Shown: positions 1-64,000 of the stretch, in pieces
How the letters are laid out: every line of letters starts with the position of its first letter
Position numbering within the stretch: position 1 is the first letter of the stretch
NCBI RefSeq assembly: GCF_016612505.1
Contig: NZ_JAENRR010000018.1
Location: 1 to 64,000, forward strand
DNA: 64,000 bases
From: Carboxylicivirga marina
Lineage (GTDB): Bacteria > Bacteroidota > Bacteroidia > Bacteroidales > Marinilabiliaceae
Direction of reading: 5' to 3'
Notes under the pieces: model-generated
The model's database searches: none
Seen by the model: the letters and a program-made list of their open reading frames with translations, nothing else
What the model was told of the DNA's origin: nothing
Made by a program: the position numbers and the translations under genes

Positions 1-416
1 GGGTGTCCGCAAAGTTAAACCGCCGAATCAAATGAAAATGACCTTTGAGCAAAACTTATTTTCTGGATAATCTTTGTTTTTTAACCTAAACATTGGGCTT
101 CTACTATGTTTTTGTACGTTTTATTAAAACTTTCGGAGGCTAGTGAATAAATACAAAATAAATTGAAATGATTTTAGTAATTAAATTACCGTTTTAATCA
201 ATTCCGTCTACCTACACTGTGTACCATTAAAAAAAGATAGAAATGGATTCATGAACCCTTTCTGCAAAATTAAAACAGTTCGTTCGGCAAAAAACGAAAG
301 CCCTCACAAAGTGCAGGGTTTAATTCTACGATTAAATGAACACATTAAAAACTGTAGATGCTGTTTTCTTAAACACATGGTATTCTGAAAAACTGTAGAA
401 GCATTTTTGACATAAA
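1..416. other. Left-edge gap without a recognisable gene
   Basis: No convincing reading frame is seen on either strand. A 12-bp direct repeat (AAAAACTGTAGA) occurs at 347-358 and 388-399. At 10-17 the minus strand reads TAACTTTG, which matches the Bacteroidota -7 element and could belong to a gene left of the window. No matching -33 element was found, so that is only a hint. Confidence 0.4.
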
Positions 417-448
417 AATAAGCACCTCCAGTTTTTCAGGGGCTTATT
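412..448 (-). terminator. Terminator of the carotenoid operon
   Basis: An 11-position stem pairs 417-427 with 438-448 with one A/G mismatch. Its loop is at 428-437. On the minus strand it is followed by TTTTATG. It lies about 20 bp after the stop of the last crt gene. Confidence 0.75.
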
Positions 449-466
449 CGATAATAAAAGGAAGCC

Positions 467-1168
467 CTACACTTTTTCAGCACTCAACTTTCCCTTCAAC
501 CATTGATACAAATCAATATTCATCAACACCAATAAAAAACCATACACACTATCTTCGATTGGGATGGTGCCTATGCGTAAGTCCAAATTGTACGTGTTGT
601 CATACCAAACGATGGGCTCATCAAGCAGGCTGCCAGTTAGCAGTCCGTTACTCATAAAAAAAAATGGCAACACAATAATGTAAGACAGATACACATACGA
701 CAGATTGCGCTTTTTATAAAATGCCACAAGTAGATAAGTACCGGCCAGAAGTGCTGTTAAGGAGGTATACCATTTGCCCCAAAAGCCAATACCCACCAGT
801 ATAAACAAAATGGCTAATGAGATGGTAATAGCAGCCTGGTAGCGTTTTAGAGGATTATTCTTAACCAGGTAGTTAATCGAAAACCATGTAAAGACACAGG
901 CATAAGGTATGGCGAAAAAAAACAGGACTTCTTCCAGTGGCAAGTTGAAGAGGTATAATTCAGTCAGGTAATCAGGGTTAAAACCCCATATACCCATTGC
1001 TGTAAAGAAATAATCCCAGATAATAAAAAGAGTAGCTACTACTATGTTGGCCGGCAGAAAATAAGGCCACTCTTTAAAAAAAGAATGTTTTGGATAAAAA
1101 CTAGCCACCAATGGGATGGCTATACAAGCCAGATTGATAAACAAATAGGTGTAATTTTTAATTTCCAT
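467..1168 (-). CDS. Lycopene cyclase, CrtYcd type
   Basis: Membrane lycopene cyclase of 233 residues that would close the ends of lycopene to beta-carotene in the inner membrane. It has about seven hydrophobic segments. Two copies of the family's acidic motif are visible: LPLEEVLFF in the first half and IPIEDSVYGF near the C-terminus. This suggests that the two cyclase domains (CrtYc and CrtYd in other bacteria) are fused. The WGFNPDYL motif near residue 65 is also typical. The start at 1168 (MEIKNY) fits the family N-terminus better than the in-frame ATG at 1201. It is the last gene of the crt operon, 78 bp after crtZ. Confident at family level. Confidence 0.88.
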   Translation of the reverse strand: MEIKNYTYLFINLACIAIPLVASFYPKHSFFKEWPYFLPANIVVATLFIIWDYFFTAMGIWGFNPDYLTELYLFNLPLEEVLFFFAIPYACVFTWFSINYLVKNNPLKRYQAAITISLAILFILVGIGFWGKWYTSLTALLAGTYLLVAFYKKRNLSYVYLSYIIVLPFFFMSNGLLTGSLLDEPIVWYDNTYNLDLRIGTIPIEDSVYGFLLVLMNIDLYQWLKGKLSAEKV

Positions 1169-1246
1169 ACTGATGCGGTCTTTCCAATAAAATTGAGGCA
1201 TTAACTCATTCGGTGGCTTAGAGCCTGTGTTCTATCGGCAAAAAGC

Positions 1247-1711
1247 TTAATTCTCATTAGCCAACAAAGTATTTTCTTTGGCTTCTCTAATAAATTGACG
1301 GGGCACCCATAGCATGCCAAAACATTTACCACCGGTATGGTGACTGCCGTGTGCACGTCGTAATCCTAAAAAATAGGGGTGCTGCACATTTGACAACCAG
1401 GAGAAACGTTGATGAATAAACACATCGTGCACCAGGAAATAAGCCATCCCATAAAATAAAATGCCCAGACCTATGAAAAACGTATAATTGAGTGATGGGT
1501 TAATACCAAAATAAAAAAGCAGAATACTGGGCGTGGCAAATATGAAGAAGAAACTATCGTTTTTTTGAAAGACCTGCCCTTTGCGTGGGTAATGATGATC
1601 TTCGTGTAATACCCATAAGAAACCATGCATGATAAATTTATGGGTGAACCAGGTAACACCTTCCATAAACACGAAAGTACAAAAGGTAATAAGGATGAAT
1701 AGAACTATCAT
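1247..1711 (-). CDS. crtZ: Beta-carotene hydroxylase, fatty acid hydroxylase superfamily
   Basis: Di-iron membrane hydroxylase of 154 residues. It would hydroxylate beta-carotene at C3 and C3' to give zeaxanthin. The four histidine clusters are visible: THKFIMH (about residue 23), HEDHH (36-40), HDVFIHQR (about 95) and HGSHH (about 121). Four hydrophobic segments surround them. Length is normal for bacterial CrtZ. The ATG overlaps the stop of the upstream unknown gene in an ATGA arrangement, so translation is probably coupled. No ketolase (crtW) is in the window, so zeaxanthin rather than astaxanthin is the expected end product here. Confidence 0.92.
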   Translation of the reverse strand: MIVLFILITFCTFVFMEGVTWFTHKFIMHGFLWVLHEDHHYPRKGQVFQKNDSFFFIFATPSILLFYFGINPSLNYTFFIGLGILFYGMAYFLVHDVFIHQRFSWLSNVQHPYFLGLRRAHGSHHTGGKCFGMLWVPRQFIREAKENTLLANEN

Positions 1712-2172
1712 AACGGGGCGTTTTTAAGATTCGTAAGTGTTTCTTTCATCAGTCGTTTGTAATCGTTTGAAAGTTCGCTGGCATCAATGTTATCGAGTAC
1801 ATATTTTACATCGGTCTCAAAATGCTCATTGTAATTCAATATAGCCGGCACATCGTGTTGTATTAAAGCCCTAATGTATCGTGCTTCAATATCAAAGGGA
1901 TTTGACTTGATGTAGGTCTCCAGTTGCTCCTTGCCTGCGTTGAAAAATTTGAGTTTTTTAAAAAGGTTAGCCGTAAACTCTGCCTGTCGCATGGCTGCAG
2001 CTTCTTTATAGGGAATCACTTTATTATCCTCAATGGCTGAAGCCATTTTCAGAAATGCCTTTAAAGTTTCCTCATCTTTAATTTCGTGAAATTGCTTGCG
2101 TACCACATCTATATCATTGGCAAACAGCAAATGAACACTCAACATAAGCCCTATGACCATCAGGCATCGCAT
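1708..2172 (-). CDS. Unknown exported helical protein inside the crt operon
   Basis: Not recognised. The 154-residue protein starts with a hydrophobic segment (about residues 2-18) that reads as a signal peptide ending near FAND. The rest is predicted mostly helical and charged, with no cysteines in the mature part and no clear motif; the central repeats of short helices could be TPR-like. It is locked between crtB and crtZ: its ATG shares one base with the crtB stop (TGATG), and its TGA overlaps the crtZ ATG. That packing implies co-expression with carotenoid enzymes and perhaps a role in pigment handling at the periplasmic face. That role is inference from position only. Confidence 0.75.
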   Translation of the reverse strand: MRCLMVIGLMLSVHLLFANDIDVVRKQFHEIKDEETLKAFLKMASAIEDNKVIPYKEAAAMRQAEFTANLFKKLKFFNAGKEQLETYIKSNPFDIEARYIRALIQHDVPAILNYNEHFETDVKYVLDNIDASELSNDYKRLMKETLTNLKNAPL

Positions 2173-3008
2173 CAGATAGCATTTATCTTGTAGCGCAAGT
2201 AGGATTCAACCAATATTTCCAATTTCAGGAGATTATTAATGCGTATACGTTCTTTACGAATGCGCTTACTATCGGCTACTTTTAACTCTTGCAGCAAACG
2301 CTTGTAGTAGCGATAGGCCAGATAAACTCCCAACCGTGCTTCCATTGGCAGTTGTACCACACCTTTATAGGCTTCAGCAAAATCGGCCTCAATATCTTTA
2401 ATAATTTCCCGCTTAGTATCGTTATCCAGATATGTGTTTTTTAGGTTTGGGAAATACGAACGTCCCAATCCTTCCACATCATCTTTATAATCCCGAAGAA
2501 AGTTCACCTTCTGAAAGGCCGATCCGAGTCGCATAGCCGATGGTCTTAGTTCTTCGTAATGCTTTTCATCGCCTTTTACAAATACCTTCAGACACATAAG
2601 GCCTACCACATCGGCCGAACCATAAATATAATCGGCATATTCCTCTGCCGTGGTGTATTCCGATTTGTATAAATCCATCTTCATACTGTCCATAAACGAA
2701 TGCACTAAATCGTACAAACGGTATTGGTGAACCACTTCCTGAAAAGCATTTAAAATTGGATTCATACTTATGCGCCGCTTCAGGGCTTTTTCGTAGTTCT
2801 CTTCAAACTCCAGCAGAAGTTCACTTTGATTATAACCGTCGAAAGTATCAACAATTTCATCGGCATAACGCACATAACCATAAATAGCATAGATAGCAGG
2901 CCTTATAGATGGCGCCAATAAAGTTATTGCTTTGGAAAAGGAAGTACTGTAGGCACGTGTCACTAATCGGCTACAGTTATAACTCGATGAATCGAATAAT
3001 TGCTTCAT
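2172..3008 (-). CDS. crtB: Phytoene synthase
   Basis: Head-to-head prenyl synthase of 278 residues that condenses two GGPP to phytoene, the first committed carotenoid step. Both Mg-diphosphate binding regions are present: YADEIVDTF at about 48-56 and the NFLRDYKDDVEGLGRSYFP region at about 168-186 (key residues DxxxD). Length is typical. Its ATG overlaps the crtI TGA by four bases (ATGA), showing translational coupling. No GGPP synthase (crtE) lies in the window, so substrate must come from an isoprenoid gene elsewhere. Confidence 0.95.
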   Translation of the reverse strand: MKQLFDSSSYNCSRLVTRAYSTSFSKAITLLAPSIRPAIYAIYGYVRYADEIVDTFDGYNQSELLLEFEENYEKALKRRISMNPILNAFQEVVHQYRLYDLVHSFMDSMKMDLYKSEYTTAEEYADYIYGSADVVGLMCLKVFVKGDEKHYEELRPSAMRLGSAFQKVNFLRDYKDDVEGLGRSYFPNLKNTYLDNDTKREIIKDIEADFAEAYKGVVQLPMEARLGVYLAYRYYKRLLQELKVADSKRIRKERIRINNLLKLEILVESYLRYKINAI

Positions 3009-4471
3009 GGTGCATGATGTTTAATAATTAAATCACTCACAATCTTGCCCGAAATCAATGATGGTGGTACTCCGGGTCCTGGCACAGTAAGCTGTCCGGT
3101 AAAAAACAAGTTTTTTACCTTTCGGCTTCTTAATTTAGGTCTCAATACATGCGTTTGCAGTAAGGTATTAGCCAATCCGTAAGCATTTCCTTTGTAAGAA
3201 TTGTACGTTGCAACGAAATCACTTACACTAAACGATTCTTTAAACAAAACATGAGTACGAAGATTTTGTTTGGTCGTTTCTTCTATTCGATTGAGAATAA
3301 TATCAAAATACCGTTCTCGGATAGCTGGTGAATCATGCAATCCGGGTGCTAATGGGATCAGAAAAATTCCGGCTTCTTGGCCTTGTGGCGCAACTGTTTC
3401 ATCCGACATGGATGGAAAACTGGCATAAAACAATGGTTTATCAGGATAGGACGGTTCATCATAAATGGCTGAAGCGTGCTTATTAAAATCCACATCAAAG
3501 AATAAACTATGATGCGCCAGATGCTCTATCTTTTTATCAAAGCCAACATAAAATAAGAGGGCTGATGGTGCAAAGGTCTTATCGTCCCAATACTTCTCAG
3601 AATATTGACGAGCGGCTTTGGGTAGTAACTGCTCGGTATGATGATAATCGGCACCACTTAGCACAATATCAGGTGTAAATTCCTCATCTCCTGCCATCAC
3701 TTTTTTCACCTGATTGTTTTCTATTACTAATTCATTTACAGGAGTATTAACACGAATTTTAACACCTAGACTCTCTGCCAGGCGGCGCATGGCATCAGCT
3801 ACCACAAACATACCTCCTTGCGGATGCCATGTACCTAATTTAAAATCGGCATAATTCATGAAATTGTAAAAAGAGGGCGTGGAAGAGGGCTTAGCCCCCA
3901 AAAACAACACAGGAAACTCCAGGATTTTACGAAGCTTATCATTCTTAACATACTGACTAACCTGTTTGCTAATAGACTTGGTAAAAGCACCCAGGCGCTT
4001 GATGGTTTCTAAATTAACAACTTCAAAAACACTTTCGCCTGGCTGATAAACCAGATCCTTCACGGCTATGTTATAATTGCTTTCGGCCTTGCTCAGAAAT
4101 TTCTCCAATTGACGTCCACTACCCGGCTCAATCTTATCAAATGTTTGTTTAACGTCCGAAAAGTCAGCATCCATGGTCAAAAAATCCTGTTCGCCAAAGC
4201 AAACCGAATAAGAAGGTGATAATCGTATTAAATGATAATAGTCCAATACATTGGCACCAAAATCAGAAAAGAATCGCTCAAATACATCGGGCATCCAATA
4301 AAAGCTTGGTCCCATATCAAATGTGAAACCATCGCGTTTAAGCTGCCGTGCGCGACCTCCAACAGCATCGTTTTTCTCCAGAATGGTAACGTCATAGCCT
4401 GCTTTGGCCAGATAACAACTAGCCGATAAAGACGAAAACCCGGCTCCAAGAAGAACTACTTTCTTACTCAT
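3005..4471 (-). CDS. crtI: Phytoene desaturase
   Basis: FAD-dependent desaturase of 488 residues that converts phytoene to lycopene in four steps. The N-terminus has the dinucleotide-binding motif GAGFSSLSAS at residues 9-18, with SS in place of the GG seen in many family members. A second glutamate-glycine stretch (EKNDAVGGRAR) follows. The C-terminus carries the family signature GQLTVPGPGVPPSLISGK. The ATG at 4471 is preferred over an in-frame TTG at 4477. It is the first gene of the operon and is followed by crtB with a four-base overlap. The promoter must lie in the gap upstream; no perfect TTTG/TAnnTTTG pair was found there. Confidence 0.95.
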   Translation of the reverse strand: MSKKVVLLGAGFSSLSASCYLAKAGYDVTILEKNDAVGGRARQLKRDGFTFDMGPSFYWMPDVFERFFSDFGANVLDYYHLIRLSPSYSVCFGEQDFLTMDADFSDVKQTFDKIEPGSGRQLEKFLSKAESNYNIAVKDLVYQPGESVFEVVNLETIKRLGAFTKSISKQVSQYVKNDKLRKILEFPVLFLGAKPSSTPSFYNFMNYADFKLGTWHPQGGMFVVADAMRRLAESLGVKIRVNTPVNELVIENNQVKKVMAGDEEFTPDIVLSGADYHHTEQLLPKAARQYSEKYWDDKTFAPSALLFYVGFDKKIEHLAHHSLFFDVDFNKHASAIYDEPSYPDKPLFYASFPSMSDETVAPQGQEAGIFLIPLAPGLHDSPAIRERYFDIILNRIEETTKQNLRTHVLFKESFSVSDFVATYNSYKGNAYGLANTLLQTHVLRPKLRSRKVKNLFFTGQLTVPGPGVPPSLISGKIVSDLIIKHHAP

Positions 4472-4580
4472 TATCAAGAATTAATAAGATGCGTTTAGTA
4501 TTTTTGCATATTCGATAAACATAGCCTAATCGCAAAAGGTTCATCATTATAGACCTTTTTATCTCATTTGTCAATTGGAC

Positions 4581-4609
4581 ACAAAAAAACCACCCGAAAA
4601 TCGAGTGGT
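4581..4609 (-). terminator. Rho-independent terminator upstream of crtI
   Basis: Stem of ACCAC plus CGA (4589-4597) with TCG plus GTGGT (4601-4609), one mismatch, loop AAA. On the minus strand it is followed by seven T. It sits about 335 bp past the end of the acyl-CoA synthetase, so it ends either that transcript with a long 3' UTR or a separate small RNA. Confidence 0.75.
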
Positions 4610-4943
4610 CTGCGCTTTATCTAGTTCTATCAGGTTGTTTTTATTAATCTAATAATCAATTAATATACTGCAATCGCATTTAAATTATTAATGGCGATTT
4701 GTTATTGTTTTACCGACATAAACAATGTAGTTTGGGCCCCATTGGCATAAGCGAAAGGAAGAAAAATTTGATACCAAGCTGTTATTCTTTAAATTTTTCC
4801 CGCAGCGCTGCCATAATGGGTAAACGAGTGTTTCGGTCGGCGGCTTTTTTCTCCCCTTTTTGAGCTGAAGGCAAAAAGGGGAAGCCCCAACGGCTTGAGT
4901 TGTAAAAACAATTTCTTAAATGCGATTACCATGACAATTAATG
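4610..4943 (-). other. Structured gap between acyl-CoA synthetase and terminator
   Basis: About 330 bp with no convincing coding frame. At about 4852-4881 there is a hairpin pairing CCCCTTTTT with AAAAAGGGG around an 11-nt loop. The surrounding stretch (about 4760-4900) is noticeably richer in G+C than the flanking intergenic DNA. It could be a long 3' UTR, a small RNA, or a decayed repeat or mobile element. No function can be assigned. Confidence 0.45.
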
Positions 4944-6596
4944 TCACTTCGTATACTTATAGCGTTTAATGCTTTTCTTAGGTGTTTTTTCAAATTCCTC
5001 AGGAAACAATGTTACTTGCTGAATATTCATGTAAGCTGGTAATATTTTGTTGGCCGCTGACTTAACCTCCTGGAGTTTTGCTTCAATACTTTGCTTTGTT
5101 AACTTCTCTGCATCTGTAGCTTCGTAATCAGGATAAATTAAAGCTTCTAACTGCCCGTCGTTATCGCGTACTAAACATTCCTGAACATATTCCATTGAGT
5201 TAATGCATGCTTCAATCTCTTCAGGGTAAATATTTTGACCTGAGGCGCCCAGTAACACATTTTTACTTCTCCCCTTGATATAAATGAAATTTTGCTCGTC
5301 AATCACGCCCAGATCACCGGTATGCAACCAGCCATTGGCATCAAATATCTCATCTGTAGCTTCTTTGTTTTTATAATAACCCAGTAAAGTGTTATCTCCT
5401 TTCACCATTATTTCTCCTACCTCATTATATGGATCCTTCGAGTCTATTTTCATCTCCATACGATCAACCAGTTCACCTGCTGAGAACTTGCGCGATTCGG
5501 TCCATGGCGCATAACTAATTAATGGACCACACTCAGTCATTCCATAGCCTATGGTAAATGGAAAATCTATTTTACGTAGGAAGTTCTCAACATCTTTATT
5601 GAGTGCCGCTCCTCCAATTATGATTTCACGAAATTCGCCACCAAATACATCCACCAACTTCTTTTTCACTTTTCTATACACTATTTTATTAAGTCCTGGG
5701 ATTTTCAGTAGTGCCTTCACCTTAGGCTCTTCCAGTTGAGGCTGAACACGCTTCTTAAAAATCTTTTCCAGAATAAGAGGTACCGATAAAATGATATGTG
5801 GCTTCACTTTTCGGAAAGCTTCAGTTATTATTTGTGGTGATGGTGTACGCGTTAAAAAAGTTATATGACAACCCATGGTAAAAGGCCACAAGAATTCGAA
5901 TAAACATCCATACGCATGAGCTAAAGGCAAAAATGACACTACCCTTTCTTCGGGTTTCAATAGCAGGTGTTCCTGCGCATATTTGATGTTAGACCAAATG
6001 CTTCGATGTGGTAATAACACTCCTTTCGAAAAGCCTGACGTCCCGGAAGTATACGACAGTACCATTAAAGCTTCTGATTCTATCTTAGGAAAAAATAACT
6101 GCTCCGACTTAAAGCTGTTGCCATCGCCTTTAAACATTGGCTTTATCTTCTCAACGCTTTCAGAAAGTTTGCCACCAACATGGTCAACTAATGAAACACA
6201 CTGATTAATAGATACAATACCCATCAGGCATTTCATTTTTGTTTCATCAAGTTTATCAAAAAGTAAATCAGTTGAGAATAAAAGCTTTGACTCAGAATGA
6301 TTGACAATGTGATGAATATCGGCTGAATTAAAATCGGGGAGAATCGGAACAATCACAGCACCATATGTAATGGTTCCCAGGTAAACCACAGCCCAACTGG
6401 TCATATTTCGACCTATCAAAGCGACTTTATCGCCCCTGTTAATACCCAAATCTTTGTATAATTGGTGAATACCAACAATTCGTTCGCCTACCTGATTGTA
6501 GTTAATTGTCTCTCCCTGAAAGTCACTAAAAGCTCTTAAATTGCCATAATTTGACAGAGCTGACTCCACATAGCTCAAGTATCCGTTATTTTCCAT
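4944..6596 (-). CDS. Long-chain acyl-CoA synthetase (AMP-binding enzyme)
   Basis: ANL-superfamily adenylate-forming enzyme of 550 residues, most likely a fatty acid:CoA ligase. The P-loop-like A3 motif YTSGTSGFSKG is near residues 178-188. GYGMTECGPL (A5) is near 350, the TGDLG motif (A7) near 424, and GRSKNVLLGASGQNIYPEEIE covers the A8/A10 hinge (its lysine and glycine-rich turn are intact). No carrier-protein domain is fused. The ATG at 6596 is followed at once by conserved sequence. The gene is divergent from the lipoprotein pair and separated from the crt operon by a terminator, so it is probably a single transcription unit. Substrate chain length cannot be judged. Confidence 0.88.
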   Translation of the reverse strand: MENNGYLSYVESALSNYGNLRAFSDFQGETINYNQVGERIVGIHQLYKDLGINRGDKVALIGRNMTSWAVVYLGTITYGAVIVPILPDFNSADIHHIVNHSESKLLFSTDLLFDKLDETKMKCLMGIVSINQCVSLVDHVGGKLSESVEKIKPMFKGDGNSFKSEQLFFPKIESEALMVLSYTSGTSGFSKGVLLPHRSIWSNIKYAQEHLLLKPEERVVSFLPLAHAYGCLFEFLWPFTMGCHITFLTRTPSPQIITEAFRKVKPHIILSVPLILEKIFKKRVQPQLEEPKVKALLKIPGLNKIVYRKVKKKLVDVFGGEFREIIIGGAALNKDVENFLRKIDFPFTIGYGMTECGPLISYAPWTESRKFSAGELVDRMEMKIDSKDPYNEVGEIMVKGDNTLLGYYKNKEATDEIFDANGWLHTGDLGVIDEQNFIYIKGRSKNVLLGASGQNIYPEEIEACINSMEYVQECLVRDNDGQLEALIYPDYEATDAEKLTKQSIEAKLQEVKSAANKILPAYMNIQQVTLFPEEFEKTPKKSIKRYKYTK

Positions 6597-6831
6597 TTAT
6601 GGTTGTTTTTCTATATCATCAAGTATTCAAACGCCATCATACAATGGAGATTTGAATTATTAAATGTCCGACCATACTTATTCAATATTCTGTAAAAGCC
6701 TAATCGAACAGCTTAAATCAGTCAATATCACGTCAATATAATTAGAATAATCATTAGATTCCACTTTTAACAAAAGGCATAACTAAACTCATTGCCCCTG
6801 ATAATTCTTTATCATTGTGGCTTCTTTTTTA

Positions 6832-6839
6832 TATTTTTG
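6832..6839 (+). promoter_or_regulatory. Likely -7 promoter element for the first TlpA-like lipoprotein
   Basis: TATTTTTG matches TAnnTTTG. A start of transcription near 6846 would leave a leader of about 10 nt before the ATG at 6856. It would exclude the upstream in-frame start at 6817. The -33 element is poor. Confidence 0.5.
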
Positions 6840-6855
6840 CGTAAACTTCACCTCT

Positions 6856-8001
6856 ATGAAGCACTATCTAATTTTTCTGTTTGCGCTATTGCTAGCTGCA
6901 TGCTCAAATCCTCAAAAAACGCCCTATTTGACTTTAAAGTCTAATGGTAAGCTTTTGAGTAATGCCGAACTATACATTCTAAAAAATAACTATCAGTTAT
7001 TTGACAAAGCAATCATCGACGAAGAAAGCAAAAAGCTAATGTTTATAAAGGATTCAGTTCCTGAAGGCATTTATGAACTTCGAATTAACAATAAACCAAT
7101 TTCGAAGCTAATCATTAGTGGCACCTTGCCTTTTTCAATCAGTGGCAATTTTAACACAGCTCAACCTAATCTCACAATTAATGGAAATGAAACAACTAAG
7201 GCACTATGGAAATGCCAGGAAGCTTCGCTTAAACTAGAAAACGAGATAAACGCCATCTCGGCACATATTCCTGATTCAGTATTAAGTAGTGACTATATAC
7301 GTGTACGCGATTCAATTTACACTTCTATTAATGTAGCAATCAATAGAAAAAAGAAAGAAATTAATCGTGTTATTAAGAATCATCGAAACACCTTATTACC
7401 ACTATTGGCTGTCCAACTATCGGCAGGCAATCATAAAATTTATAACCATGAAGTTGAAGCAGACTTAATTTATGAAATAAGAAATCAACTCGTGGGGCAA
7501 TATGGTTCATATGTGCCGGTAAAACAATTTTCTGCCAGCGTTGATTCTATTATGAATCGAAATTTGTTTAACGCTTTAACTAAAGAAGGTCGGATATTGC
7601 CATCGGTTAGCATACCAGATGCTTGGGGGAAAAATGTTTTACTTGACACTTTAATTCATCAAGCATCATTACTTGTCTTATGGAAATCAGATGACAATCA
7701 CTCGCGCATAATAAGCAAACAGTTGATGCGTTGGACACGCTCATACAGACGACAAGGCTTGCAGGTTTATATGATCTCGTTTGACAATAATCGCGAAGGC
7801 TGGCTAGAAGCCATTAAACAAGATCGGCTGGCATTACTCCACCTATCCGATTTAAAAGGTAAAGAGTCGCCTCTGTTTAATGATTTTGGATTAACCAACA
7901 TACCACAACTGCTCTTACTGGATGATAAGCGAGTTATTGTGAAACGCACTCAGGAGCTGGAAGAGCTAAAGCCCGCCATTCAACAATTAATAAAAAATTA
8001 A
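6856..8001 (+). CDS. Lipoprotein with DUF4369-like and degenerate TlpA-like domains
   Basis: Lipoprotein of 381 residues; the signal peptide ends in a LLAAC lipobox with the lipidated cysteine near residue 16. Residues about 20-120 resemble the DUF4369 beta-domain. A charged helical linker follows. The last 130 residues have a thioredoxin-like layout (strand LLVLW, helix, strand LQVYMISFD, TNIPQLLLLDD with the cis-proline loop). The redox motif is lost: where WCxxC would stand it reads LWKSDDNHSR, with no cysteine. A role as a disulfide reductase is therefore unlikely; a binding or sensing role is possible. The ATG at 6856 is chosen because the lipobox follows directly. It is the first of two tandem paralogues. 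Confidence 0.82.
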   Translation: MKHYLIFLFALLLAACSNPQKTPYLTLKSNGKLLSNAELYILKNNYQLFDKAIIDEESKKLMFIKDSVPEGIYELRINNKPISKLIISGTLPFSISGNFNTAQPNLTINGNETTKALWKCQEASLKLENEINAISAHIPDSVLSSDYIRVRDSIYTSINVAINRKKKEINRVIKNHRNTLLPLLAVQLSAGNHKIYNHEVEADLIYEIRNQLVGQYGSYVPVKQFSASVDSIMNRNLFNALTKEGRILPSVSIPDAWGKNVLLDTLIHQASLLVLWKSDDNHSRIISKQLMRWTRSYRRQGLQVYMISFDNNREGWLEAIKQDRLALLHLSDLKGKESPLFNDFGLTNIPQLLLLDDKRVIVKRTQELEELKPAIQQLIKN

Positions 8002-8070
8002 TCCTATATTTGGGCGATTTATTTCTAATGAAATAACGGAACAAACTAATAAAATCAATTGATACAAAAT

Positions 8071-9228
8071 ATGAAACAGGGACTGTTTTTACTTCTGATT
8101 ATTATACTGACTGGTGCATGTACCAGCAAAGATAAATATACGGTAAGTGGTCATATTGAAGGAGCAAAAGATAAGGTGCTCTATCTGCAACGAATGGATT
8201 TGAATGAAACCGTAACTGTAGATTCTTTTAAGATAAAAAATGGTGACTTTGAGTTTAAACAAGAGCGCTTGGCCGAACCTACTTTTTTAATTCTTAAACT
8301 AAGCACTAACAATTACATTACTTTATTGGCAGATACAACTGAAACAGTAATTGTAAATGCTGATGCCAAAAATCTTGAAACAACCTACCAGTTGCGTAAT
8401 TCAATTGGTTCGGTTTACATTCAAATGTTCAACAAACGAATCCGCAAGCTTAATAAAGAATTAAACACATTAGTGGCCAAGTACAAGGCATCATCTGACA
8501 AAGAACTTAAGGCTGAACTGGAGGCTGAATATGAACAAAAACTGCAAGCTCACAAAGCTTTTGTTGGTGAGTTTATTATGGAAAATCCTCGTTCATTTGC
8601 AGGTTACTATGCATTGTTTCAAAATCTGGACGATAACTCGGTAGTATTAGATGTTTATAATAAAAAAGATCAAGTATATTTTTCAACACTTGCCACAAGC
8701 TTAAACCTTTACTTTCCTGAATCGGAAAGAGCAAGCCACCTTTATAACTACGTATTAGGTGCAAAAGTACAGCAGCAACGTCAGAAATTTACCAATGATT
8801 TGCTAGCATCTTCAGCTTCAGAAAGTGGCTATGTTGACATTGAAGCGCCAAACATTCAAGGTGACACCATTAAACTTTCATCACTTGAGGGCAAAACAAT
8901 CATTGTTAACTTTTGGGCTTCTTGGGATGAAAAATCGGTGGCTGCTAATCGTCATCTGAAAAAAATGCACACTAAATACAAGAGTAAAGGTCTTGAAGTG
9001 TACTCTATTTCCTTAGATAAAAGTAAAGTACTTTGGGAGAGTGCAATCAAAAACGAAGGATACAACTGGATTGATGTAAGTGACTTACGTTACACTAACT
9101 CATTTCCGGCACAACTTTACAATGTAAAGCAATTACCTGCTAACTATATCATAAGCCCACAAGGCGAAATTATTGGTAAGAATTTATTTGGTAACCGATT
9201 AAGTGATAAGTTGACAGATATTTTGTAG
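8071..9228 (+). CDS. Lipoprotein with DUF4369-like and degenerate TlpA-like domains
   Basis: 385-residue lipoprotein, lipobox LTGAC, cysteine near residue 17. An N-terminal DUF4369-like domain (YTVSGHIEGAKDKVLYL) is followed by a helical linker and a C-terminal TlpA/AhpC-like domain with typical strands VNFWASW, LEVYSISLD and the cis-proline loop QLPANYIISPQG. The active site reads WASWDEKS, so both cysteines are missing, as in its upstream neighbour. The ATG at 8071 is preferred to a TTG at 8059. It starts 69 bp after the first paralogue and the pair is followed by a strong terminator, so they are probably one operon made by duplication. Confidence 0.85.
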   Translation: MKQGLFLLLIIILTGACTSKDKYTVSGHIEGAKDKVLYLQRMDLNETVTVDSFKIKNGDFEFKQERLAEPTFLILKLSTNNYITLLADTTETVIVNADAKNLETTYQLRNSIGSVYIQMFNKRIRKLNKELNTLVAKYKASSDKELKAELEAEYEQKLQAHKAFVGEFIMENPRSFAGYYALFQNLDDNSVVLDVYNKKDQVYFSTLATSLNLYFPESERASHLYNYVLGAKVQQQRQKFTNDLLASSASESGYVDIEAPNIQGDTIKLSSLEGKTIIVNFWASWDEKSVAANRHLKKMHTKYKSKGLEVYSISLDKSKVLWESAIKNEGYNWIDVSDLRYTNSFPAQLYNVKQLPANYIISPQGEIIGKNLFGNRLSDKLTDIL

Positions 9229-9251
9229 GATTTCTTCACAGAAAATATAGC

Positions 9252-9283
9252 AAAAGCCGTAATCATATCGATTGCGGCTTTTT
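9252..9283 (+). terminator. Terminator of the TlpA-like lipoprotein pair
   Basis: 13-bp stem (9252-9264 with 9270-9282, one G-U pair), 5-nt loop, ends in a short T run. Directly downstream of the second lipoprotein. Confidence 0.85.
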
Positions 9284-9410
9284 AATTATCAACGAATTAC
9301 AAAAAACTATCATCAATTATACAAAGAGCAAATAGGTTTCGACTATTTTATATGTTTGTTCAACAATTGTTTACAACAATTTTAAGTTAGGAGAAACTTG
9401 ATTTTTCTAA

Positions 9411-9418
9411 TATCTTTG
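9411..9418 (+). promoter_or_regulatory. Likely -7 promoter element for the lpxH-like gene
   Basis: TATCTTTG matches TAnnTTTG exactly, 27 bp before the TTG start. The -33 element is weak. Confidence 0.5.
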
Positions 9419-9444
9419 CCGTCACAAAAAGCTAAATAACATAA

Positions 9445-10206
9445 TTGGAAACTGCGAAAAAGATATATTTTGCCTCAGATGTACACCTTGGTGCGCCTGG
9501 TATAAAAAACCACCGTACCCATGAGAAACGATTTGTTTCGTGGCTGGACTTTGTAAAAGACAAAGCATCTGAAATATATTTGATGGGCGACATATTCGAC
9601 TTTTGGTTTGAATACAAAAAAGTCGTTCCACGTGGGTTCACGCGCTTTCTTGGCAAATTATCTGAGATAACAGATAGCGGCGTGCCGGTTCATTTTTTTA
9701 CCGGCAATCATGACATCTGGCTATTTGACTATCTGGAAAATGAATGTGGTGTTAAAGTGTATCGGCAACCGGAAATCAGAACCATTAATAACAAAAGACT
9801 TTTTTTAGCGCATGGTGATGGTCTGGGTAATTACGATCGCCACTATAATTTTTTAAAATCTGTTTTCACAAACAAACTGGCACAATGGTTGTTTGCCAGA
9901 ATACACCCTAACTGTGGAATTGGCTTAGCTGATTTCTGGTCGGGCAAAAGTCGTGAAAAGAACAATAAAACATATGGCGACCGTTACCTTGGCGATGACG
10001 AGGAGTTTGCGGTGCTGTATGCCAAAGAGTATATAAAGAAAGAAGCAATCGATTATTTTGTATTTGGTCATCGACATGTGGCTCGAACGGTCGGTGTGGG
10101 ACCAGACAGCCAATTGGTGTTTTTAGGCGACTGGATACAACATTTCTCTTACGGTGTTTTTGATGGACACACTATGGAGTTAAAATATTTCGATAAGCAC
10201 GAATAG
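9445..10206 (+). CDS. lpxH: UDP-2,3-diacylglucosamine diphosphatase (LpxH-like)
   Basis: Calcineurin-like metallophosphoesterase of 253 residues that would cleave UDP-2,3-diacylglucosamine to lipid X in lipid A synthesis at the cytoplasmic membrane face. The metal-binding motifs are all present: SDVHLG (about 10-15), GDIFDFWFE (about 48), GNHD (about 87), HGD (about 125) and GHRH (about 208). The start is TTG: an in-frame TAA lies immediately upstream at 9442-9444, and METAKKIYFASD fits the family N-terminus. Other members of the family cleave different pyrophosphates, but the length and the FDFWFEY motif fit LpxH. Followed 24 bp later by a KASIII gene. Confidence 0.88.
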   Translation: METAKKIYFASDVHLGAPGIKNHRTHEKRFVSWLDFVKDKASEIYLMGDIFDFWFEYKKVVPRGFTRFLGKLSEITDSGVPVHFFTGNHDIWLFDYLENECGVKVYRQPEIRTINNKRLFLAHGDGLGNYDRHYNFLKSVFTNKLAQWLFARIHPNCGIGLADFWSGKSREKNNKTYGDRYLGDDEEFAVLYAKEYIKKEAIDYFVFGHRHVARTVGVGPDSQLVFLGDWIQHFSYGVFDGHTMELKYFDKHE

Positions 10207-10230
10207 TTTGATATTAGAAAAATAGTAAAA

Positions 10231-11319
10231 ATGAATTCAAAGGCTGAGATTTATGCGGTAGCTACCGGAACGGGAAGCTATATTCCACCAGTAGTTAAAG
10301 CAAATGCCGACTTTATCAGCAACACCTTTTACAATGATGATGGTACCATTATCGAAACTGAAGGACAAGTGGTTGTTGAAAAGTTTGAGCAAATCACCGA
10401 TATCGCCGAAAGACGATGTGCCGAGAAAAATCATGTAACATCTGACTTAGCCATGTTTGCCGGAAAGGCGGCTTTGGAGGATGCAGGGTTTGATCAGGAA
10501 AAACTTGACTACATAATTGTAGCACACAACCTGGGCGATATGCGTCATGGCACTATTTATCCTGACATTCTACCAACACTGGCATCTCGTGTAAAGCATA
10601 AATTAGGCATTAAAAATCCTAAAACCATTGCTTATGACATCACGTTTGGTTGTCCAGGTTGGACTCAGGCCATGATTCAGGCCAACTATTACATTAAATC
10701 GGGTGATGCCAAAAGCGCCTTAATAATAGGGGCTGATACATTAAGCCGAGCCATGGAGCCTCACGACAGAGATTCGATGATATTTGCTGATGGTGCCGGT
10801 GCAGTATTGCTGGAAGCATGTGAAAGCGAAACGCCTGTTGGTATTTTAAAGCATGCTGTTCAAACAGATACGGAAGAACACATCGACCTGCTACGCATGG
10901 ATAATCCATACAATGAAGCACTAAAAGGAGAAAACCTGTTTCTTAAGATGTATGGTCGTCGTTTATATAACTACGCCCTAACTAATGTACCACAATTGGC
11001 AAAGGAGTGTCTTGATAAAAATGAGATGACGCTTTCCGATGTTAAAAAAGTACTTATCCACCAAGCCAACGCTAAGATGGATGAAGCAATATTAAAGCGT
11101 TTATTCCGCTTGTATGGTGAACGCAATGTTGATTTTAACGTAATGCCAATGACCATTAGCGAACTAGGTAACAGTAGTGTGGCAACAGTACCAACTCTTT
11201 TCGACTTAATTTGCAAAAATAAGCTCGAAGGCCATTCGCTTGAAAGTGGTGACAACGTTATGATGACTTCGGTAGGTGCCGGCATGAATATCAATGCATT
11301 TATGTACAAGATGCCTTAA
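10231..11319 (+). CDS. 3-oxoacyl-ACP synthase III family protein
   Basis: Thiolase-fold condensing enzyme of 362 residues. The catalytic triad is visible: Cys in DITFGCPGWTQA (about residue 135), His in LIHQANAKMDEA (about 275) and Asn in ELGNSSVATVPT (about 313). It differs from housekeeping FabH in an N-terminal insert (about residues 25-60) and in the GCPGW context of the cysteine. It is better called a FabH paralogue of unknown acyl chain role than FabH itself. It probably shares a transcript with lpxH and ends at a bidirectional terminator. A part in making an unusual lipid or polyketide-type product is possible but not shown. Confidence 0.85.
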   Translation: MNSKAEIYAVATGTGSYIPPVVKANADFISNTFYNDDGTIIETEGQVVVEKFEQITDIAERRCAEKNHVTSDLAMFAGKAALEDAGFDQEKLDYIIVAHNLGDMRHGTIYPDILPTLASRVKHKLGIKNPKTIAYDITFGCPGWTQAMIQANYYIKSGDAKSALIIGADTLSRAMEPHDRDSMIFADGAGAVLLEACESETPVGILKHAVQTDTEEHIDLLRMDNPYNEALKGENLFLKMYGRRLYNYALTNVPQLAKECLDKNEMTLSDVKKVLIHQANAKMDEAILKRLFRLYGERNVDFNVMPMTISELGNSSVATVPTLFDLICKNKLEGHSLESGDNVMMTSVGAGMNINAFMYKMP

Positions 11320-11474
11320 TCTACAAAGATCAATAGAATCGTTAGATAATAGATGTAAAACAGCCAATAGGACAGTCAATATAAGCTACTTATCAGCCAA
11401 AACAATGGTAAGTTCTGTTAATTCAATTGCATGTTTAAACAAAAACTATTATTTAATTGAACAAATACAAAGCA

Positions 11475-11510
11475 AAAGAGCAGCCTGATTTTCAAGCTGC
11501 TCTTTATATT
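11475..11510. terminator. Bidirectional terminator between KASIII gene and PBP1A
   Basis: Perfect 10-bp stem (11475-11484 with 11496-11505) and 11-nt loop between convergent genes. A T-rich tail follows on the plus strand. Confidence 0.75.
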
Positions 11511-11527
11511 TTTATCAGAATTTCTTT

Positions 11528-13891
11528 CTAAAAGAACTCCTCTTCATTCTTTAATTCTTCTTCCTGAGCATCACCCTCCTGTTGTTCACGCACTTGTTGT
11601 GCCTGCTGGTTACAGTCCATATTAACGTAGAAGTTAAGTGGCTCTTCAAATACATCCTCTTCAGTGATTCCAATTTCTTCATTGGCATACACATCCTTCA
11701 TGAACAAAGCAAAAATTGGTAAGGCCATATTAGCTCCCTGTCCTAATCGAATCCCATCGAAATGAATATCGCGATCTTCACCACCAACCCATACTCCAGT
11801 TACTAATTGCGGTGTAACACCCATAAACCAGCCATCGGAATGGTTTTGCGTTGTTCCGGTTTTACCACCTATCTGACCATACATATTATAAGTATGACGC
11901 AAACGCCCACCGGTTCCCTGATTAACCACACCTTGCAGAAGATTGAGCATTAAAAAGGCGGTAGGCTCACTAATCGCTTCCCTCTTATCCGGATGGAAAT
12001 CACTTATCACATTACCGTATCGATCTTCAATACGTGTTACAATCATTGGCTCAATATGCACCCCTTTATTAGCAAAAGTACAGTACGAGGAGGTCATCTC
12101 CATCAAACCAAAATCAGGTGTTCCCAAGCATAATGCAGGAACGGCATCCATGTGACTTTTAATCCCTAATTCGCTAATTGTATTGGCCACAGCACGAGGA
12201 TTAAACTGCTTCATCACCCAGGCTGTAATATTATTATTTGAATTGGCCAGTCCCCATTTCAAGGTCACCATCTCACCGGCACGGGCGCTACCACTATTTC
12301 GTGGCGTCCAGGTTTTACCTCCGCCCAAATAAAAAGTCTGCGCAATATTTGGCACCAGGTCGCAAGGTGTAAAGCCTTCTTGCATCGCCAAAGTATATAC
12401 AAATGGTTTTATGGTCGATCCTACCTGGCGTTTACCTTTACCGGCCATATCATACATGAAATGCTTAAAATTGGGGCCTCCAACGTAAGCCTTAACATGG
12501 CCTGATAATGGATCGATTGAAATCATACCGGCACGTAAGAAAAATTTGTAGTGATGAATTGAATCCAAAGGCGTCATCAAAGTATCACGTTCGCCCTCCC
12601 AGGTAAACACTTCCATGTCGTATTTTGTATTAAATACGCGCATCACACTATCCATGTCGGCCCCATTACGCTTTAATGAACGATAACGATCGGTATTTTT
12701 TATGGCTCGATCAATAATCTTTTCATAATCTTCCTCTGACAAATCCTCGGTATAAGGAGCTCCTGGCTGATTACGTTTTTCATCAAAAAACTTTGGTTGT
12801 ATATCCTTACTTAAATGATTTTTAACTGCTTCTTCGGCATAATGCTGCATGCGCGAATCAATAGTCGTGTAAATCTTTAATCCGTCTTTATAGATATCGT
12901 ATTTGGTGCCATCAGGACGATAATTTTTATTAATCCAGCCATAAAGTGGATCATTAAGATAACGTACACTATCCTCCAAAAACTTGTCCTCCATCCATGA
13001 CGGATATTGCTCTCGTTGAGGCTCACTCGCGTTTAAAGCCAAGCGTAAATATTCTCTAAAATAAGGAGCTGGTCCTTCTTTATGATCAGCTCTATTAAAC
13101 TTTAAAGCCAAAGGCATCACCGAAATGGAGTCATACTCATCTTGCGATAAAAATTGTGCTTTCAACATCTGATGAAGCACTACATTACGTCTGTCTTGAG
13201 TCAACTCAGGACGTCGTACAGGATTATATAAGGCCGGGTTTTTAAGCATCCCGATAATAACCGCAGCTTCTTCCACTTTAATGGAATCAGTGCTTGTATC
13301 AAAAAAAGTTTGAGCTGCACTCTTAATACCATAAGCATCGTAAATAAACTCAGCTTTATTAAGGTACATCGTCAATATCTCTTCCTTGGTATAACTTCGC
13401 TCAAGCTTAACTGCAATAACCCACTCCTTTAGTTTTTGAAACGCCCGTTCGATGGTACTTGCTGCCTGACCATGAAATAGCAACTTGGCTAATTGCTGAG
13501 TTATGGTACTACCCCCACCCGAACTTTGATCCTGCATAATGATGGTACGAAACATCACCCTTGCCAAACCGCGAGCATCCACTCCCGAATGATCATGAAA
13601 ACGAACATCTTCTGTGGCCACCAAGGCATTAATAATATTTGGCGACAACTCTTCATAAAGACTAAAGCTTCTGTTTTCACGAAAATAATTTCCTAATAAT
13701 TGCTGATCGCTTGAAATGACTTCGGTAGCCAAGTTACTCTTGGGATTTTCCAATTCCTCAAAAGTAGGCATGAAGCCAAGCATACCGTAAGATATCATCG
13801 TAAAGAGTGTGAATACAGACAGTATGCCTCCTACCACTATTATCCAAAATATTACTATCAGTTTGCGATATTTTGATTTTGCTTGATTCAT
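11528..13891 (-). CDS. Bifunctional penicillin-binding protein 1A
   Basis: Class A PBP of 787 residues with one N-terminal membrane helix (about 11-33). The GT51 glycosyltransferase domain follows, with EDVRFHDHSGVD (catalytic Glu near 94) and GGGSTITQQLAKLLF. The transpeptidase domain has the nucleophile motif STIKPF (near 493), the SNN-type motif and KTGTTQNHSDGWF (near 670). It polymerises and cross-links peptidoglycan in the periplasm. The C-terminus ends in an acidic, glutamine-rich tail of about 35 residues, common in Bacteroidota. The tail does not affect the assignment. Transcribed alone, divergent from topA. Confidence 0.95.
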   Translation of the reverse strand: MNQAKSKYRKLIVIFWIIVVGGILSVFTLFTMISYGMLGFMPTFEELENPKSNLATEVISSDQQLLGNYFRENRSFSLYEELSPNIINALVATEDVRFHDHSGVDARGLARVMFRTIIMQDQSSGGGSTITQQLAKLLFHGQAASTIERAFQKLKEWVIAVKLERSYTKEEILTMYLNKAEFIYDAYGIKSAAQTFFDTSTDSIKVEEAAVIIGMLKNPALYNPVRRPELTQDRRNVVLHQMLKAQFLSQDEYDSISVMPLALKFNRADHKEGPAPYFREYLRLALNASEPQREQYPSWMEDKFLEDSVRYLNDPLYGWINKNYRPDGTKYDIYKDGLKIYTTIDSRMQHYAEEAVKNHLSKDIQPKFFDEKRNQPGAPYTEDLSEEDYEKIIDRAIKNTDRYRSLKRNGADMDSVMRVFNTKYDMEVFTWEGERDTLMTPLDSIHHYKFFLRAGMISIDPLSGHVKAYVGGPNFKHFMYDMAGKGKRQVGSTIKPFVYTLAMQEGFTPCDLVPNIAQTFYLGGGKTWTPRNSGSARAGEMVTLKWGLANSNNNITAWVMKQFNPRAVANTISELGIKSHMDAVPALCLGTPDFGLMEMTSSYCTFANKGVHIEPMIVTRIEDRYGNVISDFHPDKREAISEPTAFLMLNLLQGVVNQGTGGRLRHTYNMYGQIGGKTGTTQNHSDGWFMGVTPQLVTGVWVGGEDRDIHFDGIRLGQGANMALPIFALFMKDVYANEEIGITEEDVFEEPLNFYVNMDCNQQAQQVREQQEGDAQEEELKNEEEFF

Positions 13892-14116
13892 CAGTTACAG
13901 GATAGTTTATAATACTTAGTTTACTTATTGGTGTAGCTCTATTAAAAAAATAGTAAAATTTTTATTTATTACTCTTTTTATTCATCGGTAACACAACACG
14001 CGCAATTCGCACCAATAATTGATATTTTGGTGTAAAAATAGTAAAATTTGATTGATAGAGCCAGGATAAGGTTTGCGTAAAGCGTTTTCATTTTTTAACA
14101 TTGTGGCAATTTTGTA

Positions 14117-14124
14117 TAATTTTG
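14117..14124 (+). promoter_or_regulatory. Likely -7 promoter element for topA
   Basis: TAATTTTG matches TAnnTTTG, 41 bp before the ATG. The -33 element is not clear. It sits in the 274-bp divergent gap with PBP1A. Confidence 0.5.
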
Positions 14125-14165
14125 CGTGCTTTAAGAATAAGTGGTGTTTGTAAGACATAAGAGAG

Positions 14166-16616
14166 ATGGGTAAAAAAACAACGGTTACAGAAGAGAATTT
14201 GGTGATAGTCGAGTCACCGGCAAAAGCAAAAACCATTGAGAAGTTTTTAGGCAAAGACTTTTTGGTGAAATCCAGCTATGGTCATATCCGGGATTTATCT
14301 AAAAGTGATTTTGGCGTCGATATAAATAATAATTATCAACCAGACTACATTGTCTCTTCAGACAAGAAAGATGTGGTTAAAGAATTAAAACAACTCGCTA
14401 AAGGTGCCAAGATGGTATGGCTCGCTTCCGATGAGGACCGCGAAGGAGAGGCTATTGCATGGCACTTGTTTGAAACGCTTGAGCTAAAAGAAGAAAACAC
14501 TCGCAGGATTGTTTTTCATGAGATTACGAAAGATGCCATCCAAAAAGCCGTTGAAAATCCGCGCAAGATTGATGTTAATCTCGTAAATGCCCAGCAAGCA
14601 AGACGAGTCCTTGACCGTCTGGTAGGCTTTGAACTATCTCCTGTACTATGGCGCAAAGTAAAACCGTCATTATCTGCTGGTAGGGTTCAATCGGTAGCTG
14701 TTCGACTTATTGTTGAGCGCGAACGTGAGGTTTTTGCATTCAAACCTACATCATCCTACCGTGTTACAGCACTCTTTGAAGTGACTGATAAACAAGGTCG
14801 GGTAAAAGAATTAAAAGCAGAACTAAACAAACGTTTTAATACGCTGGATGAAACACGTGCATTTGTTGAAAAATGTGCTGATGCCCAGTTTCTGGTTTCG
14901 CAAATAGAGAAGAAACCAATGAAAAAAACGCCTGCTGCACCATTTACAACATCCACTTTACAGCAGGAAGCATCTCGTAAATTAGGTTATTCTGTTTCTC
15001 AAACAATGTCCATTGCCCAAAAGCTTTACGAAGCGGGTAAGATAACATACATGCGTACCGACTCGGTGAATTTATCTGACCTGGCCTTAAACATGGCCTC
15101 GACACAAATTACTGAGAAAATGGGTGCCGAGTATGTGAAAATCAGAAAATACAAGACAAAAGCGAAAGGAGCACAAGAAGCTCACGAAGCCATCCGTCCT
15201 ACATACCTCGATAAAGAAACCGTTTCAGGTTCAGCCCAGGAAAAACGCCTTTACGAACTCATTTGGAAGCGTACCATTGCCTCACAGATGAGTGATGCAC
15301 AACTCGAAAAAACAATTATACATATCAATTCTGATGGTGCTACCGAGAAGTTTTTAGCAACGGGTGAAGTCATCAAATTTGATGGATTCCTGAAAGTTTA
15401 TATCGAATCAACTGACTCAGAAGGTGAGCAGGATGACAGCAACAGTGTATTACTTCCACCAATGAACGAAGGTGACGAATTAGCCATGTTAAATGTTGAG
15501 GCTCGTCAGCGATGGAGCCAAAAGCCTTCACGATACACAGAAGCAAGTTTGGTAAGAAAGCTTGAAGAACTAGGCATCGGACGACCATCTACCTACGCAC
15601 CAACCATTTCTACAATTCAAAACAGAGGCTATGTTGAGAAGGAAGACCGTGATGGTAATGAACGCGTCTACCAACATATTTGGTTAGAAAAAGGTAAGCC
15701 ACTTGTTGAGAGTGAAAAAACTGAGATTTCAGGAGCTGAGCGCAGCAAATTATTCCCTACCGATATTGGAATGGTAGTAAATGACTTCTTAATAAAATAC
15801 TTCGACAACGTTGTATCCTACGATTTCACAGCTAAAGTTGAAAAAGAATTTGATGATGTAGCACTTGGAAATATTGAATGGTCTAAGTCTATTGATGACT
15901 TTTACAAGCCATTTCATGTAAAGGTTGAAGAAACTCTGGAGCAATCAGAAAAAAGTACTGGCGAACGAATTCTTGGCGTTGACCCAGCCAGTGGAAAACA
16001 AATCTCAGTTCGAATTGGTCGATTTGGACCTTTAGCTCAAATAGGTGTTTCATCAGAAGACGAAGAAGCCGAAAAACCGCGATTTGCATCCCTACGAAAA
16101 GGCCAGCACTTGGAGACCATCACCCTCGAAGAAGCGCTGGATTTATTTAAATTACCACGCACATTAGGCGAATTTGAAAATAAAGTAGTAGTGATTGGCA
16201 TCGGTCGTTTTGGCCCATACATCCGTCACGATGGCAAATTTGTCTCTCTTAAGAAAGGGGTTGACGATCCGTTTGAAATCGACTTGGAAACATCTATTGA
16301 ACGAATCAAAACCAAGCGAGAAGAGGATTTAAAGAAGATTATCAAGTTATTTAAAGAAGAGCCTGATTTACAAATCCTAAACGGACGCTGGGGACCTTTT
16401 ATTAAATTCGAGAAAAAGAATTATAAAATCCCTAAGGATAAGAATGCAGAAGAATTATCTTTGGAAGAGTGCAAAGCTCTAATTGAAGCTGATACTAAAA
16501 CAGCCAAAAAAGGTTCTAAGGCTGCAGCAAAAAAAACAACTGCAACTAAAAAGAAGGCAACAACTAAGAAGGCTGCAACAACAAAAAAGAAGGCTAGCGC
16601 TAAAAAAACCAAATAA
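14166..16616 (+). CDS. topA: DNA topoisomerase I (type IA)
   Basis: Relaxes negative supercoils through a transient 5'-phosphotyrosine bond. The 816-residue protein opens with the Toprim motif VESPAKAKTIEKFLG. ASDEDREGEAIAWH (about 90) is the metal-binding site. The catalytic tyrosine is Y295 in YMRTDSVNLS. The C-terminal part has repeats of the type GRFGPYIRHDGKF that replace the zinc ribbons of E. coli TopA. The last 35 residues are a Lys/Ala/Thr tail, probably for DNA binding. It is followed after 9 bp by the ureohydrolase-like gene and then the T9SS genes; to my memory a similar order occurs in other gliding Bacteroidota. Confidence 0.96.
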   Translation: MGKKTTVTEENLVIVESPAKAKTIEKFLGKDFLVKSSYGHIRDLSKSDFGVDINNNYQPDYIVSSDKKDVVKELKQLAKGAKMVWLASDEDREGEAIAWHLFETLELKEENTRRIVFHEITKDAIQKAVENPRKIDVNLVNAQQARRVLDRLVGFELSPVLWRKVKPSLSAGRVQSVAVRLIVEREREVFAFKPTSSYRVTALFEVTDKQGRVKELKAELNKRFNTLDETRAFVEKCADAQFLVSQIEKKPMKKTPAAPFTTSTLQQEASRKLGYSVSQTMSIAQKLYEAGKITYMRTDSVNLSDLALNMASTQITEKMGAEYVKIRKYKTKAKGAQEAHEAIRPTYLDKETVSGSAQEKRLYELIWKRTIASQMSDAQLEKTIIHINSDGATEKFLATGEVIKFDGFLKVYIESTDSEGEQDDSNSVLLPPMNEGDELAMLNVEARQRWSQKPSRYTEASLVRKLEELGIGRPSTYAPTISTIQNRGYVEKEDRDGNERVYQHIWLEKGKPLVESEKTEISGAERSKLFPTDIGMVVNDFLIKYFDNVVSYDFTAKVEKEFDDVALGNIEWSKSIDDFYKPFHVKVEETLEQSEKSTGERILGVDPASGKQISVRIGRFGPLAQIGVSSEDEEAEKPRFASLRKGQHLETITLEEALDLFKLPRTLGEFENKVVVIGIGRFGPYIRHDGKFVSLKKGVDDPFEIDLETSIERIKTKREEDLKKIIKLFKEEPDLQILNGRWGPFIKFEKKNYKIPKDKNAEELSLEECKALIEADTKTAKKGSKAAAKKTTATKKKATTKKAATTKKKASAKKTK

Positions 16617-16625
16617 ACCCAAACT

Positions 16626-17786
16626 GTGACTGAAGACTGGATACACTATTTTGACAAACCTGACTTTCATACCTTTGAAGCATTCGTCGGCTCCAATGAT
16701 GAACGATTAATCGATCAAATAATTTGTTTTCAGGATAACCCAACATGTGAGTGGAACGATATCGACATTGCTATAATTGGCATAACTGATTCACGAAACT
16801 CAATACATAAGGGCTGCTCACAGGCACCCGACAAAGTTCGGTCACATTTATTGGGTCTAAGAAAGCTGTCAAAAGAATTAAAGATAGTTGATCTTGGCAA
16901 CTTAAAAGGCAATACCATTGATGACCGATACAAAGCAATTGAGGAAATCATTGCGGACCTAATTACTTTCAACACATTACCGATTGTAATTGGTGGTAGT
17001 CAAGACTATACTTTACCAATTGTTAAAGGCACCAAGCTAAAGGTGCCTGAATACAACCTGACACTTATCGACTCACAAATTGACTGGCTATCATCTGATC
17101 AAGATTATTCGGCCAATAGTTTTTTAGGATTTCTTTGTGAAAATGCTGATTCGCGTCCTCATGATCTATCGGTTATAAGTGCACAAAAATATTTATATAG
17201 CCAGTTTCAGGAAAATAAAATCAACGAACACGCCTTTGACATCCTTCGACTAGGTCAGATAAGGCAACTAGGGCATAAATTGGCCGAACCACTGATGCGT
17301 GATGCTGATGTGTTGAGCATAGATATGACCTGTGTACGCCAGTGCGACCAGCCAGCAAGACATAATGCAATGCCAAATGGTTTAACCGGTGAAGAACTTT
17401 GCCAACTTACCTGGTACGCTGGTCAAAGTGACAGACTTAAAGTTTATGGCATTTACGAGTTAGATACAGAGCTGGATATCAACCAACAAGGAATCACATT
17501 GAAAGCGCAAGCCATCTGGCACATACTAGAAGGCATAGCTTTACGTTATAATGATTATCCGGTAAAAGTACTGGACAGTTACCGACAATTCATTGTTTAT
17601 CTTGAGGATTACGAACTTGAAATCAAGTTTTATAATAATCCGGATAACGACAGATGGTGGGTCGAAATACCTGGCGAAAAAAAACAAGCTGAAATAATAG
17701 CTTGCACACGCAATGATTTTGAAACAGCATCAGCAAATGAAATACCGGAAAAATGGTTTCGTTACATCCAGAAAAAGCACTTGTAA
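16626..17786 (+). CDS. Arginase/formimidoylglutamase-like protein with degraded metal site
   Basis: 386-residue member of the ureohydrolase fold. The family landmarks are recognisable, but several Mn ligands are changed: the usual GG-D-H-S motif reads GGSQDYT (near 119), D-A-H-x-D reads DSQID (near 151), and S-x-D-x-D reads SIDMTC (near 235). With His and Asp ligands replaced by Gln and Thr, arginase or HutG activity is doubtful. A C-terminal extension of about 80 residues follows the fold. Start is GTG at 16626, 9 bp after topA. Position just before porP-gldKLMN suggests a link to the secretion/motility machinery or a non-catalytic role. The link is inference. Confidence 0.78.
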   Translation: MTEDWIHYFDKPDFHTFEAFVGSNDERLIDQIICFQDNPTCEWNDIDIAIIGITDSRNSIHKGCSQAPDKVRSHLLGLRKLSKELKIVDLGNLKGNTIDDRYKAIEEIIADLITFNTLPIVIGGSQDYTLPIVKGTKLKVPEYNLTLIDSQIDWLSSDQDYSANSFLGFLCENADSRPHDLSVISAQKYLYSQFQENKINEHAFDILRLGQIRQLGHKLAEPLMRDADVLSIDMTCVRQCDQPARHNAMPNGLTGEELCQLTWYAGQSDRLKVYGIYELDTELDINQQGITLKAQAIWHILEGIALRYNDYPVKVLDSYRQFIVYLEDYELEIKFYNNPDNDRWWVEIPGEKKQAEIIACTRNDFETASANEIPEKWFRYIQKKHL

Positions 17787-17969
17787 TTAAAATTAAATAG
17801 CGCTTTTTCTGATTTATAATATTGAAAAATGAAACCTTTGACACAAAATTAGAGTATATATCCCCAGCATTTTGTCAGCTGGTAATAGTAAATGATTGAT
17901 GCATAAAGTATATCAATCAGAAATGTAAAGAACTACGGTTCTATTTGTTAACACCAGCTTTTTTAAGGC

Positions 17970-18929
17970 ATGGCTAGGAGAATAGTATTTTTTCTGTTAT
18001 TTTGCGTTGCTTCTGTAACATGGGGGCAGCAATATCCACAGTTCAGTCAGAACATGTTTAATCAACTGACTGTCAACCCAGGATACGCGGGCACAAACGA
18101 AATGGTCAACGTAACACTGGGAAACAGACAACAGTGGATGGGCGGATTTGACGGAATGGCTCCAAGTACAACGGTATTCGGAGTTGATACAGAAATTAAT
18201 TTATTGGGATGGAACAGCGGAATTGGTTTATCCATTATGAATGATGAAATAGGGGCTTTTACAAGTATATACTTGTCGGCCATCTATTCAAAACGATGGG
18301 AAACAGATTACGGTAAATTAGGAGTAGGACTCTCTTTAGGCCTCGTTAACCAAGGCATTAAAGGAAGTACATTAAGCACAATGCCGCAAGGCACAGGAGA
18401 TTTTCAAGATGGTGGCTACCATTCTGAAGAATCATTTCCTGATGACGAAGGAATGGCTTTTGATGCTGGATTTGGAGCTTATCTTGATAACAAAGATTAT
18501 TATCTAGGAATATCAGTGGCTCACCTTAATCAACCAAAACCTAAATTTAAGGACACATACACTTCTTACCTCGACCGTACAGTTTTTATTACCGGAGGTT
18601 ATCGCATTCAAATGAAAAAACGACCAATCGTATTAATACCATCCATATTTCTGAAAACAAATATGTCGAGCTACCAGATTGACTGGAATATAAACGGCAT
18701 ATTGAAAGACAAGTATTGGGGCGGATTAAGCTATCGCATGCAAGATGCCATTGTACTACTCGGTGGAGTAGAACTTAATAATGGTTTGCGAATTGGCTAT
18801 AGCTATGATGTGAGTATTTCGCAATTGAGCGGTGCAAAAAATGGTTCTCATGAAATTATGTTAGGCTACAAATTTGACTTAAGTCTCGAGAAAAGAAAGA
18901 AACAATACAAGAGTGTAAGATATTTATAG
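17970..18929 (+). CDS. PorP/SprF-like outer membrane protein of type IX secretion
   Basis: 319 residues with a signal peptide cleaved near VTWGQ. The mature protein begins QQYPQFSQNMFNQLTVNPGYAG, the typical opening of the PorP/SprF family (residues YPQFSQ, NPGYAG). It is rich in alternating beta strands, as expected for an outer-membrane barrel. Members help assemble or anchor T9SS components and surface adhesins. It lies 44 bp before gldK, so it is likely part of the gld operon. Bacteroidota usually carry several paralogues, so which family role it plays is not determined. Confidence 0.9.
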   Translation: MARRIVFFLLFCVASVTWGQQYPQFSQNMFNQLTVNPGYAGTNEMVNVTLGNRQQWMGGFDGMAPSTTVFGVDTEINLLGWNSGIGLSIMNDEIGAFTSIYLSAIYSKRWETDYGKLGVGLSLGLVNQGIKGSTLSTMPQGTGDFQDGGYHSEESFPDDEGMAFDAGFGAYLDNKDYYLGISVAHLNQPKPKFKDTYTSYLDRTVFITGGYRIQMKKRPIVLIPSIFLKTNMSSYQIDWNINGILKDKYWGGLSYRMQDAIVLLGGVELNNGLRIGYSYDVSISQLSGAKNGSHEIMLGYKFDLSLEKRKKQYKSVRYL

Positions 18930-18973
18930 AATATAAGAATAAGTAAAAGAGTAATTCAGATATTAAGGCTATT

Positions 18974-20305
18974 ATGAAGAAAGTACTTGCCATCAGTGTC
19001 ATTTTAATCACCATCTTAACTGGATGCGGACAATCCAGCGGTGGAGAATTAACTGGCGTAGCACGCCGGGCCTCATTTTATGAACCAGACCCATACGGAA
19101 TGTTATTTATTCCTCAGGGAAGTTTTAATATGGGACCAAATGATGTGGACATTGCTAATACAATGACCTCCCAATCAAAAACAGTTTCTGTTCGTTCATT
19201 TTGGATGGATGAAACAGAAGTAACAAACAGCGAATACCGCCAGTTTGTTTATTGGGTTAGAGACTCTATTGCGCGTCAGTTACTAGGTGAGCAATTTGAA
19301 GAATTTCTTATTAGCGAAGATTATTTAGGCAATGAAATCGATCCTCCATTTATTAATTGGGAAGAACCAATTGAATGGGATAATGAAGAGTATGCCGAAA
19401 TTTTGGATGAGATGTTCTTACCTGAAAACGAGCGTTTCTTCAGAAGAAAAGAGATTGATACACGTAAACTCACTTATGAATACGAATGGGTAGACCTGTT
19501 GCAAGCGGCTAAAAGAAGTAACCGCTACAACTATGAAACCAAACAGTATGAAGGTGTTGTTTACGATCAAAAAGGCGAAGAACGTGAAATAACAGATCGT
19601 TCGGCTTTTATCATGAAAGATGCCGTAAACGTATATCCTGATACATTGTGTTGGATTGCTGATTTCACCTACTCATTTAATGAGCCTTGGACTGAGAAAT
19701 ATTTCTGGCATCCTGGTTTCGACGATTACCCCGTTGTAGGTGTTAACTGGAAGCAAGCAACAGCATTCAGTATCTGGAGAACTCAATTGCTAAATAACTA
19801 CCTTAAGAGTAAAGGTGAACCACCGGTTAATAATTACCGACTTCCTACAGAAGCAGAGTGGGAATATGCAGCTCGAGGAGGATTAGAACATGCTATTTTT
19901 CCTTGGGGAGGCATGTACACACGTAACGACAAAGGTTGTTTCTTAGCCAACTTTAAGCCTTTACGTGGTCGATATGGCGATGATGGTGGTATGACTTCAA
20001 TGTCCGTAGGTTCATATGCGCCAAATGATTATGGTTTATTTGACATGGCGGGTAATGTAGCAGAATGGACATCAAGTGCATATGACGAATCGGCTTACAC
20101 TTTTACACACGATTTCAATCCTACTTATAAATACAACGCTTTACCAGATGATCCTCATGTAATGAAGCGTAAAGTACTTCGTGGTGGTTCATGGAAAGAT
20201 GTAGGATTCTTTCTACAAAATGGAACTCGTACATATGAGTATCAGGATTCATCTACTTCTTTTATCGGTTTCCGATGTGTAAGAGATTACATTGGTGACT
20301 ATTAA
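18974..20305 (+). CDS. gldK: Gliding/T9SS lipoprotein GldK
   Basis: 443-residue lipoprotein (lipobox ILTGC, cysteine near residue 16) with a formylglycine-generating-enzyme-like (FGE-sulfatase) fold. Visible markers are IPQGSFNMG near 48, WMDETEVTNSEY near 79, LPTEAEWEYAARGG near 293 and GNVAEW near 362, ending GFRCVRDY. In the T9SS it forms the periplasmic ring with GldN under the outer membrane. Long insert between about residues 110 and 215 is typical of GldK compared with plain FGE proteins. Followed by gldL after 39 bp. Confidence 0.96.
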   Translation: MKKVLAISVILITILTGCGQSSGGELTGVARRASFYEPDPYGMLFIPQGSFNMGPNDVDIANTMTSQSKTVSVRSFWMDETEVTNSEYRQFVYWVRDSIARQLLGEQFEEFLISEDYLGNEIDPPFINWEEPIEWDNEEYAEILDEMFLPENERFFRRKEIDTRKLTYEYEWVDLLQAAKRSNRYNYETKQYEGVVYDQKGEEREITDRSAFIMKDAVNVYPDTLCWIADFTYSFNEPWTEKYFWHPGFDDYPVVGVNWKQATAFSIWRTQLLNNYLKSKGEPPVNNYRLPTEAEWEYAARGGLEHAIFPWGGMYTRNDKGCFLANFKPLRGRYGDDGGMTSMSVGSYAPNDYGLFDMAGNVAEWTSSAYDESAYTFTHDFNPTYKYNALPDDPHVMKRKVLRGGSWKDVGFFLQNGTRTYEYQDSSTSFIGFRCVRDYIGDY

Positions 20306-20344
20306 TATCAATTTTAGGACGGTTATTGAAAAAAATAGTTCATT

Positions 20345-21181
20345 ATGAGTATTTCGGAATTTGTTGAGAGCCCAGCTTATAAAAATGTAATGGGTAAAGT
20401 ATACGGTCTTGGTGCAGCTGTAGTAATTTTAGGAGCACTTTGGAAAATTCTTCATTTACCTGGAGCAACGGCTATGTTGATTGCAGGATTAGGTACAGAA
20501 GCCGTGATCTTTGCACTATCGGCATTTGAAAAACCACACGAAATGCCTGACTGGGGATTAGTATATCCCGAACTACATGGCCTTGAGCCAAGAGGGCACG
20601 CAACTGGGAATGGTGGCGGAAGTGAATTAGCTGCCTTGGTTCAAAGTGGTAATTTAGAAGATAAAGACATTGCAAAATTGACGGAAGGCATTAGAAAACT
20701 TTCAGATACTTCATCTCAATTATCTGATTTAGGCAATGCAACTGTTGCAACAGATGCCTATATAAACAACATGAAAAATGCTGGAGAAGCAGTTGGTCAG
20801 TTTGCTACCCAACAGGCTTCTATGGCCCAAAATAGTGAAGCATTAGCTAACGTATATGCATCATCTGGCGAAAGTTTAAAAGCACATTTCGAAACGCTTT
20901 CTAACAACAACCAGTCATATGGTGAGAAATTGGGTGATGTAACTAAAAATCTGGCTGCCATTAACTCAGCTTATGAGTTACAATTACAAGGTGTCAACAG
21001 TCAGGTTCAGGCATCTCAAGCATTAACTGAAGGCTTAACTGAGATAACAGGTCAGTTTCAGCAGTCAGCCAATGATGCCAAAGTATACCGTGAGCAAGTG
21101 GCACAATTAAGCCAGTCAGTATCAGAATTAAATGCAATTTATGGCAATATGCTAAGTGCCATGAATATGGGTAACAAATAA
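20345..21181 (+). CDS. gldL: T9SS motor protein GldL
   Basis: 278-residue inner-membrane protein with two transmembrane helices (about 20-38 and 42-62). The membrane glutamate needed for proton-driven function in studied GldL is present as E52 in LGTEAVIF. The rest is a cytoplasmic, coiled-coil-rich region with repeated Gln/Asn/Ala. With GldM it forms the motor that powers type IX secretion and gliding. Longer than some GldL proteins in its C-terminal coiled coil. Followed by gldM after 43 bp. Confidence 0.96.
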   Translation: MSISEFVESPAYKNVMGKVYGLGAAVVILGALWKILHLPGATAMLIAGLGTEAVIFALSAFEKPHEMPDWGLVYPELHGLEPRGHATGNGGGSELAALVQSGNLEDKDIAKLTEGIRKLSDTSSQLSDLGNATVATDAYINNMKNAGEAVGQFATQQASMAQNSEALANVYASSGESLKAHFETLSNNNQSYGEKLGDVTKNLAAINSAYELQLQGVNSQVQASQALTEGLTEITGQFQQSANDAKVYREQVAQLSQSVSELNAIYGNMLSAMNMGNK

Positions 21182-21224
21182 TCAAGAAGATCATTCTATT
21201 AACTGCTAATTAAAGAATATAACT

Positions 21225-22793
21225 ATGAGTGGCGGAAATTGTCCCGAAACCCCCAGGCAGAAAATGATCGGAATGATGTACTTATTCCTGACAGCCATGT
21301 TGGCTTTAAATGTGTCAGGTGAGTTACTTCAGGCATTTCAACTGGTAGACGAAAGCATACAGGAAAGTATTAAAACGACCGATAAAAAGAATAAAGACCT
21401 CATTGATCAATTTAAAGCTGCTGAAGCTGTAAATGAAGCAAAGGTAAAACCCGCTCGCGTAAAAGCGGATGCTATAAAATCAGCTGCTGATTCACTTTAC
21501 AATCATATATATGATTTAAAATTATTAATGGTGCACACGGTTGATGGGCCGGAGGCTACTTTGGACAATTACCTAAGTACCAGCAATCAAGATATTGCTC
21601 CTCAGATTATGATAACCGAGAGGAGCGGAGCGCGTAGTGAAGAATTGAAGAACAAGATCAATGCATACAAAGAACTTTTGATTAGTTATCTGGATGCGGA
21701 GACTGATACCGTAATGATTGCTTCATTGAACAAGATTCTTTCAACAGAACCGGCTGCTCCTTCGCAAAAAGGTCAAGTGCAAGTTTCGTGGGAAAGTCAA
21801 AAATTTGAGCACTTGCCGCTATCTGCATCATTTGCCTTATTAAGCAGTATTCAAAGTAATGTAAGAAGTACGCAAGCAGATGTAATGTCATCGCTTTTAA
21901 GTGGTATAGATGAGAATACATATAAATTTAATAATGTAAGATCAGTTGTTAAGCCTAGCTCATCAATGGTCCTTAAGGGCGATAAATATAGTGTTGAACT
22001 GTTTATTGCAGCAACAGATGATTATCAAAAACCACGTTTTGAAATCCCTGGCTATAGTATTGAACCAAACGAAGCAGGAATTGGAGTTTTAGAGATTCCG
22101 GCTAATAGAGTTGGTAAACAAAAATGGCAAGGAAAAATTTGGTTTAAAGATCCGAATGGTAAAGATATACCTTACGACATCGAACATGAATTTGAGGTGA
22201 TGCAACCAAATGCGGTCATTTCACCAATGAAAATGAATGTTTTTTACGAAGCACTTGATAATCCGGTGGAAGTTTCTGTTCCAGGTATTTCAGCCAGCCA
22301 GTTAGATGTGACCTTCTCAAATGCAACTAAGCGTTCAAAAGGTAATGGCGTTTTTGATGTTAAGCCTAAGCGAGGTTTTGCAGGAGGTAAATCAATCGTT
22401 ACTGTGTATGCTAACATTGCTGGTAAAAGACAACGAATTGGTAGTAAGGAGTTCCGTATAAAGCCACTTCCGTTGCCGTATGCCACCATAGCTGGTAAGA
22501 GTGAAGGAAAAGTCAGTAAAGGATTACTTGAAGCCCAAAGTGGAATATTTGCTGAAATGGGTCCTGACTTTGATTTTGAATTAGAATATAAAGTAACACA
22601 GTTTAGTATTGCAACTGTTAAGAATGGTTTCTTCCAGAGTAAGTTATCCAATAGTAATATCATGACTCAGGAGCAACGGGATCTTATTAGTGGATGTCCA
22701 CGAGGTGCAAAAATAACCGTGGAAGAAATAAAAGCTATTGGTCCGGATGGCAGAAATAAGAAGCTGGCACCTTTAGTGATAACTGTTGACTAG
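21225..22793 (+). CDS. gldM: T9SS motor/periplasmic shaft protein GldM
   Basis: 522 residues with one N-terminal membrane helix (about 15-35). The PRQKMIGMMYLFLTAML stretch contains the conserved arginine (R11 here) thought to pair with the GldL glutamate. The large periplasmic part consists of the four-domain rod typical of the family, from a helical first domain to Ig-like beta domains. It transmits motor movement across the periplasm to the GldK/GldN ring. Start at 21225 gives the usual short cytoplasmic N-terminus. Confidence 0.96.
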   Translation: MSGGNCPETPRQKMIGMMYLFLTAMLALNVSGELLQAFQLVDESIQESIKTTDKKNKDLIDQFKAAEAVNEAKVKPARVKADAIKSAADSLYNHIYDLKLLMVHTVDGPEATLDNYLSTSNQDIAPQIMITERSGARSEELKNKINAYKELLISYLDAETDTVMIASLNKILSTEPAAPSQKGQVQVSWESQKFEHLPLSASFALLSSIQSNVRSTQADVMSSLLSGIDENTYKFNNVRSVVKPSSSMVLKGDKYSVELFIAATDDYQKPRFEIPGYSIEPNEAGIGVLEIPANRVGKQKWQGKIWFKDPNGKDIPYDIEHEFEVMQPNAVISPMKMNVFYEALDNPVEVSVPGISASQLDVTFSNATKRSKGNGVFDVKPKRGFAGGKSIVTVYANIAGKRQRIGSKEFRIKPLPLPYATIAGKSEGKVSKGLLEAQSGIFAEMGPDFDFELEYKVTQFSIATVKNGFFQSKLSNSNIMTQEQRDLISGCPRGAKITVEEIKAIGPDGRNKKLAPLVITVD

Positions 22794-22812
22794 GAAATAA
22801 AAATTAAAGACG

Positions 22813-23664
22813 ATGAAAAGATTATTCTTTATCCTAATTGTTTTGGTAGGATTTGGTGCAGCTGATGTAGCAAACGCACAGGAAGTAAACACTGAGCTAT
22901 ACACCAAGGATCATGTACCAAACCGAAAGCCAATACCTTATGCACATGTGCGTGAAGCAGATGTATTATGGGCGAAGAAAATTTGGCGTGTGATTGATTT
23001 ACGTGAGAAGATTAATTTGCCAATGTATTATCCAACCACACAAATGGATAATCGATATAGTCTGATTGACTTATTAATTTACGGCATTAAATACGAAGGT
23101 TTAACGGCCTATTCAACTTCTACTGAAGATGAATTTCAGGTAGCTTTAACGTTGGATCAGGTAATGCGTGAGATGGGGGCTGTATCAGATACACAACAAA
23201 TTCGTAATGCTGAAACCGGATTGTACGAGGATAAAATAATCGAAGGTAAAATCCAATCGACAGACATTAAGCAGGTCATGTTAAAAGAGATCTGGTTCTT
23301 CGATAGAAAATATTCACGCATGGATGTACGTATCATTGGCTTATGCCCAATTAGAGAGTTCGTACCAAGTGATGCAGGTGAAAATGCTCAAATAAGAAAA
23401 ACACAGGCATTCTGGATCTATTTCCCGGAAGCGAGAGGCTTATTCGCCCGTCATGAGATTTTTAACCCTCGTAATGATGCCCAACGACGTACTTACGATG
23501 ATATTTTCATCAAGCGTTATTTCGGTAGCTACATCTACAAAGAAGCCAACGTGTATGATAACCGAGGTATTGAAGAATATACCGCAGGTATGGAAGCAAT
23601 GATGGAATCAGAAAGAATCAAACAAAGCATTTTTGAGAAAGAACACGATATGTGGGAATTCTAA
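22813..23664 (+). CDS. gldN: T9SS periplasmic ring protein GldN
   Basis: 283-residue secreted protein with signal peptide (cleavage near NAQEV). The family motifs are present: DVLWAKKIWRVIDLREKINLP at about 49-69 and the TDIKQVMLKEIWFFDRKYSRMDVRI region (residues KE-W-FD). It forms the periplasmic ring with GldK. Last gene of the topA-to-gldN run, 19 bp after gldM, and closed by a strong terminator. Confidence 0.95.
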   Translation: MKRLFFILIVLVGFGAADVANAQEVNTELYTKDHVPNRKPIPYAHVREADVLWAKKIWRVIDLREKINLPMYYPTTQMDNRYSLIDLLIYGIKYEGLTAYSTSTEDEFQVALTLDQVMREMGAVSDTQQIRNAETGLYEDKIIEGKIQSTDIKQVMLKEIWFFDRKYSRMDVRIIGLCPIREFVPSDAGENAQIRKTQAFWIYFPEARGLFARHEIFNPRNDAQRRTYDDIFIKRYFGSYIYKEANVYDNRGIEEYTAGMEAMMESERIKQSIFEKEHDMWEF

Positions 23665-23696
23665 TCAAAGGATAAAGTTTACTAGTCTAAATATAT

Positions 23697-23723
23697 AAAG
23701 GGAGCAATTTTGCTCCCTTTTTT
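23697..23723 (+). terminator. Terminator of the gld operon
   Basis: Perfect 10-bp stem (23697-23706 with 23711-23720), ATTT loop and T run. It lies 32 bp after the gldN stop. Confidence 0.9.
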
Positions 23724-23781
23724 CGTTAAACATGGAATATTTCCTCGTCCAAAAAGATGTTTCAATGCACAAATAAGGCAC

Positions 23782-23814
23782 AAAAAAAAGATGCTTTCAA
23801 TATCTGAAAACATC
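23782..23814 (-). terminator. Terminator of pyrH
   Basis: 9-bp stem (23790-23798 with 23806-23814, one G-U pair) followed on the minus strand by eight T. Confidence 0.8.
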
Positions 23815-23840
23815 CCTTCTATATATCTATACTTGTTGCT

Positions 23841-24548
23841 CTAATTCTTAACCAGCGTGCCGATATTTTCACCTTTTAGCACTTTAATAAGGTTACCCTT
23901 GGTATCCATGTCAAAGACAACAATATCGAGCTTATTCTCTTTACACATGGTGGTGGCGGTTAAATCCATTATTTTTAAACCACGATTATAGATCTCATCA
24001 AATGTAATCTCATCAAACTTAGTAGCTGTTGGATCTTTTTCCGGATCAGCTGTATAAACTCCATCAACACGAGTACCTTTTAACATCACATCGGCTTCAA
24101 TTTCAATACCTCTTAATGAAGAACCTGTATCAGTTGTGAAATAAGGATTACCAGTTCCGGCAGCTAATATCACTACTTCTCCTTGTGCCAAGGCCGCCAC
24201 AGCTTTTGGCTTATCGTAATATTCACCTACCGGTTCCATTCGAATAGCTGTCATCACACGGGTTTTAACATCCATTGCCTGCAATCCAGATTGTAAAGCC
24301 AATGCATTAATAACGGTTGCCAACATGCCCATCTGATCACCCTTATAACGATCAAATCCTTTAGATGCACCGCTTAATCCTCTGAAAATATTTCCTCCGC
24401 CAATAACGATACCAACCTGAACTCCCATTGCAACAGCATCTTTAATTTGCTCAGCATAATCGTTCAATCGCTCTTGATCAATACCATATCCTTGCTCTCC
24501 CATTAAAGATTCGCCACTTAGTTTTAACAGTACTCGTTTGTATTTCAT
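23841..24548 (-). CDS. pyrH: UMP kinase
   Basis: Amino-acid-kinase-fold enzyme of 235 residues that phosphorylates UMP to UDP. Markers: KLSGESLMG at the N-terminus, GGGNIFRG near 51, TGNPYFTTDT near 131 and the ADP-site aspartates (DGVYTADPEKDP) near 161. Length is standard. Many bacteria keep pyrH beside frr or tsf; here it stands alone between the gld terminator and the TlpA-like operon. The plain start is ATG at 24548. Confidence 0.96.
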   Translation of the reverse strand: MKYKRVLLKLSGESLMGEQGYGIDQERLNDYAEQIKDAVAMGVQVGIVIGGGNIFRGLSGASKGFDRYKGDQMGMLATVINALALQSGLQAMDVKTRVMTAIRMEPVGEYYDKPKAVAALAQGEVVILAAGTGNPYFTTDTGSSLRGIEIEADVMLKGTRVDGVYTADPEKDPTATKFDEITFDEIYNRGLKIMDLTATTMCKENKLDIVVFDMDTKGNLIKVLKGENIGTLVKN

Positions 24549-24652
24549 CTTCTTTTATTTGTTAGTTTTCAAGCATTCAAAGATAAGAAATGATTATGAA
24601 GAAAATAGTGAAGCAATTACTGTAAAAACCTAATGAATCATTATCATGACAC

Positions 24653-24684
24653 AAAAAAAAGAGCAAGAAACCTGTCTCACTCTT
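24653..24684 (-). terminator. Terminator after the membrane TlpA-like gene
   Basis: Stem AAGAG with CTCTT (24659-24663 and 24680-24684) and a short inner stem, followed by a run of eight to nine T on the minus strand. The internal loop makes it weaker than its neighbours. Confidence 0.65.
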
Positions 24685-24707
24685 ATTTAAATCTTTTTCG
24701 ATATTTC

Positions 24708-25310
24708 TTATTGCAACATTTCATTCAGCCTTTTTTTAACCTTACTCCCATCCCAGCGTGCTGCTCCTTGTTTCTTCATCACCACCTGTCCTTCGGGTGA
24801 GATAAGGAAAGAAGCCGGAATACTACGCGATGAAAAAACATCGGGTTGGCGACTACGCAATACATATACTGGAAAGGTAAATTCTTTTTCGGCCATAAAA
24901 TCGCGAAGAATACCTTTTGACTCCTGACTAACCAGTATAAATGCCATGTCATTTTGGTACTCGTCATATAATCGTTGAATTGAGGGCATTTCGGCAATAC
25001 AGGGTGGACACCAGGTGGCCCAAAAATTAATAAAAATAACTTTCCCCTTTAACTCAGAAAGCTCAACCGAATTTCCTTCTAAATCTTCTACCCGCCATTG
25101 ATAATCATTATCGGTCAAATAAGTAACTTCCTTACTCTCGCGAGGCTGAAACATGCTATAACGAATAATGGTTGACTGAACAACTTTACGAGTGCCAGGA
25201 ATTAACATGGCGACAAGTAATACGGTAAATAAAAAGTCAAACACGATGCCAAGTACCGTTTTCTTACGTCGGTATTTATACCATTGTTCTGCCCAAAATC
25301 CTTTCTTCAT
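24708..25310 (-). CDS. Membrane-anchored TlpA-like thiol-disulfide protein
   Basis: 200-residue protein with one N-terminal membrane helix (about 19-38) and a periplasmic TlpA/ResA-like thioredoxin domain. The redox motif is intact: FWATWCPPC near residue 94. The cis-proline loop reads SIPASFLISPEG. It probably reduces disulfides in the periplasm, for example for cytochrome c maturation or envelope repair. It is the third gene of an apparent operon after two unknown genes, 48 bp behind the 221-residue gene. It contrasts with the two cysteine-less paralogues at 6.8-9.2 kb. Confidence 0.9.
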   Translation of the reverse strand: MKKGFWAEQWYKYRRKKTVLGIVFDFLFTVLLVAMLIPGTRKVVQSTIIRYSMFQPRESKEVTYLTDNDYQWRVEDLEGNSVELSELKGKVIFINFWATWCPPCIAEMPSIQRLYDEYQNDMAFILVSQESKGILRDFMAEKEFTFPVYVLRSRQPDVFSSRSIPASFLISPEGQVVMKKQGAARWDGSKVKKRLNEMLQ

Positions 25311-25358
25311 TATCCAAAAATTATTGTTTGATTATAACAACATATACCTATTAAGGTT

Positions 25359-26024
25359 TTAAAACAAATACTTCCACAACGAACCGTATTGTTTTATACC
25401 AGCATTTACCTCCACTTTTACCCAGCTATTTCCTTTTACCAATCCTGCTTTCTGCCTAAAGCTATTTATATTAATTGTTAAGCGATGTGCTGTACCAGGC
25501 ATTAATGTTAATGGAAATACATCACTTTGAGCATTTCCTTTTATTCTGAACTTACGCACTTTTTTAAATGGGATGCCAAATGCCAACACAGGCGGAAAGA
25601 ATGTGAGGCTCTCTTTAGTCTGATTATTAATCATTATGGTTGCCACTCTTGCTTTCGTTATTTTATCACGACGCATTCTGATGGATACCCAAACAATAGA
25701 CGGTGTAAGTTTTTGCAGCCATCCGCGTTTAGTAGCCACATATACCAGCAAAACCATTCCCATCAGCAAGTACAAAGAAATCATCTCAGGATTACGCTCT
25801 TGCTTTTCTTGCTGTTGTTTGTAATAGATTTCATTTAAGGGTTTTAGTTCAGTATCGTCATTTTCGATAGCTTCTTGCTGAGTCGATTCCTGAGAACTTA
25901 CCTTTACTTGTTCAACACGTCCACCCTTACTGCAGATTTGCATCATCAGCAAAAAACCTAATCCAACAAGAATAATCAATCGGTTTTGATGATAAAAAGC
26001 CTTTAATTTATCAAAGTTCATCAT
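25359..26024 (-). CDS. Unknown membrane protein with periplasmic beta domain
   Basis: Not recognised. 221 residues with two hydrophobic helices (about 14-30 and 83-101) separated by a Gln/Glu-rich stretch. After the second helix comes a soluble part of about 120 residues, rich in beta strands with basic patches. That part starts near KITKARVATIMINNQTKE and resembles an immunoglobulin-like or LEA-type fold. A second ATG follows the first directly, so the start could be either. The gene begins right at the stop of the upstream gene and is followed by the TlpA-like gene, so all three are probably co-translated. Confidence 0.75.
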   Translation of the reverse strand: MMNFDKLKAFYHQNRLIILVGLGFLLMMQICSKGGRVEQVKVSSQESTQQEAIENDDTELKPLNEIYYKQQQEKQERNPEMISLYLLMGMVLLVYVATKRGWLQKLTPSIVWVSIRMRRDKITKARVATIMINNQTKESLTFFPPVLAFGIPFKKVRKFRIKGNAQSDVFPLTLMPGTAHRLTININSFRQKAGLVKGNSWVKVEVNAGIKQYGSLWKYLF

Positions 26025-26411
26025 TTAGGTATAGGTTGGAAAGAGCTCTAAGCCTTTATAATTAATGTAATATTCACCATCCTTTACTGGCTTGGCCATT
26101 TCTTCTTTTGTCTCCCCATTGGCATTAGCAATACCTACACTTGCAAAATAACAGATGGCCTTATGTTTATTACCATGCTTCATCACCTCTGCGGCTATGT
26201 GAGGCAATAATAATCCCATATCAGGATATGCTTCTGTACGCACCACCACAAAATAGCGTTTATCATCTTTGGTAGCTAATATTTGTGGATTAACATCTGA
26301 CTCTTTACGAACGTTTAGCACCTTATATCCCTTATCAACCATATCTTTATAGACTACCTTAATACCCAAAAAATGTAATTCTTCGGTAGTCAACACCTGT
26401 TCATTTCCCAT
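26025..26411 (-). CDS. Conserved-looking unknown protein, 128 residues
   Basis: Not recognised. The likely start is MGNEQVLTTEEL at 26411; an in-frame frame extends to 26480 but its extra residues look non-coding. It has alternating strands and helices with a KRYFVVVRTEAYPDMG stretch and a C-terminal YYINYKGLELF. A compact alpha/beta fold is likely, with no membrane segment or signal. It is the first gene of a three-gene operon, its TAA directly abutting the ATG of the 221-residue membrane gene. A fold related to restriction-endonuclease-like proteins is only a guess. Confidence 0.65.
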   Translation of the reverse strand: MGNEQVLTTEELHFLGIKVVYKDMVDKGYKVLNVRKESDVNPQILATKDDKRYFVVVRTEAYPDMGLLLPHIAAEVMKHGNKHKAICYFASVGIANANGETKEEMAKPVKDGEYYINYKGLELFPTYT

Positions 26412-26590
26412 TCTCACATTATTTAAAGCCACAAAATTGGCATAAATAACTCGAATAGAAAAATGACTACTGAAAATCAATGATTAAGGATAAAGTGAAT
26501 ATTTTATCTGCCTTTAGCTCTTTACAGTCCTTCGATTTGATAGTAACTTATAATGGCTTTTATTAGGGTTGATATTATAAACACTTAAAT

Positions 26591-26596
26591 GGAGGG
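26591..26596 (+). promoter_or_regulatory. Strong Shine-Dalgarno of the YbaK-like gene
   Basis: GGAGGG, 6 bp before the ATG at 26603. Such a strong site is unusual in this window, where most starts have no clear purine-rich site. Confidence 0.6.
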
Positions 26597-26602
26597 AAAA
26601 TT

Positions 26603-27082
26603 ATGCCACTGACACGTCTAGAGAAGTATCTGGATTTGGAACACATTAACTACAAACGCATTGTTCATTCCAGAGCCTATACTGCACAAAAAACAGCCGC
26701 CTATTCGCATATCTCGGGCAATGAAATTGCGAAAACTGTGATGGTAAAAATTGATGGTAAACTGTGTATGGTCGTTATACCAGCATCTTTCCAAATTGAT
26801 TTGAAGGAATTACAGCGCGCCACCGCTGCCAAAAACGTACGCTTGGCCACCGAATCTGAATTTAAAGATGCATTTAAAGATTGTGAAGTAGGTGCACAAC
26901 CACCTTTTGGCAACTTGTATAACATGGAGGTATTTGTGGCCGAAAAGTTAACAGAGGACACAACTATTGCCTTTAATGCTTGTAATCATGCTGAACTCAT
27001 ACAAATGACTTATAAAGATTATCAGCGTCTTGTTCATCCGACTGTTGTAAAAATAGCCAGAACAAACATTGCCGAAGCCTAA
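26603..27082 (+). CDS. YbaK/ProX-type aminoacyl-tRNA deacylase
   Basis: 159-residue single-domain protein of the YbaK/EbsC/ProX group that hydrolyses mischarged tRNAs such as Cys-tRNA(Pro) or Ala-tRNA(Pro). The conserved lysine and glycine appear in GNEIAKTVMVKIDG near residue 40, and GAQPPFGN near 97 matches the family's GxxxPFG loop. It has no anticodon or synthetase domain. Which mischarged tRNA it edits cannot be told. It stands alone, with a strong Shine-Dalgarno and a terminator. Confidence 0.88.
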   Translation: MPLTRLEKYLDLEHINYKRIVHSRAYTAQKTAAYSHISGNEIAKTVMVKIDGKLCMVVIPASFQIDLKELQRATAAKNVRLATESEFKDAFKDCEVGAQPPFGNLYNMEVFVAEKLTEDTTIAFNACNHAELIQMTYKDYQRLVHPTVVKIARTNIAEA

Positions 27083-27138
27083 TAGCGGAGGCTCTATAAT
27101 AATTACAATTCCATCAGATGTAATGTGAGATGTTTAGA

Positions 27139-27182
27139 ATGTCCGGCATCAATGTGTTTACTCATTATGCCGGGCATTTTTT
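27139..27182 (+). terminator. Terminator of the YbaK-like gene
   Basis: 11-bp stem (27139-27149 with 27167-27177, one G-U pair) followed by TTTTTTG. Lies between two convergent genes. Confidence 0.8.
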
Positions 27183-27184
27183 GT

Positions 27185-27646
27185 TTACCAATCACCGGCT
27201 TGCTTGGCAGTATAGGACATAATATTCACTTTCAGAACAAGTGCTTTATTTAAAACTGCTGGTATGTATTCATTATTTTCCTTTCCGTGCTGTTTCATAA
27301 TTACGTCAAAACCAAATTTCTTACCTTCATCATCGGAAATAATTTCTACTTCACCAGTTCCAATCACAGAGCGATATCGCGTTGTCCATTGACATGATAC
27401 ATCACCTTTTACTACTTCACTGTCGTATTCTATTTCAAAACCAACCTTATTATTCTTCCTGATTAAATCCAGCTTGCGGCCTTCTAATGCACAATGAAAA
27501 TAGAGCTTACCATCAGCATAGCCATAATTCATTGGTACGATATAAGGGAAATGTTCGTCGTAAATGGCTAAACGGCAAACACTCGATTGTGACAATATTT
27601 GATGGATGATGACAGCATCTTTTATTTCTCTTTCTTTGCGTCGCAT
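27185..27646 (-). CDS. Flavin-binding split-barrel protein, PNPOx/NimA-like
   Basis: 153-residue member of the pyridoxamine-5'-phosphate-oxidase-like fold, which binds FMN, F420 or haem. N-terminus MRRKEREIKD and the strand LAIYDEHFPYIVPMNYGY are typical of the NimA-like subfamily, some members of which reduce 5-nitroimidazoles. HCALEGRKLDLI around residue 68 is the usual phosphate-binding region. Actual substrate unknown; resistance should not be assumed. Start at 27646 is chosen over longer frames because MRRKERE is the conserved N-terminus. Confidence 0.82.
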   Translation of the reverse strand: MRRKEREIKDAVIIHQILSQSSVCRLAIYDEHFPYIVPMNYGYADGKLYFHCALEGRKLDLIRKNNKVGFEIEYDSEVVKGDVSCQWTTRYRSVIGTGEVEIISDDEGKKFGFDVIMKQHGKENNEYIPAVLNKALVLKVNIMSYTAKQAGDW

Positions 27647-27726
27647 AATCGTAACATTTGAATACAAATATAGCTACCTGCAAATTATATCGGTAATCGA
27701 ATGCTTTTTTAATACCTTTAAACCCG

Positions 27727-29037
27727 ATGAGTACCAAACTAAGTATTATACAAGCAGACAAAAGCCCTTTCTTTTATGGCTACATTATTGCCATAACCGG
27801 TACTATTGGAATATGGGCCAGCATTCCCGGACAAACAGCCGGAGTATCAACTTTTACCGATCCGGTTAAAGATGCATTAATGTTAACACGCGATCAGTTT
27901 AGCCTGGCATATATGTTTGGCACTTTGTTAAGTTCCATTGCATTAACCAAAGCAGGAAAATTGTATGATCAATTTGGAGTCACCAAAACAGCAGCCACAT
28001 CTGTACTTATTTTGATAATAACCTTATTGCTATGCTCTGTATCACCAATCATCGCAGGTCAAATTAGTCTTATTACTGGATTCAGCCATTGGACGATTCC
28101 ATTTGTATTAATGATCGTTTTGTTTTTCCTGCTGCGTTTAAGTGGTCAAGGTGTTCTTACCATGACATCGCGCAACATGATTATGAAATGGTTTGACCAA
28201 ATGCGTGGTCGCATTAATGCTTTTAGTAGTGTAAGTGTCTCCCTTGGTTTCTCGGCCTCTCCTATCTTTATCGATTATTTAATTCAACGATATACCTGGC
28301 AAGGTGCCTGGCAAGTGATGGCAGCAGGATTAACCCTTGTTCTGATAATGATTTTGTTTTTTTATAAAGATAATCCGGAAGCGCATGGACTGCATCCGGA
28401 TGGTAAAAGTAAAACCGATACAAAAAAGAGTTTAAATGCAGAAGACTCAAAATCATCAACCTTAAAAGAAGCCAAACAATCCCGAAGTTTTTGGATGTAT
28501 GCCCTAATATTAGCCTTTCATGCATTTTTTGTGACCGGGTTAACCTTTCATGTGGTGGCACTGTTTGCCGAAGCAGGATTATCGCGCACCGAATCCATTA
28601 GCATTTTTCTGCCAATGACAGTGGTTTCTGTGATCACATCGATAAGCGCCAATTTTATCAGCGATTGGATACGATTGAAAATATTGCTTTACCTGATGAT
28701 ACTCGGTGCTCTTGTTGGCAGTGTTGGCTTACTGATGCTTCAAAATGCACTTGCCACTTACCTCATCATCATTGGCCTTGGCATAACCGGCGGTTTATTC
28801 GCAGTAATTAATGCCATTACCTGGCCTCGCTTTTATGGACGAAAGCATTTGGGAGCTATATCTGGCAAAGCCATGTCGATGATGGTTATGGCTAGTGCTT
28901 TGGGACCCTATTTCTTTAGTCTGGCTAAAACGTTGACCAACACATTTGCAACCATTGCATACATTAGCTTGGCCTTTGTTATTGCAATTGCTATTGGCTC
29001 ATTAAAAGCAAATCCGCCAAAGAAGACAGTTCAATAG
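27727..29037 (+). CDS. Major facilitator superfamily transporter
   Basis: 436-residue inner-membrane transporter with twelve predicted helices and a central loop of about 40 charged residues (near 230-265). The first helices contain PGQTAGVSTFTDP, and GKLYDQFG is the MFS loop 2-3 signature. It resembles the oxalate:formate antiporter-like (OFA) branch of MFS. Substrate cannot be predicted. It is divergent from the split-barrel flavoprotein with 80 bp between them, so both may share a control region. Confidence 0.85.
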   Translation: MSTKLSIIQADKSPFFYGYIIAITGTIGIWASIPGQTAGVSTFTDPVKDALMLTRDQFSLAYMFGTLLSSIALTKAGKLYDQFGVTKTAATSVLILIITLLLCSVSPIIAGQISLITGFSHWTIPFVLMIVLFFLLRLSGQGVLTMTSRNMIMKWFDQMRGRINAFSSVSVSLGFSASPIFIDYLIQRYTWQGAWQVMAAGLTLVLIMILFFYKDNPEAHGLHPDGKSKTDTKKSLNAEDSKSSTLKEAKQSRSFWMYALILAFHAFFVTGLTFHVVALFAEAGLSRTESISIFLPMTVVSVITSISANFISDWIRLKILLYLMILGALVGSVGLLMLQNALATYLIIIGLGITGGLFAVINAITWPRFYGRKHLGAISGKAMSMMVMASALGPYFFSLAKTLTNTFATIAYISLAFVIAIAIGSLKANPPKKTVQ

Positions 29038-29126
29038 ACTATCAACTTAAGGCGGATATAAACTAATAATGAGCTGTTTTTACCTACGCTGTCAAACGCT
29101 TGTTATTTATTCAATAGTGAATTTAT

Positions 29127-29699
29127 TTACTCAACTACAAGGCTTACATCCATGGTAAAATCATTACTAATGGCTTTATCGCCCAAATTATCGAAGAATG
29201 AACCTGAACCATATCGGATACCATATAAAGTACGGTCAACCGTGATGGAAGCAATGTAATCATTATCTTTTTTCTCGATGGTAAATTCAACAGGATGCAC
29301 CTGACCTTTAATGGTTAACTGCCCTTTAGCTGTAGCTTCATTATTTTTAAACTTCGTAACCGAAGCTAATGCCAAAGTTGCTGTAGGATATGTTTCAACA
29401 CCAAAGAAATCATCTGAAAACAAATGACCAATTAGTTTCTTATTATACTCTTCATTCTCAACATCGATATTGGTCATGCTTTTCATATCAATCACAAAAT
29501 GACCTTTCTGTATATGACCTTTTTTAAGCTCCAGGCTTCCTTCTTTCAACTTAATAAAGCCATAGTGTGATGATCCTACTACTTTTGTTCCAGTCCATTT
29601 TAAAGCTGATGCTTCAACATTGGCCTTAACTGTTTGTGCATTTGCACTAGCCACCATAGCTATTATTGCTAATACGGTAATTAAAATTCTTGCTTTCAT
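29127..29699 (-). CDS. YceI-family periplasmic lipid-binding protein (copy 1)
   Basis: 190 residues, signal peptide cleaved near ASANAQ. The YceI lipocalin-like beta barrel follows: ALKWTGTKV near 32, then DIDVENEEYNKKLIGHL, FFGVETYP, GQLTIKGQVHPVEF, and the C-terminal VDRTLYGIRYGSG. Family members bind isoprenoids or amides in the periplasm. It follows the pirin gene by 19 bp. A close paralogue is at 55848-56411. Confidence 0.92.
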   Translation of the reverse strand: MKARILITVLAIIAMVASANAQTVKANVEASALKWTGTKVVGSSHYGFIKLKEGSLELKKGHIQKGHFVIDMKSMTNIDVENEEYNKKLIGHLFSDDFFGVETYPTATLALASVTKFKNNEATAKGQLTIKGQVHPVEFTIEKKDNDYIASITVDRTLYGIRYGSGSFFDNLGDKAISNDFTMDVSLVVE

Positions 29700-29718
29700 A
29701 ATTTATTGTGTTTATTAT

Positions 29719-30432
29719 TTAAATATTCATTGGAACATCCATTATTAGGATGCGAGCTGCTGAGTTTGTTTCAATTGTAAAGGTTTCAGTATCGGTAATA
29801 CCAATGGCATCACGCGTACTAAGAAGCTGCCCTGCCACTTTTACTTCACCTTCAATAACCATGAGGTAAACGCCATTACCTGGCTTCTTAATTTCATAGC
29901 TACCTTGCCAGTCTGGATCCAAATCTCCCATATGGAACCAGGCATCCTGGTAAATCCACACACCACTATCATCTGCCTTAGGACTTAATATCTGGTACAA
30001 TGTGTTTTTTTGTTCCACCGAACTCAATGATATTTGCTGATAACGAGGTTCAACATTTCGCTGATTTGGGAAAAGCCATATTTGAAACAGCTTTAATTCA
30101 TCATCATCACTACCATTAAATTCACTATGAAAAATACCCTTTCCGGCGCTCATTACCTGTACTTCACCACTTTCGATGTAAGAAGTATGTCCCATGCTAT
30201 CTTTATGCGCTAATCGCCCTGATAAAGGAATGGTAATGATTTCCATATTATCGTGTGGATGTGTATCAAATCCTTTTGCTGGTGCAATGACATCATCGTT
30301 CAAAACGCGTAATACACCAAAATGCACACGCTCAGGATTATGGTAATTGGCAAAACTAAATGAGTAATTCGCTTTCAGCCATCCATAATCGGCTCCTCCT
30401 CTACTTTCTGCTCTAAAAATTTGTGTTTGCAT
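29719..30432 (-). CDS. Pirin-family protein
   Basis: 237-residue bicupin. Metal-binding residues of the N-terminal cupin are seen in GFDTHPHDNMEIIT (two His and a Glu) and GKGIFHSEFN. Pirins bind iron and either act as quercetinase-like dioxygenases or as redox regulators; the role here is open. The ATG at 30432 (MQTQIFRAESR) is preferred over a longer frame to 30480, because a -7 element lies at 30455-30462. It is followed by a YceI gene and precedes the AraC/two-component block on the same strand, separated by about 120 bp. Confidence 0.9.
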   Translation of the reverse strand: MQTQIFRAESRGGADYGWLKANYSFSFANYHNPERVHFGVLRVLNDDVIAPAKGFDTHPHDNMEIITIPLSGRLAHKDSMGHTSYIESGEVQVMSAGKGIFHSEFNGSDDDELKLFQIWLFPNQRNVEPRYQQISLSSVEQKNTLYQILSPKADDSGVWIYQDAWFHMGDLDPDWQGSYEIKKPGNGVYLMVIEGEVKVAGQLLSTRDAIGITDTETFTIETNSAARILIMDVPMNI

Positions 30433-30454
30433 GGCATTGTGTATTTGTACATTG

Positions 30455-30462
30455 CAAACATA
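30455..30462 (-). promoter_or_regulatory. Likely -7 promoter element for pirin-YceI
   Basis: On the minus strand TATGTTTG matches TAnnTTTG, 23 bp before the pirin ATG. The -33 element is not clear. Confidence 0.5.
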
Positions 30463-30551
30463 CGACAGACTATAAAACAAGTAATTACGAAAAACAGCGC
30501 ATTGATTATAAAAATCAGACCTTATAGTCTTTTATTTGAGATTTAGACTGT

Positions 30552-31460
30552 TTATCCCATTTCTCGTACCGACTGTCGAAAGGCGATAGGTGATTGTCCG
30601 CTTATTTTTTTGAAGAAAGATGCAAAATGCGAAGGCTCTTCAAACCCGAGTTCAAAAGCCAACTCTTTGCCCGACATCTCAGTAAATAGCAAAAGGCGTT
30701 TGGCCTCAATCATTAGTTTATCCTGAATGTACTCTTTGGCTGACTTTCCGGTTTTCGTTTTGACATATCGATTAAGATAATCGCTCGATACAGATAACAA
30801 CTCGGCATATTGTTGCACTTTATGTATTTGTTTATACCGACGCTCGATATGCTGTTTAAATTCACGAATTAAACGGTTGCTACTCGTGTCGTACTCGGCA
30901 TTTAGCTTAGCCAGATTACATGCACCAGAAATATTAATGATAAACAGTTTGAGTAATGCACCTAATGCTTCATACTTAAAAAAGTTATCGCCATTCTGAT
31001 AACTTTTCATTTGCTCAACTATGTATGTGAGCGTATGCAGTTGTAGCTCATTTATGGGCATGGGTGGCGAATCGCCAAAAGAATTGTAAAGGTATACCCG
31101 ATTAATTAACTCCTCTGAAATGCCATTTTGCATTAAAAAGGTTGAACTAAAATTTATGACATAACCATTGGGGCGGCTATCACTTAAAAACTGATGCACC
31201 TGACCCGGATACACAAAATGAATGGCAGCGCCTTCCAACTGGTATTCCTTAAAATCGATGATATGAACGCCACCGAGTTCTTTCTCAACTAAAATAATGG
31301 TAAAATAATCATGTCGGTGAGGATGATCCATTAATTCTGGTTTCCCTTCCAGCATATCATGTATATCGGCCGTTGACTTAATGATAAAATCAATTGCTTC
31401 ACCATTATTTTTAGCCAACTGAAAGGTTTTTATCTGATTGTGGGCATTCACCTTATCCAT
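30552..31460 (-). CDS. AraC-family transcriptional regulator
   Basis: 302-residue regulator. An N-terminal cupin-like sensing domain (HRHDYFTIILVE near 48) precedes a C-terminal double helix-turn-helix of about 100 residues (KTGKSAKEYIQDKLMIEAKRLL, then LAFELGFEEPSHFASFFKKISG). Its start overlaps the response-regulator stop by 8 bp, so it is co-translated with the two-component pair. The adjacent pirin-YceI unit is a reasonable target, by position only. Confidence 0.9.
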   Translation of the reverse strand: MDKVNAHNQIKTFQLAKNNGEAIDFIIKSTADIHDMLEGKPELMDHPHRHDYFTIILVEKELGGVHIIDFKEYQLEGAAIHFVYPGQVHQFLSDSRPNGYVINFSSTFLMQNGISEELINRVYLYNSFGDSPPMPINELQLHTLTYIVEQMKSYQNGDNFFKYEALGALLKLFIINISGACNLAKLNAEYDTSSNRLIREFKQHIERRYKQIHKVQQYAELLSVSSDYLNRYVKTKTGKSAKEYIQDKLMIEAKRLLLFTEMSGKELAFELGFEEPSHFASFFKKISGQSPIAFRQSVREMG

Positions 31461-32139
31461 TTAATACAAAACCAACTTTAGGCACATTTTCAATCGATAT
31501 GGAAGCATCTTCCTTGAGGTATTTCCTCAGTTTGGCTATAAAAACATCTAAACTACGACCATGGAAGTAATCATTCTCACCCCAAACGGCAATTAATATA
31601 TCCTCACGTTTTACAATCTCATTCATCGTCAGACAAAGAATCTTCAATACATCGCATTCCTTTTGTGTGAGACGTTTTGAAAAGCCATTTCCTTCCAGGT
31701 TCTGATTCGCCGAATCGAAATGATAAGTGCCAATTTCAAACTTGCTTATTTCCTGTTTGGGCTGTTCATTTTGTAATTGTATACGGTTAAGAATGGCCTG
31801 TATGCGGCAAAGTAGTTCATCTTCGTCAAAGGGTTTAGTAATGTAATCGTCTACACCCAAGCGGAAGCCCTTAATTTTATCCTGCTTCATGGAACGAGCT
31901 GTCAGAAAGATGATGGGTACTTTTTTATTTTCCTCGCGAATATTTTCAGCAATGGTAAAACCATCCATACCGGGCAGCATTACGTCCAGTATACAAAAGT
32001 CGTATTTGCCCTTTCTGAATGCTTCTAAGCCACGCTTACCATCTTTATACAATTTTACATCAAAACCATTGGATTCGAGAAAATCGACCAACAGAAAACC
32101 CATGCTTATATCGTCTTCAACCAATAAAATCTTAGCCAT
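31453..32139 (-). CDS. OmpR-family response regulator
   Basis: 228 residues. N-terminal receiver domain with the acidic pocket (EDD at 8-10), phospho-acceptor Asp in LDVMLPGMDG (near 53) and the switch lysine in TKPFDEDEL (near 105). A C-terminal winged helix follows (RLTQKECDVLKILC and RSLDVFIAKLRKYL). It matches the RprY-like type common in Bacteroidota. ATG overlaps the kinase stop by one base, so it is translated with its partner kinase. Confidence 0.93.
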   Translation of the reverse strand: MAKILLVEDDISMGFLLVDFLESNGFDVKLYKDGKRGLEAFRKGKYDFCILDVMLPGMDGFTIAENIREENKKVPIIFLTARSMKQDKIKGFRLGVDDYITKPFDEDELLCRIQAILNRIQLQNEQPKQEISKFEIGTYHFDSANQNLEGNGFSKRLTQKECDVLKILCLTMNEIVKREDILIAVWGENDYFHGRSLDVFIAKLRKYLKEDASISIENVPKVGFVLNG

Positions 32140-33374
32140 TATTCAAAGGGTAACAAAATAGTGAAACATGTTCCTTTACCTTCTACACTTTCAACAGATA
32201 TCTGCCCATTGTGTTCTTCAATTACTTTCTTAACAAAAGTTAATCCCAGGCCAAATCCCTTCACATCATGTACATCGCCGGTTCCAACTCTATAGTATTG
32301 ATCAAATATATATGGCAGTTCCTTTTTTGAAATTCCAATGCCCTTATCACTTACTTTGATGCATAAATTGTTTTTCTCCTCCGATGTATTGATGCTAATG
32401 TTTGCCTGCTCTTTACTGTACTTAATGGCGTTATCCAGCAGATTTGACATCACCAATGACAAGCGACTATTATAACTATTCAAATGATGCCTTTTAGCAT
32501 TATAGGATGCTTTCATCTCTCCGCCTTTTTCTTCAATACGATAGGCAAATGACCTCATCAACTGCTCAATTACCTCTTTCATATCTATTTCATTACGCTC
32601 GGCTTCGCTATTGGTATCGCAAGACAACTTTAATATATCTTCGACATGCGATTGCATACGCTCATATTCATTGATAACTACTTGTGCATAATCACCCGTC
32701 TTTTCCTGATTGCTTTTCTTTTTCAGAATCATATTGGCCGCTAGTCGGATATTGGCGAGTGGCGTTTGAAACTCATGCAACATGTTATTAACAAACTCAC
32801 GCATGTGTGTCATGAGAGCTTGCTCACGCCGAATTAAACGAAGCAGTATGGTATACGAAGCGAGTAAGAACAAAATGATAATAATAGACATGAAAAATAA
32901 ACCGCTCATTTCGGCCAGAATAAATCGATTCCTATCGGGAAATTGCAAGCGCAGTCGAATGCCTTCGCGCTCCAACAAACCATTTAGCGTTTGCTGATAA
33001 CATTTTGGTCCCCAAATTAAAGATGAGTTTTGACCAATTAAAGTGTCGGTAACAGCAAACGTATAATTAAGCGGTAGGTTATATATCTCTAGTTGCGAGT
33101 GAATGATACTATCTACTTCGGCACTTTTTCGTCGGGCATTGATACAATCATTACCGCACAGAAATTTATCCATTTCGGGGCACAGACGATTACCAATCTC
33201 ATCACGGGCATCTTTCAAAGCCATTACCACCCGGTGATTAAAATTCTTCTCTTCTAATCGGGCAGCTCTTACGATATAATTGATTTGAATAAACAACAAA
33301 AGGGCTAAACCAATGAAAGTAGCGATTGATAAGCCATAATATTTTTTGTTCTTCCCCATTTTTCTAAAGTACAT
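32139..33374 (-). CDS. Sensor histidine kinase with Cys-containing periplasmic sensor
   Basis: 411-residue RprX-like kinase. One helix near 13-33, a periplasmic region of about 110 residues, a second helix near 152-172, then a HisKA domain with HEFQTPLANIRLAA (phospho-His near 200) and a HATPase with NLLDNAIKYS and two G boxes. The periplasmic part carries several cysteines (C..C..C in LCPEMDKFLCGNDC near 58-71, and PKCYQQ near 123). They could form disulfides or bind metal, so the domain may sense redox or metal state. The start could also be the ATG at 33359. A -7 element TAATTTTG lies at 33391-33398 on the minus strand. Confidence 0.9.
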   Translation of the reverse strand: MYFRKMGKNKKYYGLSIATFIGLALLLFIQINYIVRAARLEEKNFNHRVVMALKDARDEIGNRLCPEMDKFLCGNDCINARRKSAEVDSIIHSQLEIYNLPLNYTFAVTDTLIGQNSSLIWGPKCYQQTLNGLLEREGIRLRLQFPDRNRFILAEMSGLFFMSIIIILFLLASYTILLRLIRREQALMTHMREFVNNMLHEFQTPLANIRLAANMILKKKSNQEKTGDYAQVVINEYERMQSHVEDILKLSCDTNSEAERNEIDMKEVIEQLMRSFAYRIEEKGGEMKASYNAKRHHLNSYNSRLSLVMSNLLDNAIKYSKEQANISINTSEEKNNLCIKVSDKGIGISKKELPYIFDQYYRVGTGDVHDVKGFGLGLTFVKKVIEEHNGQISVESVEGKGTCFTILLPFE

Positions 33375-33390
33375 ATTCTAATTAATGCCT

Positions 33391-33398
33391 CAAAATTA
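33391..33398 (-). promoter_or_regulatory. Likely -7 promoter element for the kinase operon
   Basis: TAATTTTG on the minus strand, matching TAnnTTTG. It leaves a short leader of about 10-25 nt and favours a start at 33374 or 33359. Confidence 0.45.
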
Positions 33399-33485
33399 CC
33401 AAAATAAAAGACCTAATTGTCTTCTTTTAACATCGTCTTAACAACGATTAACAAGTCAATAACTTACCTTTATCGATATCAAACT

Positions 33486-33493
33486 TACATTTG
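33486..33493 (+). promoter_or_regulatory. Likely -7 promoter element for the Cys/Lys-rich peptide gene
   Basis: TACATTTG matches TAnnTTTG, with an expected transcription start near 33500 and a 35-nt leader. It is back to back with the kinase promoter, so the two genes may share regulatory DNA of about 90 bp. Confidence 0.5.
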
Positions 33494-33534
33494 TATTATC
33501 ACAAACATTTAATTAATATTTAAAACACTTTATT

Positions 33535-33753
33535 ATGAAGAAGACATTAATCCTTTCGTTCCTTTTTGCTTTTACTTTGGCAATTGCTTCACCTACAATG
33601 GCAGCTACTATTGATCAGGAGCCTCAAAAAAAGGAACAAACAACGGACAAGAAGAAGAAAAAAGAATGTTGTTCGGAGAAAAAAGCCTGCTCTGAGAAGA
33701 AAGCTTGTGGCGAGAAAAAAGAATGCTCTGGAGAAAAAAAGAAAAAAGGATAA
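33535..33753 (+). CDS. Small secreted Cys/Lys-rich protein
   Basis: 72 residues. A signal peptide of about 23 residues (cleavage near MAATID) is followed by a mature part of about 49 residues made almost only of Lys, Glu, Cys, Ser, Gly and Thr. Five cysteines lie in short repeats: CCSEKKA, CSEKKA, CGEKKE, CSGEKK. The spacing looks like a metal-binding or disulfide-capable tail, not an enzyme. Codon use is A-rich because of the lysines. It is divergent from the kinase whose own periplasmic domain has clustered cysteines, and it has its own perfect terminator. Function unknown; a metal or thiol buffer in the envelope is the best guess. Confidence 0.8.
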   Translation: MKKTLILSFLFAFTLAIASPTMAATIDQEPQKKEQTTDKKKKKECCSEKKACSEKKACGEKKECSGEKKKKG

Positions 33754-33777
33754 TTGCAGTAAATTTTATTGCTATCT

Positions 33778-33811
33778 AAAAAAGCCACTTCATTCGAAGT
33801 GGCTTTTTTTT
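33778..33811 (+). terminator. Terminator of the Cys/Lys-rich peptide gene
   Basis: Perfect 14-bp stem (33778-33791 with 33796-33809), ATTC loop, T run. Very strong. Confidence 0.92.
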
Positions 33812-33854
33812 GCATCTTTCGCAACCTAACAAATATCATCACGTATGATAGTAT

Positions 33855-33862
33855 TACTTTTG
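33855..33862 (+). promoter_or_regulatory. Possible -7 promoter element for the chemoreceptor
   Basis: TACTTTTG matches TAnnTTTG, 98 bp before the ATG. No good -33 element. Confidence 0.35.
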
Positions 33863-33960
33863 TATATTCGCAATTTCATTTAACGTAATCACGATCACAT
33901 TTTGAATATTACCTACTTTTACGTTAGTGAATAAAAGAGTACACAAGATTTAGGAGATAC

Positions 33961-35163
33961 ATGATGGGAATGGATTCATTTATTGTCAGGTTTGTTATTA
34001 TTTTAGTAACAACTGGCTCGGTTGGTTATTTAATTTTAAGATTGTTATACAAGGGCAGTATCTTTTTCAGGATTGGTGCCTTGTGGATGATTAATGTGTT
34101 TTTAACCGTGATGAACAGTCGTATTCATTACAACCATCCAGATGCCTATCCTTTCTGGGCTGCTCTTCTGTGTGGCATAATTGTCACCGTTATTATGCAA
34201 TACATTGTTTATCTGCAAATTAAAAAACCACTGGGCAATATTACAGAAAAGCTAAAAACCATTGCATCGGGTCAAATATCTCCTGAACAAGTCAAATACA
34301 CAGCGCCTATTAAAGGTGAATTATTTGAAATTCATAAGGCCATTAACAACCTGCAAGCCAAGGTAGGCAGTGTTATGACTGAAGTGAGCACATCGGCCAA
34401 TGAAGTTAATCGCATGGGCAGCAACCTCAATGAAACAGCTAGTGAAATATCATCGATTGCTAATACGCAAGCTTCTGGATTAGAAGAGATATCATCAGCC
34501 ATGGAAGAAATGGCAGCTAACATTGAAGCCAATAGCCAAAATGCAAATGCAACCAAAGAAAATTCAAACCAAGCCAGTTTATCGGTTGATGAAAGCTTCG
34601 CTAGTACGCAGCAAGCTTTAACTTCAATGCAACAAATCAACGAAAAAATTAAAGTGATAGATGAAATTGCTATCCAAACCAATCTTTTAGCATTGAATGC
34701 AGCCGTTGAAGCCTCACGAGCAGGTGAAGAGGGACGTGGATTTGCAGTAGTTGCAGGCGAGGTGCGCAAACTCGCCGAACGTAGTAAACTCGCAGCTAAA
34801 GAAATTGACGAATTCTCGAAAAAAGGCAATGAGGTTGCAGAAACAGCAATAGAAAAATTAAAGTATACCGTTCCTCTTATTAAGAAAAATGCCGATTTAA
34901 TTGCAGAGATAGCTTCATCAAGTGAGGAACAGAACCTGGGTGCTACGCAGATAAATAATGCCCTTCAGGAAATCAACCGTTCAACACAAAATAACGCCGC
35001 CATTTCAGAAGAAATGTCATCGAGTGCCGGCCAAATGGTTGAACAGGCAGCTTCATTAATTAAAAAATTAGGTTTTTTTTCAAATCAGGGAAAGTCAATC
35101 AAAGTAAGTCTTAACCGTTCCAGTATGAAAAAATGTTGGACGCAAGGCTACATCATCAAGTAA
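33961..35163 (+). CDS. Methyl-accepting chemotaxis-type protein without a periplasmic sensor
   Basis: 400 residues with three membrane helices (about 7-30, 36-52 and 62-84) joined by very short loops, so no extracellular sensor domain. A HAMP-like linker is followed by a full MCP signalling domain; the hairpin tip is intact ([35 protein letters not shown], key residues E-G-GF). No che genes are nearby. The last 25 residues look wrong for an MCP: a run of eight T at 35073-35080 sits just before them. Seven T would give a tail [11 protein letters not shown] and a stop at 35105, closer to MCP endings such as the other receptor's YFKR. A frameshift or sequencing error is possible. Confidence 0.85.
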
Positions 35164-35298
35164 TATATAATCATACGTTTTCACAAGTCACTCGTTTTTT
35201 GTTTGCCTACACTATCTCATAAACGATTAATAACCAATTATAAATGATATCAATCCATCAAAAAATGGCTCATAACCATTGTAGAATGACAGATGACC
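35164..35298. other. Gap after the chemoreceptor
   Basis: No gene seen. A/T-rich sequence that leads into the 21-bp repeats. Confidence 0.4.
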
Positions 35299-35464
35299 AG
35301 TCATGAATGAAAATAAATTGGGCATCAACCAAATCTATATGGGCATCAGCGATTTTTATGCGGGAATAAATGATTTCTAATTGGTCATCAACGATATATT
35401 TATGGGAATGAATCAAATTAATGTCATCAGTAGCCATTTCTACACAGTCATGTGTCAGTAATAA
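35299..35464. repeat. Degenerate 21-bp tandem repeat (about 8 units)
   Basis: Units start at about 35299, 35320, 35341, 35362, 35383, 35404 and 35423, each 21 bp (one 19-bp step), with a loose consensus GGgcATcAacgATttcTAtat. Because the period is divisible by three, the plus strand encodes a heptapeptide pattern such as MGISDFY and AGINDF, broken by a stop at 35374. An ATG at 35303 opens a 25-codon frame. It may be the relic of a repeat-containing gene or a minisatellite. A 68-residue frame on the minus strand across it is explained by the repeats. Confidence 0.7.
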
Positions 35465-35590
35465 GTGAGAAGTCATTACAAGAGAAAGCGTAAAAAGAAT
35501 GGCTTCTTCAGAAGAAAGGCGCGGGTGTAGTCACTAAAAATATTAGCTGAAATATCCACTCACGTTTCATTCTGAATATTTATTACTTTT

Positions 35591-36334
35591 ATGCCAGAAA
35601 GTAAAAGTGTGAAAAACGATCAAGTAGTTGACATACCCGGATTGGGAGAAGTCACCATTCGTCAGAGTGCGAAGGCTAAACGTATTAGCATTCGTTTAAA
35701 GCCTTTCGCAGGTGTAACCTTAATTGTTCCTCAAGGCGAAAGCATCAAAGAGGGCATTCGTTTTTTACACGAAAAACAAGCCTGGATTCAAAGCAATCTT
35801 CAAAAGCTTGAAGAGAAAGAACAAAAACTGACCATTTTTGATGAGCAAACCGAATTTAAAACCCGCTCATTTGCCTTACGAATCAGCAAACATGCGCACC
35901 CAAAAGTACGCTTACAGTTAAAAGAAGGCATTCTACAAGTTAATTATCCGGCTAACATGCCTGTTTCAGCACCTGAGGTGCAAGAAGTGATTCGATATGG
36001 CATTGAGGAATCGCTACGACTTGAAGCTAAAAGCTTTTTACCAGGACGATTGGCATGGTTAGCTAAGCAGCACAATATTCGCTATCAGAACGTGACAATT
36101 AAGAATCTGAAATCACGTTGGGGTTCATGCTCGTCAACTAACAACATTAATCTGAATCTACATTTGATGCGCCTGCCTGGCGAACTGGTAGACTATGTAC
36201 TTTTGCACGAATTGTGTCATGTGCACGAGAAAAATCATGGACCACATTTTTGGGCGCGATTAGACATCATGTGCAATGGTTTGGCCAGGCAATTGGACAA
36301 AGCCATGAAAGATTACCAAACAAAAATTTATTAA
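35591..36334 (+). CDS. YgjP-type (M48-like) metallopeptidase
   Basis: 247 residues, DUF45/YgjP family (SprT-like zincin). The zinc site is HELCHVHEKNHGPHFW near residue 207 (HExxH form with cysteine in position four, and a third His downstream). The N-terminal part is a beta domain with SIRLKP. Soluble, no signal peptide. Substrate unknown; several members are linked to restriction-modification loci, but none is seen here. The dGTPase gene starts one base after its stop, so they are one transcript. Confidence 0.88.
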   Translation: MPESKSVKNDQVVDIPGLGEVTIRQSAKAKRISIRLKPFAGVTLIVPQGESIKEGIRFLHEKQAWIQSNLQKLEEKEQKLTIFDEQTEFKTRSFALRISKHAHPKVRLQLKEGILQVNYPANMPVSAPEVQEVIRYGIEESLRLEAKSFLPGRLAWLAKQHNIRYQNVTIKNLKSRWGSCSSTNNINLNLHLMRLPGELVDYVLLHELCHVHEKNHGPHFWARLDIMCNGLARQLDKAMKDYQTKIY

Positions 36335-36335
36335 G

Positions 36336-37658
36336 ATGAACTGGGAGCAATTATTATCCACTATACGTACCGGACAAGAAGAGAAAAAAGAAATAAATCA
36401 CGATCGCACACAGTTTCAGCGCGATTATGATCGCTTAATCTTCTCCTCTCCCTTTCGTCGATTACAAGATAAAACACAGGTATTTCCTTTGCCAGGAAGC
36501 GTGTTTGTGCACAACCGCTTAACGCATAGCCTTGAAGTGGCTAGCGTGGGTCGCTCATTAGGAAATAACATCTCATCGAAATTATTGCAAGCTGGCTTGG
36601 GAAATCCCGACTTAGTGGCTGAAATTGGCTCAGTTGTAGCGGCAGCCTGTCTGGCTCACGATTTGGGAAATCCTCCTTTTGGGCATTCAGGAGAAGAGGC
36701 CATTGGCCATTATTTTACCAATGGCGAAGGATTACAATTTAAAAACGAACTAACAACTTCGCAATGGACCGACATTACTCGCTTTGAAGGCAATGCTAAT
36801 GCATTACGAATGCTCACTCATGCTTTTAAAGGCCGACGTAAAGGAGGCTTCGCAATGACATACACTACCATCGCCTCTATTCTAAAATATCCCTACGAAT
36901 CGGGCATTGGCATGAAGAAATTTGGCTATTTCCAATCAGAGAAAGCCATATTTGAACACATTGCTCAATCGCTTGGTCTTAAACTGATGGATGAAGAGAA
37001 AGGCATCTATGCCCGTCATCCTTTAGTATATCTAGTTGAAGCTGCCGATGATATTTGTTATCAGGTAATGGACATTGAAGATGCGCATAAGTTGAAGATT
37101 CTTTCTTATGAAGAAACTTATCAATTGCTCACTGCCTTTTTTGATAAAGAAACCGAAGCTCATGAATTTGTAAAGATTCAGGAAATATTTAAAGAAGTAA
37201 CTGATAAAAATGAGCAGATGGCTTTTTTACGCGCGAAGGTGATCGGAAAATTAGTGAATCAATGCACTGATATTTTCTGGAACAAGCACGAAGCCATACT
37301 TGAAGGTACTTTTAGAAAAGGACTAATCGACCACCTTACAGGAACCGAACTCGAAGCCATGGAAACTTGTAAGACAACAGCTTATAAACGCATCTACAAA
37401 CATCCATCGGTGGTTGAAATTGAAATAGCCGGCTATCGTATATTGGGCACCTTGCTCGAAGAGTTTATTAAAGCAGTAACAAATCCAGACGATTTCTATT
37501 CAAAGATGTTATTGCCATTTATTCCTGAGCAGTTTGCTACAAATGAGGATACGCCTTTATATGAAAAAATTCAATCGGTTCTGGATTTCATTTCGGGTAT
37601 GACAGATGTTTATGCCTTGGATTTATATAAGAAAATAAGCGGGATTGGGCTGAAATAA
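36336..37658 (+). CDS. dgt: dGTP triphosphohydrolase
   Basis: HD-domain enzyme of 440 residues that hydrolyses dGTP to deoxyguanosine and triphosphate, controlling dNTP pools. Motifs in order: RRLQDKTQV near 42, NRLTHSLEV (first His) near 62, AAACLAHDLGNPPFGHSGE with the HD pair near 107-120, and the later Asp in EAADDICY near 235. The start at 36336 gives the usual N-terminus with an HDRTQFQRDYDRL segment. It partners the upstream metallopeptidase, which is not a known functional link. Confidence 0.93.
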   Translation: MNWEQLLSTIRTGQEEKKEINHDRTQFQRDYDRLIFSSPFRRLQDKTQVFPLPGSVFVHNRLTHSLEVASVGRSLGNNISSKLLQAGLGNPDLVAEIGSVVAAACLAHDLGNPPFGHSGEEAIGHYFTNGEGLQFKNELTTSQWTDITRFEGNANALRMLTHAFKGRRKGGFAMTYTTIASILKYPYESGIGMKKFGYFQSEKAIFEHIAQSLGLKLMDEEKGIYARHPLVYLVEAADDICYQVMDIEDAHKLKILSYEETYQLLTAFFDKETEAHEFVKIQEIFKEVTDKNEQMAFLRAKVIGKLVNQCTDIFWNKHEAILEGTFRKGLIDHLTGTELEAMETCKTTAYKRIYKHPSVVEIEIAGYRILGTLLEEFIKAVTNPDDFYSKMLLPFIPEQFATNEDTPLYEKIQSVLDFISGMTDVYALDLYKKISGIGLK

Positions 37659-37808
37659 GCTGAGATTCAGATTTTCAAACTTTCCATTTATCCGTCAATA
37701 GCTACCATATTTCCAGTAGTAACTGACAGATATATATTCACAATAGTACTTCATTGATTGTGAGGTCATATTTGTTTCATCTAGTTTTAAACAATTAATT
37801 TTATACAC

Positions 37809-40571
37809 ATGAAACAACTGACTATTTCCCTCATCTATTTGTTCTGTCTTTTGTCTTTACAGGCAGCTAATACACCTCTACCAGACCTTAATTCCCTTAA
37901 AAAAGGAGATTGGTTTGAGTTGGAATGCACTCAAATAAACCAACATAAAGATTTCGGAAAAGATGGAAATCCATGGAGCGTGGAAGGCAAAAAGCAAGTA
38001 TTTTATAAAATCACTGTTTCGGATAAGCAAGGTGATCTACTGCAATTATCCTGTAAGATAGATAGGCTGCTAAATATCTTTGAATATAAGAATGACTACA
38101 TCCTTTACGATACCAATTTTCCGATGTCACCAAAGCAAAGCACTGCTAATTATTTTATAAACAAAGACTCACTAATCATTAAAATTGACCTTAATAAAAA
38201 GGAAATAACTGAGGAAAATTATCAATTCGAAAAGGAATCACTGAATTTTGAATGTGAGTTTATAAAAAAAGGTTTTCTTAAATACGGACTTCCAACTAGA
38301 AGCACTTCAGAAATTGAGATCAATACCAAGGAGTTATATGAGAAATCAGTGATCACATATATTAATAATTGGTTGAAATACGGTGATACTAGAGTAAAAA
38401 CAAGAAGTAGTCAGGTTCTGTATTATGACAACTGGAGAGAATGGGATGAAATGCGTATTACTAATGCTTCTTATACACTCATGCATAATGTTAATGTTAT
38501 CTGCCATATCAACAATGCTACAGATAGCACAATAATAAATTTCAAAACAAGCGATGACCAAAAGATTAAACCTATTTCGCAAGATGGTAATAAATTTCGA
38601 TTTGCCTTTTTTATGCCGAACCCACAATCTTGCTGGATTTACCTGAACAATAAAAGCATTGCATTATCTTTAACACCTAACGATTCGTTAATAATAGATA
38701 TTGACGAAAGTAGCTTTCCTGAAAAAACAAAGTTTTCCGGCTTAGGCAGTGCAGCCTGTCAATGCACATATGAACTTAGAGAAGATTACTGGCAAAATTA
38801 TTACTTTAAATGGGCTGATAAAAGTATGATTGATTTAGCCAAAACTTTTGAGCAAAGACAAAAAAAATACGAAGCTGTATTTAGCAAATACAAGAACCAA
38901 ATGTCTCGATTCTGGAGAGAAAGCAAACAAAAAGACTTGCATTATAGGGTGGCAACAGAACTATTCATCGCAGTGAATATAATGATGAAATGGAATGAAT
39001 TTGAGGGTAATTTGGGTGAATTACAAAAACACCTTGAAAGCAAACACCTATGTAAAATAACCCCGATGATTGACTACTTATATTCCTCGGGACATTATCA
39101 TACTTTTTTAGAAGAATATATAAAGTATCAACAACTTTCTATCTCCAGCAATAACTTTTCAACAAATATCCTGAACTTCGGTTATGAAGAGAAGCTTTTA
39201 CTTACTAAGATGATATTTAGAGGTTATCCTAAATATTATTGTTCTCAACGTATTATTGCAGAATATTTACAGGAGAAGCCTTTAACCGAAGCCCAAAAGG
39301 AATATGACTGGTTTAGATATCATTGTCACGCACCTAAATTTAATGCTCAGCTCAAGAATATATATGATCGAATGGAAAAAATCCAGGCAGACCAATCCAT
39401 TAAAGATTTGAATATCTCCATTGCACCATATCTTAATTTAAAAGAAAAAGCTGATGGTTATATCTTATTGAATATGAACAATGCAATGATATCTTATGAA
39501 TGGGAGGAGAAGGAAATACGTAAACAAGATAGTATTTTCACTACTCTTGGCTTCGAAAAGAAGGCCGAAATTGTAGTTGTTCGCAGGAACTTTATCAAAG
39601 AAAAATGGGCTAATAAACCTAAAAATTATAGTGAGAATGTAAAGATTTATTTTCATGAAAAGGATAGTTTAATCAAGGATACTGAAATATTAAAAACAGG
39701 TGTCAATCGTTATATGTTGCTACGAAATGACGGCACCATCTTGCATAATAATATTAATACTGGCGCAGGTTCTTTTAGTTCGTCGGATTTTTACGATGTT
39801 CTATTAGAAGATTTGAATAAACCAGAAGCTAATAACCAAGCCGACACCCGTCGGCTTGGTTTTGCAATATTATTCACTCTATTATTTTCTGGATTGATTG
39901 CTTGGGGCTTTATTAAAATTCGAAGTCGCCAAATTAAGAAAAAAGAAGAAAGCTTTAGACGACTGGCTGAACTTGAATTAAAGGTTATTCGTTCACAAAT
40001 GAACCCTCATTTTTTATTCAATGCACTGAGCTCTATTCAGCATTTAATTAATAAAAATAAGATTGAAAAGGCAAATATATACTTGTCACGTTTTGCCGAT
40101 ATGATGCGCTTGGTATTGAACAATTCAGCAAAAGAACTGATTTCATTGGCCGATGAGTTAAAACTAATTCAAAATTATCTGGAGCTGGAAAAACTTCGGG
40201 TACCCTTTGAGTTTAATTTAATAGTTGATTCACAACTAAATCCAGAAGAAGATGAATTACCCGGCATGCTCATACAGCCATTTGTTGAAAATGCAGTTGT
40301 ACACGGCATTGCTCCCAAACGTAATGGCCATATAGATATTCGCTTTACAAAAAACAAACATTACTTAAAATGTGAAGTTGTTGATGATGGCATTGGAATT
40401 AACCAGAGCTCAACTCAAAATAGCGGAAACGGAAAAGCCATTAAAATGATACAAGAGCGGGTAAATATTGTAAATTCACAGTCAGATCATCCATTTTCGG
40501 TTCAATTAATCGACAGAAGCGAAGAAGAAGATTGTTCAGGAACCACCGTTTTAATTAAAATACCAATTTAA
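37809..40571 (+). CDS. LytS-like sensor kinase with large TlpA-like periplasmic region
   Basis: 920 residues. A signal peptide (about 1-20) precedes a periplasmic region of about 660 residues. One membrane helix follows near 685-703, then a short linker and a His_kinase domain (PF06580 type) with RSQMNPHFLFNALSSIQHLI near 731 and a HATPase with GMLIQPFVENAVVHGI near 819. The periplasmic part resembles the DUF4369/TlpA architecture: an N-terminal beta domain, a FSGLGSAACQC stretch near 313, a helical linker, and a thioredoxin-like fold near 560-650 without a CxxC. I infer a degenerate thioredoxin-like sensor. It is directly followed by its response regulator. Confidence 0.85.
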   Translation: MKQLTISLIYLFCLLSLQAANTPLPDLNSLKKGDWFELECTQINQHKDFGKDGNPWSVEGKKQVFYKITVSDKQGDLLQLSCKIDRLLNIFEYKNDYILYDTNFPMSPKQSTANYFINKDSLIIKIDLNKKEITEENYQFEKESLNFECEFIKKGFLKYGLPTRSTSEIEINTKELYEKSVITYINNWLKYGDTRVKTRSSQVLYYDNWREWDEMRITNASYTLMHNVNVICHINNATDSTIINFKTSDDQKIKPISQDGNKFRFAFFMPNPQSCWIYLNNKSIALSLTPNDSLIIDIDESSFPEKTKFSGLGSAACQCTYELREDYWQNYYFKWADKSMIDLAKTFEQRQKKYEAVFSKYKNQMSRFWRESKQKDLHYRVATELFIAVNIMMKWNEFEGNLGELQKHLESKHLCKITPMIDYLYSSGHYHTFLEEYIKYQQLSISSNNFSTNILNFGYEEKLLLTKMIFRGYPKYYCSQRIIAEYLQEKPLTEAQKEYDWFRYHCHAPKFNAQLKNIYDRMEKIQADQSIKDLNISIAPYLNLKEKADGYILLNMNNAMISYEWEEKEIRKQDSIFTTLGFEKKAEIVVVRRNFIKEKWANKPKNYSENVKIYFHEKDSLIKDTEILKTGVNRYMLLRNDGTILHNNINTGAGSFSSSDFYDVLLEDLNKPEANNQADTRRLGFAILFTLLFSGLIAWGFIKIRSRQIKKKEESFRRLAELELKVIRSQMNPHFLFNALSSIQHLINKNKIEKANIYLSRFADMMRLVLNNSAKELISLADELKLIQNYLELEKLRVPFEFNLIVDSQLNPEEDELPGMLIQPFVENAVVHGIAPKRNGHIDIRFTKNKHYLKCEVVDDGIGINQSSTQNSGNGKAIKMIQERVNIVNSQSDHPFSVQLIDRSEEEDCSGTTVLIKIPI

Positions 40572-40573
40572 AA

Positions 40574-41323
40574 ATGCATTCAATAACATCCATAATCATA
40601 GATGATGAACCTGCAAATTGTGAAAACTTACAATTGCTATTGCAGAAATATTGCCCACAGTTAGAAGTTCTGGCTTTGGTAGTTTCAATAAATGATGCTT
40701 TGGAGAAGATCATACAATTGAAACCCCAATTGTTATTTTTAGATATTGAATTGGTAGAAGGAACGGGGTTTGACTTGCTTGAGCAACTCCCCAATAAAAA
40801 CTTCGAGATTATTTTTGTAACAGCTTTTGATAAATATGCTTTGAAGGCCATAAAGTTTTGCGCCCTTGACTATCTTCTGAAACCAATTAATATCACTGAA
40901 TTAATCAAGGCCATAACTAAAGTTGAAGAGCGGGTAAATGATGAGCGAGATAACATTCGTATGCAAGAACTTATTCGAAATATCGGAACCCCATCCAAAC
41001 GTATTGCGCTACCCATGGTTGACAAAACGGAGTTTATTGAAGTGGAAGCTATTTCACGATGTCAGGGCGATGGTAATTATACACATGTGTACCTAAAAAA
41101 TAGTGAAAAACACCTCGTGTGTAAATCCATGAAGGAATTTGATGAGCTTCTATCTGATTACAATTTTATTCGCACCCATCAATCCCACTTGATTAACCTA
41201 AACGAGATAAAGGCTTTTGTAAAAACCGATGGTGGTTACATTAAGATGAAAGATGGTTCATCTGTAAGCATCTCACGACAAAGGCGGGAAATGGTTATGA
41301 AAGTGCTGAAAAACATGCATTAA
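40574..41323 (+). CDS. LytTR-family response regulator
   Basis: 249 residues. N-terminal receiver domain with DDEP at 12-15, phospho-acceptor Asp in LLFLDIELVEGTGFDLL near 56 and the switch lysine in LLKPIN near 106. A C-terminal LytTR DNA-binding domain follows (ISRCQGDGNYTHVYL, then FIRTHQSHLINLNEI and the SISRQRR end). ATG begins two bases after the kinase stop. Its binding sites are not known; inverted repeats downstream are candidate sites. Confidence 0.93.
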   Translation: MHSITSIIIDDEPANCENLQLLLQKYCPQLEVLALVVSINDALEKIIQLKPQLLFLDIELVEGTGFDLLEQLPNKNFEIIFVTAFDKYALKAIKFCALDYLLKPINITELIKAITKVEERVNDERDNIRMQELIRNIGTPSKRIALPMVDKTEFIEVEAISRCQGDGNYTHVYLKNSEKHLVCKSMKEFDELLSDYNFIRTHQSHLINLNEIKAFVKTDGGYIKMKDGSSVSISRQRREMVMKVLKNMH

Positions 41324-41647
41324 TTATATTGAACTCACTCTGCTTTGACAATCGAAATAAAAAATGCCTTAATAATGGGATTGTGAGTAATATAATTATC
41401 AATAAGTCAAAGGTCTCTTTTACGGTCATTTAGAAATATCTCTACTTAATCCCAATTATCTGCCTAATAAGTAAACTCATTTATAACGACTAAGTTTTAC
41501 CATCAATTTTGTTATCCAAAATTGGGTACAACTATGTCGGGATTAACCTGCAAATGAAATTGACTGAATTAAATACGATGCATATGCAGGTTAATACTTG
41601 TTATTCAACTAATCATTTAGTTTATTTGAGTAGCAAAATCAAACTCT
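41324..41647. other. Gap with two perfect inverted repeats
   Basis: No gene seen in 324 bp. A hairpin at 41504-41524 has an 8-bp stem (CAATTTTG with CAAAATTG, loop TTATC). An 11-bp perfect inverted repeat ATTAACCTGCA/TGCAGGTTAAT lies at 41542-41552 and 41585-41595. They sit 50-145 bp upstream of the TPR gene, so they may be regulator sites or a leader fold. Confidence 0.55.
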
Positions 41648-42931
41648 ATGAACCTGATGACCCAATTTACCGTTATTGCTGTGCTGATTATTTTTAATAC
41701 CAGTCTTAATGCACAAACAAACGTTCAGCTGGATCTGGCTGAAGGCAATTTCGAAACTATCATTAATCAGCTTTGCGACAAAGCAACATCCATCTCGCAA
41801 ACAGAGCGCTATTATTTAGCGATTGCATACCAGTCAACCGGCTATCCAGATAAAGCTATCGATTGTTTACTAAAGGACTCAACTAACTTATCAATCCAGC
41901 AATTAGACTTGTTGAGCCGGAGTTACATGAGCAGCGGAAACTATAGCAGGGCCTTACCTATTTGCAAAAATCGCTATGAAGCCGAACCCGACAATGTGAT
42001 TAACCTTTTGCGATATGCCGAAATCAACCACTTTTATAAGGATCATGATGCCAACATTAAGTTACTGAAAACATATACCGAACATGATTCAACCAACCTA
42101 AGTGTAAATACTCTACTGGCCGAAAGCTATGAAAAAACGAACGTTAAAGATGCTGCTATTTCTATTTATAAAATGATATTAGAGCAACATCCTGACAACC
42201 AAAAAATAGCTCTGCGATTAGCGAATGTTTATTACCGCCAAAAAATGTATGTTGAGTGTCATGACCTTTGCATGCCATACATTGACAAATTGGATAACAA
42301 CAAGAACTTCTTGCTCGTAGCCGGATTAGCTAACTTCAAAAATGGTTCTAATCACAATGTTAAAGTCATGTTTAAGCGTCTGGAGGCACAAGGCGACAGT
42401 TCATTTCTTACTAAAAAGCACTTAGGTATTGCCTTATATCGTCTCGAAGATTTTAACAATGCCATTTCATACCTGAAAGCAGCTTTTAAAATAAAAGATA
42501 TGGATCCTGAAGTGGCCTTCTTCTTAGGTTCTGCATTGGGGCAATCAAACCAGCCTCAAAAGGGAATCCATTATCTATACTTAGCCCAACAATTAATTAA
42601 ACCATCACCGGTACTAATGGAAAAGACACATGTGAAGCTGGCCATGATTTATAATGATATGGGTAAGAGTAAAATTGCCATTAACCACTACCACGAAGCA
42701 TTTAAATACGATAACAAACCACAATATTTGTATCGTCAGGCTTCTATATATGATTATCAGTTAAAAGATGCTGAAAAAGCACAGGAAATGTATCAACTAT
42801 TCATTGATGTCTTGCCCGAAGAACTGAACCCTAAGAAAGGCAACGAGCGATATGCCATTCAATTAAAAGATGTGGCATCTAAACGATTGGCAAGCCTTAA
42901 AGAAGAAGATTTCTTTAAAAATGGCATTTAA
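41648..42931 (+). CDS. TPR-repeat periplasmic protein
   Basis: 427 residues. Signal peptide ends near SLNAQT. The rest is a chain of about 8-10 tetratricopeptide repeats of 34 residues, with the usual A/G-Y-A spacing (KAIDCLLKD, EKTNVKDAAISIY, NAISYLKAAFKI, AFKYDNKPQYLY). Such scaffolds bind partner proteins. It follows the LytS/LytTR pair with a 324-bp gap, so it may be their target or co-regulated; no direct evidence. A terminator follows. Confidence 0.82.
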   Translation: MNLMTQFTVIAVLIIFNTSLNAQTNVQLDLAEGNFETIINQLCDKATSISQTERYYLAIAYQSTGYPDKAIDCLLKDSTNLSIQQLDLLSRSYMSSGNYSRALPICKNRYEAEPDNVINLLRYAEINHFYKDHDANIKLLKTYTEHDSTNLSVNTLLAESYEKTNVKDAAISIYKMILEQHPDNQKIALRLANVYYRQKMYVECHDLCMPYIDKLDNNKNFLLVAGLANFKNGSNHNVKVMFKRLEAQGDSSFLTKKHLGIALYRLEDFNNAISYLKAAFKIKDMDPEVAFFLGSALGQSNQPQKGIHYLYLAQQLIKPSPVLMEKTHVKLAMIYNDMGKSKIAINHYHEAFKYDNKPQYLYRQASIYDYQLKDAEKAQEMYQLFIDVLPEELNPKKGNERYAIQLKDVASKRLASLKEEDFFKNGI

Positions 42932-42965
42932 CCTCCGATATACTGTCATCAATCATACAACAAAC

Positions 42966-43000
42966 AAAAAGATGACCCGAATACTCGAGTCAGCTTTTTT
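42966..43000. terminator. Bidirectional terminator between TPR gene and tpx
   Basis: Interrupted stem: AAAAAG with CTTTTT, TGAC with GTCA and CGA with TCG, with single mismatches, loop ATAC. T run on the plus strand; A run on the minus strand reads as T in that direction. Confidence 0.65.
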
Positions 43001-43027
43001 GAGAATAAAACTAAACAACTAATTATC

Positions 43028-43525
43028 TTATAAAGCTTTTAAAGCTGCATCATAATCAGGCTCATTAACGATATCATCTACTTGCTCGCTATGAGCTACT
43101 TTACCGTTTTCGTCAACCACTACTACAGCACGTGATAACAAACCGTTTAATGGTCCGTCAATCATTTTCACACCATAATTCTGGCTAAATACTTCATCTT
43201 TATATTCCGATAATGAAACCACATCATCTAAACCTTCGGCACCACAAAAACGAGCATGAGCAAAAGGTAAATCGCGTGATACGCAAAGCACAACAGTATT
43301 ATCTTGCTTTGACGCTTCGGCATTAAAACGACGAACAGACGCTGCGCACACACCCGTATCAACACTTGGGAAAATATTCAGAACCACCTTCTTGCCTTTA
43401 AAATTGGCTAAAGAAACTTCGCTTAAATCAGTTTTAACTAAAGAAAACTCCGGAGCTTCTGCTCCAACTCTTGGAAGATCACCTGCAGTTGCTACCGGTG
43501 AACCTTTGAATGTTATTTTTGCCAT
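43028..43525 (-). CDS. tpx: Thiol peroxidase
   Basis: Atypical 2-Cys peroxiredoxin of 165 residues that reduces peroxides in the periplasm or cytoplasm with thioredoxin as donor. Peroxidatic cysteine in FPSVDTGVCAASVRRF (near 59) and resolving cysteine in ARFCGAEGLDD (near 93) are both present. Catalytic Thr and Arg are kept. No signal peptide, so likely cytoplasmic. The neighbour CcsBA is on the same strand with 135 bp between. Confidence 0.93.
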   Translation of the reverse strand: MAKITFKGSPVATAGDLPRVGAEAPEFSLVKTDLSEVSLANFKGKKVVLNIFPSVDTGVCAASVRRFNAEASKQDNTVVLCVSRDLPFAHARFCGAEGLDDVVSLSEYKDEVFSQNYGVKMIDGPLNGLLSRAVVVVDENGKVAHSEQVDDIVNEPDYDAALKAL

Positions 43526-43660
43526 TTTGTTCTATTGTTTTGTTATGATTCCTAAACAACGTCCATGCACTTTTGTTTGAAAAAAAATAAAAAAATGGCT
43601 GAAAACATTGATTGTCTTCAGCCATCGCTATGATAATGTTATACTTAAAACCTTATAATA

Positions 43661-46600
43661 TTATTCTTTCTTTTCTTCGTCAACTATGGCTTTCTGAACT
43701 TTTCCCTCATTATAATAGGCGAAAAATGATACAACCCCGATTACGACGATGGTGTAATAGACAAATGCCGGAATTGGTACCGGATCACCCTTTGCATACG
43801 AATGCATACCAGCTAAATAATAGTTTACGCCCAGATAAGTCATGATAACTGAGCTAAAACTAATCACCGACCAGAAATTAAAGGTGGTTAAACCACGCAT
43901 ACCTGGAATAAATCGCATGTGTAACACAAAGGCATACACCAATATTGTTACAGCCGACCAGGTTTCTTTCGGATCCCATCCCCAGTAGCGTCCCCATGAT
44001 TCGTTGGCCCAAACACCACCTAAAAAGGCACCTATGGTTAAGAAATATAATCCAACAGTCATCGACATTTCAGCAATGGATGATAGCTCTTCAACTGTTA
44101 ACGAGAAAGCTTTGTTGGTTTTTGACGATTTAACGCCAAACAAAATGAGGTTTAAAAACCCTAACAATGCACCCAGGGCTAAGAATCCATAACTAGCAGT
44201 AATGATTGCCACATGAATGGTTAACCAATACGATTTTAATACCGGAACTAAATTGGTAATTTCCGGGTTCATCCAACTCAAATGTGCTACCATTAATATA
44301 ATACCAGCAAAAAATGAGGTAACCGATAAAGCAATTGGACTTTGTTTGCTAAATAGTAATCCGGCTAATAAGGTACTCCAACCAATGTATAGCATGGACT
44401 CATAACCATTACTCCATGGTGCATGACCAGATATATACCATCGTAATGCTAAACCTAAAGTATAGGCTGCAAAGGCAACCACTATTAAAACCAAACCTCC
44501 CTTAACTATCCATTTAAACTGCCATTTTGGATTTACCAAGGTTGTTAACTGGAAGAATAACAAGATGATTCCAAGCACTAAAAAGTATGGCATCAAGCTC
44601 ATAAATAATGAGCTATTGTTATAGAATATCTCTATCGATTTTTTAGCGTCTGATGGCAGAATCTCTGCACCATACTTCATTTGATAATTGGCAATAGCGG
44701 TAATGTAGCTAGTTTCATTAACCTTATTGCCCGATGATAATGATTCGAGGTACATACCAAATAAGTTACGCACCAGCAAACTATCTTCCTGAGATGCATT
44801 TTCAGCTTTTGCACCGGGCGTTAGCCATGTTGCCTGCTGATCGCCTGGTTGCGGAAATAGCTTTAAGAAGCTACCCATTCGCGACATATAAAACACATTA
44901 ATTTGCTCATCAACCTTAACTGCCTCCTGTTCCAGTTTATTGCGATAAGCAGGTCTCTTACGATACGAATCTTCTACCAATGTTCGTATTTTATACTGAC
45001 CATCAGCTGTAAAGAAATTCTTGAAAGCTGCCTTTTTACTGCTTATTTGTAACATGCCTTTTAAGTCATCGTGCTTAACGGTAATTAAAGGTACAGTTTG
45101 CCAGTAAGTAGGGTCAATCATCATACTAAGCACTACTCTATCAGCCGACCAGCCCTTAAAGGTGTGGTGCTTAGCTAATTTACGAATCACTTCACTATTT
45201 AAAGTATTAAGTGGCTTCATTCGCCCACCATTATCCTGCACCCAGAGTTGCCCAAACTTCTCAGCTGATTCCTGGGTAATACGATGAGGCGGATTGAGTT
45301 CATTGCCCAATAATGGCATGCTGACAAAAGCCAATAACAGGATACTTAAAGCTTGCTTCTTTTTATAGATTTCGGATGTTCGCTTAATTAATTGTCTAAA
45401 GCGTGTATTTGGTGCTATCAATGCGCCAAACATACCGAGTGTCAATAACAAATAACCAAGGTAAGTCAATAGTGTACCCCACATATCTCGATTCACCGAT
45501 AAAACAGTTCCTTTCTCATCCATATCGTACGATGATTGGAAAAAACGATAACCGTGATAGTTAAGAATGTTATTCATAAATATGCGCCTATCCTCTTTTA
45601 AGCCTGTTCGCTCATCCATTAATGTTACTTCGCTGGCAAATGAACTTGGGCTTTCGCTACCTGGATAACGCTCTAACTCGAACTTATTAAGGTACAATGA
45701 GAATGGAATATGAATAATTTTAGCTCCATATGTCACCGTGAATTTGACACCATCAATTTCTTCTACTATTGGTTTACCCAATACATCTTTTTGCCCAAAC
45801 ACAAAGAAATCTTTACGTTTCCCACCTAATTCAGCCACAAATTTAATGGCATCGGGTAAGCCTCGTCCCTGGTCTCCTTCTACTGATACTGGTTCCACGC
45901 CGGCACTCTCCATATAATTTGTTAAAACCATACGAAGGTCGGCAATACTATACAAAACACCATTAAACAACTGATGAACTGAATCAGCTGCAAATGTTTG
46001 ACTTGTGCCGGATTGCATTTGCATCATACTGGCATCAACAGCCGGTTTATAATATGGCGCCCCATCTTTAACACTCAAAATAATAGATTGTCCGTCTTCC
46101 GTTTTTGGATTAAATGCAACGCGATGATTGCCAACTCTTACTTCTTCTCCCTCAAACAAAGAAAACTCCTGGCGTCCTGAAGCAGATGACAATACCAGAC
46201 TAATCGCAGGTTTACCTCCCGGTTTTTCAACTGTGCGCGACATGGCTTGTGGGATATATACATCGCTTCTAAGTTTTAACTTGCCTTTGGGTGTTGAAAA
46301 GCTACCTGAATATTCATTAGGACTAACAATTGAATACAACACATGGTCTTCATCTGTTTCGCTATAATCGCCTGACTCCACCTGAACTTTCACAAATTGC
46401 TCACTGGATAATATCTCATTTGACTCCTCACCTTCTCTAATGTGCATCATGCCTTCATAACCAATATATCTTGTAACTGCAGCACCAATAATTATAATTA
46501 AAAATGACAGGTGAAAAACCAGCCCTGGTAATTTTTTTTTACTAAAACTCTTGAAGCTTATCAGATTCCCAATCATATTGATGGCAAGCAACACAAATAC

Positions 46601-46756
46601 CATCTCAAACCACCAGGCATTATAAACCAGTGCTTTTGATGCATTTGTGCCAAAATCATTTTCAATAAACGTTGCTACTCCCAGCACAGCCCCTAAAAAG
46701 AGCAATAAACTACCCATTAACCAATAAGCAGTAAGAAACTCAAACAGTTTTTTCAT
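43661..46756 (-). CDS. Fused CcsB-CcsA (ResB-ResC) cytochrome c biogenesis protein
   Basis: 1031 residues. N-terminal ResB/CcsB-like part with four membrane helices and a large periplasmic beta region (about 1-440). A periplasmic loop of about 200 residues follows, then the CcsA/ResC part with about eight helices. The haem-handling WWD domain is near 925 (WGRYWGWDPKETWS). Periplasmic His residues that bind haem on both sides are expected (for example HAPWSNGYESM). It exports haem and ligates it to CXXCH motifs in system II. The fused form and its 1031-residue size are normal for many Bacteroidota. Downstream of the divergent porin-like gene's leader. Confidence 0.95.
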   Translation of the reverse strand: MKKLFEFLTAYWLMGSLLLFLGAVLGVATFIENDFGTNASKALVYNAWWFEMVFVLLAINMIGNLISFKSFSKKKLPGLVFHLSFLIIIIGAAVTRYIGYEGMMHIREGEESNEILSSEQFVKVQVESGDYSETDEDHVLYSIVSPNEYSGSFSTPKGKLKLRSDVYIPQAMSRTVEKPGGKPAISLVLSSASGRQEFSLFEGEEVRVGNHRVAFNPKTEDGQSIILSVKDGAPYYKPAVDASMMQMQSGTSQTFAADSVHQLFNGVLYSIADLRMVLTNYMESAGVEPVSVEGDQGRGLPDAIKFVAELGGKRKDFFVFGQKDVLGKPIVEEIDGVKFTVTYGAKIIHIPFSLYLNKFELERYPGSESPSSFASEVTLMDERTGLKEDRRIFMNNILNYHGYRFFQSSYDMDEKGTVLSVNRDMWGTLLTYLGYLLLTLGMFGALIAPNTRFRQLIKRTSEIYKKKQALSILLLAFVSMPLLGNELNPPHRITQESAEKFGQLWVQDNGGRMKPLNTLNSEVIRKLAKHHTFKGWSADRVVLSMMIDPTYWQTVPLITVKHDDLKGMLQISSKKAAFKNFFTADGQYKIRTLVEDSYRKRPAYRNKLEQEAVKVDEQINVFYMSRMGSFLKLFPQPGDQQATWLTPGAKAENASQEDSLLVRNLFGMYLESLSSGNKVNETSYITAIANYQMKYGAEILPSDAKKSIEIFYNNSSLFMSLMPYFLVLGIILLFFQLTTLVNPKWQFKWIVKGGLVLIVVAFAAYTLGLALRWYISGHAPWSNGYESMLYIGWSTLLAGLLFSKQSPIALSVTSFFAGIILMVAHLSWMNPEITNLVPVLKSYWLTIHVAIITASYGFLALGALLGFLNLILFGVKSSKTNKAFSLTVEELSSIAEMSMTVGLYFLTIGAFLGGVWANESWGRYWGWDPKETWSAVTILVYAFVLHMRFIPGMRGLTTFNFWSVISFSSVIMTYLGVNYYLAGMHSYAKGDPVPIPAFVYYTIVVIGVVSFFAYYNEGKVQKAIVDEEKKE

Positions 46757-47112
46757 ATTAATATTTAAATTCGATTCTCTGTTATTTACAACCTTATGTG
46801 TATACAGTTACTTTAAACACTAAACACAAATTAAAGTTGAAGTCAAAATAGCAAATAAGATAAAAAAATCTGAAATTAACTGTTATTTTTCACAATCCGC
46901 CTACACAAGTACTAGAAGCATATCGACTATAAAAACTGTTGAGCAATCACGACAATCGGAAATATGCAATGAAACTATCTCATTTTTTTTAAGATTAAAT
47001 AAGTACTAAAACTCATGAATATAGAGTGCTTAGCAACTTGCACAACTAAAGGCTTTTTTGTTGCTTTGCAACAATTTTTGGGGAACATAAATAAGTATTA
47101 TAAAATAGTAAA
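46757..47112. other. Divergent control region with a leader hairpin
   Basis: 356 bp between ccsBA (minus) and the porin-like gene (plus). It holds no gene. On the plus strand a perfect hairpin TTGTTGC-TTT-GCAACAA lies at 47058-47074 followed by five T, only 34 bp before the porin-like ATG. It looks like a terminator in the leader, which suggests attenuation. Confidence 0.55.
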
Positions 47113-48339
47113 ATGAAAAGAATTCTGACCACACTGATTGTAGTTGTTTTAACAACAATGGTGTTTGCACAAGAAGAAAAGAAACCATTTAAGGTAGAAA
47201 TACATGGCTTTGTTGGTGTTAACGCATACATGGATACGCGCCAAAGTGTTTCAGTACGTAACGGAAATATCTATTTATTTCCAAAGTCAGCGTCGCTAGA
47301 TGCTGAAGGCAATGACATTAATGATGAGGCTTACTATGATATGGATGCTGCATTCAGTCGCTTTAATATTGGTGTTTCTGGCCCTGAAGTATTTGGTGCT
47401 AAAAGTTTTGCCTTTATCGAAGGTGACTTCTTAGGCGATAAAAATCCAAATCATCAAGATGTCAACTTCCGCCTTCGTCATGCATTTATCCGTCTTAACT
47501 GGGATAAAACCAGCTTATTAGTCGGACAGTACTGGCATCCTTTATTCATCACTGAAAACTTCGCCAATACGGTTAATCTTAGTTGTGGTACTCCTTACCA
47601 CCCGCTTAACCGCCAACCAATGATTCGCTTAGGTTATCAGCTAACGGATAAAGTTGAGGCCATTGGTTTTGCCATGTCGCAAAATGACTTTTTAGATAAA
47701 GGTATGCATGAAGCATCGGAAAACTCACTCATTCCTGAAATGGCTCTTCAGCTTAAGTTCAAAAACAAAGGATTTTTTGCTGCAGTTACCGGAGGTTTCA
47801 AAGCACTTAAGCCAGCATTGGTTGACCCAAACACTGGTATAAAAACTGATGAGCTAGCTAAAGGAAGCTACTTTACAGGTTCTATTAAAAATGATTTTGG
47901 CGCATTTACATTTAAAACCGAAGCTTTATTCACAGCAGGAATGACCAATGTGGTAATGCTAGGTGGTTTTGCTGAAAAAACAAATCAGCCAGGCGAACCA
48001 CGCAAATACACAGCTATCAAAAACTTCGCTTTTTGGGCCGACATTGAGTCAAATGCCAAGAAAGTAAAACCAGGTGTATTATTTGGCTACACTGAGAACC
48101 TTGGCGCGTATGATAAAGCAACACCTTTGGCAGGGTATACCATTGGTGGCAACATCGCCAATATGTACTCAATCGTTCCCCGAGTGAAGTTTATGGCCAC
48201 ACCAAAAATATGGTTTGGCGTAGAATGGATGTATGTAGTTGCGGCGTATGGTGATTCATATGATGAATATGCAAAACCTGTTGAATTAACAGACTACAGC
48301 AACAATCGTGTAACAGCCAGCATGCGATATACATTCTAA
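47113..48339 (+). CDS. Porin-like outer-membrane beta-barrel protein
   Basis: 408 residues. Signal peptide ends near VFAQEE. The mature sequence is full of amphipathic beta strands (FAFIEGDFLGD, FRLRHAFIRLNWDKTSLLVGQYW) and ends in MRYTF, with the terminal Phe typical of outer-membrane barrels. Resembles the DcaP-like porin type, with a possible extended N-terminal strand. The transported compound is not predictable. It is followed after only 4 bp by two small genes, so the three may be one transcript. Confidence 0.82.
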   Translation: MKRILTTLIVVVLTTMVFAQEEKKPFKVEIHGFVGVNAYMDTRQSVSVRNGNIYLFPKSASLDAEGNDINDEAYYDMDAAFSRFNIGVSGPEVFGAKSFAFIEGDFLGDKNPNHQDVNFRLRHAFIRLNWDKTSLLVGQYWHPLFITENFANTVNLSCGTPYHPLNRQPMIRLGYQLTDKVEAIGFAMSQNDFLDKGMHEASENSLIPEMALQLKFKNKGFFAAVTGGFKALKPALVDPNTGIKTDELAKGSYFTGSIKNDFGAFTFKTEALFTAGMTNVVMLGGFAEKTNQPGEPRKYTAIKNFAFWADIESNAKKVKPGVLFGYTENLGAYDKATPLAGYTIGGNIANMYSIVPRVKFMATPKIWFGVEWMYVVAAYGDSYDEYAKPVELTDYSNNRVTASMRYTF

Positions 48340-48352
48340 AAAAATGTACAGT

Positions 48353-48538
48353 ATGAAGCAAAAATTAGCAGTTATAGCCATTTTAATGATTATTGCCGGC
48401 TTTGGCATGATTCATAGTACCACAGGCATAATGGAAATAGTTAGTATGCTATTAATTGGCATAGGTTGTGCTTATCTGCTATTTTTGTTGCTGACAAATA
48501 AGTCTGAAGCTCGAAATTCGAAGACCGAAGACGACTAA
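48353..48538 (+). CDS. Small membrane protein with two helices
   Basis: 61 residues (MKQKLAVIAILMIIAGFG...), two membrane helices (about 6-20 and 30-48) and a charged C-terminal tail. A start at 48344 is also possible. Not recognised. Its position directly after the porin-like gene and before the DUF4268 gene suggests one transcript. Confidence 0.65.
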   Translation: MKQKLAVIAILMIIAGFGMIHSTTGIMEIVSMLLIGIGCAYLLFLLLTNKSEARNSKTEDD

Positions 48539-48548
48539 ACAACATATA

Positions 48549-49019
48549 ATGTTCTCAAAAGAAGAAGCAAAAGAAATACGACAACTATTTTGGCACAAAC
48601 TTGAGAGCCGCACTCGTCGTCTTCCGGGTCAGAAAGGGAAGAAAATCAAATGGATTTTTGACGAGACTGGTATCAAAGGCCTTGATTTGCGGTTTGACAT
48701 AAATCGTCAGCGCGCCATTGTTGCTTTGGAAATAAACCACCGCAATGAAAATCGTCGTTTGCAACTCTACGAGAAGCTTGAGGCCTGCAAGAGCATCTTT
48801 GAAACGCAATATGAAGGTCCCTTAACCTGGGATTATGTATACACCAAAGAGGAAGGTCGAGACGTATGCAGGGTTTATGAAGCATTATCGCCAGCCGATA
48901 TGTATCAAGAGGAAAAATGGCCCGAAGTGATGAAGTTTATGATCGATCGAATGATTCGTATGGAAAAAGCATTTCTGGAAGTAAAAGACTTTTTACTTCA
49001 TGATGAGCTAGGACAATAA
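48549..49019 (+). CDS. DUF4268-family protein
   Basis: 156 residues, soluble, with the pattern of the DUF4268 family: KEEAKEIRQLFWHKLE at the N-terminus, then FDETGIKGLDLRFDI and AIVALEINHRNENRR. Family function is unknown; related folds occur in nuclease-like and restriction-linked proteins. Last gene of the porin-like run; a terminator follows inside the end of the convergent gene. Confidence 0.78.
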   Translation: MFSKEEAKEIRQLFWHKLESRTRRLPGQKGKKIKWIFDETGIKGLDLRFDINRQRAIVALEINHRNENRRLQLYEKLEACKSIFETQYEGPLTWDYVYTKEEGRDVCRVYEALSPADMYQEEKWPEVMKFMIDRMIRMEKAFLEVKDFLLHDELGQ

Positions 49020-49033
49020 AGCAAACTAAGATT

Positions 49034-49912
49034 TTAAGATATGAGGCTTATCCATTTGGGTAAGCCTTTTTTGTACACCAGGCAATGATGCTCATTATCA
49101 CTAAAACCCTGTCCTATCTCTTTCGAGTAAAATGGAAATTCCAGGGTTAAGTTCGAACCCGCATTATGTTCCAGCATGTGATAAACAATGGCTTTAACTG
49201 CGTCATGTTTCGAATAAACATCTGCACAATGAATTAACGATAAGCATTTTTGAGATTTTAGAATAAATGCTCCGGCAATCATCGAGTTACTTTCATCATA
49301 GGCAGCATAAAGCCCGGCACTTTTATAACGCAAGGCAAAACTCACAATCTTTAGCAAGGTCGGTAAATCTGAACGTTCTGAATAAACATTATCGCGCTTG
49401 ACAAAATCAATGTATTCTGTGCCATTTAAGGCCCTAACCACTGTCAACTTTTTCGCTTTATAAGAATCAACAACAGATTTCATTTCCGGACTGAAATTCG
49501 ACTCTATTCGAGACAAATCTTCAATCAAATCCAACACACTAAACTTTAAAACATTGCTAATACTTAACCCTGACTTCGGAAGCTTATTGTGAGCATTCAT
49601 CACTAACTCAAAATTTCTATTTGGAATATGCTCCAACATCAGTTTGCCATCCTTTTCAGGCAAAGGCTGCTGGTTTATTATTCCCAAATATGGACTCCAA
49701 TATGGTGAGTAAACCCTTTTAAACAAGCTATTTCTTTTAAGGGGCAATGGAAGTACTGCAAGGTAATCATCGGCCACCACAGCGCCCCAATCATCGCATA
49801 CAATATCTAAATACCACGATTGTGCAAATACATGCCCGTTAACAGCCTTTTTAACGCATGCATCCCACAAATCATGATCTATTTGTTCACGTTTACAGTA
49901 TTTAATTTTCAT
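49034..49912 (-). CDS. GNAT/FemAB-like acyltransferase
   Basis: 292 residues, likely two-lobed GNAT or FemX-like fold. N-terminal lobe from MKIKYCKREQIDHDLWDACV, and the C-terminal lobe has SNSMIAGAFILKSQKCLSLIHCAD and DAVKAIVYHMLEHNA, typical of peptidyl- or amino-acyl-type transferases. Substrate unknown. Its last 13 codons contain a transcription terminator of the opposite gene. The ATG at 49912 lies 5 bp after the radC stop; an upstream TTG at 49921 would overlap radC, so ATG is preferred. Confidence 0.72.
   Translation of the reverse strand: MKIKYCKREQIDHDLWDACVKKAVNGHVFAQSWYLDIVCDDWGAVVADDYLAVLPLPLKRNSLFKRVYSPYWSPYLGIINQQPLPEKDGKLMLEHIPNRNFELVMNAHNKLPKSGLSISNVLKFSVLDLIEDLSRIESNFSPEMKSVVDSYKAKKLTVVRALNGTEYIDFVKRDNVYSERSDLPTLLKIVSFALRYKSAGLYAAYDESNSMIAGAFILKSQKCLSLIHCADVYSKHDAVKAIVYHMLEHNAGSNLTLEFPFYSKEIGQGFSDNEHHCLVYKKGLPKWISLIS
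49044..49075 (+). terminator. Terminator of the porin-like transcript, inside a convergent gene
   Basis: 10-bp stem (49044-49053 with 49058-49067, one G-U pair), ATTT loop, T run to 49072. It also encodes the C-terminal KKGLPKWISL of the acyltransferase on the other strand. Confidence 0.8.
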
Positions 49913-49917
49913 ATGCT

Positions 49918-50616
49918 TCAAATCATGCCTTCATCGGCATAGCTATAAAAGGCATTATCGGTAACAATAATATGATCCAGAACAGGCACATCCATAATAC
50001 GCGCAGCCTCACTCATTTTCTTGGTGATATTGGTATCGGCATCGCTTGGCTGTTTATTGCCGCTCGGGTGATTATGACACAAAATAATGGATGAAGCTAA
50101 ATGCTCAATGGCCGATTTAAGAATAAGCCGAACATCAATAACAGTTCCGGCTATTCCCCCTTGGCTTACTTTGTTTTTAGCTATCACTTTATTGGAACGA
50201 TTGAGTAAGAGCACCCAAAACTCTTCGTGAGGCAAATCGCCCAAAATGGGCTGAAAAATAGCGCACACATCTTTGCTACAGGTAATTTTTGGTCGCTCTT
50301 CACCATCCTGCAATTTGCGCCTTCGCCCTAACTCTAGCGAGGCAACGATACTTATAGCTTTTGCTTCTCCAATGCCATGGTAATTCGCTTTTAGGTCAGT
50401 CACCGTTTTTTTACCCAAAACGTTTAAATTATTCTGACAATCACGAAGTATTTTCTTTGATAATTCAACGGCACTTTCTTTGGCGCTGCCCGAACCAATA
50501 AGAATGGCTAATAATTCTGCGTCGGACAATGAGGGTAATCCTTTATAAATGAGCTTCTCACGCGGTCGATCTTCTATTGCCCATTCTTTAATGCTAAGGT
50601 GTTGGTAGGTCTCCAT
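49918..50616 (-). CDS. radC: RadC-family JAB-domain protein
   Basis: 232 residues. An N-terminal helix-hairpin-helix-like part (residues about 1-100) precedes a JAB/MPN metalloprotease-like domain with HNHPSGNKQPSDADTNITKKM near 184, containing the two His and the Asp of the JAMM motif and a Glu near 119. RadC is no longer thought to be a core DNA repair factor; its true substrate is open. The ATG at 50616 is clear. Adjacent to a tRNA-Glu array but separated by a terminator. Confidence 0.9.
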   Translation of the reverse strand: METYQHLSIKEWAIEDRPREKLIYKGLPSLSDAELLAILIGSGSAKESAVELSKKILRDCQNNLNVLGKKTVTDLKANYHGIGEAKAISIVASLELGRRRKLQDGEERPKITCSKDVCAIFQPILGDLPHEEFWVLLLNRSNKVIAKNKVSQGGIAGTVIDVRLILKSAIEHLASSIILCHNHPSGNKQPSDADTNITKKMSEAARIMDVPVLDHIIVTDNAFYSYADEGMI

Positions 50617-50675
50617 CTATTTTTTCTTTTACTGAAAAGATAGAAAGGCTCAATGAGAATGTAAATATCAGATAC

Positions 50676-50704
50676 GAAAAAAGCTCTTCTTTATGAAGAG
50701 CTTT
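50676..50704 (-). terminator. Terminator of the tRNA-Glu/rpsT operon
   Basis: Perfect 10-bp stem (50680-50689 with 50695-50704) and a T run on the minus strand, just after the last tRNA copy. Confidence 0.85.
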
Positions 50705-50707
50705 AAG

Positions 50708-50779
50708 CAGTCCCTAGGAGAATCGAACTCCTGTTTCAAGGATGAAAACCTTGCGTCCTAACCACTAGACGAAGGGACC
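50708..50779 (-). tRNA. tRNA-Glu (TTC), copy 1
   Basis: 72 nt with complete cloverleaf: acceptor GGTCCCT with AGGGACT (one G-U), anticodon arm CAAGG/CCTTG with anticodon TTC, T-arm with GTTCGATTC. CCA is not encoded. It is last in the transcript. Confidence 0.97.
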
Positions 50780-50812
50780 TTAATGCCTTTTGAGGCAAAA
50801 AAGTTATAAAAG

Positions 50813-50884
50813 CAGTCCCTAGGAGAATCGAACTCCTGTTTCAAGGATGAAAACCTTGCGTCCTAACCACTAGACGAAGGGACC
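50813..50884 (-). tRNA. tRNA-Glu (TTC), copy 2
   Basis: Identical to copy 1 across all 72 nt. 33 bp separate it from copy 1 and 12 bp from the rpsT stop. Confidence 0.97.
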
Positions 50885-50896
50885 TTATACTGTTGA

Positions 50897-51148
50897 TTAA
50901 AGTGCGTTAACGTGCTTTGTTAACTTAGACTTTAAATTGGCAGCCTTATTCTTATGAATAATGTTTTTCTTAGAAAGCTTATCAAGCATAGCAGTAACTT
51001 TAGGAAGTAATTCCTGAGCTGCTTCTTTCTCAGATGCGCTTCTTAATGCTTTCACAGCGTTACGAGCAGTTTTTGCAAAGTATCGGTTGTGAAGTCTTCT
51101 TTTCTCTATCTGACGAATTCGCTTTTTCGCTGATTGATGATTTGCCAT
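50897..51148 (-). CDS. rpsT: 30S ribosomal protein S20
   Basis: 83 residues. Basic, helical S20 sequence with MANHQSAKKRIRQIEKRRLHNR at the N-terminus and the IIHKNKAANLKSKLTKHV end. It assembles early onto 16S rRNA. It sits between two tRNA-Glu genes on the same strand, with 12 bp to copy 2 and about 38 bp to copy 3, so it must be released from a tRNA-mRNA precursor by RNA processing. Confidence 0.97.
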   Translation of the reverse strand: MANHQSAKKRIRQIEKRRLHNRYFAKTARNAVKALRSASEKEAAQELLPKVTAMLDKLSKKNIIHKNKAANLKSKLTKHVNAL

Positions 51149-51186
51149 CGTTCTACAATTAAAAATTGTTATTCTTTATATCTTAG

Positions 51187-51258
51187 CAGTCCCTAGGAGA
51201 ATCGAACTCCTGTTTCAAGGATGAAAACCTTGCGTCCTAACCACTAGACGAAGGGACC
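51187..51258 (-). tRNA. tRNA-Glu (TTC), copy 3
   Basis: Identical to the other two copies. First in the transcript, about 36 bp after the predicted transcription start. Confidence 0.97.
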
Positions 51259-51300
51259 TTATTTGCCTTTGGACAGTACTATTTGTCTCAAATGCGGATG

Positions 51301-51331
51301 CAAAGATATATCAAATTAAAATCCCTCCAAA
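51301..51331 (-). promoter_or_regulatory. Promoter of the tRNA-Glu/rpsT operon
   Basis: On the minus strand TTTG (51331-51328), 19 bp, then TATCTTTG (51308-51301): an exact fit to the Bacteroidota TTTG-N19-TAnnTTTG promoter. Transcription should start near 51294. Confidence 0.85.
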
Positions 51332-51453
51332 TTTTTTTATTAAAAAACATTCAAAAAAATACACCAAAACACCACATACTGCACGTATCCTATTATCCAT
51401 CAGTAAAATAAATCAACTAATAAATCTAATCAAGACAATTTACTCTTAATTAA

Positions 51454-51485
51454 TTTGCACACAATTCGATTATTACTTTACTTTG
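51454..51485 (+). promoter_or_regulatory. Promoter of metK
   Basis: TTTG (51454-51457), 20 bp, then TTACTTTG (51478-51485), one base off TAnnTTTG. It starts transcription just before the riboswitch. Confidence 0.7.
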
Positions 51486-51496
51486 CATGCAGTGAA

Positions 51497-51560
51497 AAGT
51501 GGAAAGATTTGGCTGATTGCAACCACTTAAAAAAAGTGCTAAAACGCAAATATCGTTTTA
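51497..51560 (+). promoter_or_regulatory. Probable SAM-II riboswitch upstream of metK
   Basis: A 6-bp stem pairs AAGTGG (51497-51502) with CCACTT (51523-51528). The loop carries GATTTGGCTGATTGCAA, and GCTAAAA follows at 51538-51544. This is the layout of the SAM-II (metA/metX) aptamer: stem, U-rich loop with ATTGCAA, and a GCTAAAA that pairs back as a pseudoknot (TTTGGC 51508-51513 with GCTAAA 51538-51543). A competing hairpin TAAAACG/CGTTTTA at 51540-51560 would block the pseudoknot strand. It lies about 80 bp before metK, which makes SAM, so feedback repression of its own synthesis fits. Identification rests on reading, not a covariance search. Confidence 0.82.
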
Positions 51561-51641
51561 CTTCCCTCTTTTCACATATCAACTTAAGTTTAACTTTTTA
51601 TCTGCCATTTAAAATAATGCAGATTTTATAATGTTAATGAT

Positions 51642-52892
51642 ATGGGATATTTATTTACATCAGAATCGGTTTCTGAAGGACATCCGGATAAAGTAGCTGA
51701 CCAGATTTCAGATGCTTTACTTGATAATTTTCTAGCCTTTGATGCCAACTCAAAGGTTGCTTGCGAAACATTAGTTACTACAGGTCAGGTTGTTTTGGCA
51801 GGCGAAGTGCGCTCAAAGCATTATGTTGATGTGCAGGAAGTAGCGCGCAGAGTCATTAACCGCATCGGATATACTAAAAGCGAATATCGCTTTGATGGCG
51901 ATTCGTGTGGTGTTTTATCGGCTATTCATGAGCAATCGGCTGACATTAACCAGGGCGTTGAGCGTGAAGAGAAAATGGACCAGGGGGCTGGTGATCAGGG
52001 CATGATGTTTGGCTATGCTTCGAAAGAAACAGATGATTATATGCCTATTTCGCTTGAACTATCGCACCGGTTATTAATGGACATGGCTGATATTCGTCGC
52101 GAAGGAAAAGAAATGACTTACCTACGTCCTGATTCTAAAAGTCAGGTAACAATTGAATATGGCGACGATAACCAGCCTAAGCGTGTTCATACCATAGTTG
52201 TTTCAACGCAACACGATGACTTTGATGCTGACGAACCAATGTTGGCTAAGATAAAAGAAGACGTTCGTAAGATTTTAATCCCACGAACTATTTCGCAATT
52301 ACCAGAGCGAGTGCAAGCCTTATTTGATGATGAATACATTTTACACGTTAACCCAACAGGTAAATTTGTAATTGGTGGGCCTCATGGTGATACAGGTCTT
52401 ACGGGGCGTAAAATTATTGTAGACACCTACGGTGGTAAAGGTGCTCATGGAGGTGGCGCTTTCTCAGGTAAAGATCCTAGTAAGGTTGACCGTTCGGCAG
52501 CTTATGCCTCGCGCCATATTGCTAAAAACATGGTAGCAGCAGGTATTGCCGATGAGATTTTGGTGCAACTATCATATGCCATTGGAGTTGCCCAGCCTGT
52601 TGGCGTATTTGTGGACACTTACGGTACATCAAAAGTTGACTTGAGCGATGGTGAAATAGCAGTTAAAATTGCTGAGGTCTTTGACCTTCGCCCGGCAGCT
52701 ATTGAAGAGCGTTTAAAACTACGCAACCCAATGTATGAAGAGACAGCTGCTTATGGTCATATGGGCAGAACTCCACGAACTGTTAAAAAGGTATTTGAAT
52801 CGCCATACTTTGGAAAAAAGGAGTTTGAAGTAGAATTATTTACATGGGAGAAATTAGATTATGTTGATGCTATAAAGAAAGCATTCGCTTAA
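51642..52892 (+). CDS. metK: S-adenosylmethionine synthetase
   Basis: 416 residues. Makes SAM from methionine and ATP. Motifs: [21 protein letters not shown] at the N-terminus, [12 protein letters not shown] near 115, [21 protein letters not shown] near 248 and the [12 protein letters not shown] loop near 282. Length is usual for the longer Bacteroidota form. The leader holds a promoter and a likely SAM-II aptamer. A strong terminator follows. Confidence 0.97.
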
Positions 52893-52913
52893 TTAAGTTA
52901 TAAAACCAATAGT

Positions 52914-52960
52914 AAGCCTTATTGTTGGAAGATGTATATCTTCCTGACAATAAGGCTTTT
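52914..52960 (+). terminator. Terminator of metK
   Basis: Long two-part hairpin: 12-bp outer stem (52914-52925 with 52947-52958) and 7-bp inner stem (52927-52933 with 52938-52944), then T run. Confidence 0.88.
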
Positions 52961-53059
52961 CTTTTACTTTCACACCCAAATATTGTGGTATAGGAATTAT
53001 TACGAACAGGGCAATCTATATTTTAAATATTATTTCATATTAACCTAAAATCTCACTGA

Positions 53060-53485
53060 ATGAAAAATCTATTCATTACCCTAATCGTGGTAATCACATT
53101 AAGCTCATGTGCCACTCACTCTGGAATCATAACTGGTAATGCTTCTATATCTGATGCTAACTTTAATATTAAGGAACTTGCTATAGACACTGCTAATACA
53201 CAACTCGTATTTGGAATTGGAGGACTAGGCAAAGACGCTTTAGTTCTGAAAGCTAAAAGAAATCTTTACACCAATTATCCATCAAGAAAAGGGCAAGCCT
53301 TTGCCAATGTATCAGTAGATATTAAAAGGTCGTTTTATCCATTTGTATTTAATACAAAGGCAACCATTTCTGCCGATGTAATTGATTTTAATACTGCACA
53401 AGAAGACTCTTCCTTCATAGCTTTTAATGAAAATTTCAGCAAAGTTTTTGACAGTCCCTTTGAGGCCAATCAAAAAGTTATTTAA
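53060..53485 (+). CDS. Small lipoprotein (DUF6567-like)
   Basis: 141 residues. Lipobox LSSC with the cysteine near 17. The mature part has the pattern GIGGLGKDALVLKAKRNLY, which I recall from a family of small Bacteroidota lipoproteins; the family name is from memory and uncertain. Two strands with FVFNTKATISADVIDF follow. Function unknown. The following 160 bp may hold a decayed relative. Confidence 0.68.
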   Translation: MKNLFITLIVVITLSSCATHSGIITGNASISDANFNIKELAIDTANTQLVFGIGGLGKDALVLKAKRNLYTNYPSRKGQAFANVSVDIKRSFYPFVFNTKATISADVIDFNTAQEDSSFIAFNENFSKVFDSPFEANQKVI

Positions 53486-53520
53486 TACCTATAACAGTAC
53501 ATCATCCAAATTCCAAATTA

Positions 53521-53643
53521 GTGAGACAATTAAATTTCATTACAATGACAGGATGCATAGCGTTATCAATGAATGACCCCGGAGCAAGAAGTGGCGTTTG
53601 CTACGCAAACAATTATATTTTCGACCCAAGGGTCGAGGAATAA
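53521..53643 (+). other. Hairpin-bearing repeat with a short broken frame
   Basis: Two perfect palindromes lie close together: GTTTGC-TAC-GCAAAC (53596-53610) and TCGACCC-AA-GGGTCGA (53621-53636). A GTG-to-TAA frame of 40 codons spans them but looks non-coding (it encodes the palindromes). The CCCC-GG and GACCC/GGGTC style resembles small palindromic repeats scattered in other Bacteroidota genomes. Nothing else of note in the 299-bp gap. Confidence 0.5.
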
Positions 53644-53751
53644 AACAACATTAGATCCAAGTCATTAACGATGATGTATTAATTGTATATGCGTATATAT
53701 CTAAACCAAATAAGCGATTAATCAATGTCAAAATGAAGGATGTAATAGAAT

Positions 53752-53786
53752 AAAAAAAGAGGCAGCCAAAGGCTGCCTCTTTTTTT
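53752..53786. terminator. Bidirectional terminator, perfect 16-bp stem
   Basis: Stem 53752-53767 with 53771-53786, loop AAA, A/T runs at both ends. It serves the chemoreceptor and whatever reads from the left. Confidence 0.92.
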
Positions 53787-55686
53787 ATCGCTTAAAATAT
53801 GCTATTGTTTCTTTTAGCTTCTCTGCCAGTTGTGTTAAGTGCTCTGAATTATTGGTAAATATCGACGCTGACCCGGAATTCTGCTGCGTAACTTCATTTA
53901 ATTCCTGGATCGCTTTATTGATCTGTTCGGCCCCACTTTGTTGCTCATAACTTGATGCAGTAATTTCTTGCACAAGCTGTGTGGTTTTTTCAATTTCAGG
54001 AATAATCGCTTCCAATTGTTGACCCGATTTTTCGGCAGCCTCTACACCATGTTGGGTTAAATCAATAATCTCAATAGCGGCTTTCTGCGATCGTTCAGCC
54101 AACTTTTTTACTTCAGATGCCACAACAGCAAAACCTCTTCCCTGCTCGCCTGCACGTGCCGCTTCTACGGCTGCATTTAAGGCTAAAATATTCGTTTGCT
54201 TGGCTATCTCTTCAATAATCGTAATCTTTTCCGAAATCTCTTGCATTGACTGTGTAGTATCCTTTGAGCTTTCGAAACTTTCTTTGATACCATCAGCTGA
54301 ATTTAAAGCAATGTTTTCGGTTTGCTTCGAGTTCTCACTATTCTGCTGGATGGTGGCCACCATTTCTTCCATAGATGACGAAATCTCTTCAGAGGAAGCA
54401 GCCTGATTAGAAGCTCCTGCCGATAATTGATTAGATGAAGATGCCAACTCGACACTTGCAGAATTTATGGCGTCTGAGCTTTCAAATATTTCACTCATAA
54501 TACTTTTCAGATTATCCACCATATCTTTTAACGCACGACCTAAGTCTCCCGCTTCATCTTTTTGCGCATCATCAACATCAATTTCAGTCAACAAATTACC
54601 ATCAGCTATCTCTCGGGCAATGGCTGCACTCTTAACTATTGGTCGCACAATATTACCTGCCGTTAAATACACAATAATGTACAAGATTATTAAACCAATA
54701 ATTCCAATAAGGATGCTACGATAAAAAATGCTATTGGCACTTTCTAAAATCACCTCTTTGGGCACTTCAATACCCAATGTCCAGGTAGTATCTATACCTT
54801 CAAATGCAACCGAAGTAAATGATACATAGTTAACCATTCCGCTTGCCGGATTGGTATATTCAAAACTATAGTCGTTTTTGGTCAGGGTTTTGGCCAGGCC
54901 TGTTTTAAAATCATTCGACTCGTATTGGATGGCTTCAAATAGTTTTTGTGCCACCAAATCGGTATTGGAATGCGCAACAATACTTGTATCCCGCGATACC
55001 AAATATGAAACAGCACCTTCGTACGGATTCATATTCGAGATTATCTTTGACATATCATTGAGACTGATATCAACACCAACCATCCCTAGAAATTCACCAT
55101 TTTCATTCTGAAGTGGTGCAATAATGGAGGTCATTATTATACCAGCTAACTCTTTGGTAACTACATCGTAATAGGGATCCCAAATGTCAGCAGCATTCTT
55201 TTGTCGCCCCTGATAATAAAGGCTGGTAAGGTTTTCATTATTCATGTCTACCTCTTCACTGGTTTGATTGAGCTGACCATTTAATCGAAAGACCACATTT
55301 CGCTGCCGTCCGTTTTTCATCGGATAGTTCGAATCAAGAGCCTTCAGCTCCCAGATTTGCCACGTCGATAAAAGCTCCGGATTATTTTCTAACCATCCGT
55401 ATAAAATATCATCGAACACTTTACGACGATATGTTTCGTCCATGCCAAGATAATTGTGATAACTATCTCTTATAGTATTTGTTGATACAACAACTTGATT
55501 GATGTCGTTCTGAATAAGATTACTTGATGCCTTGAGATTTGCATCAATAATTGCTTTGGAATCTTCTAAAGCATTTTTCTTTAAACTGAAACTGATATAG
55601 CTAAGCGTTGCTCCATAAATTAAAGTAAACGATACTAAAATGTACAACAACAACTTACTTTTCAGGCGTAAATTAATTCTGCTCAC
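53785..55686 (-). CDS. Chemoreceptor with dCache sensor
   Basis: 633 residues. Helix near 11-31, a periplasmic dCache-type sensor (about 35-310; [15 protein letters not shown] is the PDC-like signature), a second helix near 320-342, HAMP, and an MCP signalling domain with [34 protein letters not shown] at the tip. Start is GTG at 55686; no better ATG precedes the first helix. Ligand is not predictable; dCache domains often bind amino acids. No cheA, cheW or cheR is present in the window. Confidence 0.9.
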
Positions 55687-55790
55687 AATAAATAGTTTTG
55701 GCGTTGAATGGATGTAGCTAGACTAGATTCTACGTGTAAAAGAAATAAAAGTTTTAATTTTTGCAAATGATTTTTAACATTTTTAAACAT

Positions 55791-55814
55791 AAAAGCCCGA
55801 CCATTTGGCCGGAC
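55791..55814 (-). terminator. Terminator after the second YceI gene
   Basis: 8-bp stem (55795-55802 with 55807-55814, with G-U pairs) and TTTTATG tail on the minus strand. Confidence 0.6.
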
Positions 55815-55847
55815 TCCTCCTCAATCTACTTAACCCTATATCAATAT

Positions 55848-56411
55848 CTATTTCACCAATACCACTTTAAAGCTCAGCTCAAACTCATCATATATCATTT
55901 TGTCACCCAGATTATCAAAGAATTTACCTGAGCCATATCTCACATCGTATTTAGTTCGATCAACCATTAGCTTCCCTGCAAAAACGCCATTATTTTGAGT
56001 CACATCAAAGCTTACCGGATGCGTTTTACCTTTGATGGTTAATTCACCACCTATTTTATAGTCTGTTCCATTAGGAGTTACAGTTACCAACTTAAGTGTG
56101 CTTAAAGCGTGTTTTTCCACACCAAAGAAATCATCTGATTTTAAGTGCCCTACCAATTTAGCGTTGTAATCTTTATTGTCAATATCAGAACAAGTAATAC
56201 TGTTCATATCAACCACAAACTCACCACCTTTCAACTTTTTACCATCCATTTTAAGACTACCCGATTTTAACGAGATATTACCTGTGTGCTCACCTGTCAC
56301 TTTTTTTCCTAACCAGGTTATTTGACTTAATGATGTATCAACAACTTTTGATTGGGCACTAACAGCAACAACAAAAGCCAGCATAGCAATAGCGGAAGTT
56401 ATCTTTTTCAT
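55848..56411 (-). CDS. YceI-family periplasmic lipid-binding protein (copy 2)
   Basis: 187 residues, signal peptide cleaved near SAQSK. YceI barrel with ITWLGKKVTGEHTGN near 32, DIDNKDYNAKLVGHL, FFGVEKHA, GGELTIKGKTHPVSF and VDRTKYDVRYGSG. Clearly a paralogue of the copy at 29127-29699. It stands alone here, not beside a pirin gene. Confidence 0.92.
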   Translation of the reverse strand: MKKITSAIAMLAFVVAVSAQSKVVDTSLSQITWLGKKVTGEHTGNISLKSGSLKMDGKKLKGGEFVVDMNSITCSDIDNKDYNAKLVGHLKSDDFFGVEKHALSTLKLVTVTPNGTDYKIGGELTIKGKTHPVSFDVTQNNGVFAGKLMVDRTKYDVRYGSGKFFDNLGDKMIYDEFELSFKVVLVK

Positions 56412-56703
56412 AACTGTGGTTTTTAATGAATAGTAAGCAATTAAAAAGAAAACACTGCCCTTAAGTTAAAAGTTCAATTCTTCTTGTTAAAAGTTTGTTA
56501 ACAGACAATCAAAAGGGTGAGACAAATGTTCAGCAACCAAAGCTCTACGTATTCAACACCAGCTAACTATTCAGCTGATACACTACTAATTAACGCATGC
56601 CATACACTAATCAACCATAGTTTTATAACTCTATATTAATTGGCCAAAGTGAGTTTTCATTCCTATTTTTATAATTCATTAATATCCAATTAATCCTGTT
56701 TAC

Positions 56704-57879
56704 ATGAAACCCATAAAGTTTTTCCCATTTATTATTCTCGCCATTTTGCTAGGCGGGTCAACGCCTTCATCGTCCATTTACAAAAAAGGATGGATTGATT
56801 TTAATAAAAATGGCAGAAAAGACATTTATGAGGATTCGTCGCAAACAATAGAAAAAAGGATCGATGATCTATTGAGTCAGATGACCATGGAAGAAAAAAC
56901 CTGTCAGATGGTGACACTTTATGGTTATGGTCGAGTGGCTAAAGAGGAACTACCTGGTGCCAATTGGAAAAATGAACTCTGGAAAGATGGCTTGGGAAAC
57001 ATTGATGAAGCATCTAATGGTGTATACAAAGATGCACAATACAAATTTCCTTACGACAAGCATGTATGGGCACTGAATGAGATACAAAAGTTTTTTGTTG
57101 AAGAAACCCGCTTGGGCATTCCGGTTGAATTTACTAACGAAGGCATTCGTGGATTAAACCACTATCAGTCGACATCAATGCCAGCACAAATTGGCATGGG
57201 TTGTACCTGGAACAAAGACTTATTACATCAGGTGGGTGTATGTATTGGTAAAGAAGGTTATGCTCTGGGTTATCACAATATATATTCTCCGGCGCTTGAT
57301 GTAGCGCGCGACCAACGCTGGGGCCGCATTGTTGAGTGCTTTGGTGAGGATCCATTCTTAGTGGCTGAATTGGGCTTACAGGTTTCAAAAGGCATACAGT
57401 CGCAGGGTGTTGTCAATACGCTTAAACATTTTGCCATATACTCAGCACCAAAAGGCGGACGAGATGGACATGTGAGGCTCGACCCACACATTGCACCTCG
57501 CGAAATGCATATGGTTTATCTTTATCCGTTTAAGCGTAACATTATGGAAACAAGCACTCTTGGCATAATGAGTTCTTATAATGATTACGATGATGTTCCT
57601 GTTACTGGCAGCTACTACTTTTTATTTGACCTATTGCGTAAAACATATGATTTCAAAGGATATGTAGTGTCTGACAGCGATGCGGTGGCCTGGATCCACT
57701 CCAAACATCGCGTTGCAGAAACCTATAAAGATACAGTACGTCAATCGGTGGAAGCCGGACTAAATGTACGTACCACATTCAACCATCCAAAAAACTTTGT
57801 AGAACCGCTACGTGAACTAATTGAGGAAGGTGCTTCATCAAACGATATCCGACTAAAAGAATCCTTTGAAATCAAATAA
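56704..57879 (+). CDS. Truncated GH3 beta-glycosidase (TIM-barrel domain only)
   Basis: 391 residues. Signal peptide near the N-terminus. The first domain of a family 3 glycoside hydrolase is complete, with the sequence ending LRELIEEGASSNDIRLKESFEIK. The nucleophile Asp is in VVSDSDAV (D324). The second alpha/beta domain, which carries the acid/base Glu, and any FnIII-like domain are absent, so full-length members (usually 750-800 residues) are about twice as long. It is likely inactive on its own, or acts with a partner, or is a broken gene. It is followed after 10 bp by GH92. Confidence 0.85.
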   Translation: MKPIKFFPFIILAILLGGSTPSSSIYKKGWIDFNKNGRKDIYEDSSQTIEKRIDDLLSQMTMEEKTCQMVTLYGYGRVAKEELPGANWKNELWKDGLGNIDEASNGVYKDAQYKFPYDKHVWALNEIQKFFVEETRLGIPVEFTNEGIRGLNHYQSTSMPAQIGMGCTWNKDLLHQVGVCIGKEGYALGYHNIYSPALDVARDQRWGRIVECFGEDPFLVAELGLQVSKGIQSQGVVNTLKHFAIYSAPKGGRDGHVRLDPHIAPREMHMVYLYPFKRNIMETSTLGIMSSYNDYDDVPVTGSYYFLFDLLRKTYDFKGYVVSDSDAVAWIHSKHRVAETYKDTVRQSVEAGLNVRTTFNHPKNFVEPLRELIEEGASSNDIRLKESFEIK

Positions 57880-57889
57880 TACATCACAT

Positions 57890-60142
57890 ATGAACTTAAA
57901 ACTATTATCAATAGCAACAGTAATAAGCATTGGTTCACTATTTGGTTGCCAGCAAGCAATTACACAGCAGGAAGATATTCTGCAATACGTCAATCCGTTT
58001 ATTGGAACCGGTTTTCATGGCCATACTTTCCCTGGCGCTACAGTGCCATTCGGAATGGTACAATTAAGTCCGGACACGCATCTCTTGGGTTGGGACGCCA
58101 GTAGTGGTTATCACTACGATGACTCTTTGATTTATGCCTTTAGCCATACGCATTTAAGTGGTACAGGCATTGGCGATTTGGGAGATGTGGCTCTATTACC
58201 ATACTCCAATTCCAGCGAAGCTATTCCGGTAGCCAGTTTCGACAAATCAAGCGAAAAAGCATCACCCGGGCATTATGCGGTTCACCTTAACAACTTTGAC
58301 ATCGACGTTGAGTTAACCACAACATTACGAGTAGGCATGCACAAATATTTATTTGCAAATGAAAATGATCGTAACGTAATGGTCAACCTTGCACATGTGT
58401 TACAGGCCAACTGGGGTAATGCCATCACCGGTAATGAGTGCAAAATAGTTGACAAACAAACCATCGAAGGAATACAGCGTTCAACCGGGTGGGCCAAAGA
58501 TCATCTGGTAGCCTATCGTATAGAATTCTCAGAGCCATTCATTCAAAAGCAAGTAGTAATAAATGGCAAGGACACTAATACAAATGAAGTTGACAGTAAA
58601 GACGCTCAAATCCATCTTAAGTTTGCCAAAAGCAGCCAGGCTCTTATAGCCAAAGTGGCAATATCGTGCGTGGACCCAAAGGGTGCCGAAAAAAACATGC
58701 AAGCCGAGCTCTCGGGGTGGGACTTTGATGCAACCCTTAAAAATGCAAAAGCTGAATGGCATCAACAATTACAGGGCATCCGTATCGAAACAGAAGACAA
58801 GGTAATCAAAACTAACTTTTACACAGCCCTTTACCATAGTTTGATGGCACCATTCATATGGCAAGATATTGATGGCCGTTATCGTGGCATGGACAAACAA
58901 ATTCATCAGGCACCTGAAGGACACATTAACTATACTGTATTCTCATTATGGGATACATTCAGGGCTTTTCATCCATTAATGACAATTATTAATCCTGAAA
59001 AAGCGGGTATTTGGAGCGAAGCACTAGTTCAAAAATATCATAAAGGTGGCATTTTGCCCAAGTGGCCATTAGTAAGCAATTACACAGGTACAATGGTGGG
59101 CTATCCGGCAGTATCTGTTTTGGCCGATGCAGTTGCAAAAGGTCTGGCTCCTGATAAGCTTGATGAATGGTTAGAAGCATCGGTACAATCAGCTACCTGG
59201 CGACAAGATATTGTTGAAAAATTTAAAGGCACACGCGAAGCTAATGTGATGCTTCCACATATCTTTTACAAAGAAACGATTGGCTGGGTGCCGAGCGATT
59301 CAGTTGCCGAATCGGTTTCATATGGTTTAGAGATGGCTTATTACGACTGGTGTGTGGCACAAATAGCAAAAGCAGCTGGCAAAGATGATGTAGCTAAGGA
59401 ATTTGAAGCCAAAAGTGAATACTACAAATTTTATTTCGACAAAGAATCGGGTTTAATGCGAGGCCGAAACCACGACGGCTCATGGGTAACACCTTTCAGG
59501 CCTCGCTATTCAAGTCACGAAAAAAGTGATTATGTGGAAGGAAATGCCTGGCAGTGGAGCTTTTTTACGCCGCATGCCAACGATGGCTTGATTGAATTGT
59601 ATGGTTCAAAAAACAGATTTGAGGCCATGTTGGATACCCTTTTCACCACCGACTCAACCATTGAAGGTGAACATGCTTCAGGTGATATTACAGGACTAAT
59701 CGGACAGTATGCGCACGGCAACGAACCGAGTCACCACATGGCATATTTATATAATTGGACTGATTCACCTTACAAAGCCAATGAGCGACTAGATCAGATA
59801 ATGCGTGAATTTTACCTGCCTGAACCGGCCGGCATAATTGGCAATGAAGATTGTGGTCAAATGTCGGCCTGGTACGTCATGAGTGCATTAGGTTTTTATC
59901 AGGTATGCCCTGGCGATGCGACCTACACTACCGGACGACCAATCGTTGACGAAGCGACCATTGAATTACCCAATGGTCAGTTAACAATTATAGCTCATAA
60001 CAATTCAGCCACCAACCTGTATGTTGAAAAAACAATATTAAATGGTCAGGAACTCAACGAACCGTTCTTTACGCATGAACAGCTTATGCAAGGTGGTCAA
60101 CTGGAATTTTTTATGACTGACATAAAACAAACACACAACTAA
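57890..60142 (+). CDS. GH92 alpha-mannosidase lipoprotein
   Basis: 750 residues. Lipobox LFGC with the cysteine near 21 (start ATG at 57890). Contains GH92 hallmarks: THLSGTGIGDLGDVALLP near 78, EPSHHMAYLYNW near 620, IIGNEDCGQMSAWYVMSALGFYQ near 656. GH92 enzymes are calcium-dependent exo-alpha-mannosidases, often alpha-1,2, active on N-glycans or fungal mannan. Its lipid anchor places it at the outer or inner membrane. It lies between the GH3 fragment and a GH125 gene, so the three were probably one locus. Confidence 0.94.
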   Translation: MNLKLLSIATVISIGSLFGCQQAITQQEDILQYVNPFIGTGFHGHTFPGATVPFGMVQLSPDTHLLGWDASSGYHYDDSLIYAFSHTHLSGTGIGDLGDVALLPYSNSSEAIPVASFDKSSEKASPGHYAVHLNNFDIDVELTTTLRVGMHKYLFANENDRNVMVNLAHVLQANWGNAITGNECKIVDKQTIEGIQRSTGWAKDHLVAYRIEFSEPFIQKQVVINGKDTNTNEVDSKDAQIHLKFAKSSQALIAKVAISCVDPKGAEKNMQAELSGWDFDATLKNAKAEWHQQLQGIRIETEDKVIKTNFYTALYHSLMAPFIWQDIDGRYRGMDKQIHQAPEGHINYTVFSLWDTFRAFHPLMTIINPEKAGIWSEALVQKYHKGGILPKWPLVSNYTGTMVGYPAVSVLADAVAKGLAPDKLDEWLEASVQSATWRQDIVEKFKGTREANVMLPHIFYKETIGWVPSDSVAESVSYGLEMAYYDWCVAQIAKAAGKDDVAKEFEAKSEYYKFYFDKESGLMRGRNHDGSWVTPFRPRYSSHEKSDYVEGNAWQWSFFTPHANDGLIELYGSKNRFEAMLDTLFTTDSTIEGEHASGDITGLIGQYAHGNEPSHHMAYLYNWTDSPYKANERLDQIMREFYLPEPAGIIGNEDCGQMSAWYVMSALGFYQVCPGDATYTTGRPIVDEATIELPNGQLTIIAHNNSATNLYVEKTILNGQELNEPFFTHEQLMQGGQLEFFMTDIKQTHN

Positions 60143-60150
60143 ATCCAAAT

Positions 60151-61581
60151 ATGAAACGACGTAATTTCATTAAGCAATCGAGCCTGCTTGTTAGCGGGGC
60201 TCTATTAGCGCCAACAGCGCTTAAGGGCAACGAAAAGGCTGTTGATTACCAATCGATGCGACCAACAGAAAGCAAGCGCTGCTTTAGCAGCAAAGAAGTT
60301 GAAAAACTGATAAAAAAGGTCAAATCAAATATCGCTGACCCGGAATTAGCGTGGTTGTTTGAAAACTGTTTTCCGAATACGCTCGACACTACCATTGACT
60401 TTGAATACATTAATGATAAACCCGATACCTTTGTTATCACCGGCGACATTGATGCTATGTGGCTGCGTGATAGCACAGCACAGGTGTGGCCATATATGCC
60501 TCTCATCAAAAAAGACAAGCAACTGCGAGAACTCATTAAAGGGCTTGTTTACAGACAAACCAAGTGCATATTGCTAGACCCGTATGCCAATGCTTTTTAC
60601 AAGGATGTTACTAAAATATCTAAATGGCAAAGTGACAAAACACAAATGCTGCCAGGTATTCATGAGCGTAAATGGGAAATTGATTCATTGTGTTACGCTG
60701 TAAGATTAGCCAATGAGTATTATCAAATCACTGGCGATTCAAGCATTTTTGATGACGATTGGCAAGAAGCATCGCGCCTGATACTTCAAACCTTTAAAAC
60801 CGAACAACGCAAAAATGGTACAACGCCATATACTTTCAATCGAACTACAGGCCAAATGTTTGACAGCCCGGTTCATTGGGGCATAGGCCGTCCTATTAAT
60901 CCGGTTGGTTTAATCTGTTCTATGTTCCGTCCATCGGATGATGCCAGCTTGTATCCGTTTTTGATTCCATCCAATATATTTGCTGTAGTTAGCTTAAAAC
61001 AGATGGCTCACATCCATCAAACCATAATTGATAATCAAACTTTTGCCGATGAATGTAATTCACTGGCCAATGAAGTTGATGCAGCCATTAAAGAATTTGC
61101 CGTTGTAGAGCACATGAACTATGGTAAAATATATGCCTATGAGATTGATGGCTTTGGCAACAAAGTATTTATGGATGATGCCAACGTACCTTCATTAATG
61201 TCCTTGGCTTATTTGGGCGCACACCAGCCAGATGATGCATTGTATAAAAGAACGCGTGCCTTTCTATTGAGTGATAATAATCCATACTTTTTGCGAGGTA
61301 AAGCGGCCGAAGGGCAAGGAAGTCCACATACGGGGCAAGTGAACATCTGGCCAATGGGCATTATACTGCGTGCCATGACCAGTAACGATGATAATGAAAT
61401 TAGTCAATGCCTCGAAATGCTTAAAGCCACACATGCCGGTACAGGATTTATGCACGAAAGCTTCAATAAGGATGATGCCAATAAATACACGCGTGATTGG
61501 TTTGCCTGGGCCAACACCTTATTTGGTGAATTGATTGTAAAGCTCTATCATGAACGTCCGCACGTCTTAAAAATGTCATAA
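60151..61581 (+). CDS. GH125 exo-alpha-1,6-mannosidase
   Basis: 476 residues. N-terminal KRRNFIKQSS followed by a hydrophobic stretch is a Tat-type signal. GH125 features: GDIDAMWLRDSTAQVWPY near 105 with an acidic residue of the active site, then a long (alpha/alpha)6 barrel with FNRTTGQMFDSP and AEGQGSPHTGQVNIWPM. GH125 cuts alpha-1,6-mannose units and fits with GH92 in N-glycan or mannan trimming. It starts 8 bp after the GH92 stop, so the pair is co-transcribed. Confidence 0.93.
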   Translation: MKRRNFIKQSSLLVSGALLAPTALKGNEKAVDYQSMRPTESKRCFSSKEVEKLIKKVKSNIADPELAWLFENCFPNTLDTTIDFEYINDKPDTFVITGDIDAMWLRDSTAQVWPYMPLIKKDKQLRELIKGLVYRQTKCILLDPYANAFYKDVTKISKWQSDKTQMLPGIHERKWEIDSLCYAVRLANEYYQITGDSSIFDDDWQEASRLILQTFKTEQRKNGTTPYTFNRTTGQMFDSPVHWGIGRPINPVGLICSMFRPSDDASLYPFLIPSNIFAVVSLKQMAHIHQTIIDNQTFADECNSLANEVDAAIKEFAVVEHMNYGKIYAYEIDGFGNKVFMDDANVPSLMSLAYLGAHQPDDALYKRTRAFLLSDNNPYFLRGKAAEGQGSPHTGQVNIWPMGIILRAMTSNDDNEISQCLEMLKATHAGTGFMHESFNKDDANKYTRDWFAWANTLFGELIVKLYHERPHVLKMS

Positions 61582-61587
61582 TACTAA

Positions 61588-61691
61588 TAACCCGAGTTCG
61601 ATTAAAATTAAACAGCTCAGATTTATGTCGAACTCGGGTTAATAATAAAAGCTCTTCAACGCTCATAAACCCATCAATATATTGAAGAGCT
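61588..61691. repeat. Two long-loop inverted repeats
   Basis: TAACCCGAGTTCGA (61588-61601) pairs perfectly with 61628-61641 around a 26-nt loop. AGCTCTTCAA (61650-61659) pairs with 61682-61691 around a 22-nt loop. They close the GH125 unit and precede the receptor remnant. Neither has a clear T run, so their role as terminators is unsure. Confidence 0.55.
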
Positions 61692-61710
61692 CACCCAACT
61701 GACATTTCCA

Positions 61711-61923
61711 TTAAAACTCTATTCGATAATTTATTACAGGGGAAAGTGCCCATTGGTAACCTTCTTCAATAATTTCCTTGTTTGGATGCCTGTAATCATA
61801 AACAACCGATTGCGCATTGCTTATATTCTGAATATCTAACTCTAATGTTTGTGTGCCAATAAGGACATCAGCACTTAAAGAAGGTTGCATAATGTTCAAA
61901 AAAAATCTAATTATTTCAATCAA
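61711..61923 (-). pseudogene. Remnant of a TonB-dependent receptor C-terminus
   Basis: 70-codon frame whose last 55 residues, ELDIQNISNAQSVV to ALSPVINYRIEF, match the end of TonB-dependent outer-membrane receptors (ending ...P-xx-NYRIEF). Nothing upstream on the minus strand continues it; the promoter of the divergent DUF748 gene lies there instead. The rest of the receptor is gone, so it is a decayed copy. It may be what is left of a SusC-like partner of the mannosidase locus, but a generic receptor is as likely. Confidence 0.65.
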
Positions 61924-62004
61924 AACACCATCTGTTTTGTTGTACTTTTACACAAGTAACGTTTTGTTTTATCAAACCAATTATTCATCGACTTAACCCC
62001 TATT

Positions 62005-64000
62005 ATGAAACACGTTAAAAAAAGGCATTATGTGCTAATAACACTGGCACTGATAATCTTCTTAGTCCTTTTCTTCCTTTCAAGTATCATTAAAAACTAT
62101 GTAAACAAAAACAGTAAGGAACTGATTGGTCGCAAAGTTGAATTAGCTGATTTGAGCTTTAATTATTTCAGGGTGTCGCTTAGTGCAACTAACCTGATGG
62201 TATATGAAACCAATGAAACAGATACCTTTGCCGGCATACGAGAGCTGACTGTAAATTTTGACCCTACTAAACTCATTAAAAACGAGTATTCGTTTTCAAG
62301 CATCTTAATCGACAGTTCTTTTATCAATATCATTAATGACGAAGATGGTTTTAATTTTAACGATTTAATACCGGAGTCTGATTCATTGGAAGTTGAAGAA
62401 AACAATGAAGAGTCAGACACTCCTTTTCGTTTCTCCATTCACGACATTAAAATCCAACATGGGCACGCCAGTTTCGATGACAAAACAGTAGATACGCAAT
62501 TCAGGCTGGTCGATATTTCACTTGACCTGCCAAAAATCGCCTGGGACAGTGAATCATCCAGTGTCGGCATCAATTTTGAATTTGGAAAACAAGGCAATGT
62601 GAGTATACAGGCTGATGTTGACCAGATTAGAAACGAGTATGATATTGATTTCAAATTGAACCAATTAGAGTTTGGCAACATCACCAACTATGCCAAAACG
62701 ATGATTGATATTGGAGGTATCAAAGGTTATTTGAATGCCGATCTAAACTTTAAAGGAAGCCTGGTAAGAACGAATGAAATTAATATTAGTGGCCAAACCA
62801 GTATTGAGAACTTCAGCCTGTGGGATACAGCTGATAAGGAGGTTGTTAATCTGGAAAAATTAAGTGTGGGCTTAACCTCGATTGACCTGGCCAACGAAAA
62901 TTATCAATTATCACATATTGCGATAAATAAACCTACCATCACTGCAGAGTTGTATAAAGACATGAGTAACATCGAGCGCCTATTGCTGCCTGTAACTGAA
63001 GTTGACAGCACCATACAAGCAGCACCAATTCAGGCAGAAGCAGATACCTCTGATCACCTATTTTATTCGATTGATCATTTATCTGTTTCTGAGGGTGAAA
63101 TTATTTTTGCCGATCACACGCTTTATCGCCCATTTCAATATGATATTAAAGAAATAAATGTCAATATCGACAATATTAATCCCCAAAATGAATCTGTTCC
63201 TGTTAATTTTTCAATGAACATGAATGACCAGGGAACAATGGATGGAACATCAGCCATAAACATGATTAACCCGGCTATTTTCGAAATGGAAGCTCATGTC
63301 AAACGTCTTCGTCTTATGAGCTTTTCGCCTTATACTGAATACCACATTGCCAGGCCAATTACTCAAGGTGATATCACCTACGACCTGAGCATTAATATGA
63401 CGCCAACCCATATGGCTAACAATAATGATATTGTAATTAAGGAATTAGAAATAGGCAGTAAAACCCAGCATGAACCACAAGTTAAGGCTCCGGTGAAACT
63501 GGGCTTATATCTGATGAAGGATCCCAAGGATGTAATCACCATTCATATGCCAGTTGAAGGCAATCCTTCGAACCCGAATTTTAGTGTTCGAAAGCTGGTA
63601 TGGAAAGCCTTCTCAAACCGGTTGGTGAAAGTAGCCGCCTCGCCATTTAATGCATTAGGTAATTTAGTTAGTACCAGACCTGAGGAATTGGAAAACATAC
63701 CAATGCCATATGCACAAGATTCATTGTTGGCTGATCAAAAGCAGGTTTTGGATAAAATTGCACAAATCACCGAAAAGAAACCACAGCTCATTTTTTCATT
63801 TGAGCAACAAACTGATCCGGATGAAGAAAAAGCAAGCATGGCAATTAAAGCAGCGAAAAAAAGAATGTTAGCAGAAAAAATGCCCCTTAACACTGAACAG
63901 GATATAAGCAATTTTAATACAGCATTGGCTCAATTAGAAGATAATGATGCCGCATTTCTGGCATATATCTCTAAAAACATAAGCAATGCCGACACTATGG
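62005..64000 (+). CDS. DUF748/AsmA-like inner-membrane protein (3' end outside window)
   Basis: 665 codons up to the window edge, no stop. One N-terminal helix (about 8-30) followed by a long periplasmic part of repeated beta strands of the AsmA/DUF748 type (for example FRFSIHDIKIQHGHASFDD near 137 and the regular D-L-x-L segments). Such proteins are thought to bridge inner and outer membranes and move phospholipids. The end of the window contains MAIKAAKKRM, so the protein continues. Start ATG at 62005. Divergent from the TonB-receptor remnant. Confidence 0.8.
   Translation, partial: MKHVKKRHYVLITLALIIFLVLFFLSSIIKNYVNKNSKELIGRKVELADLSFNYFRVSLSATNLMVYETNETDTFAGIRELTVNFDPTKLIKNEYSFSSILIDSSFINIINDEDGFNFNDLIPESDSLEVEENNEESDTPFRFSIHDIKIQHGHASFDDKTVDTQFRLVDISLDLPKIAWDSESSSVGINFEFGKQGNVSIQADVDQIRNEYDIDFKLNQLEFGNITNYAKTMIDIGGIKGYLNADLNFKGSLVRTNEINISGQTSIENFSLWDTADKEVVNLEKLSVGLTSIDLANENYQLSHIAINKPTITAELYKDMSNIERLLLPVTEVDSTIQAAPIQAEADTSDHLFYSIDHLSVSEGEIIFADHTLYRPFQYDIKEINVNIDNINPQNESVPVNFSMNMNDQGTMDGTSAINMINPAIFEMEAHVKRLRLMSFSPYTEYHIARPITQGDITYDLSINMTPTHMANNNDIVIKELEIGSKTQHEPQVKAPVKLGLYLMKDPKDVITIHMPVEGNPSNPNFSVRKLVWKAFSNRLVKVAASPFNALGNLVSTRPEELENIPMPYAQDSLLADQKQVLDKIAQITEKKPQLIFSFEQQTDPDEEKASMAIKAAKKRMLAEKMPLNTEQDISNFNTALAQLEDNDAAFLAYISKNISNADTM

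Follow-up and report, generated by a model that had tools for sequence, protein, structure and literature searches.

ZraP, a folded zinc protein, is the periplasmic metal-binding partner encoded divergently from ZraSR, whose regulator ZraR is a sigma-54 activator, and metallothioneins have dense CxC spacing. OmpR/PhoB response regulators bind tandem direct repeats of ~11 bp. To our knowledge, little is known about how the Bacteroidales sense envelope stress. As stated in an excerpt of PMC5008109, SilE is a disordered protein of 143 aa and pcoE is under CusRS, and an excerpt of PMC6737893 describes cpxP as a secreted target transcribed divergently from cpxRA. For RprY of P. gingivalis, neither the kinase nor the signals are known according to an excerpt of PMC3646045.

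Here we describe a locus in a stretch of 64,000 nucleotides from Carboxylicivirga marina (the window), in which a sensor kinase and its adjoining response regulator diverge from a gene for a short, Cys/Lys-rich secreted peptide; the segment 33375-33811 comprises the intergenic region, the peptide gene and its terminator hairpin. The locus differs from ZraP/ZraSR in having a PhoB/OmpR-type regulator and a thiol tail. Like metallothioneins the peptide is short and Cys-rich, but it is exported, Lys-rich and has CC and C-x5-C spacing, and no metallothionein model was among the Pfam/NCBIfam matches of 14 such peptides. Comparison with relatives makes it very likely that kinase, regulator, boxes and peptide form a regulatory unit. 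That this unit is a conserved Bacteroidales envelope module against thiol or soft-metal stress, with the peptide as a disposable thiol or metal buffer, is a reading to which we give slightly better than even chances.

The kinase, the peptide and the region between them

The features of the locus are as follows (coordinates in the window).

31453-32139, minus strand: OmpR/PhoB-type response regulator, 228 aa, adjoining the kinase (Response_reg and Trans_reg_C; tree)
32139-33374, minus strand: sensor histidine kinase, 411 aa, with HisKA and HATPase_c (domain search; orthologues)
33144-33182, minus strand: periplasmic cysteine cluster of the kinase, C65-x7-C73-x3-C77 (sensor alignment)
33391-33398, minus strand: -7 element of the kinase promoter, TAatTTTG (conserved in the genus alignment)
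33427-33463, plus strand: putative operator of four phased boxes, TTAACA-11-TTAACA-10-TTAACA-11-ATAAC (alignment, relatives, enrichment)
33486-33493, plus strand: -7 element of the peptide promoter, TAcaTTTG (conserved in the genus alignment)
33535-33753, plus strand: gene for the Cys/Lys-rich secreted peptide, 72 aa (ORF, homologue matches, purifying selection)
33535-33603, plus strand: signal peptide, residues 1-23, with a type I A-x-A site and no lipobox (by eye)
33667-33732, plus strand: Cys repeat stretch, residues 45-66, with five cysteines (sequence)
33778-33809, plus strand: intrinsic terminator hairpin after the peptide gene (fold)

The preliminary description had read the 72-residue product as a signal peptide followed by repeats of the CSEKKA/CGEKKE type, and the ORF is indeed coding and under purifying selection, with a dN/dS of 0.19 in 14 genus genomes across the signal region; in the tail, synonymous change has reached saturation. 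Behind the signal peptide lie a short QEP-containing stretch and a Lys/Glu tail in which the five cysteines stand mostly six residues apart, within the repeats CSEKKA/CSEKKA/CGEKKE. A peptide search matched 56 of 100 genomes at E<=1 (the source genome included, as well as all 14 of the genus), the matches close to E = 1 being doubtful. The mature part averages 33% Lys, 18% Glu, 12% Cys, 0.1% His and 1.0% Met over 47 homologues (45 of them from the host family; L099, L101, L103, L105 and L114 were left out as degenerate or doubtful), with 4-10 cysteines per mature peptide. Despite strong turnover the tail keeps its cysteines, also at the level of the order, and the near-total lack of His speaks against copper sites of the classic His/Met type. 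The peptide family, which had not been recognised from the sequence, has no counterpart in the Pfam and NCBIfam libraries either: in a scan of 14 peptides at E<=0.01 no model covered the peptide, and weak hits to unrelated families touched just one or two of the 14. A plasmid search with the peptide gave no match, and in the open literature, judged on titles and abstracts, we recognised no description of such a Cys/Lys peptide.

Alignment of the intergenic region from 14 genomes of the genus revealed two conserved -7 elements with the box array between them, the back-to-back promoters that had been proposed; both elements were named from TAnnTTTG, which we take to be the Bacteroidetes -7 consensus and for which the sigma-70 scan does not look. 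The kinase element at 33391-33398 makes the second Met, at 33359, the probable start of the kinase (406 aa), and on the other side the array ends ~22 bp before the -7 element of the peptide. The region 33754-33815 folds at -23.9 kcal/mol (z -6.8) and a T-run follows the hairpin, so that the peptide probably forms a one-gene transcript; a simple terminator scan listed none at the peptide. No Rfam element was found in the region between kinase and peptide. Further downstream, the product of 33961-35163 is small and has an MCP signalling domain, with no ligand domain listed; it belongs to cluster c3, whose members follow the peptide at 10 of the 14 genus loci. The segment 35170-35480 is a seemingly non-coding, A+T-rich stretch of ~300 bp with repeated GGGCATCA-like words (by eye).

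In the response regulator, Response_reg and Trans_reg_C both score above cut-off, giving a receiver and a winged-helix output domain. The sensor of the kinase comprises ~120 residues between two membrane helices and holds C125 besides the three-Cys cluster. The periplasmic C-x(7)-C-x(3)-C pattern already noted in the kinase proved to be nearly invariant, with C65, C73 and C77 retained in 42, 41 and 40 of 44 sensors, C125 in 36/44, and exactly four cysteines in 33/44; four sensors that lack C125 have a cysteine at 96, and in two C77 is replaced by His. This pattern would be explained if the cysteines formed a disulfide pair or bound a metal. Kinases without the peptide carry 0-6 periplasmic cysteines, so that the cluster does not track the peptide and was rejected as a strict marker for it. 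The predicted models consist of helices and a small sheet (pLDDT 78 and pTM 0.49 for the kinase, 78 and 0.74 for the sensor alone). Foldseek with the sensor model gave no match at E<=0.001, and the best VIA Z of 8.0 (7prq, rmsd 3.5, 119 aligned), like that of 7.3 against 5is1 (rmsd 3.9, 104 aligned), is at the level of common arrangements; WalK, LuxQ and Cache-type sensors likewise give a background Z of ~5-8. The lack of a clear fold match does not speak for a new fold.

The kinase scores 126.7 bits against NCBIfam TIGR01386 (cztS_silS_copS), below the cut-off of 292.55 and over the kinase core only, and the same restriction applies to its 38% identity with the C172 paralogue in its own genome. 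That genome encodes two paralogous kinases, of 541 and 528 aa, and regulators 49% and 45% identical to that of the window. The RprX-like label given earlier to the kinase was set aside, as the kinase is shorter than these paralogues and the regulators of the host family branch separately, outside the paralogue clade; in size, the 541- and 528-aa paralogues would be nearer to RprX than a kinase of 411 aa.

Conservation of the linkage and of the box array

Orthologues of the kinase, 36 in all (at least 39% identity over nearly the whole length, one truncated by a contig end), are present in 35 of 60 host-family genomes (G000-G059), and 35 of the 36 have the peptide as their divergent neighbour; in G059 it lies ~4.8 kb from the kinase with six ORFs between. 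To widen the set, a search with a kinase alignment gave 51 named loci and, at E<=1e-30, matches in 60 of the 295 genomes from the order. The 152 loci with a kinase included 112 distinct ones, of which 101 had at least 350 bp upstream and a kinase 370-470 aa long. At 69 of these 101 distinct kinases (68 under other thresholds) a divergent ORF for a secreted, Cys/Lys/His-rich product was detected, compared with 6 of 279 control genes taken from these loci, and the six control matches look by eye like out-of-frame ORFs. Inspection showed L166 among the 69 to be spurious and a real Cys-rich protein at L126 to have been missed. Outside the host family positives occur in 15 other families, or 17 with G086 (L126) and G079 (L112), and the linkage was found even where the peptide is hardly alignable. 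Linkage in relatives, on which the preliminary description had in part staked its proposal beforehand, is thus strongly conserved. At phylum level, sensor matches were obtained in 9/395 genomes at E<=1e-4, six of them only partial; G414, a class-level case from another order, combines a cysteine-bearing sensor with a divergent gene for a secreted Cys-rich protein, without a box array, and in G395 the sensor lacks the cysteine cluster and a Cys-rich secreted protein is absent.

The other neighbours fare differently. AraC, pirin and YceI, which had been counted as parts of the same envelope response, adjoin 7, 9 and 7 of 52 loci, all in the host genus, and were rejected as parts of the module. 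Ten related peptide-less kinases (L128, L201-L204, L206, L208, L210, L215, L228) have a common other divergent neighbour (cluster c2), and the kinase family may therefore have several dedicated partners. An OsmC-like protein (by eye; cluster c5) adjoins the kinase or directly follows the peptide at the order-level loci L119, L217, L221, L223 and L226.

Phased arrays aimed at the peptide recur across the order. In a census, covering both strands, of WTAAC chains spaced at 10-11 bp and lying no more than ~260 bp from the kinase start, at least three boxes were present at 59/69 loci with kinase and peptide, at 2/32 peptide-less kinases (L214 and L126, the latter with a Cys-rich protein) and at 0/279 controls, figures to be read as counts and not as probabilities since the rows are related by descent. 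Two boxes were found at 19/32 peptide-less kinases and 3/279 controls, which fits autoregulation. Without mismatch, the four-box pattern occurs at one place in its own genome, 33427-33463; at three mismatches there are two further places compared with four control places, and a large four-box regulon in this genome was therefore rejected. One of the two further places, C162 (L246:3250-6014), has the 541-aa paralogous kinase followed by its regulator, a divergent 319-aa secreted protein and, in the gap separating the two genes, phased TTAAC boxes; this arrangement matches that of the window locus with a target that is unrelated, and the site may be real.

Eight genomes of three genera (G017, G035, G044, G049, G054; G025, G040; G030) carry the peptide away from this kinase, and a search for orthologues of the kinase in these genomes found none. 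Allowing one mismatch per box, boxes are retained in all eight: four in G017, G035, G044 and G054, just two in G030, and degenerate ones in G040. Regulators were sought in seven of the eight (G049 was left out). In G017, G030, G035, G044 and G054 (L287-L291) we found a regulator 49-51% identical to that of the window with no kinase alongside, and these five orphans form one clade within the family of the window regulator (support 100/100), apart from the paralogues, in a tree with long branches where one order-level regulator, that beside a peptide in G079, sat on a very long branch and grouped with the paralogues. At four of the five orphan-regulator loci the neighbour resembles by eye the c18 protein, which flanks the kinase-regulator pair in other genera. 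For comparison, RprY is described as unlinked in Porphyromonas gingivalis in an excerpt of PMC3646045. Only paralogous regulators were found in G025 and G040; the peptide of G040 has lost its cysteines, and that of G025 is intact and has kept its boxes. Weaker peptide homologues in G029, G031 and G041 adjoin neither kinase nor exporter, and boxes, two of them, are present in G029 only.

On the whole, regulator, boxes and peptide remain together for longer than kinase and peptide do, which supports a target that functions in its own right and weighs against a sole role as ligand of this kinase. These kinase-loss lineages provide natural controls for the module. More generally, the locus represents a compact system of kinase, regulator, box array and one short target gene in many Bacteroidales families, and its low-complexity peptide can be recognised by synteny, operator and cysteine content though its sequence is hardly alignable.

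Proposed function and alternative readings

Most likely, on the sequence evidence, the peptide is the dedicated target of the regulator and not merely a ligand of the kinase, given that boxes and peptide persist where the kinase has been lost and the regulator is an orphan. The preliminary description had offered buffer, ligand and target as possible roles; of these, target is favoured by the multi-box operator that accompanies the peptide also where the kinase is missing, buffer is plausible, and ligand as the sole role is weakened by the five kinase-free genomes that retain peptide and boxes. Points against the module are G025, with an intact peptide and boxes where only paralogous regulators were found, the distant peptide of G059, the weaker homologues of G029, G031 and G041, the missing array of G414 and the sensor cysteines of kinases without the peptide.

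The membrane kinase, with its small periplasmic domain of about four cysteines, would sense thiol-active stress, the signal being either an oxidant acting on periplasmic thiols or a soft metal, for example Cu(I)/Ag(I)/Zn. Once activated, it would phosphorylate the PhoB-type regulator, which would bind the four phased TTAACA-like boxes and switch on the one-gene peptide transcript. The Lys/Glu-rich product may be disordered after export, its numerous free thiols taking up metal or oxidant, so that a burst of cheap thiol chain would both protect the envelope and, by feedback, end the signal. The chemical half of this proposal, which draws on peptide composition, sensor cysteines and two-box genes, has in our judgement only a little more in its favour than against it, metal and redox being about equal. 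The module makes a secreted thiol buffer in these bacteria directly testable.

A wider regulon is suggested by a shorter form of the operator, which occurs in the window before the second YceI gene.

56485-56501, minus strand: two-box site TTAACAN5TTAACA, marking a candidate further target
55848-56411, minus strand: secreted YceI-type protein (by eye), candidate target, 91 bp downstream of the two-box site

The two-box pattern occurs 134 times in the 14 genus genomes, and its reversed control 40 times. Of 82 two-box sites analysed with their surroundings, 7 lie inside ORFs, and 19 related flanking-gene groups recur in at least two genomes, nine of them in at least five; of 30 of the 40 control sites, 19 fall within an ORF, and recurrence is seen for two groups, in two genomes each, the control sites being fewer and more thinly spread, which alone lowers recurrence. 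The groups include kinases (PhoR among them), YceI, PiT transporters, a TonB-receptor-like protein and a MORN-repeat protein (8 genomes each), a further membrane protein (6), glycoside-hydrolase-like, ThiF-like and HYC_CC_PP proteins (5 each), DsbD or DsbD-N (4), secreted thioredoxin (4), TlpA-like protein (3), RND adaptor (3) and others; identities were checked for HYC_CC_PP, DsbD, thioredoxin, RND adaptor, MORN and TlpA-like, and the other names were given by eye. Sites at the thioredoxin genes, and most of those at HYC_CC_PP genes, face away from the gene. Two WTAAC boxes are present in orthologous promoters at 9/13 TlpA-like and 10/14 DsbD-N loci; the TlpA-like sites are weakened as clean evidence by the box in the source genome, which overlaps the 3' end of the upstream gene. 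Since PhoR and PiT genes share the motif, the two-box genes may belong, in part or entirely, to a different TTAACA-binding regulator, and that some groups have a thiol or metal flavour is no more than suggestive.

Tentatively, these elements might be combined into a periplasmic thiol couple in which the sensor cysteines and a sacrificial peptide swap metal or disulfides and the kinase reads the redox or metal load of the peptide, with a regulon of peptide, secreted thioredoxins, DsbD, YceI, HYC_CC_PP and RND adaptor as a dedicated thiol/soft-metal envelope response of the Bacteroidales. We regard this extended version as speculative.

Among the alternatives, the one that survives best takes the peptide to be mainly a signalling partner that binds the periplasmic domain of the kinase and damps or gates it, as CpxP acts on CpxA, perhaps exchanging thiols with the cysteines of the sensor. 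A divergent pair with a shared operator, as in cpxP-cpxRA (an excerpt of PMC6737893), conserved cysteines in both proteins and the presence of the peptide with 35/36 family kinase orthologues all agree with such a role; we nevertheless consider it improbable, as peptide and boxes persist in five genomes without the kinase, 32/101 kinases lack a detected peptide (one of these, L126, has a Cys-rich protein), and the length of the tail and the number (3-14) and order of its cysteines vary, unlike in a docking partner.

The peptide might instead serve a MacAB-TolC-type exporter, as its substrate or its helper, and be released from the periplasm to act as metallophore, signal or antimicrobial, with its production under the control of the kinase. 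At seven of the eight kinase-free loci (G017, G025, G030, G035, G040, G049 and G054, not G044) the peptide is divergent from a tolC-hlyD-ATPase-ftsX operon (genes by eye), and G047 and G056 carry an ATPase-ftsX-ftsX-hlyD operon downstream, beside the kinase (by eye), but no such exporter adjoins the peptide at the other loci of 52 and an exporter in the same regulon would account equally for the neighbourhood, which leaves this a still less probable explanation. By locus, the tolC-hlyD-ATPase-ftsX operon is divergent from the peptide at L072, L084, L085, L090, L095, L098 and L101 (not L080), and on the other flank these same seven exporter loci have a LytTR-like regulator, mostly with its kinase (by eye).

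A mature part with 33% Lys and 18% Glu could also belong to a general envelope-stress target without thiol chemistry, a charged chain acting as a chaperone-like or ionic filler with incidental cysteines; the survival of cysteine through strong tail turnover, also at order level, makes this very doubtful. That the peptide is a low-complexity ORF with no function, as its repeat-like and compositionally biased tail might suggest, is hardly credible in view of the dN/dS of 0.19, the conserved promoter and boxes, the terminator and the linkage across families.

Comparison with described systems

The thiol or metal buffer under two-component control that we favour shares features with several described systems. 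RprXY is likewise a Bacteroidetes kinase-regulator pair, from which the window kinase differs in having 411 aa and a short cysteine sensor; the paralogues in its own genome have 541 and 528 aa. With CpxP/CpxRA the locus shares a peptide gene divergent from a kinase-regulator pair, control by the regulator being suggested here by the boxes. CpxP is a Spy-like chaperone, whereas 14 peptides searched against Pfam and NCBIfam at E<=0.01 had no match to the Spy/CpxP family, and the window peptide is kept in kinase-free lineages. With SilE/PcoE, as portrayed in an excerpt of PMC5008109, it has in common a small secreted protein with repeated soft-metal ligands (putative here), a promoter of its own and an adjoining two-component system. 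In place of the His/Met repeats of SilE/PcoE the window peptide has cysteines as putative ligands and almost no His (0.1% His and 1.0% Met in the mature part of the 47 homologues), its gene is divergent from the kinase with no copper/silver efflux cluster alongside, and no homology to SilE/PcoE was detected. By analogy, the peptide would work like SilE/PcoE and is arranged like cpxP-cpxRA, and is best filed as a member of neither.
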